From Patescibacteria group bacterium (GTDB lineage Bacteria > Patescibacteriota > Minisyncoccia > Phycocordibacterales > GWA1-40-21), in contig PLOL01000018.1 in assembly GCA_003142075.1 (NCBI GenBank), positions 1-35,041 on the forward strand: 35,041 nucleotides of DNA, in the 5' to 3' direction. Below are positions 1-35,041 of this stretch, piece by piece. The position numbers were made by a program, and so were the translations under genes. Under the pieces are notes generated by a model that was given only the letters and a program-made list of their open reading frames with translations, searched no databases and was not told the origin of the DNA. How positions within the stretch are numbered: the stretch's first letter is position 1; each line of letters begins with the position of its first letter.

Positions 1-145
1 TGTATTTTCCACAATTTGAACATGCTTGATGTCTCATAACTGGGCTGTTACAATCTGGGCACTTTGTAAGTGCAATCCCTTTCAAAGCATGATGTGATCT
101 CGTGCTTCCTCTCTGGGATCTATTATGTCTCATTCGGTTTACCAT
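1..145 (-). CDS. rpmF: 50S ribosomal protein L32, C-terminus cut by window edge
   Basis: Reading leftward from an ATG at 143-145, the frame gives [20 protein letters not shown], then [23 protein letters not shown], running off the window at about residue 48. This is the L32 pattern: a basic N-terminus with R-S-H-H-A-L-K, then CxxC...CxxC zinc ligands. L32 is a small zinc-ribbon protein of the large ribosomal subunit. There is no Shine-Dalgarno. A TATACT -10-like hexamer (155-160 on the complement) ends 9 nt before the ATG, suggesting a very short leader. The left edge removes only the last few residues. Confidence 0.93.
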
Positions 146-182
146 AGTGAAAAGAGTATAGCGTATTTATTAAAAAAAGAAA

Positions 183-209
183 AGGCCCAGTGTATTTCTA
201 CACTGGGCT
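183..209 (-). terminator. Rho-independent terminator of the 217-621 gene
   Basis: The perfect 10-bp stem GCCCAGTGTA / TACACTGGGC (185-194 and 199-208) has a 4-nt loop. On the minus strand it is followed by CCTTTTCTTTTTTT. It begins 8 nt after the stop codon of the upstream minus-strand gene. Confidence 0.9.
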
Positions 210-216
210 CGATCTA

Positions 217-621
217 TTACCTACATTCTTCTATTTTTTTAAAAAGCGGCAGTTCTGTTTTTAAAAACTCTCCAGAGTCATGCATTATTGCAAGGAGTTT
301 TAAAAAATCCTTGAACTGCTCACGGCAAATATTATCAAATAAATCTTCCACCGAAACAGCATATATCTCCTTCTCAATTCCTAGAGACTTCATAAAAAAA
401 GCTGCCTTCTTCTTTCCATTGTCCAAGTCAAAACATACTAACTTGTCCGGAGAAGCCGACACTCCCAGATTTTTTATTCCGGAAAGAAGCATACCTTTTG
501 AATCAAGAGATTCATTTACCGCAATCACTGGAACTTTGTAATTGGCAATGATTTTGTCAGTAATTACAAAGTAGATTTTCTCTTTCACAACTACATAACA
601 AAAACATGTGCAATCTATCAT
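217..621 (-). CDS. hypothetical protein, 134 aa, SD-type orphan
   Basis: I do not recognise this protein. It starts MIDCTCFCYVVVKEKIYFVI, with three Cys in the first eight residues, continues with a hydrophobic strand-like region, and ends in a charged helical half with no membrane segment or signal peptide. The start is well supported: AAAAGGAGG lies 8 nt upstream of the ATG. A TTGACA-16-TATAAT promoter lies at 665-692 and a terminator at 183-209, so it is a stand-alone transcription unit. It belongs to the class of small genes with strong Shine-Dalgarno sites in this window, unlike the neighbouring rpmF and rnhB. The function is unknown. Confidence 0.8.
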   Translation of the reverse strand: MIDCTCFCYVVVKEKIYFVITDKIIANYKVPVIAVNESLDSKGMLLSGIKNLGVSASPDKLVCFDLDNGKKKAAFFMKSLGIEKEIYAVSVEDLFDNICREQFKDFLKLLAIMHDSGEFLKTELPLFKKIEECR

Positions 622-664
622 TGGATACGCCTCCTTTTCTATATTTGAAAAAACTTTCTGAACA

Positions 665-692
665 ATTATACAACAATTTTATAAGTTGTCAA
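665..692 (-). promoter_or_regulatory. sigma70-type promoter for the 217-621 gene
   Basis: On the minus strand TTGACA (687-692) is separated by 16 nt from TATAAT (665-670). It overlaps the stop codon of rnhB and predicts a leader of about 35-40 nt ending in AAAAGGAGG. Confidence 0.85.
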
Positions 693-1291
693 ACATTAAA
701 TTTCCGACAGAAACTTCTCCTATGTTCAGCGCTCAAACCGTATTTTGCTATTAAATCACGGTGTTTTTTCGTTCCATAACCTTTATGAATTTCAAAACAA
801 TATTCCGGATATTTTTTAGCTAGCCTGCACATAAGCGCATCTCTCGAAACTTTTGCAACAATTGAAGCAAAAGCTATCGCTCTTTCTTTCTCATCCCCTT
901 TTATTATCGTCTTTTGGTTTTTAAATATTTTTGGAGCTTTGAGTCCGCCATCAAGCAACACCAAACATTCTTTCGGTTTTACTTTAAGTTTTTTCATTCC
1001 GCTTTCTATGCAATTTCTAATCGCTTTACTTAAACCAAGTTTATCAATTTGTTTCGCACTCTGAAAGCAAACAAAAAAATCCACAATTTTTTCTTTTTTT
1101 AATTTCTTTAATTTTTTGTCTATTTCTTCTCTTTTTTCTGGAGTAAGCTTTTTAGAATCTTTTATTTTCCCGAAATTTTTCCCGTCAAAATCTGCCGGCA
1201 TTTTAAAAGCACCGATTGCAACCGGCCCAGCAAGCGGACCTCTTCCTACTTCATCGATTCCGATAATATATTTGATGACACTTTTTTTCAC
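689..1291 (-). CDS. rnhB: ribonuclease HII
   Basis: RNase HII cleaves the RNA strand of RNA-DNA hybrids and removes misincorporated ribonucleotides. The N-terminal motif GIDEVGRGPLAGPV carries the first Asp/Glu pair. Further family landmarks are LLDGGL near residue 113, the SIVAKVSRD block with another catalytic Asp, and the conserved ending HKGYGTKKHRDLIAKYG...HRRSF. The length of 200 aa is normal. The start is a GTG, chosen because a perfect TATAAT (1298-1303 on the complement) ends 6 nt before it, with no Shine-Dalgarno. That geometry puts transcription initiation at or next to the start codon, implying a leaderless mRNA. Confidence 0.96.
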   Translation of the reverse strand: MKKSVIKYIIGIDEVGRGPLAGPVAIGAFKMPADFDGKNFGKIKDSKKLTPEKREEIDKKLKKLKKEKIVDFFVCFQSAKQIDKLGLSKAIRNCIESGMKKLKVKPKECLVLLDGGLKAPKIFKNQKTIIKGDEKERAIAFASIVAKVSRDALMCRLAKKYPEYCFEIHKGYGTKKHRDLIAKYGLSAEHRRSFCRKFNV

Positions 1292-1323
1292 ATTAATATT
1301 ATATATTATTTACCCGAGAAAAA

Positions 1324-1436
1324 TTTTTACTGATAAAAATGTTATTGTTGATAATATACCAACAATTTTAGTCTATCATTGTCATATTTTATTACCAAAC
1401 TCTTTTAAATTACATTTTCAATAACATCAGTAAAAA
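1324..1436. repeat. nested inverted repeat upstream of rnhB
   Basis: The arms are TTTTTACTGAT plus GTTATTG (1324-1347, with a 6-nt AAAAAT insert) and CAATAACATCAGTAAAAA (1419-1436). Part of the space between holds a second hairpin, ATTGTTG / CAACAAT (1344-1350 and 1360-1366). With its flanks this fills the gap between rnhB and the next gene; I see no ORF in it. Confidence 0.7.
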
Positions 1437-1454
1437 CTTTAACGGGTTAAAAAC

Positions 1455-1489
1455 AAAAGGCGCAAGTTATTTTTTACTTTGCGCCTTTT
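1455..1489 (-). terminator. terminator of the 1495-1953 gene
   Basis: The stem AAAAGGCGCAA / TTGCGCCTTTT (1455-1465 and 1479-1489) is followed on the minus strand by a T-rich tract (TTTTGTTTTT). It begins six bases past the stop codon. Confidence 0.88.
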
Positions 1490-1494
1490 AATTG

Positions 1495-1953
1495 TTACAA
1501 CGAACCCATATCTTGCTGTAAAAGTTTTTCCTCTTCTAGCCTTTTTATTTCTCTTAATTCGGCAAATTTTTTTGCTCCGCCTTTATTAGCAAAATGTTTC
1601 GGAAGAAGATTCCACCTCCCGTGCCAAGTTTTAGTCTCTGGATCAAAATCTGCGCCTAAAAAATAATTGTTATCACAATTATATTCAAGGCGAGTCATGT
1701 GCAAATTTATCGGACACAGATATGACTGTCCGATCTGCACACCTAGTGGCATGTCCAAGAATTCAAGGATTCCTATTTTTTCAGAATCAGCGAGCGAATC
1801 ACCCCTGACTTCAAAGTAATCCTCGACTAACAACTTCGGGTGATTTAATAAACCCATTTGATCCAAATGCCATTTCTTCATAACTCTGTTCAATCTATTC
1901 GGACACAAAAAAATACAAACAAGATGCTTGTCATTAAAATTCATACGATGCAT
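1495..1953 (-). CDS. hypothetical protein, 152 aa, SD-type orphan
   Basis: I do not recognise a family. The protein is soluble-looking, rich in Asn/Asp/Trp in the middle (RLEYNCDNNYFLGADFDPET) and ends in a charged helix (KKFAELREIKRLEEEKLLQQ). There is no signal peptide or membrane segment. The start is supported by GGGGGTGG upstream of the ATG, and the promoter TTGACA-17-TAAAAT lies at 2015-2043. It has its own terminator at 1455-1489, so it is monocistronic. It is divergent from dnaE. Confidence 0.78.
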   Translation of the reverse strand: MHRMNFNDKHLVCIFLCPNRLNRVMKKWHLDQMGLLNHPKLLVEDYFEVRGDSLADSEKIGILEFLDMPLGVQIGQSYLCPINLHMTRLEYNCDNNYFLGADFDPETKTWHGRWNLLPKHFANKGGAKKFAELREIKRLEEEKLLQQDMGSL

Positions 1954-2014
1954 CTTAATCCACCCCCAAGGCAGAATTTTTTACAACAAATATAAAAGAA
2001 CAATATTCCTTATA

Positions 2015-2043
2015 ATTTTACGACTGCGAATTATAGATGTCAA
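2015..2043 (-). promoter_or_regulatory. promoter for the 1495-1953 gene
   Basis: On the minus strand TTGACA (2038-2043), a 17-nt spacer, then TAAAAT (2015-2020). The predicted leader is about 55 nt and carries the Shine-Dalgarno. Confidence 0.8.
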
Positions 2044-2090
2044 TGAGTTTAATTATTTTATTTTTTGATATACTTAGCTTAACCAATTTT

Positions 2091-5000
2091 ATGGCAAAAT
2101 TTACCCATTTACATACGCATTCTCACTACTCTCTTCTAAACGCACTGCCTCAATTGAAGGAGCTTGTTAAAATGACGAAAGAACTCGGGATGTCATCTCT
2201 TGCTCTTACCGATGCAGGCAACATGTACGGCGCGATTGAGTTTTATCAGACATGCAAAAAAAATGATATCAAGCCAATCCTCGGCGTAGATTTTTACGTC
2301 GCAGCAAGAACTCGCCACGACAAGCAAGGAGGAATAGACAATCGCAGAGCAAGACTCGTTCTTCTCGCAAAAAATAATGCCGGCTATAAAAATCTCATCA
2401 AGCTCGTCACGGATTCAAACTTCGAAGGATTTTATTACAAGCCGAGAATCGACCGCGAGCTTATGGAAAAATATTCCGATGGACTCATCTGCATCATGCC
2501 GCATTTTTCCGGAGAAATTTCTTATGCATTGAAAAATGGCGACACAGAAAAAGCAAAAGAAATTTTGAATTGGTATAAAAAAATTTATGGCGCGGATAAT
2601 TTCTTTTTGGAAATTACCCACCATCCGGAAATCGAAGGACAAATTGAACTCAAAGAAAAAATAATTAAATTTGCAAAAGAAACAAAAACACCGCTTGTCG
2701 CAGCACATGATGTTTATTATCTGCATCCTGAAGACAAAGCTGCACGCGACACTCTTGTCCAAGTAAATTCTCATTCTGATTTTTCAGACAGAGCGGATAG
2801 CGGAAGCACAGATGATTTTTCTCTTATTTCTCCGGAAAAAGCTGAAGAATATTTTAAAGACACTCCCGAAGCTCTAGAAAATACTCAGAAAATTGCCGAG
2901 GCTTGCAACATTGAAATAACTTTGGGCCAAGCTGCCTGGAAATTTCCAAATTACATCGTTGAAAATGGAAATTCTTACGACGAAGAATTGCGAAGGCTTT
3001 CATACGAAGGCTTGGAAAAAAGAGGATTGCCACATTCAAAAGAAGTTATAGACAGGCTGGAATATGAATTGAAAGTCATTCATGACAAAGGCTATCCGCA
3101 ATACTTTCTTGTCGTGTCCGATCTTCTCAGATTTTCAAAAGAAAATAATATTTATACAAATATAAGAGGTTCCGTCGCAGGTTCTCTCGTCACTTATGTC
3201 ACAGGAATTACAAAAGTAAATCCGATAGAATACAAGCTTCCATTTGAAAGATTTTTGAATCCTGAAAGACCTTCCGCTCCCGATATCGATATGGACTATG
3301 CCGACAACAGGCGCGATGATGTCATCAATTATGCCAGAGAAAAATATGGAAAAGAAAATGTCGCACAGATAGGAACTTTCGGAACAATGATGGCTCGCGG
3401 AGCTTGCAGAGATGTTGCACGCGCAATGGGTTATCCTCTCGTTCTTGCAGACAAGATTGCAAAACTCGTGCCAATGGGTTCGCAAGGTTTTCCGATGACG
3501 CTCAAAAAAGCTTTGGCGGACGTTGATGAATTGAAAGAAATGTATAAAAATGACAAAGACACGAAAGCAATTATAGACATGGCACAAAAAATAGAAGGTT
3601 GTGCAAGACACATTTCCGTTCACGCAGCCGGAGTCGTCATTGCGCCTACTCCGCTCACAGATTACACTCCGCTTCAATATGATCCAAAAGGCGAAGGGAA
3701 AATTATCACTCAATACGATATGCATGCCGTCGGAGAAGATGGCGTCGGACTTTTGAAATTTGACTTTCTTGGAATTAAAAATCTTTCCATTCTTGCCGAT
3801 GCCGTGAGACGCGTAAAAAAAATAGAGAATATAGATTTGGACATTGAAGAAATTCCGCTCGATGACAAACTCACTTATGATCTTCTCTCACGAGGAGACA
3901 CCACCGGGCTTTTCCAATTGAACGGCTCCGGCATGACAAAATATTTGAAAGATTTGAAACCGACGAGTATCCACGATATCAACGCGATGGTCGCACTTTA
4001 CCGTCCAGGTCCGATTGAACTCATTCCGGAATATATCGAAAGAAAACAAAATCAGAAAAAAATAAAATATTTCGATCCAAGAATGAAAGAATATCTCGAT
4101 TTTTCTTATGGGCTTATCGTGTATCAAGATGACGTCATGCTGACAGCTATCAAGCTTGCCGGATATTCTTGGCTTGAAGCAGATAAACTCAGAAAAGCTA
4201 TGGGTAAAAAAATCCCAGCAGAAATGGAAGCCCAGAAAGAAAAACTTTTGCACGGTTTCGTTGAACATGGACTGACAGATAAAAAAGCAGATACGCTTTG
4301 GAAACTCATCGAGCCTTTCGCAGCTTACGGTTTCAATAAAGCTCACGCAGCAAGCTATGGAAGAGTTGCATATCAAACCGCTTACATGAAAGCAAACTTC
4401 CCTGCAATCTATATGTCAGCAGTTCTTACAGCAGACTCTGGCGATGTGGAAAAAATCGGCGAGTTCATCGCAGACTGTAGAAAAATGGGAATTCCTGTCT
4501 TACCACCGAGTGTTAATGAAAGTTACAGTGACTTCACTGTCGTAAAAACTCCTGGAGCAGATGTTCACTCAGTCGGTGCAGATCGCGACAAAATTCGTTT
4601 CGGACTTACAACTATAAAAAACTTCGGTGAAGAAATTTCAAAAGTTATAATTGAAGAAAGAAAGAAAAATGGAAAATTCACTTCCCTTTCAAACTTCTTG
4701 GAAAGAATCATCGACCGAAATCTGACAAAAAGATCGCTTGAACCTCTCATAAAAACCGGCGCACTCGACGAATTCGGCGAAAGAGGCCAGATGCTTGCAA
4801 ATGCTGAAAATCTTTTAAAATATAATAAAGAGATCGGCAAAAAAGATCAAAATCAAGATTCTCTTTTTGGAATTTTTGACGGACCGGCAGAAGACGGAAA
4901 AACAAAAGAAGCTTTCACTCTCCTGCCGGCGCCGGAAGCCACGATGAAAGAAAAACTTTCCTGGGAAAAAGAATTGCTCGGACTTTATATTTCCGGACAT

Positions 5001-5339
5001 CCGCTTGATAAATATAAAAGCATTTTGGAAAAACAGAAAATAACCGTAAAAAAAATCAAAGAAGAAACAGAATTCGTAAAAAGCATTGTTGACGGCGGAC
5101 AGCCGATCGGCGGAATCATCGAGGAAGTCCGAGAAATAACGACCAAAAATAATGAGCTTATGGCTTTCATAAAAATTGCAGATTTGACCGGCTCAATTGA
5201 TGCCGTAGTATTTCCACGAACTTATGCTGAAATGAAAAATGCAATAACGCCTGACCGCTGTGTCGCCATCATCGGCAAAGTTTCAGAAAGAAATGGAGAA
5301 ATAAGCTTGATTATAGATAAACTAAAGATTTTGGAATAA
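2091..5339 (+). CDS. dnaE: DNA polymerase III subunit alpha
   Basis: Replicative polymerase catalytic subunit, 1082 aa from the ATG at 2091. An in-frame ATG at 2037 would add 18 hydrophobic residues; I prefer 2091 because the protein then begins MAKFTHLHTHSHYSLL, the standard start of the PHP domain. PHP spans about 1-280 and the polymerase core about 290-850. PDIDMDYADNRRDD carries the first two catalytic Asp, and LLKFDFLGIKNL the third. The fingers have YGFNKAHAASYG, and the C-terminus has an OB-fold region (GGIIEEVREI...). The PHP motif reads LTDAGN where many relatives have LTDHGN. No Shine-Dalgarno is seen; TATACT at 2069-2074 suggests a leader of about 10 nt. The gene converges on the next gene with a 2-nt gap and no terminator. 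Confidence 0.97.
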   Translation: MAKFTHLHTHSHYSLLNALPQLKELVKMTKELGMSSLALTDAGNMYGAIEFYQTCKKNDIKPILGVDFYVAARTRHDKQGGIDNRRARLVLLAKNNAGYKNLIKLVTDSNFEGFYYKPRIDRELMEKYSDGLICIMPHFSGEISYALKNGDTEKAKEILNWYKKIYGADNFFLEITHHPEIEGQIELKEKIIKFAKETKTPLVAAHDVYYLHPEDKAARDTLVQVNSHSDFSDRADSGSTDDFSLISPEKAEEYFKDTPEALENTQKIAEACNIEITLGQAAWKFPNYIVENGNSYDEELRRLSYEGLEKRGLPHSKEVIDRLEYELKVIHDKGYPQYFLVVSDLLRFSKENNIYTNIRGSVAGSLVTYVTGITKVNPIEYKLPFERFLNPERPSAPDIDMDYADNRRDDVINYAREKYGKENVAQIGTFGTMMARGACRDVARAMGYPLVLADKIAKLVPMGSQGFPMTLKKALADVDELKEMYKNDKDTKAIIDMAQKIEGCARHISVHAAGVVIAPTPLTDYTPLQYDPKGEGKIITQYDMHAVGEDGVGLLKFDFLGIKNLSILADAVRRVKKIENIDLDIEEIPLDDKLTYDLLSRGDTTGLFQLNGSGMTKYLKDLKPTSIHDINAMVALYRPGPIELIPEYIERKQNQKKIKYFDPRMKEYLDFSYGLIVYQDDVMLTAIKLAGYSWLEADKLRKAMGKKIPAEMEAQKEKLLHGFVEHGLTDKKADTLWKLIEPFAAYGFNKAHAASYGRVAYQTAYMKANFPAIYMSAVLTADSGDVEKIGEFIADCRKMGIPVLPPSVNESYSDFTVVKTPGADVHSVGADRDKIRFGLTTIKNFGEEISKVIIEERKKNGKFTSLSNFLERIIDRNLTKRSLEPLIKTGALDEFGERGQMLANAENLLKYNKEIGKKDQNQDSLFGIFDGPAEDGKTKEAFTLLPAPEATMKEKLSWEKELLGLYISGHPLDKYKSILEKQKITVKKIKEETEFVKSIVDGGQPIGGIIEEVREITTKNNELMAFIKIADLTGSIDAVVFPRTYAEMKNAITPDRCVAIIGKVSERNGEISLIIDKLKILE

Positions 5340-5341
5340 TT

Positions 5342-6796
5342 TTATAAATCAAACTTATATATACACTTTTTTCTTTCGCCATTTTTGTATTGATCATTAG
5401 ATTCTGGTAAATCAACAATTTCTAAAAGTTTACCGCCTGTAAATTCACAAGTTTTTCTTGAAGCAATATTTTCTGGATTACATGTAATTAATAAAGAATT
5501 AACTTTATGTTTTTTCATAAAAGGAAAAAGTAATTTTAAGCTTCTTCCAGCATAATGATGACCTCTAAATTTTTCTTCAACTGTATAGCCAATATTACCC
5601 CCATAATAAATAGACTTGTTATTGCCTACGCGTAAATCAATACGCCCCATTTTTTCTCCATTATCCGTATTTTTCATTTCAAAAAAATAGGCCGGAACAT
5701 AGCCTTTTTCTTCATTAGCAGGAACCATTTTTACCAAAACAAGTTCTAAATCATTATCAATTAGTTTGCCTGGATTCAAAAAAACAAAATCCTTTGGTAA
5801 AAGTTTCCTGAGCTTCTCCGCTTCCAAAGTATAGGCTCTTACGAAAGAATCATCTACATGTGCATATAAAATTCCTTTGCCTTTTCCTGTTTCAACAAAT
5901 TGACTGGCAAATGTAATTATTTCAGCTTCACTATCTTGTATAAACGGTTTTTTAGAAACCCAATCAATTTTTCCTTTTTCATAATCATATATAAATATAC
6001 CAACAGAAAAGGTTCCTCTCTTTATTTTTTTAGCTATCGTTTTATTCCCTTCTCTACCATTTATAATACCGACAAGTTTTCCTTCTCCAATATCAATAAA
6101 TGATTTTGGTAAAAGTGGTCCAGGTGATGCATCTCTCTCAATCCATTTCATATTATGTTTCGCTGGATGAAATGCTATCTTTCCGTAAGTCCAAGGCTTA
6201 CCCATGTCATGAGCTATAGCAACTTGAATTGTTGAATAAGATAAACCTTTTTTATAATCTCTTGATTCTACAAGATTATATCTAAAACCTTTTTTATTAA
6301 GCGGTGCGATGGAAACTTCTTTCGCAGAATATTTATCATTTGCCAAAAGTATTGGCTTTGTCATAACTAGCGATGAAAGATCTTTTCCTTCTGCATGTCC
6401 AAGATGAATTTTTATTCTTTCTCCTTTTAAATTTGGTTTTATTGGAATAGTAAAATACAAATGCATGAGTCCTGTATTTTCATCAATCCAAATATCTGGA
6501 TCTTCCAGACCGATAAAATCCCAATCTTTCTTTGTCAGACTTTTTATTATTTTATCTTCATTTTTAATTATCAAAGGCTTTGTTATCTCAAAATGTTCAA
6601 GATTCTTACCTTTAATAAGATATAACTTGCTGCGATCAGTGTGATTTATCAACAAATCCCCTGTACGGCTTGTAATACAGCGCAATACTCCTATTCTATT
6701 ATATGATCTTGGATCAAGAGTAATCGCCATCACATGGCTAAAATGTTTATCTTTTTTTATTACTTTTCCCTTGTGCTCAATGTAATTTTTATTCAT
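5342..6796 (-). CDS. GH130-like beta-propeller fused to a GNAT acetyltransferase
   Basis: This is a 484-aa two-domain protein. Residues about 1-335 look like a five-bladed propeller of the GH130/GH43 type. The landmark is FIGLEDPDIW (95-103), matching the GxEDPR motif of GH130 mannoside phosphorylases, followed by MHLYFT, HLGHAEG and SPGPLLPK blocks. Residues about 340-484 are a GNAT domain: IDLRVG, YYGGNIGYTVEEKFRGHHYAG (acetyl-CoA loop region R-G-H-H-Y-A-G) and ITCNPENIASRKTCEFTGG. The latter resembles predicted acetyltransferases of the COG3981 type. A plausible role is modification of a sugar or sugar-containing envelope precursor; the substrate cannot be read from sequence. No signal peptide is seen, so it is probably cytoplasmic. 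There is no Shine-Dalgarno; TATACT ends 6 nt before the ATG. Confidence 0.8.
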   Translation of the reverse strand: MNKNYIEHKGKVIKKDKHFSHVMAITLDPRSYNRIGVLRCITSRTGDLLINHTDRSKLYLIKGKNLEHFEITKPLIIKNEDKIIKSLTKKDWDFIGLEDPDIWIDENTGLMHLYFTIPIKPNLKGERIKIHLGHAEGKDLSSLVMTKPILLANDKYSAKEVSIAPLNKKGFRYNLVESRDYKKGLSYSTIQVAIAHDMGKPWTYGKIAFHPAKHNMKWIERDASPGPLLPKSFIDIGEGKLVGIINGREGNKTIAKKIKRGTFSVGIFIYDYEKGKIDWVSKKPFIQDSEAEIITFASQFVETGKGKGILYAHVDDSFVRAYTLEAEKLRKLLPKDFVFLNPGKLIDNDLELVLVKMVPANEEKGYVPAYFFEMKNTDNGEKMGRIDLRVGNNKSIYYGGNIGYTVEEKFRGHHYAGRSLKLLFPFMKKHKVNSLLITCNPENIASRKTCEFTGGKLLEIVDLPESNDQYKNGERKKCIYKFDL

Positions 6797-6802
6797 GTAA
6801 GA

Positions 6803-6830
6803 AGTATAACAAAGTTATTTGACTTCCCAA
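6803..6830 (-). promoter_or_regulatory. leaderless-type promoter of the propeller-GNAT gene
   Basis: On the minus strand TTGGGA (6825-6830), 16 nt, TATACT (6803-6808), then 6 nt to the ATG. It interleaves back-to-back with the thrS promoter; the two -35 boxes are adjacent. Confidence 0.6.
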
Positions 6831-6847
6831 ACCTAATTGACTATTAT
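6819..6847 (+). promoter_or_regulatory. thrS promoter
   Basis: TTGACT (6819-6824), 17-nt spacer, TATTAT (6842-6847). Initiation near 6854 gives a leader of about 209 nt that contains the T-box. Confidence 0.8.
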
Positions 6848-6853
6848 AGGCAT

Positions 6854-7040
6854 ATAGGGATTGGTGGCTACTAACCACACAACCCGTCAAAATTTTTATT
6901 AAAAAATTTTCTTCGGGTAAGAAACAATCTTGAAAAGTGCTTACCTTTTGGTAAGAAACTAGGTGGAACCACGAGCAACGTAAGTTGTGCGCCCTAGTAA
7001 AAATGCAAAATTATTTTGTATTTTTACTAGGGCGATTTTT
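6854..7040 (+). promoter_or_regulatory. T-box leader controlling thrS (compact form)
   Basis: The antiterminator bulge TGGAACC (6964-6970) sits in ACTAGG...CCTAGT, which can pair around it. The competing terminator is CGCCCTAGTAAAAAT (6990-7004) with ATTTTTACTAGGGCG (7020-7034), then ATTTTTATT. That is the T-box arrangement: uncharged tRNA pairs its NCCA end with TGGN, stabilises the antiterminator and allows readthrough into the synthetase. The 5' part is much smaller than a canonical Stem I. It holds a GGG..CCC hairpin at 6857-6885 whose apical loop GGCTACTA contains ACT, a Thr codon. Then come ACCCG..CGGGT around an A/T-rich hairpin (6882-6918) and GGTAAG..CTTACC. Thr specificity is inferred from the gene and this loop. 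Confidence 0.82.
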
Positions 7041-7062
7041 ATTGGCTTAATTTAATAATATT

Positions 7063-8805
7063 ATGGAAAACGAAAAACTACACAGAATGAGACATTCACT
7101 CGCCCACCTTCTCGGTGCTGCAGTCAAAGAATTATATCCAGATGCAAAAATTGCAACAGGACCAGCAATTGAAAATGGTTTTTATTATGACTTTGATTTT
7201 TCCGCTCCTATAACAGACAAAGATCTTGGAAAAATTGAACAGAAAATGCGTGAGCTTGTAAAAAAAATAAAATCTTTTGATAAAGCTGAAATTTCACAGA
7301 AAGATGCAGAAAAACTTTTCGCTGGAAATCCTTACAAGCTTGAACTCATCGATGAATATTCAAAAGAAGGAAAAACTCTCACAACTTACACTTCGGGAGA
7401 TTTTACAGACCTTTGTGCCGGACCTCATGTTGAGTCTATGGATGAAATAAAAAATGTCGCATGGAAGCTTGAAAGAGTTGCCGGGGCTTACTGGAAAGGC
7501 AATGAAGATAACAAAATGCTCACAAGAATTTATGGTTTGGCTTTTGAAACAAAAGATGAACTTGATGCATATTTAAAAAGAATTGAGGAAGCAAAAGCCC
7601 GTGATCACAAAAAACTTGGAAAAGAGCTTGGGCTTTTTGTATTTTCAGATCTTGTTGGTCCAGGACTTCCACTTTACACATTCAAGGGCGCAATTGTCAG
7701 ACGAGAAATTATAAATTACTCAAATGAATTGCAAAAAACAATCGGTTATCAAGAAGTTCATACTCCAAATATAAACAAGGGTGAATTATTCAAAGTTTCA
7801 GGTCATTATGAAAAATATCTTGGAAGTATGTTAAAGGTTTTTTCAAATTTTTCAAAAGAAGAATATTTCTTGAAACCTATGAATTGCCCACAGCACACGC
7901 AGATTTATGCTTCTGAAGGAAGAAGTTACAGAGATTTACCTATCAGAATTGCTGATTTTGCAAACCTTTACAGAGATGAAAAACCTGGAGAATTGAATGG
8001 ACTTACAAGATTGAAGTGTTTTTGCCAAGATGACGGTCACGCTTTCTGCAGAGAAGACCAGATAAAAGATGAATTCGTAAATGTTTTGGAAATAATCAAA
8101 AAAGCTCTTGCAACTTATAAAATGGAATACACCATCCGTCTTTCGCTTTGGGATCCAGCAAAACCGGAAAAATATTTGGGCGGAGCGGAAGTTTGGGACA
8201 AATCACAAAAAATACTTGAAGATATTCTTATAGAAAATAAAATTGAATATGTAAAAGCTGTCGGCGAGGCTGCCATCTATGGACCAAAAATGGATATAGT
8301 TACAAAAGATTCTCTTGGAAGAGAATGGCAGATTTCTACGATACAACTAGACCTTATAATGCCTGAGAGATTTAAACTTACATACACAGATAAAGATGGG
8401 CAACAAAAAACTCCTATGATGATTCATAGAGCTATTATCGGAAGCCCGGAAAGATTTATGGGAATACTTATTGAACATTATTCTGGAAACTTCCCCCTTT
8501 GGCTCGCTCCAGTTCAAGTAAAAATAATTCCAATCAGAGAAAATCATAACGAGCACGCGGAAAAAATTGCAAAAGAATTAAAAACTCTAGATTTCAGAGT
8601 TGATTGCGATACAAAAGAAGGAAACATGGGAGGAAAAGTCCGTGATGCAAAAAATATGAAAATTCCTTACACAATAATTATCGGCGACAAAGATATCGAA
8701 GCAAAAAAGATTTCTGTCGAATCTCGCGACAAAGGCCAGCTCGGACAAATGGATTTGAAAGATTTTATTGAAAAAATTGAGAAGGAAAGAAAAAATAGAG
8801 AGTAA
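7063..8805 (+). CDS. thrS: threonyl-tRNA synthetase lacking the TGS domain
   Basis: Charges tRNA-Thr with threonine. At 580 aa it is about 60 aa shorter than the usual bacterial enzyme because it begins directly at the editing domain (HRMRHSLAHLLGAAV, with HxxxH, and later DLCAGPHV). The N-terminal TGS domain is absent. The class II core follows: KPMNCPQHTQIYASEGRSYR with the zinc-ligand Cys, motif 2 around ANLYRDEKPGEL, and motif 3 around HRAIIGSPERFMGILIEHY. The C-terminal anticodon-binding domain starts near VQVKIIPIRENHNEHA. No Shine-Dalgarno precedes the ATG. Expression is predicted to be controlled by the T-box just upstream. A terminator follows at 8811-8846. Confidence 0.97.
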   Translation: MENEKLHRMRHSLAHLLGAAVKELYPDAKIATGPAIENGFYYDFDFSAPITDKDLGKIEQKMRELVKKIKSFDKAEISQKDAEKLFAGNPYKLELIDEYSKEGKTLTTYTSGDFTDLCAGPHVESMDEIKNVAWKLERVAGAYWKGNEDNKMLTRIYGLAFETKDELDAYLKRIEEAKARDHKKLGKELGLFVFSDLVGPGLPLYTFKGAIVRREIINYSNELQKTIGYQEVHTPNINKGELFKVSGHYEKYLGSMLKVFSNFSKEEYFLKPMNCPQHTQIYASEGRSYRDLPIRIADFANLYRDEKPGELNGLTRLKCFCQDDGHAFCREDQIKDEFVNVLEIIKKALATYKMEYTIRLSLWDPAKPEKYLGGAEVWDKSQKILEDILIENKIEYVKAVGEAAIYGPKMDIVTKDSLGREWQISTIQLDLIMPERFKLTYTDKDGQQKTPMMIHRAIIGSPERFMGILIEHYSGNFPLWLAPVQVKIIPIRENHNEHAEKIAKELKTLDFRVDCDTKEGNMGGKVRDAKNMKIPYTIIIGDKDIEAKKISVESRDKGQLGQMDLKDFIEKIEKERKNRE

Positions 8806-8810
8806 TTATT

Positions 8811-8846
8811 AAAAAAACCGCGCTGTAAAAGCGCGGTTTTTTTTTT
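8811..8846. terminator. bidirectional terminator between thrS and the next gene
   Basis: The stem AAAAAAACCGCGCT / AGCGCGGTTTTTTT (8811-8824 and 8830-8843) has a 5-nt loop. T runs lie on both strands, so it can end thrS and the converging minus-strand gene. Confidence 0.93.
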
Positions 8847-9309
8847 AAAATAAATCAAAGTGAAAAATACTTCTGAACTTGTCTTTTATTAATGTTTGAT
8901 TAAATACGGCATGAATCTCATCCATATCAGTGACCCTCATGAAATCACATTCCTCGTGCAAGCCTCTGATTTCCTCCCGCATAGAATACGGATTTTTTAT
9001 CATCAGACATAGTGCAACAATTAATCCTTTTTCATATCCTCTCAAAATCCAGCCAACCAAATAATGAACATAGCCAATAATCCAAAATATAATTTCACGG
9101 ATCATGTCAAATATCATTTGGTTAACGCTAGCTACAAAACCTGCCAAGAGCAAAAGGATAATTAATATAATGAGAAGAAAGTCTGGATAATTTTTAAAAA
9201 GGCTTAAAACCTCTGGCTCCGAGATAAGAACAATTTCTGCAAATACAACAGAGACAAAAACTGCCAAACGAAAAATTATTTCAACAACCATATCAAAGAA
9301 TTCACTCAT
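8845..9309 (-). CDS. small membrane protein, 154 aa, SD-type orphan
   Basis: Unrecognised integral membrane protein. I place the start at the ATG 9307-9309 (MSEFFDMVVEIIFRLAVF) because GGGGGTGG lies just upstream; a longer frame to 9354 has no such site. Predicted membrane segments are at about 11-30, 43-62 and 73-104, with the last part possibly two helices. A soluble, acidic, Cys-containing tail follows (GLHEECDFMRVTDMDEIHAV). It has its own TTGTGA-16-TAAAAT promoter and shares the bidirectional terminator with thrS. The function is unknown; its neighbour at 9419 is also a small membrane protein. Confidence 0.75.
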   Translation of the reverse strand: MSEFFDMVVEIIFRLAVFVSVVFAEIVLISEPEVLSLFKNYPDFLLIILIILLLLAGFVASVNQMIFDMIREIIFWIIGYVHYLVGWILRGYEKGLIVALCLMIKNPYSMREEIRGLHEECDFMRVTDMDEIHAVFNQTLIKDKFRSIFHFDLF

Positions 9310-9328
9310 TTTCCACCCCCAATTTTTT

Positions 9329-9356
9329 ATTTTAAAAGCAACAAATCTAATCACAA
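9329..9356 (-). promoter_or_regulatory. candidate promoter for the 8845-9309 gene
   Basis: On the minus strand TTGTGA (9351-9356), 16 nt, TAAAAT (9329-9334). The -35 matches consensus at four of six positions. Confidence 0.5.
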
Positions 9357-9376
9357 TGCTAGCATGAAAAAATAAA

Positions 9377-9410
9377 AAACAAAACCGCCTTTTTATGGAC
9401 GGTTTTTGTT
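9377..9410 (-). terminator. terminator of the 9419-9673 gene
   Basis: An imperfect hairpin with AACAAAAACCG..CGGTTTTGTTTT arms follows the stop codon on the minus strand and ends in T-rich sequence. Confidence 0.7.
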
Positions 9411-9418
9411 TAAAACAT

Positions 9419-9673
9419 TTAGAAATGGCTGTAGTTTGTTTTTAGATACCGCAAATAATCTTTTTTATAGATTAAAACCAGTATTATCTGCAATATCACA
9501 AAAAAAATTAACCATAAAGCCGCCGCTATCAGCAATATGATTGCCAATATAAACGGGGTCGTTTCTATGTGTAAAATTAACACACAAAAGGCAAGAAAGA
9601 CGACTGAAATAATAAAACTGATAACCTTAATCCATTCATTCAGTGCCTCAAATTTCATAAGCAGTTTGAACAT
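9419..9673 (-). CDS. small membrane protein, 84 aa, SD-type orphan
   Basis: Unrecognised. The start is the ATG at 9671-9673 (MFKLLMKFEALNEWIKVISF) because AAAAGGAGGTGG precedes it by a normal spacing; an in-frame upstream ATG at 9724 has none. Two strong hydrophobic segments (about 15-35 and 40-65) are followed by a basic tail (YKKDYLRYLKTNYSHF), so it is probably a two-pass protein with the tail in the cytoplasm. A terminator lies at 9377-9410. Together with the 8845-9309 gene it forms a pair of small membrane-protein units on the same strand. Confidence 0.72.
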   Translation of the reverse strand: MFKLLMKFEALNEWIKVISFIISVVFLAFCVLILHIETTPFILAIILLIAAALWLIFFVILQIILVLIYKKDYLRYLKTNYSHF

Positions 9674-9726
9674 AGATATACCACCTCCTTTTTGATAATG
9701 AACAATTTTTAAATATGTTAGCACAA

Positions 9727-9781
9727 AAAAACAAAATTAAAAGGGCGGCCGCTTCGCGGCCGCCCTTTTAATTTTGTTTTT
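9727..9781. repeat. 26-bp perfect hairpin with a TTC loop
   Basis: The arms 9727-9752 and 9756-9781 are fully complementary. The GC core is GGGCGGCCGC / GCGGCCGCCC, with A/T-rich outer arms and a loop of TTC. T runs occur on both strands, so it could terminate in either direction. However, the minus-strand gene upstream already has a terminator at 9880-9913, and no plus-strand gene ends here. Confidence 0.9.
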
Positions 9782-9790
9782 ATCGTAGAT

Positions 9791-9854
9791 CGATTCGCGA
9801 AAGTGTAATCACTTAAGTGAAGCGAGTCGTGCATAGTAGTCCGCGGAGGCGGAC
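9791..9854. repeat. GC-rich palindromic intergenic element
   Basis: Three small inverted repeats sit together: CGATTCGC / GCGAGTCG (9791-9798 and 9822-9829, one G-T), enclosing AAGTG TAAT CACTT (9801-9814), then GTCCGC GGAG GCGGAC (9839-9854). No gene is seen. Confidence 0.7.
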
Positions 9855-9879
9855 ACTTATAACGAAAAGAAAACCTGGC

Positions 9880-9913
9880 ATTTTAAAAGCCGTCTTGAAA
9901 CGGCTTTTAAAAT
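9880..9913 (-). terminator. terminator of the surface repeat protein gene
   Basis: The 14-bp stem ATTTTAAAAGCCGT / ACGGCTTTTAAAAT lies just past the stop codon at 9919. Confidence 0.85.
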
Positions 9914-9918
9914 TTTTC

Positions 9919-11055
9919 TTAAATATACTTTTCCAAATCATTTTCCCCCACAGCTGTCCAATCCGTTCCAGACATTTTTTTGATAGTTTCCGAAGCATTA
10001 ATTTTGCCGAGTTTTGAAAGCTTAAATATTTTTATGGAAGCATCTGAAGAAAGCAAAACTTTATTCAATCTCGCATAATCTTCAATCTGCTTCAATTCAT
10101 TTCCTTCATTTGAAATCTTTGTTTTAACTTTTTCAGAATTTGCCGAGATACTAGAAACATTTTCAGTGGCAAGAACTTCCGAAGCCGATTTGTTTTTCAA
10201 AAACATATAAGCCAGCATCGCGCTCCAAAGCAATAAAATTGAAATGAATAATATAGAACTTGTAACATCATCAAATCCGGTATAAGGAACTGAGCTCAAA
10301 TATACGGACGAAAGATTTGTGTTCGTATCGTTATAAGAAAGGACCTGATTATTTGTCGTTGGTGTCGTGTAAGTCGGAGTATAAGTTGTCGAAGTATTTG
10401 CAACCGTGCTTGGAATTATATCAACTGAACAAGTTCTTGTAACACTTTGTCCGTTTGAAGTAATCACCAAATTCATATATTCCAAACCTGTGTACTGATA
10501 ATATTGAGAAACATATTGTCCAGAGTACGAATTATTGTAACTGTCTGTCCAATAATAATTGTAAGCTCCATTTCCTCCAGAAGCTGAAGCGGACCAGTTG
10601 ATTGTATTTCCAGCATTCGCACTAGAGACAGTTGCAGTGCATGAACCATCGAGAGCTGCGTAAGTCGGATAAGAATAGTATGGATAATAATAACTTTGTG
10701 TCGTCGGATAAACATTAGCATTTCCGCAATTTGCCGTTACTGACTGCCCGTTCGATGTCACCGTAACATTTGCTGTTTTTGTTCCGGCTGAAATATAATT
10801 TTGCGAAACATAACTTGAATATCCAAAAAGTCCGTCTGTTCCTGACCATGAATAAGAATAAGCTCCGTTTCCGCCGGACACTGAAGCAGACCATCCTATT
10901 GAATTATCGGTTTGAATTGAATATGAATTCGGCTGGCAAGAAACTTGCAAAGCTGGATAATAATATTGCGCGTTTGATACAGCCGGAATAATAAAGCCAG
11001 CCAGCAAAACAATTGCGACAGCTGAATATTTAGTTATTTTTTGTATGTTTTTCAT
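9919..11055 (-). CDS. secreted PKD-like repeat protein with a sortase-type signal and a long tail
   Basis: This 378-aa protein has a signal peptide (1-29, cleaved after SNA) and two similar Cys-bracketed modules at about 40-110 and 139-209. Each has SASxSGGNGAYxYxW and TSNGQSVTxxC, resembling PKD/SprB-like beta-sandwich repeats. A Tyr-rich segment separates them and a Thr/Pro-rich linker follows. VPYTG (256-260) precedes a hydrophobic helix (266-286) and lysines, resembling an LPxTG-type sorting signal. Unusually, about 90 more residues follow the helix instead of a few basic ones. The sortase gene lies 56 nt upstream on the same strand, so it is the likely partner. The promoter is TTGACT-17-TAATAC with 6 nt to the ATG, a leaderless geometry. 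It is probably displayed on the cell surface; adhesion is a guess. Confidence 0.82.
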   Translation of the reverse strand: MKNIQKITKYSAVAIVLLAGFIIPAVSNAQYYYPALQVSCQPNSYSIQTDNSIGWSASVSGGNGAYSYSWSGTDGLFGYSSYVSQNYISAGTKTANVTVTSNGQSVTANCGNANVYPTTQSYYYPYYSYPTYAALDGSCTATVSSANAGNTINWSASASGGNGAYNYYWTDSYNNSYSGQYVSQYYQYTGLEYMNLVITSNGQSVTRTCSVDIIPSTVANTSTTYTPTYTTPTTNNQVLSYNDTNTNLSSVYLSSVPYTGFDDVTSSILFISILLLWSAMLAYMFLKNKSASEVLATENVSSISANSEKVKTKISNEGNELKQIEDYARLNKVLLSSDASIKIFKLSKLGKINASETIKKMSGTDWTAVGENDLEKYI

Positions 11056-11061
11056 ATCTTT

Positions 11062-11090
11062 GTATTACATCTAATTTTTATATAAGTCAA
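11062..11090 (-). promoter_or_regulatory. leaderless promoter of the surface repeat protein
   Basis: On the minus strand TTGACT (11085-11090), 17 nt, TAATAC (11062-11067), then 6 nt to the ATG. Transcription should start at the initiation codon. Confidence 0.75.
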
Positions 11091-11111
11091 GGAAGATAAT
11101 TTCACTGATTT

Positions 11112-11762
11112 TTAATTCGTGGTACTTGTAGCGGTAATTGGACTTTGAGAAACAAATTCAGACTGGACGACAAATCTGTCTTCTTTTGTCGCGAAGTTAT
11201 CACAAGTGGAAAGAGTCAGCATTTTTGTCTTGGTATCAAACACAACTAAAGCTTGATCCGCGGTTGTCATGGTTACAGACAAAACTTTATAAGTGTAAAC
11301 ATTATCGCTTGAATAAAGATATATCAAATCTCCTTCTTTCAAAGTATTCAGTCCATTGAAAGTTTTGAAAGCTTGATTATTTACAATTTTAATTCTGGTA
11401 TTATGCCCGAAAATATAAATATTTCCATTTCCTCCGGGAAGTCCTGACCCTGGATATCTTACAGCTCCACTCAAAAGATAATTATCAAGTGCATCTATAC
11501 TCGTAGTTGCAGGATTGTAGACTTGAGCATTGACCCCAATAGCGGGAATCTGAATACTCAAAGGAAGTTCTCCGACTTCATTACCTTTTGATTCCTGAAT
11601 AGGAGCTCTGCCTATGAAAGACTTGAATTCCTCGGGAACCAAGCCAAAAAGATACAAAATCGAAAATGTAATTGTAAGAATTATAAAAAGATTCAAGAAA
11701 AAATACCCCTTGTTTTGCCAAATTAAGCTTATTATTCCTTGTTTTTTTTGTTGTTTATCCAT
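11112..11762 (-). CDS. sortase
   Basis: This 216-aa membrane-anchored transpeptidase has a cytoplasmic basic start (MDKQQKKQG), one transmembrane helix (about 19-41) and then the sortase beta-barrel. The catalytic triad is visible: His120 in NIYIFGHN, Cys187 in LTLSTC, and Arg196 in KEDRFVV. LSIQIPAIGVNAQV is the usual opening strand. The sequence looks closest to class E/D-type sortases, although the class is not certain. Sortases cut a C-terminal sorting motif and join the protein to an envelope acceptor. The only candidate substrate in the window is the adjacent VPYTG protein. It has a strong promoter (TTGACT-16-TATAAT) divergent from the 11871 gene, no Shine-Dalgarno, and no terminator before the next gene. 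Confidence 0.93.
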   Translation of the reverse strand: MDKQQKKQGIISLIWQNKGYFFLNLFIILTITFSILYLFGLVPEEFKSFIGRAPIQESKGNEVGELPLSIQIPAIGVNAQVYNPATTSIDALDNYLLSGAVRYPGSGLPGGNGNIYIFGHNTRIKIVNNQAFKTFNGLNTLKEGDLIYLYSSDNVYTYKVLSVTMTTADQALVVFDTKTKMLTLSTCDNFATKEDRFVVQSEFVSQSPITATSTTN

Positions 11763-11792
11763 AATGCGTGTTTTGGTTTGTTTAATGACTCA

Positions 11793-11820
11793 ATTATACT
11801 AGCTTGACAATAAAAGTCAA
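11793..11820 (-). promoter_or_regulatory. sortase promoter
   Basis: On the minus strand TTGACT (11815-11820), 16 nt, TATAAT (11793-11798). Its -35 box forms one half of an inverted repeat shared with the divergent promoter. Confidence 0.85.
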
Positions 11821-11832
11821 GTAGTGTATAGT
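11804..11832 (+). promoter_or_regulatory. promoter of the CARDB/PKD-like protein gene
   Basis: TTGACA (11804-11809), 17 nt, TATAGT (11827-11832). TTGAC...GTCAA (11804-11808 and 11816-11820) joins it to the sortase promoter; the two promoters overlap. Confidence 0.85.
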
Positions 11833-11870
11833 ATTGTTTCATTAATTTAATCAATAAAAAAACAAATTTT

Positions 11871-12911
11871 ATGAATAAAGACGTTACAACAAAAGAAATA
11901 ACACCGGTAGTAGTAAAGAAAACATTCTGGGAAAAAACCAAGGAATCTTTTCATGTTGCTTTGATATCGGCAGGAATCATTCTTGCAATTTTACTTTTGG
12001 TCTGGGTTCCATTCAAACTCATTCCATCAATCTACAGCCATGGTTCAAACTTCGTATCTACTTCCCTTTCATCTTTGTTTATTCCTAGTGAATCAACTTC
12101 GACTCAGCAAACTGCTCCAGAAAATGCGCTTATAACAACAGCAACAACCAGCCAAACTACAAATGCGTCAGCTGCAAAAACATCTTCTGCTCAAGTACAG
12201 CAAGTCGCATATTATGGCGAACCAGATTTGGCGATAACTCTTATAGGAACAGGTATCATAGATCCAGCTTCAAAACAATTTATCCAGACAAATTATGCCG
12301 GTATGAACGATGAAGTTGCGATGAAATTCCAAGTAAAAAATATCGGAACAAATGTTTCCGGAGCTTGGCAGCTTAGAATAAATTCGCCTTCAAGAACGAC
12401 ACCTTATTATGATTCTCCTTATCAGCAATCAATAAAACCGGGAGACAGCATGATATTCACAGCAAGTTTTGACAGTCCAGTAACTACAGGCATCAACACT
12501 GCTTACGTAACTGTTGATCCTTTGAACATGATTGTCGAATCTTCAAAAGCAAATAATCAACTCATAGTTCCAATAGACATAAGCGGAACAAACTATGCTT
12601 ACGCAAATGCAAATAATTACGGAAGCGTCACAACGAATACTCCGGGAACTTTATACACTTGGACAAATATGAGCGTAAATTGTTTCGCAAATCCGCAAAC
12701 ATCATATGTCGGAAGCCCGATAACTTGGTACGCAACAGTATCAGGAGGAAACGGATACTACACATATTCATGGGCCGGATCAGATTTATTGAGCGCAAGC
12801 GAAAGCTTCACGACAAAGACTTACTACTCGGCAGGAACAAAAGCTGCCGTAGTAACAGTCACATCAAATGGACAATCTGTGACAGCACAATGTATGGCGA
12901 ATATAAATTAA
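11871..12911 (+). CDS. membrane-anchored CARDB / PKD-like surface protein
   Basis: This 346-aa type II membrane protein has a cytoplasmic N-terminus, a transmembrane helix at about 29-50 and a Ser/Thr/Ala-rich linker to about 115. A CARDB-like domain follows at about 118-237 (PDLAITLIGTG, MKFQVKNIGT, IKPGDSMIFTASF, VDPLNMIVESSKANNQ). The last module (269-343) is Cys-bracketed and nearly matches the repeats of the sortase-linked protein (ATVSGGNGYYTYSWAGSD, SAGTKAAVVTVTSNGQSVTA). There is no C-terminal sorting signal; anchoring is through the N-terminal helix. It is divergent from sortase with overlapping promoters, so co-regulation is likely. The leader is about 32 nt without a Shine-Dalgarno. 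CARDB domains are often adhesive or structural, but the ligand is unknown. Confidence 0.82.
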   Translation: MNKDVTTKEITPVVVKKTFWEKTKESFHVALISAGIILAILLLVWVPFKLIPSIYSHGSNFVSTSLSSLFIPSESTSTQQTAPENALITTATTSQTTNASAAKTSSAQVQQVAYYGEPDLAITLIGTGIIDPASKQFIQTNYAGMNDEVAMKFQVKNIGTNVSGAWQLRINSPSRTTPYYDSPYQQSIKPGDSMIFTASFDSPVTTGINTAYVTVDPLNMIVESSKANNQLIVPIDISGTNYAYANANNYGSVTTNTPGTLYTWTNMSVNCFANPQTSYVGSPITWYATVSGGNGYYTYSWAGSDLLSASESFTTKTYYSAGTKAAVVTVTSNGQSVTAQCMANIN

Positions 12912-12914
12912 GCT

Positions 12915-13085
12915 AAAAATTAAAAAGGCAGCCGCTAAGCGCGCGCACTGCAAACAATTGAAAAACACCCTGTGATTTATTGGGTGTTTTTCTTTTGCAG
13001 TGTGCGAGACGGAGCGCGACGGCGCGAGTCGGGGTCGAGCAAATTTTCTGCAGAAAATTATGCGTGACCGCCCTTTTTGATTTTG
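12915..13085. repeat. 170-nt structured intergenic element between convergent genes
   Basis: The outer arms AATTAAAAAGG / CCTTTTTGATT enclose a two-part hairpin. GCGCACTGCAA / TTGCAGTGTGC (12943-12953 and 12995-13005) surrounds the perfect 11-bp GAAAAACACCC / GGGTGTTTTTC (12960-12970 and 12982-12992). After GC-rich sequence comes the 18-nt palindrome AATTTTCTGCAGAAAATT. The inner hairpin could end the upstream gene, but the whole is far larger than a terminator. No credible ORF is present. Confidence 0.75.
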
Positions 13086-13090
13086 CGAAA

Positions 13091-13123
13091 TTACATCGCG
13101 TAAGTCCTCCAAGCGCGATGCAA
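13091..13123. repeat. hairpin downstream of gyrB
   Basis: TTACATCGCG and CGCGATGCAA form a 9-of-10-bp stem. It lies past the gyrB stop but lacks a clear T tract, so terminator function is uncertain. Confidence 0.5.
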
Positions 13124-13160
13124 TAATATTAGATTTTATTTTATAATTTTTAAATTCAAA

Positions 13161-15248
13161 CTAGATATCAATATTCGCCAATTTTGCATTTGACTGTATG
13201 AAAGCTTTTCTCGCAGGAACATCGGTTCCCATGAGCATATCGAATGTTTTATCCGCTTCTTGTGCATCAATTACAGTAACTCTTTTCATCATTCTTCTTG
13301 CCGGATCCAAAGTTGTTTCCCAAAGTTCGTCTGCATTCATTTCTCCAAGACCTTTATATCTTTGAACTGAAACTTTCGGACCTTTTTTGGTTTCAATTTC
13401 TTCATCCTCAACAATTTCTTCTGATGTCGATTCAACTTCGGCAACTTCGCTATCGGCAATTTTTTCTTTTTTAAAAAAGGCTTCTTTTTCTTCCTCTGTA
13501 TAAAAATAATGAACTTCTTTTCCTATTTTAACTTTATACAATGGCGGCTGCGCAATACAAATATGTCCACCATCTATGAGCGGTCTAAAATATCTGTAGA
13601 ACAAAGTTAGAAGAAGCGTTGTAATGTGCGCTCCATCAACGTCAGCATCGGTGGCAATAATTATTTTATGATATCTTAATTTTTCAATATCAAATGTATC
13701 TCCTATCGCGGTGCCGAGCGCTACGACAATATTTTTTATCATTTCTGATTCAAGCATTTTATCAAGTCTTGCTCTTTCAATGTTCAAAATTTTTCCTCGA
13801 AGCGGAAGAATTGCTTGAATTTTTCTGTCGCGTCCCATCTTTGCCGTACCGCCTGCAGAATCTCCCTCCACAATAATTATTTCTGATTCCGATGCATCCT
13901 TGCTCTGGCAATCTGCAAGTTTTCCTGGAAGTGTCATTCCTTCAAGAGCACCTTTTCTGAGTATTGAATCCTTGGCTGCCTTTGCAGCTTTTCTCGCCTT
14001 GAGGGCCAAAATTACCTTAGAAATTATTGCTCTGGCATCATCTGGATTTTCCTCAAGAAAGGCTCCGAAAGCCTCGCCAAAGACCTCTTCAACTGCGCCA
14101 CGAGCCTCGACAGAACCAAGCTTTGCTTTCGTCTGACCTTCAAATTGAATTTCGCGGAGCTTCACAGAAATGACAGCAGTCAAACCTTCAAGTGCATCGT
14201 CTCCGGTAAAATTTTCCTCACTTTCTTTTGTCAGATTATTTTTTCTTGAATAATTATTCAGCGATCTTGTGAGAGAGGTTTTGAAACCTGTGACATGAGT
14301 TCCGCCTTCAGGAGTTTCAATGTCGTTTGCAAATGCCATAATCCTCGAAGAAATATCATCAACATATTGCAATGCTATTTCTACCGATTCAACTCCAGTT
14401 GCTTTTTTCTCAACATAAAAAACATTTTTGTGAATTGGTTTTTGAAATTGATTGTAAAATTTAACAAGAGATAAAAGTCCGCCTTCAAAACAGAAAGATT
14501 GTGATGGAGCTTCTATGCCAAGTTCTGAAAAATAAAATGCTTCCTTGTCATCAATTTTTTCTGTAATTTCTCTTGCATCCATTGCAGTGATTCTCAAACC
14601 TTTTACAAGATAAGCTTGTTGTCTCATGTGAGAAACCACGCTGTTGAAATCAAAAACAATTCCCTCTTTGAAAATTTCAGGATCCGGCTCAAAAGTAACT
14701 ATCGTTCCATGTTTGTCTGTCTTTCCGATTTTTTTTACAGAAGCTTTTGGTTTTCCTTTTGCATATTCTTGTATATAAATCGCGCCATCTTTATGGACGA
14801 CAACTTTCATGTAAGTTGAAAGAGCGTTCACTACTGAAGCTCCGACTCCGTGAAGTCCTCCGGAAACTTTATATTCTGTTCCTTCACCTCCAAATTTTCC
14901 TCCGGCATGAAGGACGGTCATGATAGTTTCAAGTGCAGAAACTTTTGTTTGCTTGTGAATATCTACAGGAATACCTCTTCCGTTATCTGTAACTCTTACT
15001 CTGTTTCCAGGCAATAAAACAATCTCGATGTGATTGCAATAACCGTTCATCGCTTCATCGCGAGAATTGTCAAAAATCTCTGTTATAAGGTGGTGCAAAC
15101 CATCTGGACCTGTTGTTCCAATATACATACCTGGACGCCTTCTGACGGGCTCCAGCCCCTCAAGGACCTGGATGGCACTGGCATCATAATGATGTTCACT
15201 CTTTGCTTCTTTTTTGGGTTTTTCTTGCCCGTTCAAATTTTTTGCCAT
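13161..15248 (-). CDS. gyrB: DNA gyrase subunit B
   Basis: ATPase subunit of a type IIA topoisomerase, 695 aa. The GHKL ATPase is in the first 230 residues: EIFDNSRDEA (58-66), RVTDNGRGIP (85-94) and GGLHGVGASVVNALS. The transducer follows, with the invariant Lys in QTKAKLG. The TOPRIM domain holds VEGDSAGGTAKMGRDR (460-475) and TDADVDGAHI (533-542), and the C-terminus QRYKGLGEMNADELWETT. GyrB rather than ParE is favoured by the EGDSAGG...GRDRKIQAILPLRGK sequence, though the families are close. An acidic low-complexity insert lies at about 585-625. There is no Shine-Dalgarno. The gyrA partner is not in the window. Confidence 0.96.
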   Translation of the reverse strand: MAKNLNGQEKPKKEAKSEHHYDASAIQVLEGLEPVRRRPGMYIGTTGPDGLHHLITEIFDNSRDEAMNGYCNHIEIVLLPGNRVRVTDNGRGIPVDIHKQTKVSALETIMTVLHAGGKFGGEGTEYKVSGGLHGVGASVVNALSTYMKVVVHKDGAIYIQEYAKGKPKASVKKIGKTDKHGTIVTFEPDPEIFKEGIVFDFNSVVSHMRQQAYLVKGLRITAMDAREITEKIDDKEAFYFSELGIEAPSQSFCFEGGLLSLVKFYNQFQKPIHKNVFYVEKKATGVESVEIALQYVDDISSRIMAFANDIETPEGGTHVTGFKTSLTRSLNNYSRKNNLTKESEENFTGDDALEGLTAVISVKLREIQFEGQTKAKLGSVEARGAVEEVFGEAFGAFLEENPDDARAIISKVILALKARKAAKAAKDSILRKGALEGMTLPGKLADCQSKDASESEIIIVEGDSAGGTAKMGRDRKIQAILPLRGKILNIERARLDKMLESEMIKNIVVALGTAIGDTFDIEKLRYHKIIIATDADVDGAHITTLLLTLFYRYFRPLIDGGHICIAQPPLYKVKIGKEVHYFYTEEEKEAFFKKEKIADSEVAEVESTSEEIVEDEEIETKKGPKVSVQRYKGLGEMNADELWETTLDPARRMMKRVTVIDAQEADKTFDMLMGTDVPARKAFIQSNAKLANIDI

Positions 15249-15458
15249 AATTATATATGTTTATAATATTTACTTTTACTTGTTATAATAAGCCTTTATG
15301 TACAGCCCTATTTCTTCAAAAAACTTGTTCGGGTGAAGCATAATTTAAAAACAGCTTATAGCTTTTTATACCCTGTATTATAACAAATTGTTGTCATAAA
15401 AGAAACAGAAAATTGGGTTTTTATAAAATAAATTCCTAAAATATTAAATAAAAAGCTA
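15249..15458. other. intergenic region upstream of gyrB
   Basis: AT-rich DNA between the divergent gyrB and the 15523 gene. It contains several TATAAT-like hexamers on the minus strand near 15250-15295 and 15375-15385 that could serve gyrB, and an imperfect palindrome around AGCTTATAGCT near 15353-15363. I see no gene. Confidence 0.5.
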
Positions 15459-15487
15459 TTTACATATTATTTTTATTGTGTTAATCT
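15459..15487 (+). promoter_or_regulatory. candidate promoter of the twin 58-aa genes
   Basis: TTTACA (15459-15464), 17 nt, TAATCT (15482-15487). The -10 is weak; the spacing and the short leader before AAAGGAGG support it. Confidence 0.5.
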
Positions 15488-15522
15488 AGCGATAGAAAAA
15501 CAAATCTGAAAGGAGGTATTAC

Positions 15523-15699
15523 ATGGACAAAATAGATATAGAGATAAAAGAACTTGTAAGAAATTATCTATCTTCTACAGAAACACCGACCCAGAACGAT
15601 AAGCACGTAAGAGAATCAGCAATAAAGTTAAACAAACCTGTTTCTCTAATGAGGGGTAAGTTCAACGACAAATTGGATGAAATGAATCCCTTCAGGTAA
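15523..15699 (+). CDS. 58-aa hypothetical protein, SD-type orphan
   Basis: A short ORF starting ATG (15523), preceded by AAAGGAGG at ideal spacing. It encodes MDKIDIEIKELVRNYLSSTE and ends DEMNPFR. It is mostly helical and charged, with no membrane segment. It lies 46 nt upstream of a second 58-aa gene with its own strong Shine-Dalgarno, and the two share a terminator at 15942. The precise Shine-Dalgarno, common strand and shared terminator are the main evidence that these are genes. I do not recognise the family. Confidence 0.72.
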   Translation: MDKIDIEIKELVRNYLSSTETPTQNDKHVRESAIKLNKPVSLMRGKFNDKLDEMNPFR

Positions 15700-15745
15700 T
15701 TACAGATTTTTGCCTCGATGTACATTTTAAAAAATAGGAGGATTA

Positions 15746-15922
15746 ATGGAAACATTGACAAAAACTTTGGCTGAAAGACGCGTAAATGATCTAATGAAAA
15801 ATATTGCCGGCAAAAATATAAATTCAAGGGCAATCGAAAAAGCCGCCAAAAAAATTGCTGGAGAGACAAAAACAAATCTCGAAAAAGTAAGAACGATGAT
15901 ATCCGAAAAAAACAACAAATAA
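15746..15922 (+). CDS. 58-aa basic helical protein, SD-type orphan
   Basis: Begins ATG (15746) after ATAGGAGG. It encodes METLTKTLAERRVNDLMKNI and ends VRTMISEKNNK, a strongly basic, probably all-helical protein. It has the same length as the upstream 58-aa gene but no obvious sequence similarity. The two appear bicistronic and end at the terminator at 15942. It could be nucleic-acid-binding or half of a two-component small system, but nothing in the sequence proves either. No recognised family. Confidence 0.72.
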   Translation: METLTKTLAERRVNDLMKNIAGKNINSRAIEKAAKKIAGETKTNLEKVRTMISEKNNK

Positions 15923-15941
15923 GAAATCAATCGGATATGGA

Positions 15942-15968
15942 GAGCTAGGTCAAACCTAGCTCTTTTTT
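15942..15968 (+). terminator. terminator of the twin small-gene operon
   Basis: GAGCTAGGT CAA ACCTAGCTC (15942-15962) followed by TTTTTTATTT. Confidence 0.93.
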
Positions 15969-16539
15969 ATTTCTCCGTAAAAATTACCAATCTTTTCCAG
16001 CCGAGTTTAAATTTATCTATTTCTACAAAAAGATTCTCGCCTCCATTTTCTTCCGGCATTTCCGGATCATGATAATAAAAACCTTTCATTTCTCCATTTT
16101 CATTTTTATCATAACCGACGATTACAATTCCATGATGCCTGTCTTTCTCAGTAAAATATTTGTAGATTGAAACGATCGAAGGCAAACCTTCATCTATTTT
16201 TTTCGCCAATTTTTCAATTCCCTTTTTCAAAAATAAATCACTCATTCCTCCAGCTTTCATTTCTCCATTTTTAATATCGACATCAACAGTTTTAAATTCC
16301 TGCGCATACGCGGAAATCCCGTGGTTTCTAAAAAGCCTTATGACTTCGTTATGTTTCCAGAATTTGCCATCCCAGGCGCCGACAGAAGTTCCCTCTTTTA
16401 GCCAATCGTCGGCCGGAATTATTTTTTCTCCCAAAAATTCAGCCACCATTTTTATACACACAACAAGACAAGAGTGAGCTTTCCATTCAGGATCTATCAC
16501 ATCTGTGCGCTGAGAATAATATGGTACTTTTAATTTCAT
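15967..16539 (-). CDS. C39-like papain-fold peptidase-type protein
   Basis: This 190-aa protein begins VPYYSQRTDVIDPEWKAHSC, the usual opening of Peptidase_C39_2-like proteins. The candidate catalytic Cys is Cys24 (or Cys28) in HSCLVVCIKMVAEFLG. The His is in DRHHGIVIVGYD (135/136), and YYHDPE (156-160) carries an Asp. No signal peptide or transmembrane segment is seen, so it is predicted to be cytoplasmic or non-classically exported. It lies 111 nt downstream of pheT on the same strand, next to a synthetase that itself contains an NlpC/P60 papain-fold domain. Proteolytic activity is inferred; the usual SCGP-type Cys context is altered. Confidence 0.72.
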   Translation of the reverse strand: MKLKVPYYSQRTDVIDPEWKAHSCLVVCIKMVAEFLGEKIIPADDWLKEGTSVGAWDGKFWKHNEVIRLFRNHGISAYAQEFKTVDVDIKNGEMKAGGMSDLFLKKGIEKLAKKIDEGLPSIVSIYKYFTEKDRHHGIVIVGYDKNENGEMKGFYYHDPEMPEENGGENLFVEIDKFKLGWKRLVIFTEK

Positions 16540-16650
16540 CCCGTAAAGAAATTTTAATATTTTGATAATTTCGACTTCTTGATAAATTGATTCTATACTT
16601 TTTTAGAAAAATTTTAATACTGAGCTGAATTTCACACGGGACAAGTATAA

Positions 16651-19077
16651 TTATCTTACTTGCCAATCTTTTTTTGCATTCATTTTATCGGTAATTTTTT
16701 GCATAATTGCATTTACTTCATCATCAGAAAGAGTTTTTTCATATGACTGGAAAATTATTCTATATGCGTAAGAAGTTTTTTTAGTTCCATCTTCCAAAGT
16801 TTTTGTGAAAACATCGAACAATCTGTTTTTAATCATAAGTTCTCCAGCATTTTTATTTATTATTTCCAAAACTTCATCGGCTTTCGTTCCTTCCGGAGTA
16901 AATACAGCAATGTCGCGAATCATGAACGGAAATTGCGAAATCTTTTTAAATTTTAAGTCTCTACCATCTTCTTTTGGAAAATCATATTCTAAAACATCGG
17001 GTAAATTCTTAATCATATCTGAAATTAAAAATTCAGCGATATTATCTGGCACAAGCGTCCAACCCATTTTGATTAAATCAACCCCTAGTTTTTCTGACAA
17101 TACTTTTAAAGTATTGTCCAAAGTGTCTCTTTCTTTTGGTTTTTTAATTCCAACAGGATTTTTGACACCAATAACAAAGTTTTCATATTCACCTTTAAAA
17201 TCAAAAACGTGGCCAAATTCAAAAATTTTTATTTGTGGCATGTCTACAAGCTCAGAATATCTGGCATTAAATTCTAAAGCCTTTTCAAGACCCTCGTTAA
17301 GATTTGTTCTCAAATATTTTTTCTCAGGAGATAAAGGTTTCAACAACTCAATATCACCTTTATCTACGAAAGTATAATTCATCACCTCAGAAAAACCCTC
17401 CCCATATAAAAGGTCCCTTATTTTTTGTTTATAGGCAAAAACTTTATTTGTTTTTGGTTTTGTAGCTGAATCAGGGATATCAACATATTTTATTTTGTCG
17501 TAGCCATATATTCTTCCTATCTCTTCTGCTAGATCTTCTTTGATTCTCAAATCCAATCTTTCATCAGGAACAGTAATGACAAATCTTTCTTCATTGTCAG
17601 ACATTCTTCTGTATCCGACGATATTTTTAAAATATTTGCTTTCTTTAAGATTTTCTACGGACAATTTTCCTATCATTTCACTAGTATGCATTATTTTTCC
17701 ATCTCCAAGATACAATCCTTCATGATCAACTCCGCCTGGAACTTCAGTGCCTAGCAAAAATTCAACGCTTTTCGTGCGAATCGATTCTTCCGGAATCATT
17801 TTCCCCAAAACTTGAGAATAATTTTCTCCTTTAGTCGTTATTTCTATTTTTGTATTTACAAAAATAATATCTCCCGGCTTCAAGTCTTTCTCTTCAATCT
17901 TTTTTCCAAAAACAAATTGATCTATGCAAATCCTCGGAATCTGAACTCCAGCTTGTGCAAAAAGATAGCTGACAAAACCTGAGCAATCAAAAGCTTTCGG
18001 CGCATCGTAAGTTATGCTTGCTCCACGTTTATATGGAACTCCAACAAAAGTTGGTGCGAGTTTCAAAACCTCATCAATCGGTCTGACTTTCTTCCATTCA
18101 AAATTAAATCTGTCAAAAATCTTTTCAATATCAGAATCTTTTATTGGAACGCCTATTATTGAGCTGGCTTCTTTTGCTGAAATTCCAAGTTTAAATTTAT
18201 TCGCGCGTCTTGGATAATTGTCTACAACTTCTCCGACTTTTGTATCTTTTGTTCCAGCAATTTCAACAATTAATTTTGTGAGAATATCCATCGCTTCCCC
18301 GCAAAGCTGAGGCGTTAAATCATTTTCGTATCTTTTTGAAGCATCTGTTTGAATTTTAATTTTTTGTGCGGTTTTTCTTATGTTTACTGGGCTAAAATTC
18401 GCCGATTCCAAAATAATATTTTTTGTGTTGAGATCTAGCTCGGCAAAATCTCCGCCTTTTATGCCGGCAATCGCCAGCGGATTTTTTCCGTCCGTAATAA
18501 GCAGGACGCTTTCATCAAGTTCAACTTCTTTTTTATCAAGAGTTGTTATTTTTTGGCCTTTCCCGGCATTTTTAACGACAATTTCATTGCCGATTTTATC
18601 AGAATCAAAAGCATGCATCGGCTGACCGATTTCAAGCATGACAAAATTTGTCGCATCAACGATATTATTTATCGATCTCTGTCCGAGTGTTTCCAGCTTT
18701 TCCGCAAGCCATTTTGGCGAAGGACCGACTTTGATATTTTCAACTACTCTTCCAATATATCTTCTGCAAAGTCTTCCATCTTCAATTTTTACAGAAAGAT
18801 CTTTTAAAGTTTTTGAAATATTAAAATCTTTAAATTTTCTAGAATATTTTTCTATTTTAATATCAGCAATAGTTCCGAGTTCTCTTGCAATTCCTCTGTG
18901 ACATAAGCAACTATGATTTAAGTTTGGCGTAGCTTTTGTATCTATGACAACATCACCATTCATTTTTTCAGTTCCTTCAACTTCCATCGAATGCATTTCC
19001 AAAAGCTCTACCGTTTTTTCAACTTTCGGTGCTTTACCATTAAAATATTCATTTAACCATTTATAAGAAACTTTCAT
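16651..19077 (-). CDS. pheT: phenylalanyl-tRNA synthetase beta subunit with inserted NlpC/P60 domain
   Basis: 808 aa. The beta subunit of PheRS supports tRNA binding and editing. The N-terminus MKVSYKWLNEYF passes straight to VIDTKATPNLNHSC, so the usual OB-fold (EMAP-type) tRNA-binding domain is missing. The B3/B4 region spans about 100-270. The B5 region starts near 290 and is interrupted at about 332-492 by an NlpC/P60-like domain: FDCSGFVSYLF (Cys365), LKPGDIIF, GGVDHEGLYLGDGKIMHTS (His452, His464). B5 then resumes with ERFVITVPDERLDLRIKEDL and EEIGRIYGYDKI. The core and a C-terminal anticodon-binding domain (about 715-808) are intact. It follows pheS by 2 nt, so translation is probably coupled. 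The reading frame is open throughout, arguing against an assembly artefact. Confidence 0.96.
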   Translation of the reverse strand: MKVSYKWLNEYFNGKAPKVEKTVELLEMHSMEVEGTEKMNGDVVIDTKATPNLNHSCLCHRGIARELGTIADIKIEKYSRKFKDFNISKTLKDLSVKIEDGRLCRRYIGRVVENIKVGPSPKWLAEKLETLGQRSINNIVDATNFVMLEIGQPMHAFDSDKIGNEIVVKNAGKGQKITTLDKKEVELDESVLLITDGKNPLAIAGIKGGDFAELDLNTKNIILESANFSPVNIRKTAQKIKIQTDASKRYENDLTPQLCGEAMDILTKLIVEIAGTKDTKVGEVVDNYPRRANKFKLGISAKEASSIIGVPIKDSDIEKIFDRFNFEWKKVRPIDEVLKLAPTFVGVPYKRGASITYDAPKAFDCSGFVSYLFAQAGVQIPRICIDQFVFGKKIEEKDLKPGDIIFVNTKIEITTKGENYSQVLGKMIPEESIRTKSVEFLLGTEVPGGVDHEGLYLGDGKIMHTSEMIGKLSVENLKESKYFKNIVGYRRMSDNEERFVITVPDERLDLRIKEDLAEEIGRIYGYDKIKYVDIPDSATKPKTNKVFAYKQKIRDLLYGEGFSEVMNYTFVDKGDIELLKPLSPEKKYLRTNLNEGLEKALEFNARYSELVDMPQIKIFEFGHVFDFKGEYENFVIGVKNPVGIKKPKERDTLDNTLKVLSEKLGVDLIKMGWTLVPDNIAEFLISDMIKNLPDVLEYDFPKEDGRDLKFKKISQFPFMIRDIAVFTPEGTKADEVLEIINKNAGELMIKNRLFDVFTKTLEDGTKKTSYAYRIIFQSYEKTLSDDEVNAIMQKITDKMNAKKDWQVR

Positions 19078-19079
19078 TT

Positions 19080-19838
19080 TTAAAATTGATTTACTAATCT
19101 CAAATCTCCGGAATACAAAAGTCGGATATCATCTATTTCGTACTTGAGCATCACTAGTCTATCTACTCCGAAGCCGAAAGCAAAACCTTTCCATTCATTA
19201 GAATCTATTCCAACTTCGTTTAAAACTTTCGGATGTACCATACCTGCTCCAGCCAATTCAAGCCATCCGGAACCTCCACAAAGCTGACACTTACCTTCTC
19301 CTTTGCACTTAAAACAAGAAACATCTATCTCTACACCGGGTTCAACGAATGGAAAATAACTTGTTCTAAATCTAACATCAACATTTTTTTTCAAAAATTT
19401 ATCAAAAAAAGTATTTATTGTTGATTTCAAATCAGCTAAAGAAACATTTTTCGCTACAAGAAGACCTTCACAATGATGAAACATTGCTTCATGTCTTGCA
19501 TCCGTAGCTTCGTTTCTAAAAACTTTTCCAGGGCAAACCATTTTAAAAGGAGGTTTATTATTTTCCATAAAACGAATCTGCACGGCACTCGTTTGTGTTC
19601 TCATAAGTTTATCTCCTTTTTCACCAAAATTTTTATTTGGCTTAATCCAAAAAGTATCTTGCATATCGCGTGCTGGATGATCTTTAGGGACATTTAAAGC
19701 ATCGAAGTTATGATATTCGTCTTCAAGTTCTGGGCCATCAACTAGAGTAAAACCCATCTCAAAAAAGATTCTATTCATGTCGTCTATAACACGAGTGAGC
19801 GGGTGAATATGTATAGGTTTTTTCTCTTGTTCTTGCAT
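19080..19838 (-). CDS. pheS: phenylalanyl-tRNA synthetase alpha subunit, short form
   Basis: Catalytic subunit of PheRS, 252 aa against about 330-350 for typical relatives; the N-terminal coiled-coil arm that binds tRNA is absent. The start MQEQEKKPIHIHPLTRVID is at the usual beginning of the catalytic core. Motif 2 is VCPGKVFRNEATDARHEAMFH and motif 3 is GFAFGFGVDRLVMLKY. It also has CFKCKGEGKCQLCGGSGWLE (four Cys, zinc-knuckle-like), seen in some PheS proteins. A perfect TATAAT (19846-19851 on the complement) ends 7 nt before the ATG and no Shine-Dalgarno is present, indicating a leaderless start. pheT follows after 2 nt. Confidence 0.96.
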   Translation of the reverse strand: MQEQEKKPIHIHPLTRVIDDMNRIFFEMGFTLVDGPELEDEYHNFDALNVPKDHPARDMQDTFWIKPNKNFGEKGDKLMRTQTSAVQIRFMENNKPPFKMVCPGKVFRNEATDARHEAMFHHCEGLLVAKNVSLADLKSTINTFFDKFLKKNVDVRFRTSYFPFVEPGVEIDVSCFKCKGEGKCQLCGGSGWLELAGAGMVHPKVLNEVGIDSNEWKGFAFGFGVDRLVMLKYEIDDIRLLYSGDLRLVNQF

Positions 19839-19867
19839 GTTGTCAATTATACAGAAAAAGTCGGATT

Positions 19868-20764
19868 TTACAAAAGAATTTCAGAAATATTATTGCCATC
19901 CTTAACATATAAAGAACCATCAATCATCTTGAAGTCCGGATCTTTTCCAGTATAAATAATCTGTGTAATTTTATTAGGATTATCTTCTATCTGTATCGCA
20001 AAAACCAATCCGTCGACGGATGCAACTATAACGCCGTCATATCCGGACAAGAAATCTATTTCTGTCGGCGATTTTGACAGATTAAAAACCAATTTATTTT
20101 CCGTACAATCCGATGATTCATCGCACAGATATTTTGGAGCGGAATCGTTGCTGCCGAACCATTTTACAAAAATCTTTCCGTTCTCATTCCACAATCCGAG
20201 ATTGCCATTCATAATCGGAGATATTTTCGTACCGAGATTATTTTTCAAGTTTATTCCTATCGTGGACAATGCCTGGGAGATTTTTGTACTCGTGGAAGTA
20301 AAAATAGAAAGAATATCTTCATATTCCTGATTTTTAATTTTTACGGAACTTGTCGCGCCATTACTTTCAGTTTCAAAAACATATTCAGGTATTTCTCTCG
20401 CTCCGATTTTTTCCTGCAACATAAAAACATCGGCATTTTCCACTAAATTATTGGCTACCTGTATTTTTTTAGTCCAGGTATTATATTCTGGTTTTTTAAC
20501 TTGAATTTCATATTTGCCAGGAGCAAGATTCCTTATTAGAATATCTCTTTTGAAAAAAGATGTCTTGTCTTCAAATTTATTATTCAAGTATATTTCAGAT
20601 CCTATCGGAGCATCCGAAACGTAAATGCCTCCAGTTGCCAAAATATTCCATCCATCTGAAAATATGTCTCCGTTTGCATAAAGAACGACAAGAGGAGCTA
20701 TTATTATGAATAATAAGATAAATATGAACAATTTTAATCTTTTTTTTGTAACTATATCTGCCAT
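19868..20764 (-). CDS. PEGA-domain membrane-anchored protein
   Basis: 298 aa with a basic N-terminus, one transmembrane helix (about 10-30) and an extracellular part. Residues about 44-105 form a PEGA domain (GGIYVSDAPIGSEIYLNN, IRNLAPGKYEIQVKKPEYNTW), a small beta domain common in surface proteins. The remaining ~190 residues carry repeated beta-strand pairs (GNLGLWNENGKIFVKWFG, DGVIVASVDGLVFAI, GSLYVKDGNNISEILL) that look like propeller blades. It is on the same strand between the glycosyltransferase gene and pheS. No Shine-Dalgarno; an A/T-rich -10-like stretch abuts the start. A cell-envelope role is likely; the ligand is unknown. Confidence 0.8.
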   Translation of the reverse strand: MADIVTKKRLKLFIFILLFIIIAPLVVLYANGDIFSDGWNILATGGIYVSDAPIGSEIYLNNKFEDKTSFFKRDILIRNLAPGKYEIQVKKPEYNTWTKKIQVANNLVENADVFMLQEKIGAREIPEYVFETESNGATSSVKIKNQEYEDILSIFTSTSTKISQALSTIGINLKNNLGTKISPIMNGNLGLWNENGKIFVKWFGSNDSAPKYLCDESSDCTENKLVFNLSKSPTEIDFLSGYDGVIVASVDGLVFAIQIEDNPNKITQIIYTGKDPDFKMIDGSLYVKDGNNISEILL

Positions 20765-20779
20765 GTTTTTATAATCCCG

Positions 20780-22342
20780 CTATGAAATTTTACTTTCGAT
20801 GCTATTAGATTCCTTCATATGTTTTGGTGTAACCCAAAAACCCATATATTTTCCGAACATCAGCCTAGTTTGCGCATCTATCGATGGAATACTTCCTATG
20901 AATATTACCAAAATTGGAATTAAAAACCATTGCAGCCAGAATATTGTTTTTTCCTTCCAGCCAAGACCTGTCGGGTGCGGTGGCAAAAATTCATAAGAAA
21001 TAAAAGCAGAAAGTAAAAGACCTATCATAGTTATACTTATAAGATGTCCGGCCATTAGAGGCAGATTATATGACAAAACCGTAGAGTTAAAATTTCTTCC
21101 GCCAAACCAAAGAATAAACCATCCCGAAAGTAAAATAACGAGTGACACCATTGAACGAGTCCAAAATGAATCAATCATAAGAAATGAAAGAGTAATTTTT
21201 TTCTTGAGTTGAACTTTTTTATTTTTTAAAAAGCCCATAAAAATGTATGGTATGTTTTCAACACCCCAAGCCCATCTTCTCTGCTGCTTGTAAATATTTT
21301 TAATAGTTTCCCAAAAACTTGGCGCCAAATTTGCATCCATATAAATCGGATAACACATCGGCACGACTTTATAATCTCCGTCAAAAGCAAAGAAAGCATT
21401 CCAAAAAATTCTGGTATCTTCAGAAACCATATTTTTCTGCCAATATCCTAATTCATCCAATGCCTTGAAACTCATTGAGTGCGAAGAAAAAGTGACGAGC
21501 GTATCCGGCCTTTCCTGCTGCATCATCTGCAACAAAGAAACGAAAGCACTGGAAAGTCTGGAAATAGTATTCGTATCCCAAAGATTATTATTATAAAAAG
21601 GAACAGGTTGGAACGAAGTTCTCAAAGGATTTTCCGTCGTCAAAAAATTCCAAGTCAGACAATTGAAATAATCCGGCAAAACAACAGTGTCTATATCGAA
21701 TGCCGAAACGATAACATTTTCATAAGGAATTTTTTCTTTATTCAAAATCTGAATTTTTGTCTGTTCTGCCGCATAAGCGATATTAGATCCTTTCCCAGGC
21801 ATTTCTCCCGGCAAATCTTTCGGATGAACGGTAATCAAAAGGTGCCCGAATTTGTCTTTATATTTTTTTTCTATTTCTTCAGAAACTTTTTTTGCCTGCT
21901 CGCCTGCTCTTTCCTCCGAAGCCATAACGACTATTATTTTTTCCATGTCATATCTGCTATTCAATATTGAATCCAATCCTCTTTTCGCAACTTCATAACT
22001 TTCATTATAAAAAGGCAAAAGAATCACATGATAAAGATGCTCATATTCAAAATGCAGAAGTCTTTCTTTCCAATCAATTTTTACATTATGAGAAGTTTTT
22101 CTCCAATTTTGATAAAGATATATTGAAAAATATGCCGTTCTCAAAAGCCAGTAGACATCAAAAACTATTATAAATATGGCGCTCTCATATGGGAAAAAAA
22201 ACGGGCATATGAACAAAAGGGCTACCGTCACCCATGTCAAAAAACCTGGAAAAATTTCGAACAGGCGATATATGAATCTGTCCTTTCCAGACAAATCGCT
22301 TGCTCTTCCGACCCTATAATAAATGCTATCTTTAAATTCCAT
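20780..22342 (-). CDS. membrane glycosyltransferase, GT2 family
   Basis: 520 aa, polytopic. Two N-terminal transmembrane helices (about 33-78) precede a GT-A catalytic domain. It carries LLPFYNESYEVAKRGLDSI, the DxD-like FDIDT (215-219), SEDTR (307-311) as the probable catalytic-base motif, and the QQRRW motif (353-357). Three to four more helices close the protein. This layout matches processive or polyprenyl-linked family 2 enzymes such as cellulose- and hyaluronan-synthase relatives, although shorter. It sits next to the PEGA protein (15-nt gap), so the two are probably co-transcribed. It probably makes an envelope glycan; donor and acceptor are not identifiable. Confidence 0.87.
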   Translation of the reverse strand: MEFKDSIYYRVGRASDLSGKDRFIYRLFEIFPGFLTWVTVALLFICPFFFPYESAIFIIVFDVYWLLRTAYFSIYLYQNWRKTSHNVKIDWKERLLHFEYEHLYHVILLPFYNESYEVAKRGLDSILNSRYDMEKIIVVMASEERAGEQAKKVSEEIEKKYKDKFGHLLITVHPKDLPGEMPGKGSNIAYAAEQTKIQILNKEKIPYENVIVSAFDIDTVVLPDYFNCLTWNFLTTENPLRTSFQPVPFYNNNLWDTNTISRLSSAFVSLLQMMQQERPDTLVTFSSHSMSFKALDELGYWQKNMVSEDTRIFWNAFFAFDGDYKVVPMCYPIYMDANLAPSFWETIKNIYKQQRRWAWGVENIPYIFMGFLKNKKVQLKKKITLSFLMIDSFWTRSMVSLVILLSGWFILWFGGRNFNSTVLSYNLPLMAGHLISITMIGLLLSAFISYEFLPPHPTGLGWKEKTIFWLQWFLIPILVIFIGSIPSIDAQTRLMFGKYMGFWVTPKHMKESNSIESKIS

Positions 22343-22377
22343 TTAGGTTAAAAGAATAGCGTAAAAAAGAACGAATT

Positions 22378-22404
22378 GCAAAAATTTCTATTAAAGAATT
22401 TTTA
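22378..22404 (-). terminator. possible terminator of tRNA-Thr
   Basis: On the minus strand an A/T-rich hairpin (AAAAATTCTTTAATAGAAATTTTT, split as AAAAATTCT / AGAAATTTTT with loop TTAAT) follows the CCA end. The stem is weak. Confidence 0.4.
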
Positions 22405-22407
22405 TAA

Positions 22408-22483
22408 TGGAGCCACCTCCCAGACTTGAACTGGGGACCTTCGCTTTACAAAAGCGTTGCTCTACCAACTGAGCTAAGGTGGC
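22408..22483 (-). tRNA. trnT: tRNA-Thr (anticodon UGU)
   Basis: The minus strand folds as a cloverleaf. The acceptor is GCCACCT / AGGTGGC, the D arm GCTC AGTTGGTA GAGC, the anticodon arm ACGCT TTTGTAA AGCGA (TGT anticodon; first pair A-A mismatched), the T arm CCCAG TTCAAGT CTGGG. The discriminator is T and the CCA end is encoded (22408-22410). This is the tRNA class that would be read by the thrS T-box. Confidence 0.96.
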
Positions 22484-22577
22484 AATGATTAACTTTTAAA
22501 TCTTATTTGTCCAACTCTATGACAGGCAAAAACAGCCAAGCTGATAACAATGATAATTTAGCAGAAAAATAGATAAA

Positions 22578-22955
22578 TTACAAACTTTTTTTCCTAAGAG
22601 AATTCTTATAATCAGAAACATTTTTTATAAAAAAAGATACCGAATTTTTTTTCAAATGACTGGGTTTTTGAGGACTAAGAAAAAATGCCGGCTGTTTGCT
22701 GTCGAATTTTCTCTTTAAATATATTATTTCCTTTTTTATGAAGTCTGCGGTTCTGACGGTCAATCTATGGAAGTTTTCAAATTTTATTTTTGAAAAAATA
22801 TTTTTACTATGATGATATATCTTTCTGCAATGCGCGTCGTTCTCGCAAACTATGTTTGAAATAGCTTCGTGATGATCCAGAGAAAATCCAAAATACTTTA
22901 TCGCAAACATTGCGACTATGAGAAATAAGGATGTATAAAATAAGATAAAAGCCAT
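22578..22955 (-). CDS. hypothetical protein with N-terminal membrane anchor
   Basis: 125 aa, unrecognised. A hydrophobic helix (about 2-21) is followed by a His/Cys-containing stretch (LDHHEAISNIVCENDAHCRK) and a long, strongly basic region with Phe-rich segments (PAFFLSPQKPSHLKKNSVSF). It starts 25 nt downstream of tsf on the same strand, so it is probably transcribed with rpsB-tsf. No Shine-Dalgarno, in line with the other non-SD genes. It could be an envelope protein or an RNA- or ribosome-associated membrane protein; the basic tail alone does not decide. Confidence 0.62.
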   Translation of the reverse strand: MAFILFYTSLFLIVAMFAIKYFGFSLDHHEAISNIVCENDAHCRKIYHHSKNIFSKIKFENFHRLTVRTADFIKKEIIYLKRKFDSKQPAFFLSPQKPSHLKKNSVSFFIKNVSDYKNSLRKKSL

Positions 22956-22980
22956 ATGTGTTTAATTAAACAAAATGATT

Positions 22981-23589
22981 TTAACAAACTTTCGGGCCTG
23001 TGATTTCGCTTGTGCTGAGACGGACAAATCTTGCCACTTCTATCTTCTCGCCAAATTTTTGTATCGCGTTTTGAATCAAAGTATTTACTGTTATCGATGG
23101 ATCTTTTATAAAATCCTGTTCCAATAATATTCTTTCTTTGAAAAAGGCATCGAGCTTTCCGGCTAAAATCTTTTCTCTCATCGCTTCCGGCTTATCTTTG
23201 ACTTCATCCTCAAATGCATCGAGAACTTTTGTTCTAGATTCAAGAGACACATCGTCTTTTTTTATGTAAGCAGGATTCGTAGCTGCAATCTGCATGGCTA
23301 TATCATAAGCAAGTTGTTTAAAATCTTCATTTTTTGAAACAAAATCTGATTCGCTTGAAAGTTCAACAAGAACTCCGACTGAACCTATTCCGTGAATATA
23401 GGAAACTATTCTGCTTGATTTCAAAACTCTGTCAGCTTTTTTAGCTGCTGTCTCTGCTCCTTTCTTCTGCAAATAGATCATTGCTTTATCCATATCTCCC
23501 TTTGCTTCCTCAAGAGCTTTTTTGCACTGCATTATAGAGATTCCTGTTTTCTCGCGGAGATTCTTAACTTGTTCCATTGATATTTCCAT
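22981..23589 (-). CDS. tsf: translation elongation factor Ts
   Basis: EF-Ts exchanges GDP for GTP on EF-Tu. The 202-aa protein has the N-terminal UBA-like domain (VKNLREKTGISIMQCKKALEEAKGD), a core with HGIGSVGVLVELSSESDFVSKN (the EF-Tu-contacting region) and a truncated C-terminal part typical of short EF-Ts proteins. The ATG at 23589 gives MEISMEQVK; a second ATG four codons in is an equally possible start. It is 81 nt downstream of rpsB, the common rpsB-tsf order. Confidence 0.97.
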   Translation of the reverse strand: MEISMEQVKNLREKTGISIMQCKKALEEAKGDMDKAMIYLQKKGAETAAKKADRVLKSSRIVSYIHGIGSVGVLVELSSESDFVSKNEDFKQLAYDIAMQIAATNPAYIKKDDVSLESRTKVLDAFEDEVKDKPEAMREKILAGKLDAFFKERILLEQDFIKDPSITVNTLIQNAIQKFGEKIEVARFVRLSTSEITGPKVC

Positions 23590-23670
23590 AATAAAAAAAT
23601 TATTTAATTAATTTGATAATGACCGAACAGGATTATTTTACAAGAAATTTGCAAAAATTGAAACCGAATC

Positions 23671-24381
23671 TTAAGCCTTGGCGACTTTGCCAGCCTTATA
23701 TGCTTTTACTATTGCCGATACGAAAAATGCGATGCTTGAAGTAGATGCATCATTAGCGACGATAGGAAAATCTATATCTTTTATATTACAATCGGTATTT
23801 GCCACTGCTATAACTGGAATGCCCGCTTTTTTTGCCTCAGAAACGGCGATTATTTCTTTCTTAGGATCAATTACGAACAATGCTTTTGGCATTTCTCTCA
23901 TACTGACAATTCCTGAAAACATTTCGTCGAGATTTTCTATTTCTCTGTCGATAAGCAATCTTTCCTTCTTGGTATATTTTGTCAATTCGCCTTTTTCTTT
24001 TTGTTTTTGCAAATCTTCAAACTTTGCAATTCTCTTTTTGATTTCTGTAAAATTGGTAATTGCGCCTCCAATCCATCTTCCATCAACATATGGCATATCT
24101 ATGGACATTGCGCCGATTTTTACCGCAGTCTTTGCTTCGCTTTTTCCTCCGACAAAAAGTATCTGTTTGCCTGCTTTTGCTAAATCTGAAACGAACGCTT
24201 CAGCTTTCTCGAGCTGTGGAAGTGTCTTTTCAAGATCGATTATTTCTATCTTATTTTTTGTTCCAAAAATAAATGCGGTCGTTGAGGCATCTCGTCTTGA
24301 TTTTTGATAACCAAAATGAGCGCCTGCTTTGAACATTTCATCAATAATATCGTTTGTTTTTGTTTTCTTTTCTTCTGTCAT
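23671..24381 (-). CDS. rpsB: 30S ribosomal protein S2
   Basis: 236 aa. S2 hallmarks are DEMFKAGAHFGYQKSRRD, FIFGTKNKIEIIDLEKTL, ILFVGGKSEAKTAV, YVDGRWIGGAITNF, ALFVIDPKKEIIAVSEAKK and GIPVIAVANTDCNI. It is the first gene of the rpsB-tsf operon. No Shine-Dalgarno; TATACA (24388-24393 on the complement) ends exactly 6 nt before the ATG, consistent with a leaderless start. Confidence 0.98.
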   Translation of the reverse strand: MTEEKKTKTNDIIDEMFKAGAHFGYQKSRRDASTTAFIFGTKNKIEIIDLEKTLPQLEKAEAFVSDLAKAGKQILFVGGKSEAKTAVKIGAMSIDMPYVDGRWIGGAITNFTEIKKRIAKFEDLQKQKEKGELTKYTKKERLLIDREIENLDEMFSGIVSMREMPKALFVIDPKKEIIAVSEAKKAGIPVIAVANTDCNIKDIDFPIVANDASTSSIAFFVSAIVKAYKAGKVAKA

Positions 24382-24541
24382 CCTAGTTGTATAATTTTAA
24401 AGCTTTTAAAGCTTGGTTAAGTAATATTTATCTATCTATTTTAAGTCCTAAATTTTGCTACTTGATTCATCTCGTAATTTACAACGGGACAAGTAAGTGA
24501 AAAGTAGTCTATCAGAAAAAAGACTATTTAGCAACCTGATT

Positions 24542-24605
24542 TATTGTCGACGTAGAACGAGTGAGATGAAAAGATACTTTTCATCTCCGAGTCGAGGAGA
24601 CAATA
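24542..24605. repeat. 64-nt imperfect palindrome between prfA and rpsB
   Basis: The inner stem is GAGATGAAAAG ATA CTTTTCATCTC (24563-24587), perfect over 11 bp. The outer arms TATTGTC / GACAATA (24542-24548 and 24599-24605) enclose CG-containing flanks with partial complementarity. It lies near the 3' end of prfA, but the arrangement is larger than a standard terminator and lacks a good T tract. Confidence 0.65.
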
Positions 24606-24624
24606 TAAGAGCCAAAGGCTGCTT

Positions 24625-25626
24625 CTATTCATTATTATCCTCAGAATCGCCCGCTTGAGGCTTACCGTCATTTTTTACTATATAATCTATTACATTATTC
24701 AAACCATCGCCTGTAAAAATATTTTCTATGTTATACCAAGAATGTTTTACTCTGTGGTCCGTAACTCTGTCCTGCAAAACATTATATGTCCTGATTTTTT
24801 CTGATCTGTCCGCTGTTCCAATCTGATCCTTTCTTTCACTGGCAAATTTCTTTGCATCTTCTTCTTCTTTTTGAAGTTCAATTTTTGCAATCAAAATCGA
24901 CATTGCTTTATCTTTATTTTTTGCCTGACTTCTTTCAGCAGTTGAACGGACATCGATACCTGTCGGCTTGTGAACAATTCTTACAGCTGTTTCAACTTTA
25001 TTTACGTTTTGTCCGCCAGCTCCACCAGAACGAGATGTTTCAATAATCAAATCCGACGGTTTGATTTCAATTTTTGATTTCTTTCTTATCGGCAAGATTG
25101 CAATTGATGCAGTCGACGTATGAACTCTTCCGGATTTTTCCGTTTCTGGAACTCTCTGAACTCTGTGAACTCCCGTTTCAAACCTCAATTCTTTGTAAAC
25201 TTCTTTTCCTTTTATTTCAATCGAAACTTCCTTGTATCCGCCAAGAGCCGAGCGTGATTCATCGACAAATGAAAATTGCCAGCCTTTGATTTCAGCATAT
25301 CTTTTGTACATTTTTGCCAAATCTTCGGCAAAAATAGCAGCTTCTTCTCCGCCAACTCCGGCTCGAATTTCCATGATAACTTCATTCGGAAATTTTTCCT
25401 CTTCGGCATCTACTGCAACAATATCTTTCATCTGAGCAAGCAAATTTGTTTTTTGAGATTCTATGCTTTTTATTTCTTCTTCGGCAAGAACAAACATGGC
25501 AGGATCTTTTTCCGCCATCTTCTTTATCGAATCTTCCTCATTTTCCAATCGGAAATATTCTTCAGCTAAAAAAGTCGTTTTTTTATTTTTTCTGAATTCT
25601 TCTATTATCTCTTGATTCGGATTCAT
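24625..25626 (-). CDS. prfA: peptide chain release factor 1
   Basis: Recognises UAA/UAG stop codons and triggers peptide release. 333 aa. The catalytic GGQ is in [11 protein letters not shown]. The decoding motif is of the PxT type ([19 protein letters not shown]), which identifies RF1 rather than RF2. The C-terminal signature is [28 protein letters not shown] (25633-25638 on the complement) ends exactly 6 nt before the ATG with no Shine-Dalgarno, a leaderless geometry. Confidence 0.97.
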
Positions 25627-25724
25627 AAGTTAATTATATATCAAATAAGTTTGCGTTGGAAAATTTTTTAAACACTTCGTATTTTAAAAATTCTTCCGAC
25701 GTGATTTTTGTGGTATCAAAAATC

Positions 25725-25756
25725 AAAAAACCGCACTTTTAAAGCACGGCTTTTAT
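25725..25756 (-). terminator. rpmE terminator
   Basis: On the minus strand GCCGTGCTTT AA AAGTGCGGT (with wobble pairs) is followed by TTTTTTGATTTTT, just after the rpmE stop. Confidence 0.85.
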
Positions 25757-25765
25757 TTAAAATAG

Positions 25766-25996
25766 TTATTTTGATTTCTTGACTGCTTTTGTAACACCGG
25801 CCGCCTTTCTAGCTCTGAATTTTTCTACTCTTCCAGCAGTATCAAGCACCTTCTCGTTTCCAGTGTAAAATGGATGGCAAGCAGCGCAGATTTCAACGTT
25901 TATATTTTCTTTGGTTGAACCAAAATCATAAGTAGCCCCGCAAGCGCAGGTTGTTTTTGCCTTATCAAAATATTTTGGGTGTATATCCTTTTTCAT
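25766..25996 (-). CDS. rpmE: 50S ribosomal protein L31
   Basis: 76 aa, from the ATG at 25994-25996: MKKDIHPKYFDKAKTTCACG. A longer upstream frame to 26101 is non-homologous and is rejected. Zinc-ligand cysteines are present (TTCACGATYDF, EICAACHPFYTGNEKVLDTAGRVEKF), so it is the zinc-binding form of L31. The tail is basic (AAGVTKAVKKSK). A TATTAT -10-like box ends 8 nt before the start. A terminator follows. Confidence 0.97.
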   Translation of the reverse strand: MKKDIHPKYFDKAKTTCACGATYDFGSTKENINVEICAACHPFYTGNEKVLDTAGRVEKFRARKAAGVTKAVKKSK

Positions 25997-26187
25997 AGTT
26001 TGGGATAATAACAGATTTGAACCAAAAAAGCAAGAAAATAAGGAGCTCCTGCGACTATATTTTCGCAGTCCCGTAGCAATTTCATAAACATCCAATATCA
26101 AAAATTAATACATTAAATTCAATATATTCTACCTTAAACAAAGATAAAATAAGTAAAAATTTGCTACTGGGACAAAATAAAGCCAAA

Positions 26188-27564
26188 CTATAAGCTCAAC
26201 GTATTGATATCTTTCTGGAATTGCTGTGCTCTTACCAAAACTGCAGCGCCATAGCCGTGATACATAGAAGTAGTCAATTTTGTTCCCTTCAAAGCCAGAC
26301 CGCCATAATATTTTGCTGCCGTGCATGCCCAAATATCGCTTTGTTTTTTAAATGCAGTGTCGCATCTGTCCTGATTTTCTTTGAGCAATACTCCAGAAGC
26401 GACAAAAGCGTCAAGATTATTAAAAGGAGAAGGATTCGCAACTCCGATGATGCTGGAAACTTCCGAAGAAATTCCATTCCAAGTCAGAGGCATGAATTGA
26501 GCAGGACCCATAGCTCCGCCATAATCGCCGTCATCGCATATCGGGCAAGATACCGGAGTGATATTCGGATTGAGATTCAAACTGCTCGTGATTGAAAGAA
26601 AATATGGCTGCTGAGTGGCCGACATCACATCGCCGTCGTCGGGAGAACATGTCGATGGCTGGTTGTAATAGCATTCTCCGATATTATTTCCGATTGAAGT
26701 TCCCATCGAAGATTCCTGAAATAATATTGCGAGAATCAAAGCGGAATTGACTCCGATATCGCTTTCATACGGCTGAATAAGTTTTAAAGCATCTCCGAAA
26801 GAAATTTCTTCTCCGCTTGCTGTCTTGTAAAGTTTGTCTCTTATTTCGTTTTTTAATTTTTCTTTTTCCGCAATAAGCGAGGAATATTCGGCTTCCGCAT
26901 TCTGCGTCAAAGACAACAAGCTCTGCTGTTCGGATTTATAATTTTCCGTCGACTGTTTTGCCTGTTCCTGTTCAAACTCCAATTTTGAAACTTGCGATTG
27001 CTGATTTTTCAAATCCGTTTTTTCATCCTCCGAAGTTTTTTGAGTGCTTTGAAGTTGCAGAGTAAGTGCCTGAAGTTTTGCATTTATTGAAGCATAATTG
27101 TAAGTATCCGAGAAAAATTCCGAAAGATTTTGCGTAGACAATAAAACATCGACAATTGAAGCATTATCCATTGAATAGCTGTCTTGCAACATCTTTTCTA
27201 TTGAATCTTTTATATCGCTCATTCTGTCGGAAAGCTGTCCGATGTATTGAGTTTTTGAAACGATGCTGTCGTCCAGCTGTTTCATCTCGGCGTTTTGCTC
27301 GTCGATCTCCAGCTGTATTTTTGAAATATTATAATTTATCTCGGCTAGACCCTGTTCCAACTGCGACGAATATTGTTTCGTGCTGTTGTATTGATTATTA
27401 AGAGAGGTAATATCTGCATCGCATTGCGCTGATATTGCTTGCAATTCCTGATCAGTTTTTCCATCCAGATTTGAATCGCAAGTAACGGCATTCACAATTA
27501 ATGGAGCTGAAAAAAATACTATATAAACAAAAGCTAAAAGTATATTCCTGAATTTTGCGAACAT
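26188..27564 (-). CDS. secreted coiled-coil lytic transglycosylase-like protein
   Basis: 458 aa. The signal peptide is 1-26 (ends LIVNA). A long coiled coil follows at about 40-245 (Gln/Glu/Ser-rich heptads), like the regulatory helices of PcsB/CwlO/EnvC-type hydrolases. The C-terminal domain (about 260-458) resembles a soluble lytic transglycosylase: SALILAILFQESSMG with the candidate catalytic Glu284, then GGAMGPAQFMPLTWNG, then IWACTAAKYYGGL. It also has paired cysteines (CYYNQPSTC, CPIC). It would cleave peptidoglycan glycan strands outside the membrane, with the coiled coil possibly gating activity. No Shine-Dalgarno. Pairing this coiled coil with a transglycosylase rather than a peptidase is notable. 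Confidence 0.82.
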   Translation of the reverse strand: MFAKFRNILLAFVYIVFFSAPLIVNAVTCDSNLDGKTDQELQAISAQCDADITSLNNQYNSTKQYSSQLEQGLAEINYNISKIQLEIDEQNAEMKQLDDSIVSKTQYIGQLSDRMSDIKDSIEKMLQDSYSMDNASIVDVLLSTQNLSEFFSDTYNYASINAKLQALTLQLQSTQKTSEDEKTDLKNQQSQVSKLEFEQEQAKQSTENYKSEQQSLLSLTQNAEAEYSSLIAEKEKLKNEIRDKLYKTASGEEISFGDALKLIQPYESDIGVNSALILAILFQESSMGTSIGNNIGECYYNQPSTCSPDDGDVMSATQQPYFLSITSSLNLNPNITPVSCPICDDGDYGGAMGPAQFMPLTWNGISSEVSSIIGVANPSPFNNLDAFVASGVLLKENQDRCDTAFKKQSDIWACTAAKYYGGLALKGTKLTTSMYHGYGAAVLVRAQQFQKDINTLSL

Positions 27565-27605
27565 TATAGTATTTTACTACATTATTGAGATTTGGAAAAA
27601 TAGGT

Positions 27606-27656
27606 AAATTAAAAAGAAAGAGCGGCGCCGTAGGCACCGCTCTTTCTTTTTAATTT
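27606..27656 (-). terminator. rplY terminator, 20-bp perfect stem
   Basis: Arms 27606-27625 and 27637-27656 are perfectly complementary, ending GAGCGG / CCGCTC, with a small inner GCC/GGC pair in the loop. The right arm overlaps the rplY stop codon. T-rich flanks on both strands also allow reverse termination. Confidence 0.92.
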
Positions 27657-28332
27657 ATTTCTTTTCTTCCTTCTTAGGGGCAGGTTCTGCTGCGGCTTCT
27701 GCGCCAGCTTCTCCTTCTTTAGCTTCCTTACCTTTCTTTTCAACTTCTACTGCTGAAAGATCTACTGGTACTGCTTCTACGACTTCTTCTTTCGGCTCAT
27801 AGACTGAAGCAATAACATCTTCCGGTTTTATTTTCAAAGTAACTCCTTCAGGAAGTTTTATATTTCCAGCGATAACAGTGCTGTCAAATGTCGTCAATCC
27901 TGAAATATCAACTTCAAGCTTGTGCGGCAAATCTTTTGGCAAAGCTTCAATTTCTATTTCGTGCATAACTTTTACAAGGATTCCACCAAGATCTTTTACA
28001 GCTGGAGCAACTCCGATGAACTCAAGCGGAATAGCGAGTGAAAGTTTCTTCCCTTTTTCAATTGCATAAAAGTCTGCATGTCTTGGCTTATCTGTGACAG
28101 GATCAAGATCAACATCGTGTATCAAAACATCGACATCAATTCCTTTTCCATCAAGATGCAAAATAGTTGATTCTCCGGCTTCTTTCAAAGTTTTTTCAAA
28201 AACTGCAAACGGAAGCATTATAGGAGTTGAGGGTTCCATTTTTCCATAAAAAACAGCCGGCATTTTTCCTGCCTTTCTGATTTCAGATAAACTTGTTTTC
28301 TTGTCTCTCTTTTCTACGCTCAATGTAATCAT
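27655..28332 (-). CDS. rplY: 50S ribosomal protein L25 (CTC/TL5 type)
   Basis: 225 aa, the long form: an N-terminal L25 domain that binds 5S rRNA (about 1-92; RKAGKMPAVFYGK, STILHLDGKG, HDVDLDPVTDKPRHADFYAI). A TL5-like C-terminal domain follows (about 95-185; IPLEFIGVAPAVKDLGGILV, EIEALPKDLPHKLEVDIS), then a Glu/Ala/Lys-rich tail. The promoter is TTGATT-16-TATAAT (28342-28369 on the complement), ending 9 nt before the ATG; no Shine-Dalgarno. Confidence 0.96.
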   Translation of the reverse strand: MITLSVEKRDKKTSLSEIRKAGKMPAVFYGKMEPSTPIMLPFAVFEKTLKEAGESTILHLDGKGIDVDVLIHDVDLDPVTDKPRHADFYAIEKGKKLSLAIPLEFIGVAPAVKDLGGILVKVMHEIEIEALPKDLPHKLEVDISGLTTFDSTVIAGNIKLPEGVTLKIKPEDVIASVYEPKEEVVEAVPVDLSAVEVEKKGKEAKEGEAGAEAAAEPAPKKEEKK

Positions 28333-28341
28333 AGTTCAAAC

Positions 28342-28369
28342 ATTATACATAAACGCGACAATTAATCAA
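28342..28369 (-). promoter_or_regulatory. rplY promoter
   Basis: On the minus strand TTGATT (28364-28369), 16 nt, TATAAT (28342-28347), 9 nt to the ATG. Confidence 0.7.
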
Positions 28370-28413
28370 GGAATCTTGGACAAAATTAAGCCAAAAAATA
28401 GCGGAAATAAACT

Positions 28414-28444
28414 GGCGGAATTTTGGCTTCGCCAAAATTCCGCC
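28414..28444. repeat. perfect 14-bp hairpin with TTC loop, no gene end nearby
   Basis: GGCGGAATTTTGGC TTC GCCAAAATTCCGCC. It lies between divergent genes, so it is not at the 3' end of either. It has the same GC-TTC-GC apex as the hairpin at 9727-9781. Confidence 0.85.
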
Positions 28445-28520
28445 GTTTTATTAAAACATATTTATATTATCAGAGTCAAAAAACGCTATTTTAGCCTTGA
28501 AAAATAAGGCTTTTTAGCAT

Positions 28521-28549
28521 TTGACTTATTTAACAAGCTATGTTACAAT
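28521..28549 (+). promoter_or_regulatory. lipoprotein gene promoter
   Basis: TTGACT (28521-28526), 17 nt, TACAAT (28544-28549). The leader is about 75 nt and ends in CAGGAGG. A small hairpin (AGCCTT / AAGGCT, 28492-28512) lies just upstream. Confidence 0.85.
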
Positions 28550-28630
28550 TTCCACAGAGTTTTAAATGACAAGAAGTTCTAAAAAAATTGGCTTAAAGCC
28601 GTAAGATAAAAAAACAGGAGGTAATACAAA

Positions 28631-29200
28631 ATGAAAAAAATCATTTTGGCTCTGGTAGTAGTAATCTCAATCGTCATGATGGCGGTTGGGTGCAGTAAAG
28701 CAACTGCGACGGGACCGTCGCCAATAAACACGGCGACATCTGTGAACACGGTAGTTATTGTTGCAGGAAGTGCAACAGCAACCCCGACGTTTACAGTGAC
28801 GGCAACTGTTACACCGACGTTCACTTCGACATCGACAGAGACGCCGGTAATAATACCGACGTCGACACCTGTCACACAGGTGTTCGTGCGGGTGCTTGTA
28901 ACAGACCCGACGAACGACGCGGCATATGGCCTAGCAAATGTGGCCATACAGTGCGGAGGTTATTTCGTTCCGGAAACTGACCAAACCTTGCCGTATGATA
29001 ATATTTTTACTACGGCAAGTGACCAGAACATCACGGTCACAGCTTCAACGGATACGCCAAACAGCATCCGCGTCCGGGTTATTGTAAGCAAGGTTTTATC
29101 GGATCTCACAGATCCGACAAGCTTTGCATTCCAATATCCTCTGGCGGATGCCACGGGGAATACAATTCCCGTGACATATCCGGTCAGCTATCAATTTTAG
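28631..29200 (+). CDS. secreted lipoprotein with Thr/Pro-rich linker, SD-type orphan
   Basis: 189 aa. MKKIILALVVVISIVMMAVGC is a lipoprotein signal with lipobox AVGC; Cys21 would be lipidated. A Thr/Ser/Pro-rich low-complexity linker (about 24-80) is followed by a beta-rich domain with no recognised family (VFVRVLVTDPTNDAAYGLAN, IRVRVIVSKVLSDL). Its codons use many more ACG, GCG and GTC than neighbouring genes, and the gene is visibly richer in G+C, which may indicate transfer. It has a strong CAGGAGG site, its own promoter, and a terminator at 29213. A hairpin (GTCAGCTA / TAGCTGAC, 29183-29205) spans the stop codon. Confidence 0.85.
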   Translation: MKKIILALVVVISIVMMAVGCSKATATGPSPINTATSVNTVVIVAGSATATPTFTVTATVTPTFTSTSTETPVIIPTSTPVTQVFVRVLVTDPTNDAAYGLANVAIQCGGYFVPETDQTLPYDNIFTTASDQNITVTASTDTPNSIRVRVIVSKVLSDLTDPTSFAFQYPLADATGNTIPVTYPVSYQF

Positions 29201-29212
29201 CTGACTATAAAA

Positions 29213-29248
29213 TAAAGGCCGTTCAACGAAAGTTGACCGGCCTTTTCA
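29213..29248. terminator. bidirectional terminator (lipoprotein / DUF1653)
   Basis: AAAGGCCG TT CAAC GAAA GTTG AC CGGCCTTTT. It serves the plus-strand lipoprotein gene and, with CCTTTATTTT on the other strand, the DUF1653 gene. Confidence 0.9.
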
Positions 29249-29253
29249 CTTGC

Positions 29254-29487
29254 CTATTTTTCTCCCACAAATTCAAATCTTTTCTTTTTTGTTCCATCCA
29301 GAGCAACTATTTCTTCTGCAAACATCGCAAGCGGTCTTGCCCAAAGTTTTGAAATTTCATTTTCATAAAGCGCTTCATAAAAAACCAAATCTTCCAAAGT
29401 TTCCGAGTGTTTTCCGACTCCGATGACGCGATAAAGATTTCCGGTCTTATAATGCTTGTAGATTCCTAATTTTATTTTTTCAGTCAT
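29254..29487 (-). CDS. DUF1653 family protein
   Basis: 77 aa matching the DUF1653 pattern: LGIYKHYKTGNLYRVIGVG, then KHSETLEDLVFYEALYE, then LWARPLAMFAEEI and KKRFEFV. It is a small SH3-like beta domain of unknown function, widespread in bacteria. It starts 6 nt after the TGA of the Rpe-like gene, and that TGA is in frame with its ATG (TGA TTT AAA ATG), so translation is probably coupled. It ends at the bidirectional terminator. Confidence 0.88.
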   Translation of the reverse strand: MTEKIKLGIYKHYKTGNLYRVIGVGKHSETLEDLVFYEALYENEISKLWARPLAMFAEEIVALDGTKKKRFEFVGEK

Positions 29488-29493
29488 TTTAAA

Positions 29494-30213
29494 TCAGGCT
29501 TTTTCCATTTCCTCCCAAGCTTCTTTTATATTTTCACTTTCATAAAGCGCCGAGCCGGAAATGAGTTTGTTCGCGCCGGCCTTCGCCAAATCTTTATAAT
29601 TGTCAAAGCTGACTCCCCCATCTACGCTTATTGTTATGTCCGGATATTTTTTTCTCAAATCTTTTATTTTTTTCAAAACTTCTTCATCAAAAGGCTGGCC
29701 TTGGTAGCCGATTTTTTTGATTCCCATAAATTGGATAAAATCAGCAAGAGTATGACCTTCTGGATTTTTTTCCAGAAATACATCAAGCTCGCTGTTTTGC
29801 GTATCTATATTCAAAGCGATTCCTATTTCAAAATTGGCAAGAGAATCTCCGGCATAGCCGTATGTTTTTCTCAAATCTTTTACCAAGTCCAAAACTTTCG
29901 GCGAAGATTCAATGTGAACAACAAGAGCTTTCGCTCCGGCCTTGATCAATTTTTCAATAGTTTCTTCTGGATTTTTTATCATCAAATCCGCTTCAAAATC
30001 CATATTCTGCCAAAAAGGAAAACCTTCGTCTTCTTCCGTAATTTTTTCAAAATGATTTTCATCGTCGCCGACATAAGGCCAGCATTTTGACGGGACAAAT
30101 TTTCCATCACAAACATCCATTTGAACAAGCTTTACAAAATTCTTCACAAGGGACATCTTGTATGAAAGATCTTCATAAGATTCTGGAATTATCGCTGGAA
30201 GGACTTCTATCAT
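29494..30213 (-). CDS. ribulose-phosphate 3-epimerase-like protein with altered metal site
   Basis: 239 aa TIM barrel of the Rpe family: LPAIIPESYEDL start, VQMDVCDGKFVP, ADLMIKNPEETI, ALVVHIESSP, DITISVDGGVSFDNYKDLAKAGANKLISGSALY. The DGG block with its Asp is intact. In classical Rpe the metal is held by two His and two Asp. Here the first motif reads Q-M-D where H-x-D is usual, and the H-L-M motif reads D-L-M, so both His ligands are replaced. It may be a divergent epimerase or a paralogue with another substrate. Next to rpiB, it probably acts in pentose phosphate metabolism. Two overlapping TATAAT boxes precede the ATG. Confidence 0.75.
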   Translation of the reverse strand: MIEVLPAIIPESYEDLSYKMSLVKNFVKLVQMDVCDGKFVPSKCWPYVGDDENHFEKITEEDEGFPFWQNMDFEADLMIKNPEETIEKLIKAGAKALVVHIESSPKVLDLVKDLRKTYGYAGDSLANFEIGIALNIDTQNSELDVFLEKNPEGHTLADFIQFMGIKKIGYQGQPFDEEVLKKIKDLRKKYPDITISVDGGVSFDNYKDLAKAGANKLISGSALYESENIKEAWEEMEKA

Positions 30214-30232
30214 ATTATAAAGTATTATATCA

Positions 30233-30359
30233 GATTTTGAGTAAATTTTTTATGAAATACGCGAAGCGAGCGAGGCTTGCGACCAAAATGTACGTTCAGT
30301 ACATTGCGGGAGCAAACGTAGCTCGCGACAAAGCAGTTCGAAAAAATTTACTTAAAATC
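30233..30359. repeat. 127-nt imperfect palindrome overlapping the rpiB 3' end
   Basis: The outer arms (30233-30251 and 30341-30359) pair over 19 bp with one G-T: GATTTTGAGTAAATTTTTT and its complement. The centre is AATGTAC GTTCA GTACATT. The sequence between is GC-rich with partially complementary GCGAGC / GCTCGC segments. The right arm encodes the last residues of RpiB. Confidence 0.82.
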
Positions 30360-30872
30360 AAAATTATTCTTAATCTCGCGGGAAATCCTTTCAATCTTTT
30401 TTATTCTGCGAACATGTCTGGCTTCATTTGAAAAATCCGTTCCAAGCCAAATCTCCACGGCTTTTTTCGCAACGTTCGGCTTCAAAAATCTCGCACCGAG
30501 AGAAAGGATGTTTGAATCGTTATGCAATTTTCCGAGTTTTACAATCTGATATTTTGAAAAAATCCCTGGATTTCCATAAAAAACAGTTGCGCGGACATTC
30601 GGATATCTGTTTGCAACTATTGCCTCCCCTTGCCCTGAACCTCCAAGAATAATTCCGATGTTGTGTTCTGGATTTAACGCAACGGCTTTTGCTACAGGCG
30701 AAATAAAGTCTGGATAATCATCTCCATCTTCAAATTTGAAAGCTCCCATATCAAATACTTCAAAACCAAGTTTTTTTATAAATGGTACAAGTTCTTGTTT
30801 CAATTCAAAACCTGCATGATCTGTACCTATGTATACTTTCTTTTTATGACTTACTACTCCAAGATTTTTCAT
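30348..30872 (-). CDS. rpiB: ribose-5-phosphate isomerase B, Glu-type
   Basis: Interconverts ribose-5-phosphate and ribulose-5-phosphate. 174 aa: VYIGTDHAGFELKQEL, DYPDFISPVAKAV, then GGSGQGEAIVANRYPNVRA and LHNDSNILSLGARF. The usual catalytic Cys of the E. coli-type active site is absent; GGSGQGE resembles the mycobacterial type, in which a Glu is the catalytic base. The C-terminus (KNNFDFK) lies inside the right arm of the palindrome at 30233-30359. TATAAT (30879-30884 on the complement) ends exactly 6 nt before the ATG, with no Shine-Dalgarno. rpe-like and DUF1653 genes follow on the same strand. Confidence 0.93.
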   Translation of the reverse strand: MKNLGVVSHKKKVYIGTDHAGFELKQELVPFIKKLGFEVFDMGAFKFEDGDDYPDFISPVAKAVALNPEHNIGIILGGSGQGEAIVANRYPNVRATVFYGNPGIFSKYQIVKLGKLHNDSNILSLGARFLKPNVAKKAVEIWLGTDFSNEARHVRRIKKIERISREIKNNFDFK

Positions 30873-30905
30873 GCAGATATTATAACAAGTAGTAGGTTAA
30901 AAAGA

Positions 30906-30935
30906 AAAGGCTCCTCGCTTGCGCTCGGAGCCTTT
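30906..30935 (-). terminator. terminator of the 30962-31423 gene
   Basis: AAAGGCTCC / GGAGCCTTT with an inner GCGCAAGCG-type loop. On the minus strand it is followed by TTCTTTTT. It sits just upstream of the rpiB -10 box. Confidence 0.88.
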
Positions 30936-30961
30936 ACCTAAATTATTTTTTCTTGGATCAA

Positions 30962-31423
30962 CTATTTTTTAATTCCTGCCAGCCATGATGTCTGTATGTA
31001 TTCATTTTCTTTTAGACGCCTCATTTTTGTAAGTAAATATGACTGAGGTCTCATATTCACTGGATATGCATACGGTGTAACTGTCTTAAATTCAAGTGTA
31101 CACCATTTCTTACCGCCGTCTTTCCATTGTGTGACAATATCTCTATCGCGAATCACGCCAGGATTGTCACGAACAAATTTGGCAAGTGCATATGGATCAA
31201 CGGGAATAAGATTGCGTTTTTTGTATTCTTTTTTGCGCTCTTCAGGTGAACATCTTGAATACAACGGAAAAATTGTAACAGCTACACTTCTTTTACCGCC
31301 AATCGAAATTTCTTTTAATACATCTTCATCAATATCCATATACCTTCCTTTAATATTTAAAGCAGCATACGGACAGACATTGCGGTCTATACCTTTAACG
31401 ATTTTAGTAATTTTTCCTAACAT
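30962..31423 (-). CDS. hypothetical basic protein, 153 aa, SD-type orphan
   Basis: Unrecognised, soluble and strongly basic, with scattered Cys and a possible beta-rich centre (SVAVTIFPLYSRCSPEERKK, DIVTQWKDGGKKWCTLEFKT, PYAYPVNMRPQSYLL). The start is fixed by GGGGAGG upstream of the ATG. Its promoter TTGATA-17-TAACAT lies at 31487-31515 and its terminator at 30906-30935, so it is a single-gene unit between gatB and rpiB. Function unknown; the charge suggests nucleic-acid contact but nothing more specific. Confidence 0.78.
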   Translation of the reverse strand: MLGKITKIVKGIDRNVCPYAALNIKGRYMDIDEDVLKEISIGGKRSVAVTIFPLYSRCSPEERKKEYKKRNLIPVDPYALAKFVRDNPGVIRDRDIVTQWKDGGKKWCTLEFKTVTPYAYPVNMRPQSYLLTKMRRLKENEYIQTSWLAGIKK

Positions 31424-31486
31424 AAAAACCTCCCCGGCCCTTGGCCATATTTTAAAAATAGTTTTAACAAATTACATCTACAAATA

Positions 31487-31515
31487 ATGTTAGCAACTTT
31501 CTATTATATTATCAA
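31487..31515 (-). promoter_or_regulatory. promoter for the 30962-31423 gene
   Basis: On the minus strand TTGATA (31510-31515), 17 nt, TAACAT (31487-31492). The predicted leader is about 60 nt. Confidence 0.65.
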
Positions 31516-31519
31516 TCAT

Positions 31520-31552
31520 ATAAAAAACGGCACCTATGTCACCGCTCTTTGT
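31520..31552 (-). terminator. probable gatB terminator
   Basis: On the minus strand GAGCGGTGACATAGGTGCCGT, a short imperfect stem (CGG / CCG plus wobbles), is followed by TTTTTTAT. Its outer sequence resembles the rplY terminator. Confidence 0.55.
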
Positions 31553-31562
31553 TTTTGAATTT

Positions 31563-32996
31563 TTAAGCCAGCATTTCCACCAAAACTTTCTTTATCACCT
31601 GCGGATTTGATGAACCTTTTGTCACTTTCATTATTTGTCCTACAAAAAACATCAAAGCCATTTCCTTTCCTGCTTTATAATCAGCCACAACTTTCGGATT
31701 ATCTTTAATCAATTTTTCTCCAATTGTTTTTATCGCACCTTCGTCGGATTTTTGTATCAAACCTTCTTTGTTTGCAACTTCTTCAGGATCAATATCAGCT
31801 TTCAATAATCTTTCAACTAAATCTTTTGCAGCTCTTGAGCCAAGCTTCCCATCTGAAACCATCACAATTATTTTTGCAAATTTTTCCGGCTTTGGAAATT
31901 TCAAACTGGAATCTTTTGACATAAAACCAACCACATCTGATGCAATGTAGTTTGAAGCAAGTTTTGCCAAATCTTTATTTCCAGCGAAACCAGCAATTAC
32001 AGCTTCAAAAAACTTTCCAAGTTCAATATTGTTCACAAAAGAGTCGGCGTCCTGTTCTTTTATTCCAAATTCTTTCAAATATTTTTCTCTTCTTTCCCAT
32101 GGAAGTTCTGGAAGTCCACCTTTCAAAGCTTCCAAATCAAAAACTTCTGAAATCATCATTTTTGGCAAATCTGGATCTGGAAAATATCTGTAATCCTGAG
32201 AATCTTCTTTAATTCTCTGCGAATATGTTTTTTGTTTTGCTTCATCCCAGCCTCGAGTTTCCTGAATCACTTTTTCGCCTTTTTCAATCGCATCAATCTG
32301 TCTTTCAATTTCATAAGCGACGGCTCTTTCAACAGTTCTGAAAGAATTCAAATTTTTAATTTCAACTTTTGTTCCAAGCTTGTCAGTGTCAGAAACAGAA
32401 ATATTTGCTTCAACTCTCATTTCACCTTTTTCCATATTTGCATCACCTGCTCCAAGATATTGTAAAAGCAATTGCAATTCTTTTGCAAAATCTGCAGCTT
32501 GTTTTCCAGAATGAATCACCGGCTCTGTAACAAGCTCCATGAGTGGAACTCCTCCACGATTAAAATCAACTAAAGAAAAATCTCCTTGGTCATGTTTTGA
32601 ACCGCCAGTATCTTCTTCAAGATGAATTCTCGTCAGCTGAACTCCTTTTATCGAACCGCCCGTGACCAAAGGATATTTGTATTGAGAAATCTGATAGCCT
32701 TTTGGAATATCTGGATAAAAATAATTCTTTCTGTCCCATTCTGTAAAGTTGGCGATGTTATCAATTTTTCCTTTATTATCACAGCAAGCTATTCCAACTC
32801 TCAAAACGTGCTCAATAGCTTTCTTATTTAAAACAGGCAAAGTTCCTGGCTGTGCAGTGCAAACCTCGCAAATATTTGAATTTGGTTTTTCTTCATCAGG
32901 ATCGTTCTTGCAAGAACAAAACATCTTTGTTTGTGTCTTCAATTCGGCGTGAATTTCAAGGCCGATAGTTGCTTTATATTTTGAATTTGTTTCCAT
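31563..32996 (-). CDS. gatB: aspartyl/glutamyl-tRNA amidotransferase subunit B
   Basis: GatB activates mischarged Glu-tRNA(Gln) and/or Asp-tRNA(Asn) for amidation within GatCAB. 477 aa from the ATG at 32994-32996 (METNSKYKATIGLEIHAEL); a TTG three codons upstream is less likely. Family marks are GLEIHAELKTQTKMFC, the Cys set SCK...NICEVCTAQPGTLPVLN, KNYFYPDIPKGYQISQY, LEEDTGGSKHD and DFNRGGVPLMELVTEP. A C-terminal YqeY/GatB tail domain ends SSNPQVIKKVLVEML. gatA and gatC are not in the window. The AspRS at the right edge carries RRDHG, a His seen in non-discriminating enzymes, which would fit this pathway. Confidence 0.97.
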   Translation of the reverse strand: METNSKYKATIGLEIHAELKTQTKMFCSCKNDPDEEKPNSNICEVCTAQPGTLPVLNKKAIEHVLRVGIACCDNKGKIDNIANFTEWDRKNYFYPDIPKGYQISQYKYPLVTGGSIKGVQLTRIHLEEDTGGSKHDQGDFSLVDFNRGGVPLMELVTEPVIHSGKQAADFAKELQLLLQYLGAGDANMEKGEMRVEANISVSDTDKLGTKVEIKNLNSFRTVERAVAYEIERQIDAIEKGEKVIQETRGWDEAKQKTYSQRIKEDSQDYRYFPDPDLPKMMISEVFDLEALKGGLPELPWERREKYLKEFGIKEQDADSFVNNIELGKFFEAVIAGFAGNKDLAKLASNYIASDVVGFMSKDSSLKFPKPEKFAKIIVMVSDGKLGSRAAKDLVERLLKADIDPEEVANKEGLIQKSDEGAIKTIGEKLIKDNPKVVADYKAGKEMALMFFVGQIMKVTKGSSNPQVIKKVLVEMLA

Positions 32997-33063
32997 AATT
33001 ACCAAAAAATAATAGCATGAAATATAGTGAAATAAAAGACAGATTTTAGATATTATTTATAAA

Positions 33064-33092
33064 TTGACAATATGTGTATATGAAGATATTAT
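33064..33092 (+). promoter_or_regulatory. promoter of the 83-aa membrane protein gene
   Basis: TTGACA (33064-33069), 17 nt, TATTAT (33087-33092). Confidence 0.85.
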
Positions 33093-33137
33093 AAGGACGG
33101 AGTTTAAATCAAATAAATTGTGGGAGGTAAAATTATC

Positions 33138-33389
33138 ATGAAATATTTGTATATGTGGCCTGCTTGGTTATTTTTTGGGATTTTGATGACACCCATAGTT
33201 TGGGTGTGGTTCCCTCAAAATCACGCGGCTTGCGTGATATCAGTTCTTGTTTTAGTAGTTTTGTTTGCATTATTTAGTATTTGTTTCTCAGAACTGATGG
33301 ATATGGATACAGATCATCCTGAAGCTCTTTCGGATAAAGACACAGAATCGATAATAGTGGCAATTATTTTAAGCGGTATTTCTCATTGA
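33138..33389 (+). CDS. 83-aa membrane protein, SD-type orphan
   Basis: Starts at the ATG 33138 (MKYLYMWPAWLFFGILMTPI), preceded by TGGGAGG. Two hydrophobic helices (about 4-25 and 33-55) are followed by an acidic segment (ELMDMDTDHPEALSDKDTES) and a last hydrophobic stretch (IIVAIILSGISH). The terminator begins inside the coding region and its stem spans the TGA stop. It is the first of three small single-gene units between gatB and aspS. No family recognised. Confidence 0.78.
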   Translation: MKYLYMWPAWLFFGILMTPIVWVWFPQNHAACVISVLVLVVLFALFSICFSELMDMDTDHPEALSDKDTESIIVAIILSGISH

Positions 33390-33400
33390 AATACCGCTTT
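33371..33400 (+). terminator. terminator overlapping the 33138 gene stop
   Basis: AAGCGGTATTTC TCATT GAAATACCGCTT followed by TTT. The TGA stop (33387-33389) lies at the loop/right-arm boundary. Confidence 0.92.
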
Positions 33401-33438
33401 TTGTTGGGAAAGACAGATTTTAGACCGTATTTCTATAC

Positions 33439-33467
33439 TTGACAAAGTGTATATAATAAGGTAATAT
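33439..33467 (+). promoter_or_regulatory. promoter of the 67-aa membrane protein gene
   Basis: TTGACA (33439-33444), 17 nt, TAATAT (33462-33467). Confidence 0.75.
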
Positions 33468-33514
33468 TTCAAAAGTTTAGGAGTTAAATTTTGTTCTTCA
33501 AAAGGAGGAAAATA

Positions 33515-33718
33515 ATGATTAAAATAGGAAATGAAATAGGAAAATGGATTTATTATTTACTTGCACTTGTAACATTAATCTCAAGTGAATTTTTACCACC
33601 ACTTGAAAAACCAGCAGATTACTTGTTAACAATAGTGTTTATGGTTTATGCGATATTTCTTGCCATTCTGAATGGCATTGAAGAAATTAAAGAGGCCATA
33701 AAAGAAAACGAGGAATAA
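33515..33718 (+). CDS. 67-aa membrane protein, SD-type orphan
   Basis: Starts at the ATG 33515 (MIKIGNEIGKWIYYLLALVT) after AAAAGGAGG; an in-frame TTG at 33491 has no such site. Two helices (about 10-27 and 36-53) are followed by an acidic amphipathic tail (GIEEIKEAIKENEE). It has its own promoter and terminator. The layout of two helices plus a charged tail resembles the other small membrane proteins of the window (8845, 9419, 33138), although there is no clear sequence identity. Confidence 0.77.
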   Translation: MIKIGNEIGKWIYYLLALVTLISSEFLPPLEKPADYLLTIVFMVYAIFLAILNGIEEIKEAIKENEE

Positions 33719-33732
33719 AAGTTAGAAAAAAT

Positions 33733-33759
33733 AAAGAGGTCCAGAGAGACCTCTTTTTT
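33733..33759 (+). terminator. terminator of the 33515 gene
   Basis: AAAGAGGTC CAGAGA GACCTCTTT followed by TTT. Confidence 0.9.
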
Positions 33760-33783
33760 GTTTGGAAAAAGACTGATTGAAAA

Positions 33784-33810
33784 TTGATATATATTGTTGT
33801 AGCATAGAAT
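33784..33810 (+). promoter_or_regulatory. candidate promoter of the 33869 gene
   Basis: TTGATA (33784-33789), 15-nt spacer (short), TAGAAT (33805-33810). Confidence 0.45.
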
Positions 33811-33868
33811 CAGTGGTTAGAAGTTCTTTATAAAATATTGATTCTTTTTTAATCAAAAGGAGAAAAAT

Positions 33869-34093
33869 ATGAGTAAAAAATCAAAGATTGAGGTACTAGC
33901 AATACCAACAGAAAACATTGTTTCTGTATTAGGAAGATTTCGTAAAGGCGCTGTAATTAAAAGCGATTATGAAAACAAGGTTCTTGAAATGGCCTACTCC
34001 GTAGGTCTCGTGGACTTCTCGATTCAGATTGATGGTACTTCATCAGCAAAGTTAACGCATCACGGTATGAGGTGGTATAACGTAGCTAAATAG
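33869..34093 (+). CDS. 74-aa hypothetical protein, SD-type orphan
   Basis: Starts at the ATG 33869 (MSKKSKIEVLAIPTENIVSV) with AAAAGGAGA upstream. It is small, soluble and mixed alpha/beta (LGRFRKGAVIKSDYENKVLE, VGLVDFSIQIDGTSSAKLTH) and ends HHGMRWYNVAK. The ending loosely resembles a winged-helix turn, but I would not assign a fold. A strong hairpin at 34105 follows; aspS starts 182 nt downstream. Confidence 0.77.
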   Translation: MSKKSKIEVLAIPTENIVSVLGRFRKGAVIKSDYENKVLEMAYSVGLVDFSIQIDGTSSAKLTHHGMRWYNVAK

Positions 34094-34104
34094 GAAATAA
34101 ATTT

Positions 34105-34133
34105 AAGGCGGGCTGTAATCAGCCCGCCTTTCT
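34105..34133 (+). terminator. terminator of the 33869 gene / possible aspS leader hairpin
   Basis: AAGGCGGGCTG TAAT CAGCCCGCCTT, then TCTC. The T tract is short. Its right arm (GCCCG) could alternatively pair with CGGGC at 34158-34162 in the aspS leader. Confidence 0.75.
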
Positions 34134-34247
34134 CAAAATTTTATTAAAAATTTTCTTCGGGCGAGAAGTGAGGTGGCACCGCGAACTCGTTCGCCCTCGC
34201 AAAAATCGAAATTAATTATATTTCGGTTCTTGCGAGGGCGATTTATT
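34105..34247 (+). promoter_or_regulatory. T-box leader controlling aspS, no recognisable Stem I
   Basis: The antiterminator bulge TGGCACC (34174-34180) lies between GAGG (34170-34173) and CCTC (34195-34198). The competing terminator has CGCCCTCGCAAAAATCGAAA (34192-34211) against ATTTCGGTTCTTGCGAGGGC (from 34220), then GATTTATTTT. Upstream lies an A/T hairpin followed by CTTCGGGCGAGAA, nearly identical to a block in the thrS leader. Only about 40 nt separate this block from the preceding gene, so a canonical Stem I with an Asp specifier has no room unless transcription starts inside that gene. No GAC/GAT is exposed in an obvious loop. Confidence 0.78.
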
Positions 34248-34274
34248 TTGGTTATTAATTAAATTATTAAAAAA

Positions 34275-35041
34275 ATGGAGAGAACATACATTGGAGAATT
34301 AAATAAAAAAGTTGGAGAGGAAGTAAAAATCTGCGGATGGGTGGATGTTAGACGCGACCACGGAAAACTTATCTTCATAGATTTGAGAGATATGTCTGGA
34401 AAAGTTCAGATGGTTGCTTTGCCAAACCATGCAGAAGCTCACACAGCTGCAAATACTGTCAGACCTGAATGGGTTGTTGAAGTAACAGGAAAAGTAAATG
34501 CTCGTCCAGAAAGAATGATAAATAAAGATGAAGTAAATGGAGCAGTAGAAATTGAAATGCTTTCTTTAACTGTTTTGAATGAAGCGATTACTCCAGCTAT
34601 AGATGTCAGAAGTGACGGAATGGAAATTGGAGAAGAATCTCGTTTGAAAAATAGATATTTGGATCTTAGAAGACCAAGACTACAAAAAAATATTCGCAAC
34701 AGAAGCAAAGTCATGACACTTGTAAGAACTCTTCTTGAAAAAGAAGGTTTTTGTGAAATTGAAACTCCAATTCTTACAAATGCTACGGCAGAAGGTTCAA
34801 GGGATTGTATAGTGCCTTCAAGAATTGAAACTGGAAGTTTTTACGCTCTTCCACAATCTCCACAGCAATACAAACAGCTTCTGATGGCTTCCGGATTTGA
34901 AAAATATTTCCAATTTGCTAGATGTTTCCGCGATGAAGATACAAGAGGAGATAGACAGCCGGAGTTCACTCAGATGGACTTAGAAATGAGCTTCCCGACG
35001 GAGGAAGATGTAATGGGTGTAAATGAAAGAGTCATTATTGC
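34275..35041 (+). CDS. aspS: aspartyl-tRNA synthetase, C-terminus cut by window edge
   Basis: 255 complete codons are present. The N-terminal OB-fold anticodon-binding domain has ICGWVDVRRDHGKLIFIDLR and VTGKVNARPERM. The class II core begins with LDLRRPRLQKNIRNRSKV (motif 1). Motif 2 is FARCFRDEDTRGDRQPEFTQ. The bacterial-type insertion domain lies beyond the edge. RRDHG has His where discriminating enzymes such as that of E. coli have Leu; this His is associated with non-discriminating AspRS, which also makes Asp-tRNA(Asn). With gatB nearby this suggests an indirect Asn-tRNA route. No Shine-Dalgarno; the T-box lies immediately upstream. Confidence 0.96.
   Translation, partial: MERTYIGELNKKVGEEVKICGWVDVRRDHGKLIFIDLRDMSGKVQMVALPNHAEAHTAANTVRPEWVVEVTGKVNARPERMINKDEVNGAVEIEMLSLTVLNEAITPAIDVRSDGMEIGEESRLKNRYLDLRRPRLQKNIRNRSKVMTLVRTLLEKEGFCEIETPILTNATAEGSRDCIVPSRIETGSFYALPQSPQQYKQLLMASGFEKYFQFARCFRDEDTRGDRQPEFTQMDLEMSFPTEEDVMGVNERVII

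Follow-up and report, generated by a model that had tools for sequence, protein, structure and literature searches.

NlpC/P60 enzymes characterised so far cut the peptides of peptidoglycan. The beta subunit of bacterial phenylalanyl-tRNA synthetase (PheRS), the product of pheT (TIGR00472; Thermus structure 1pys, E. coli structure 3pco), carries the B3/B4, B5, CLM and FDX-ACB domains in this order and is encoded in a pheST operon. Two domains of this subunit, B1 and B5, are helix-turn-helix, DNA-binding-like domains, and the monomeric form of the enzyme was treated as mitochondrial in a 2010 review (PMC3275996). The pheT gene described here has the same domain order and operon, but its product lacks the B2 OB-fold and its B5 hairpin is opened by 163 residues that form an NlpC/P60 domain. 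No description of such a domain in PheRS, or in any other aminoacyl-tRNA synthetase, was found in the open-access literature; the fold is a known one, and its place and context are apparently new.

The window, that is, the whole stretch of DNA that was analysed (35,041 nucleotides), is located on contig C3 of a 710-kb Patescibacteria-type genome (G000), and its relevant features are collected in Table 1. The pheT product exceeds the cut-off of the NCBIfam family TIGR00472 pheT_bact (432 bits against 402.65). When this protein was scanned with Pfam, the CLM domain was present, the B5 match was split in two halves, and the OB-fold (EMAP/B2) had no match, its absence having already been noticed in the preliminary description. 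The insert lies in frame within the hairpin (wing) of B5, with both B5 halves and the rest of PheT left in place around it. It matches PF00877 (NLPC_P60) with an E-value of 2.1e-17 when the whole subunit is scanned and of 2.2e-19 when the insert is taken alone (69.8 bits, curated cut-off 23). Its junctions, ..FNFEWKK before and DNEERFVITVP after, were set by alignment with uninserted relatives; for instance, against the PheT of G004, an uninserted member of the same genus (..FVWKKDGDQFVVTVPVERLDL..), the insert is the exact extra stretch between WKK and DNEERFVITVP. The preliminary description had placed an NlpC/P60 domain within B5 at 17602-18081, without any break of the frame, and had numbered its catalytic residues Cys365, His452 and His464. 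The single open reading frame, the alignment and the PF00877 search that it had proposed as a check all agree with this reading; its limits differ by only 3-6 bases from the aligned ones, and its residue numbering is correct on translation.

An assembly error or chimera is excluded, since identical junctions occur in about 70 independent genomes, four of them of the same family. An intein or mobile insertion was rejected, as the only above-cut-off Pfam match of the insert is NLPC_P60, and so was a viral origin, because IMG/VR yields distant NlpC relatives only, whose identity reaches no more than 41% and covers short segments. The genome of the window also encodes, elsewhere, a separate stand-alone NlpC/P60 protein (a 145-aa frame, G000:C10:17475-17759, L002).

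Table 1. Features of the pheST locus and of the inserted domain (positions in the window)
Feature	Position	Strand	Basis or remark
pheT, PheRS beta without OB-fold (B2), with NlpC/P60 within B5	16651..19077	minus	single uninterrupted ORF, 808 aa
Inserted NlpC/P60 domain (clan CA, C40-like), PheT residues 331-493	17599..18087	minus	PF00877 and alignment with uninserted PheT
B5 first half, up to hairpin strand 1	18088..18201	minus	alignment, translation, model strand 327-331
B5 second half, from hairpin strand 2	17491..17598	minus	alignment, translation, model strand 498-502, PF03484 positions 33-67
B3/B4 editing domain	18253..18768	minus	PF03483 E 1.4e-63
FDX-ACB anticodon-binding domain	16654..16938	minus	PF03147 E 8.9e-21
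Cys365 codon, catalytic cysteine (FDCSGF)	17983..17985	minus	the same residue in every examined copy, embedded or free-standing
His452 codon, catalytic histidine (VDHEG)	17722..17724	minus	invariant in copies examined
His464 codon, third polar residue (MHTS)	17686..17688	minus	mostly His; Q, N, E, D or C in few
pheS, PheRS alpha	19080..19838	minus	PF01409 E 3.5e-97; pheT follows after 2 bp
C39-like papain-fold cysteine hydrolase gene	15967..16539	minus	PF13529 E 6.7e-11; 111 bp downstream of pheT

Membership of the insert in the NlpC/P60 family is indicated by its profile match, its papain-like fold, and the presence of the catalytic Cys-His pair together with a third polar residue. The AlphaFold model of the insert has a pLDDT of 90-98 except for the loop 411-440, and the model strands listed in Table 1 flank it, which corresponds to a B5 hairpin that has been opened. 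Among solved structures, Foldseek places the insert closest to autolysins of the NlpC/P60 family (7cfl_A, TMt 0.87), and the free-standing protein discussed below also falls with NlpC/P60 autolysins. Equivalents of Cys365 and His452 are found in all 98 B5-embedded rows (fused, free-standing and other-class), and the pairwise dN/dS of the insert, for pairs with unsaturated synonymous sites, is 0.03-0.17, similar to that of the PheT body; the earlier suggestion that the catalytic residues are kept is thus supported by conservation and by purifying selection. Judged from sequence, the insert is a complete and apparently active putative cysteine hydrolase of the NlpC/P60 family.

The insert profile is matched in 97 of the 397 genomes of the order. 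In 71 of the 397 the NlpC/P60 domain is fused at the same site of PheT (G220 and G377 being broken by contig ends), a survey of related pheT genes having been proposed in the preliminary description; 13 genomes have free-standing relatives of the same type, and the remaining matches are more distant stand-alone proteins. The family of the window contains members with the insertion (G002, G003, G005, G009) and without it (G001, G004, G006, G010, G011), and both states are found even within its genus, close relatives having a plain hairpin. Among the relatives with the insertion are Candidatus Taylorbacteria, Yonathbacteria and Vogelbacteria. A phylum-wide draw of 380 genomes added eight inserted PheTs of other classes, 929-970 aa long, with the insertion in the same hairpin, and the two of them that were scanned with Pfam have both the OB-fold and the insertion. 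Most PheRS beta subunits of the order lack the OB-fold; among the uninserted ones this was judged by length and alignment, and G152 (L223) is the exception that retains it. The proposal that the insert replaces the missing OB-fold, as a structural or tRNA-binding element, therefore fails on two counts: the OB-fold is equally absent where there is no insertion, in PheTs of this genus and of this order, and PheTs of other classes carry both together.

In a tree of the PheT bodies (FastTree, local support only), inserted and uninserted subunits interleave with 16 state changes. The grouping of the inserts largely follows that of their PheT bodies, which would make a history of repeated losses, or of recombinational replacement, likelier than one of many fresh insertions. 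The deep support of the insert tree is too weak to separate one origin from two (this order and the other classes).

Ten genomes (G375, G324, G175, G264, G060, G108, G236, G167, G211, G361) have B5-NlpC as a gene of its own, in which NlpC is flanked by nothing more than its two B5 halves, a number of these halves being shortened. When compared by blastp with the PheT of the window, these free copies start at residues 287-345 and end at 516-528; they open directly with a B5 half, no leader being visible by eye. In all ten the gene adjoins another of 383-414 aa that joins a PheS core and an FDX-ACB domain in one chain. This one-chain PheRS is the sole full PheS-like gene in the five genomes checked, and the genomes with the free copy and the one-chain enzyme have a single FDX-ACB match each, from which it follows that PheT is gone. 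Furthermore, gyrB is found at the locus in 10/10, with PEGA and glycosyltransferase genes arranged in G060 as they are in the window itself, which shows that the replacement of pheST took place in situ. The ten loci are thus a clear example of a bacterial (alpha beta)2 PheRS swapped in place for a monomer of the mitochondrial type. In the insert tree, the free-standing copies of these genomes are nested inside the fused ones. B5-NlpC is thus separable from the synthetase, charging being left to the one-chain PheRS in these genomes, and its retention after the loss of PheT suggests a job of its own in translation. Two other genomes, G147 and G187, combine an uninserted pheT with a free copy elsewhere, and G113 also has a free copy.

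One-chain PheRS frames of about 380-445 aa (PheS core and FDX-ACB) are common in the order, with or without an adjoining B5-NlpC gene; examples are L132:4807-5958, L137:5241-6386 and L140:5160-6299. A more diverged third group comprises about 13 free proteins of about 205-240 aa (L009/L032, L116, L123, L124, L126, L127, L146, L147, L149, L151, L152, L153, L155) with apparently B5-like ends around NlpC, these ends being a reading of the sequence and not a profile match. Its genes occur in varied contexts, two of them near trpS (e.g., in G004). The free-standing L116 groups with the free-standing set in the insert tree.

The gene downstream of pheT encodes a cytosolic C39-like protein that matches PF13529 with 43.4 bits (cut-off 24) and whose residues Q10, C24, H63, E81 and H136 are invariant in 25 homologues. 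Such a gene is found in the flank of 37/64 fused, 6/10 free-standing and 0/24 uninserted loci, the fused loci without it mostly having less than 600 bases of downstream flank and the uninserted ones mostly more than 2 kb. Genome-wide, it is present in 49/71 fused, 6/13 free-standing and 2/313 other genomes, which gives 55/84 with the insert, fused or free, against 2/313 without (Fisher p 3e-43, a value inflated by relatedness); in 10 supported independent contrasts, about five are for the linkage and none against (median p 0.06). The two exceptions are G030, an assembly without PheT, and G154, in which an uninserted PheT is directly followed by the C39-like gene. Survival as a free-standing gene and linkage to the C39-like gene together imply that the insert is neither a substitute for the OB-fold nor inert, and these facts point to a function that is coupled to PheRS yet independent of the PheT body. 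Both findings go beyond the preliminary description.

With regard to amino acid editing, the B3/B4 domain of the window keeps His155 and Glu224 (matched by motif to Thermus beta-His261 and beta-Glu334). Among the inserted PheTs, the equivalent of His155 is found in all and that of Glu224 in most, and the idea that the insert generally makes up for an inactive B3/B4 site was therefore rejected. Replacement of the editing-site Glu by Ser is confined to a single clade of 13 PheTs (rows L054, L061, L065, L067, L072, L073, L077, L078, L163, L165, L176, L186, L222), 12 with the insertion. Thermus beta-Glu334 recognises the hydroxyl of Tyr, so that canonical Tyr editing may be altered in this clade. 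The canonical D-aminoacyl-tRNA deacylase PF02580 has no match in any of the 397 genomes of the order, controls matching in 8 of 14. Since it is absent from the whole order, inserted or not, compensation by the insert for a lost PF02580 is a non-discriminating explanation.

The best explanation at present, to which a probability of about 35% may be given, is that the insert is a putative active thiol hydrolase that clears an ester or amide linked to PheRS, with the C39-like protein as its partner; what it says of chemistry and substrate are guesses built on the observed architecture. The B5 frame would hold the hydrolase at PheRS or tRNA-Phe, where its cysteine would attack the ester or amide carried by the product of the synthetase; hydrolysis of such bonds had already been suggested in the preliminary description. 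Most likely, it would act in this scheme as a quality-control deacylase or amidase, clearing a wrong or blocked aminoacyl adduct, or a short peptidyl one, that escapes the B3/B4 site; candidates are a D-amino acid, a non-protein amino acid or an N-acylated form. A subsequent step, or a substrate of related kind, would fall to the C39-like protein. For a proofreading role, the absence of PF02580 and the Ser clade are circumstantial signs at the level of sequence and would not amount to proof. It is important to note, as a point against it, that close relatives, including members of one genus with the window's own, manage with neither the insertion nor PF02580, and the insertion is therefore not essential for fidelity. 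In a wider and rather doubtful formulation, B5-NlpC, embedded or free, and the C39-like protein would form an unrecognised cysteine-based system acting on tRNA-Phe products, by proofreading or by aminoacyl transfer, that is kept without the remainder of PheT in a lineage lacking PF02580.

Among the rival explanations, the one that survives best, though unlikely, is that of a hydrolase of peptides or muropeptides stationed on PheRS in the cytosol, for which PheT would mainly be a scaffold: by cutting imported peptides, or peptides recycled from the cell wall, it would supply amino acids near the synthetase. All close structural and sequence relatives of the insert are peptidoglycan peptidases, the linked C39-like gene is also a relative of papain-fold peptidases, and Patescibacteria rely on hosts for building blocks; yet this explanation accounts neither for the use of the same B5 site across classes nor for the retention of the B5 frame in free copies after the loss of PheT. 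Distinctly less likely is an aminoacyl transferase, in which Phe would be transferred from Phe-tRNA to the cysteine, forming a thioester, and then handed on to an acceptor, the C39-like protein being a partner enzyme or the acceptor itself. Papain-like folds do include acyltransferases, and the donor would be channelled by PheRS. Weak matches, to BtrH_N for the C39-like gene and to LRAT for homologues that are embedded or free-standing, go in the same direction, but all of them stay under the cut-off, and the surroundings of pheT show no evident gene for an acceptor or for biosynthesis. The patchiness within the genus, with its many state changes on the PheT tree, and the co-varying C39-like partner gene might also suggest an accessory conflict or defence module anchored on an essential synthetase; this is improbable, since PADLOC gives no match for the inserted PheT or for the C39-like protein, the insert is under strong purifying selection, and it persists at the gyrB locus and not in mobile islands. 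Finally, a catalytically idle structural insert, that is, a globular domain added to a tRNA-binding subunit without OB-fold in order to compensate for it or to add tRNA contacts, is largely refuted by the invariant Cys and His, by the distribution of the OB-fold given above and by survival without the rest of PheT, and hardly deserves further credit.

Selection over a deep divergence and maintenance after the loss of the host subunit point to an unrecognised step tied to the charging of phenylalanine. If the substrate is an aminoacyl-tRNA, the insert would be, to our knowledge, the first case in translation of a proofreading or transfer enzyme of such kind with a papain fold; if it is a peptide, the synthetase would be serving as a docking platform.

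With the NlpC/P60 endopeptidases (PF00877, MEROPS C40), such as the catalytic domain of C. difficile Acd24020 (7cfl), RipB and MepS/Spr, the insert shares the whole domain, the Cys-His-His order and the fold. It differs from these peptidoglycan enzymes in being embedded in a cytosolic aminoacyl-tRNA synthetase, in having no signal peptide and no bSH3 or LysM partner seen, and in its (D/E)AP motif ahead of the catalytic Cys. The editing domains of synthetases (PheRS B3/B4, class Ia CP1) offer the parallel of a hydrolytic domain built into the enzyme, whereas the insert has an unrelated fold and a cysteine nucleophile, is a putative hydrolase, and stands in a subunit where B3/B4 is still present. 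As for the one-chain PheRS of the ten genomes, it unites the PheS core and FDX-ACB in one chain as does the mitochondrial-type monomeric enzyme (FARS2; TIGR00469), scoring 248.9 bits with this family, just under the curated cut-off of 258.35, and resembles the PheS-related ligase SrmL of NCBIfam as well (261 against a cut-off of 300); unlike the FARS2 type, it is bacterial and is accompanied by a relic B5-NlpC gene.
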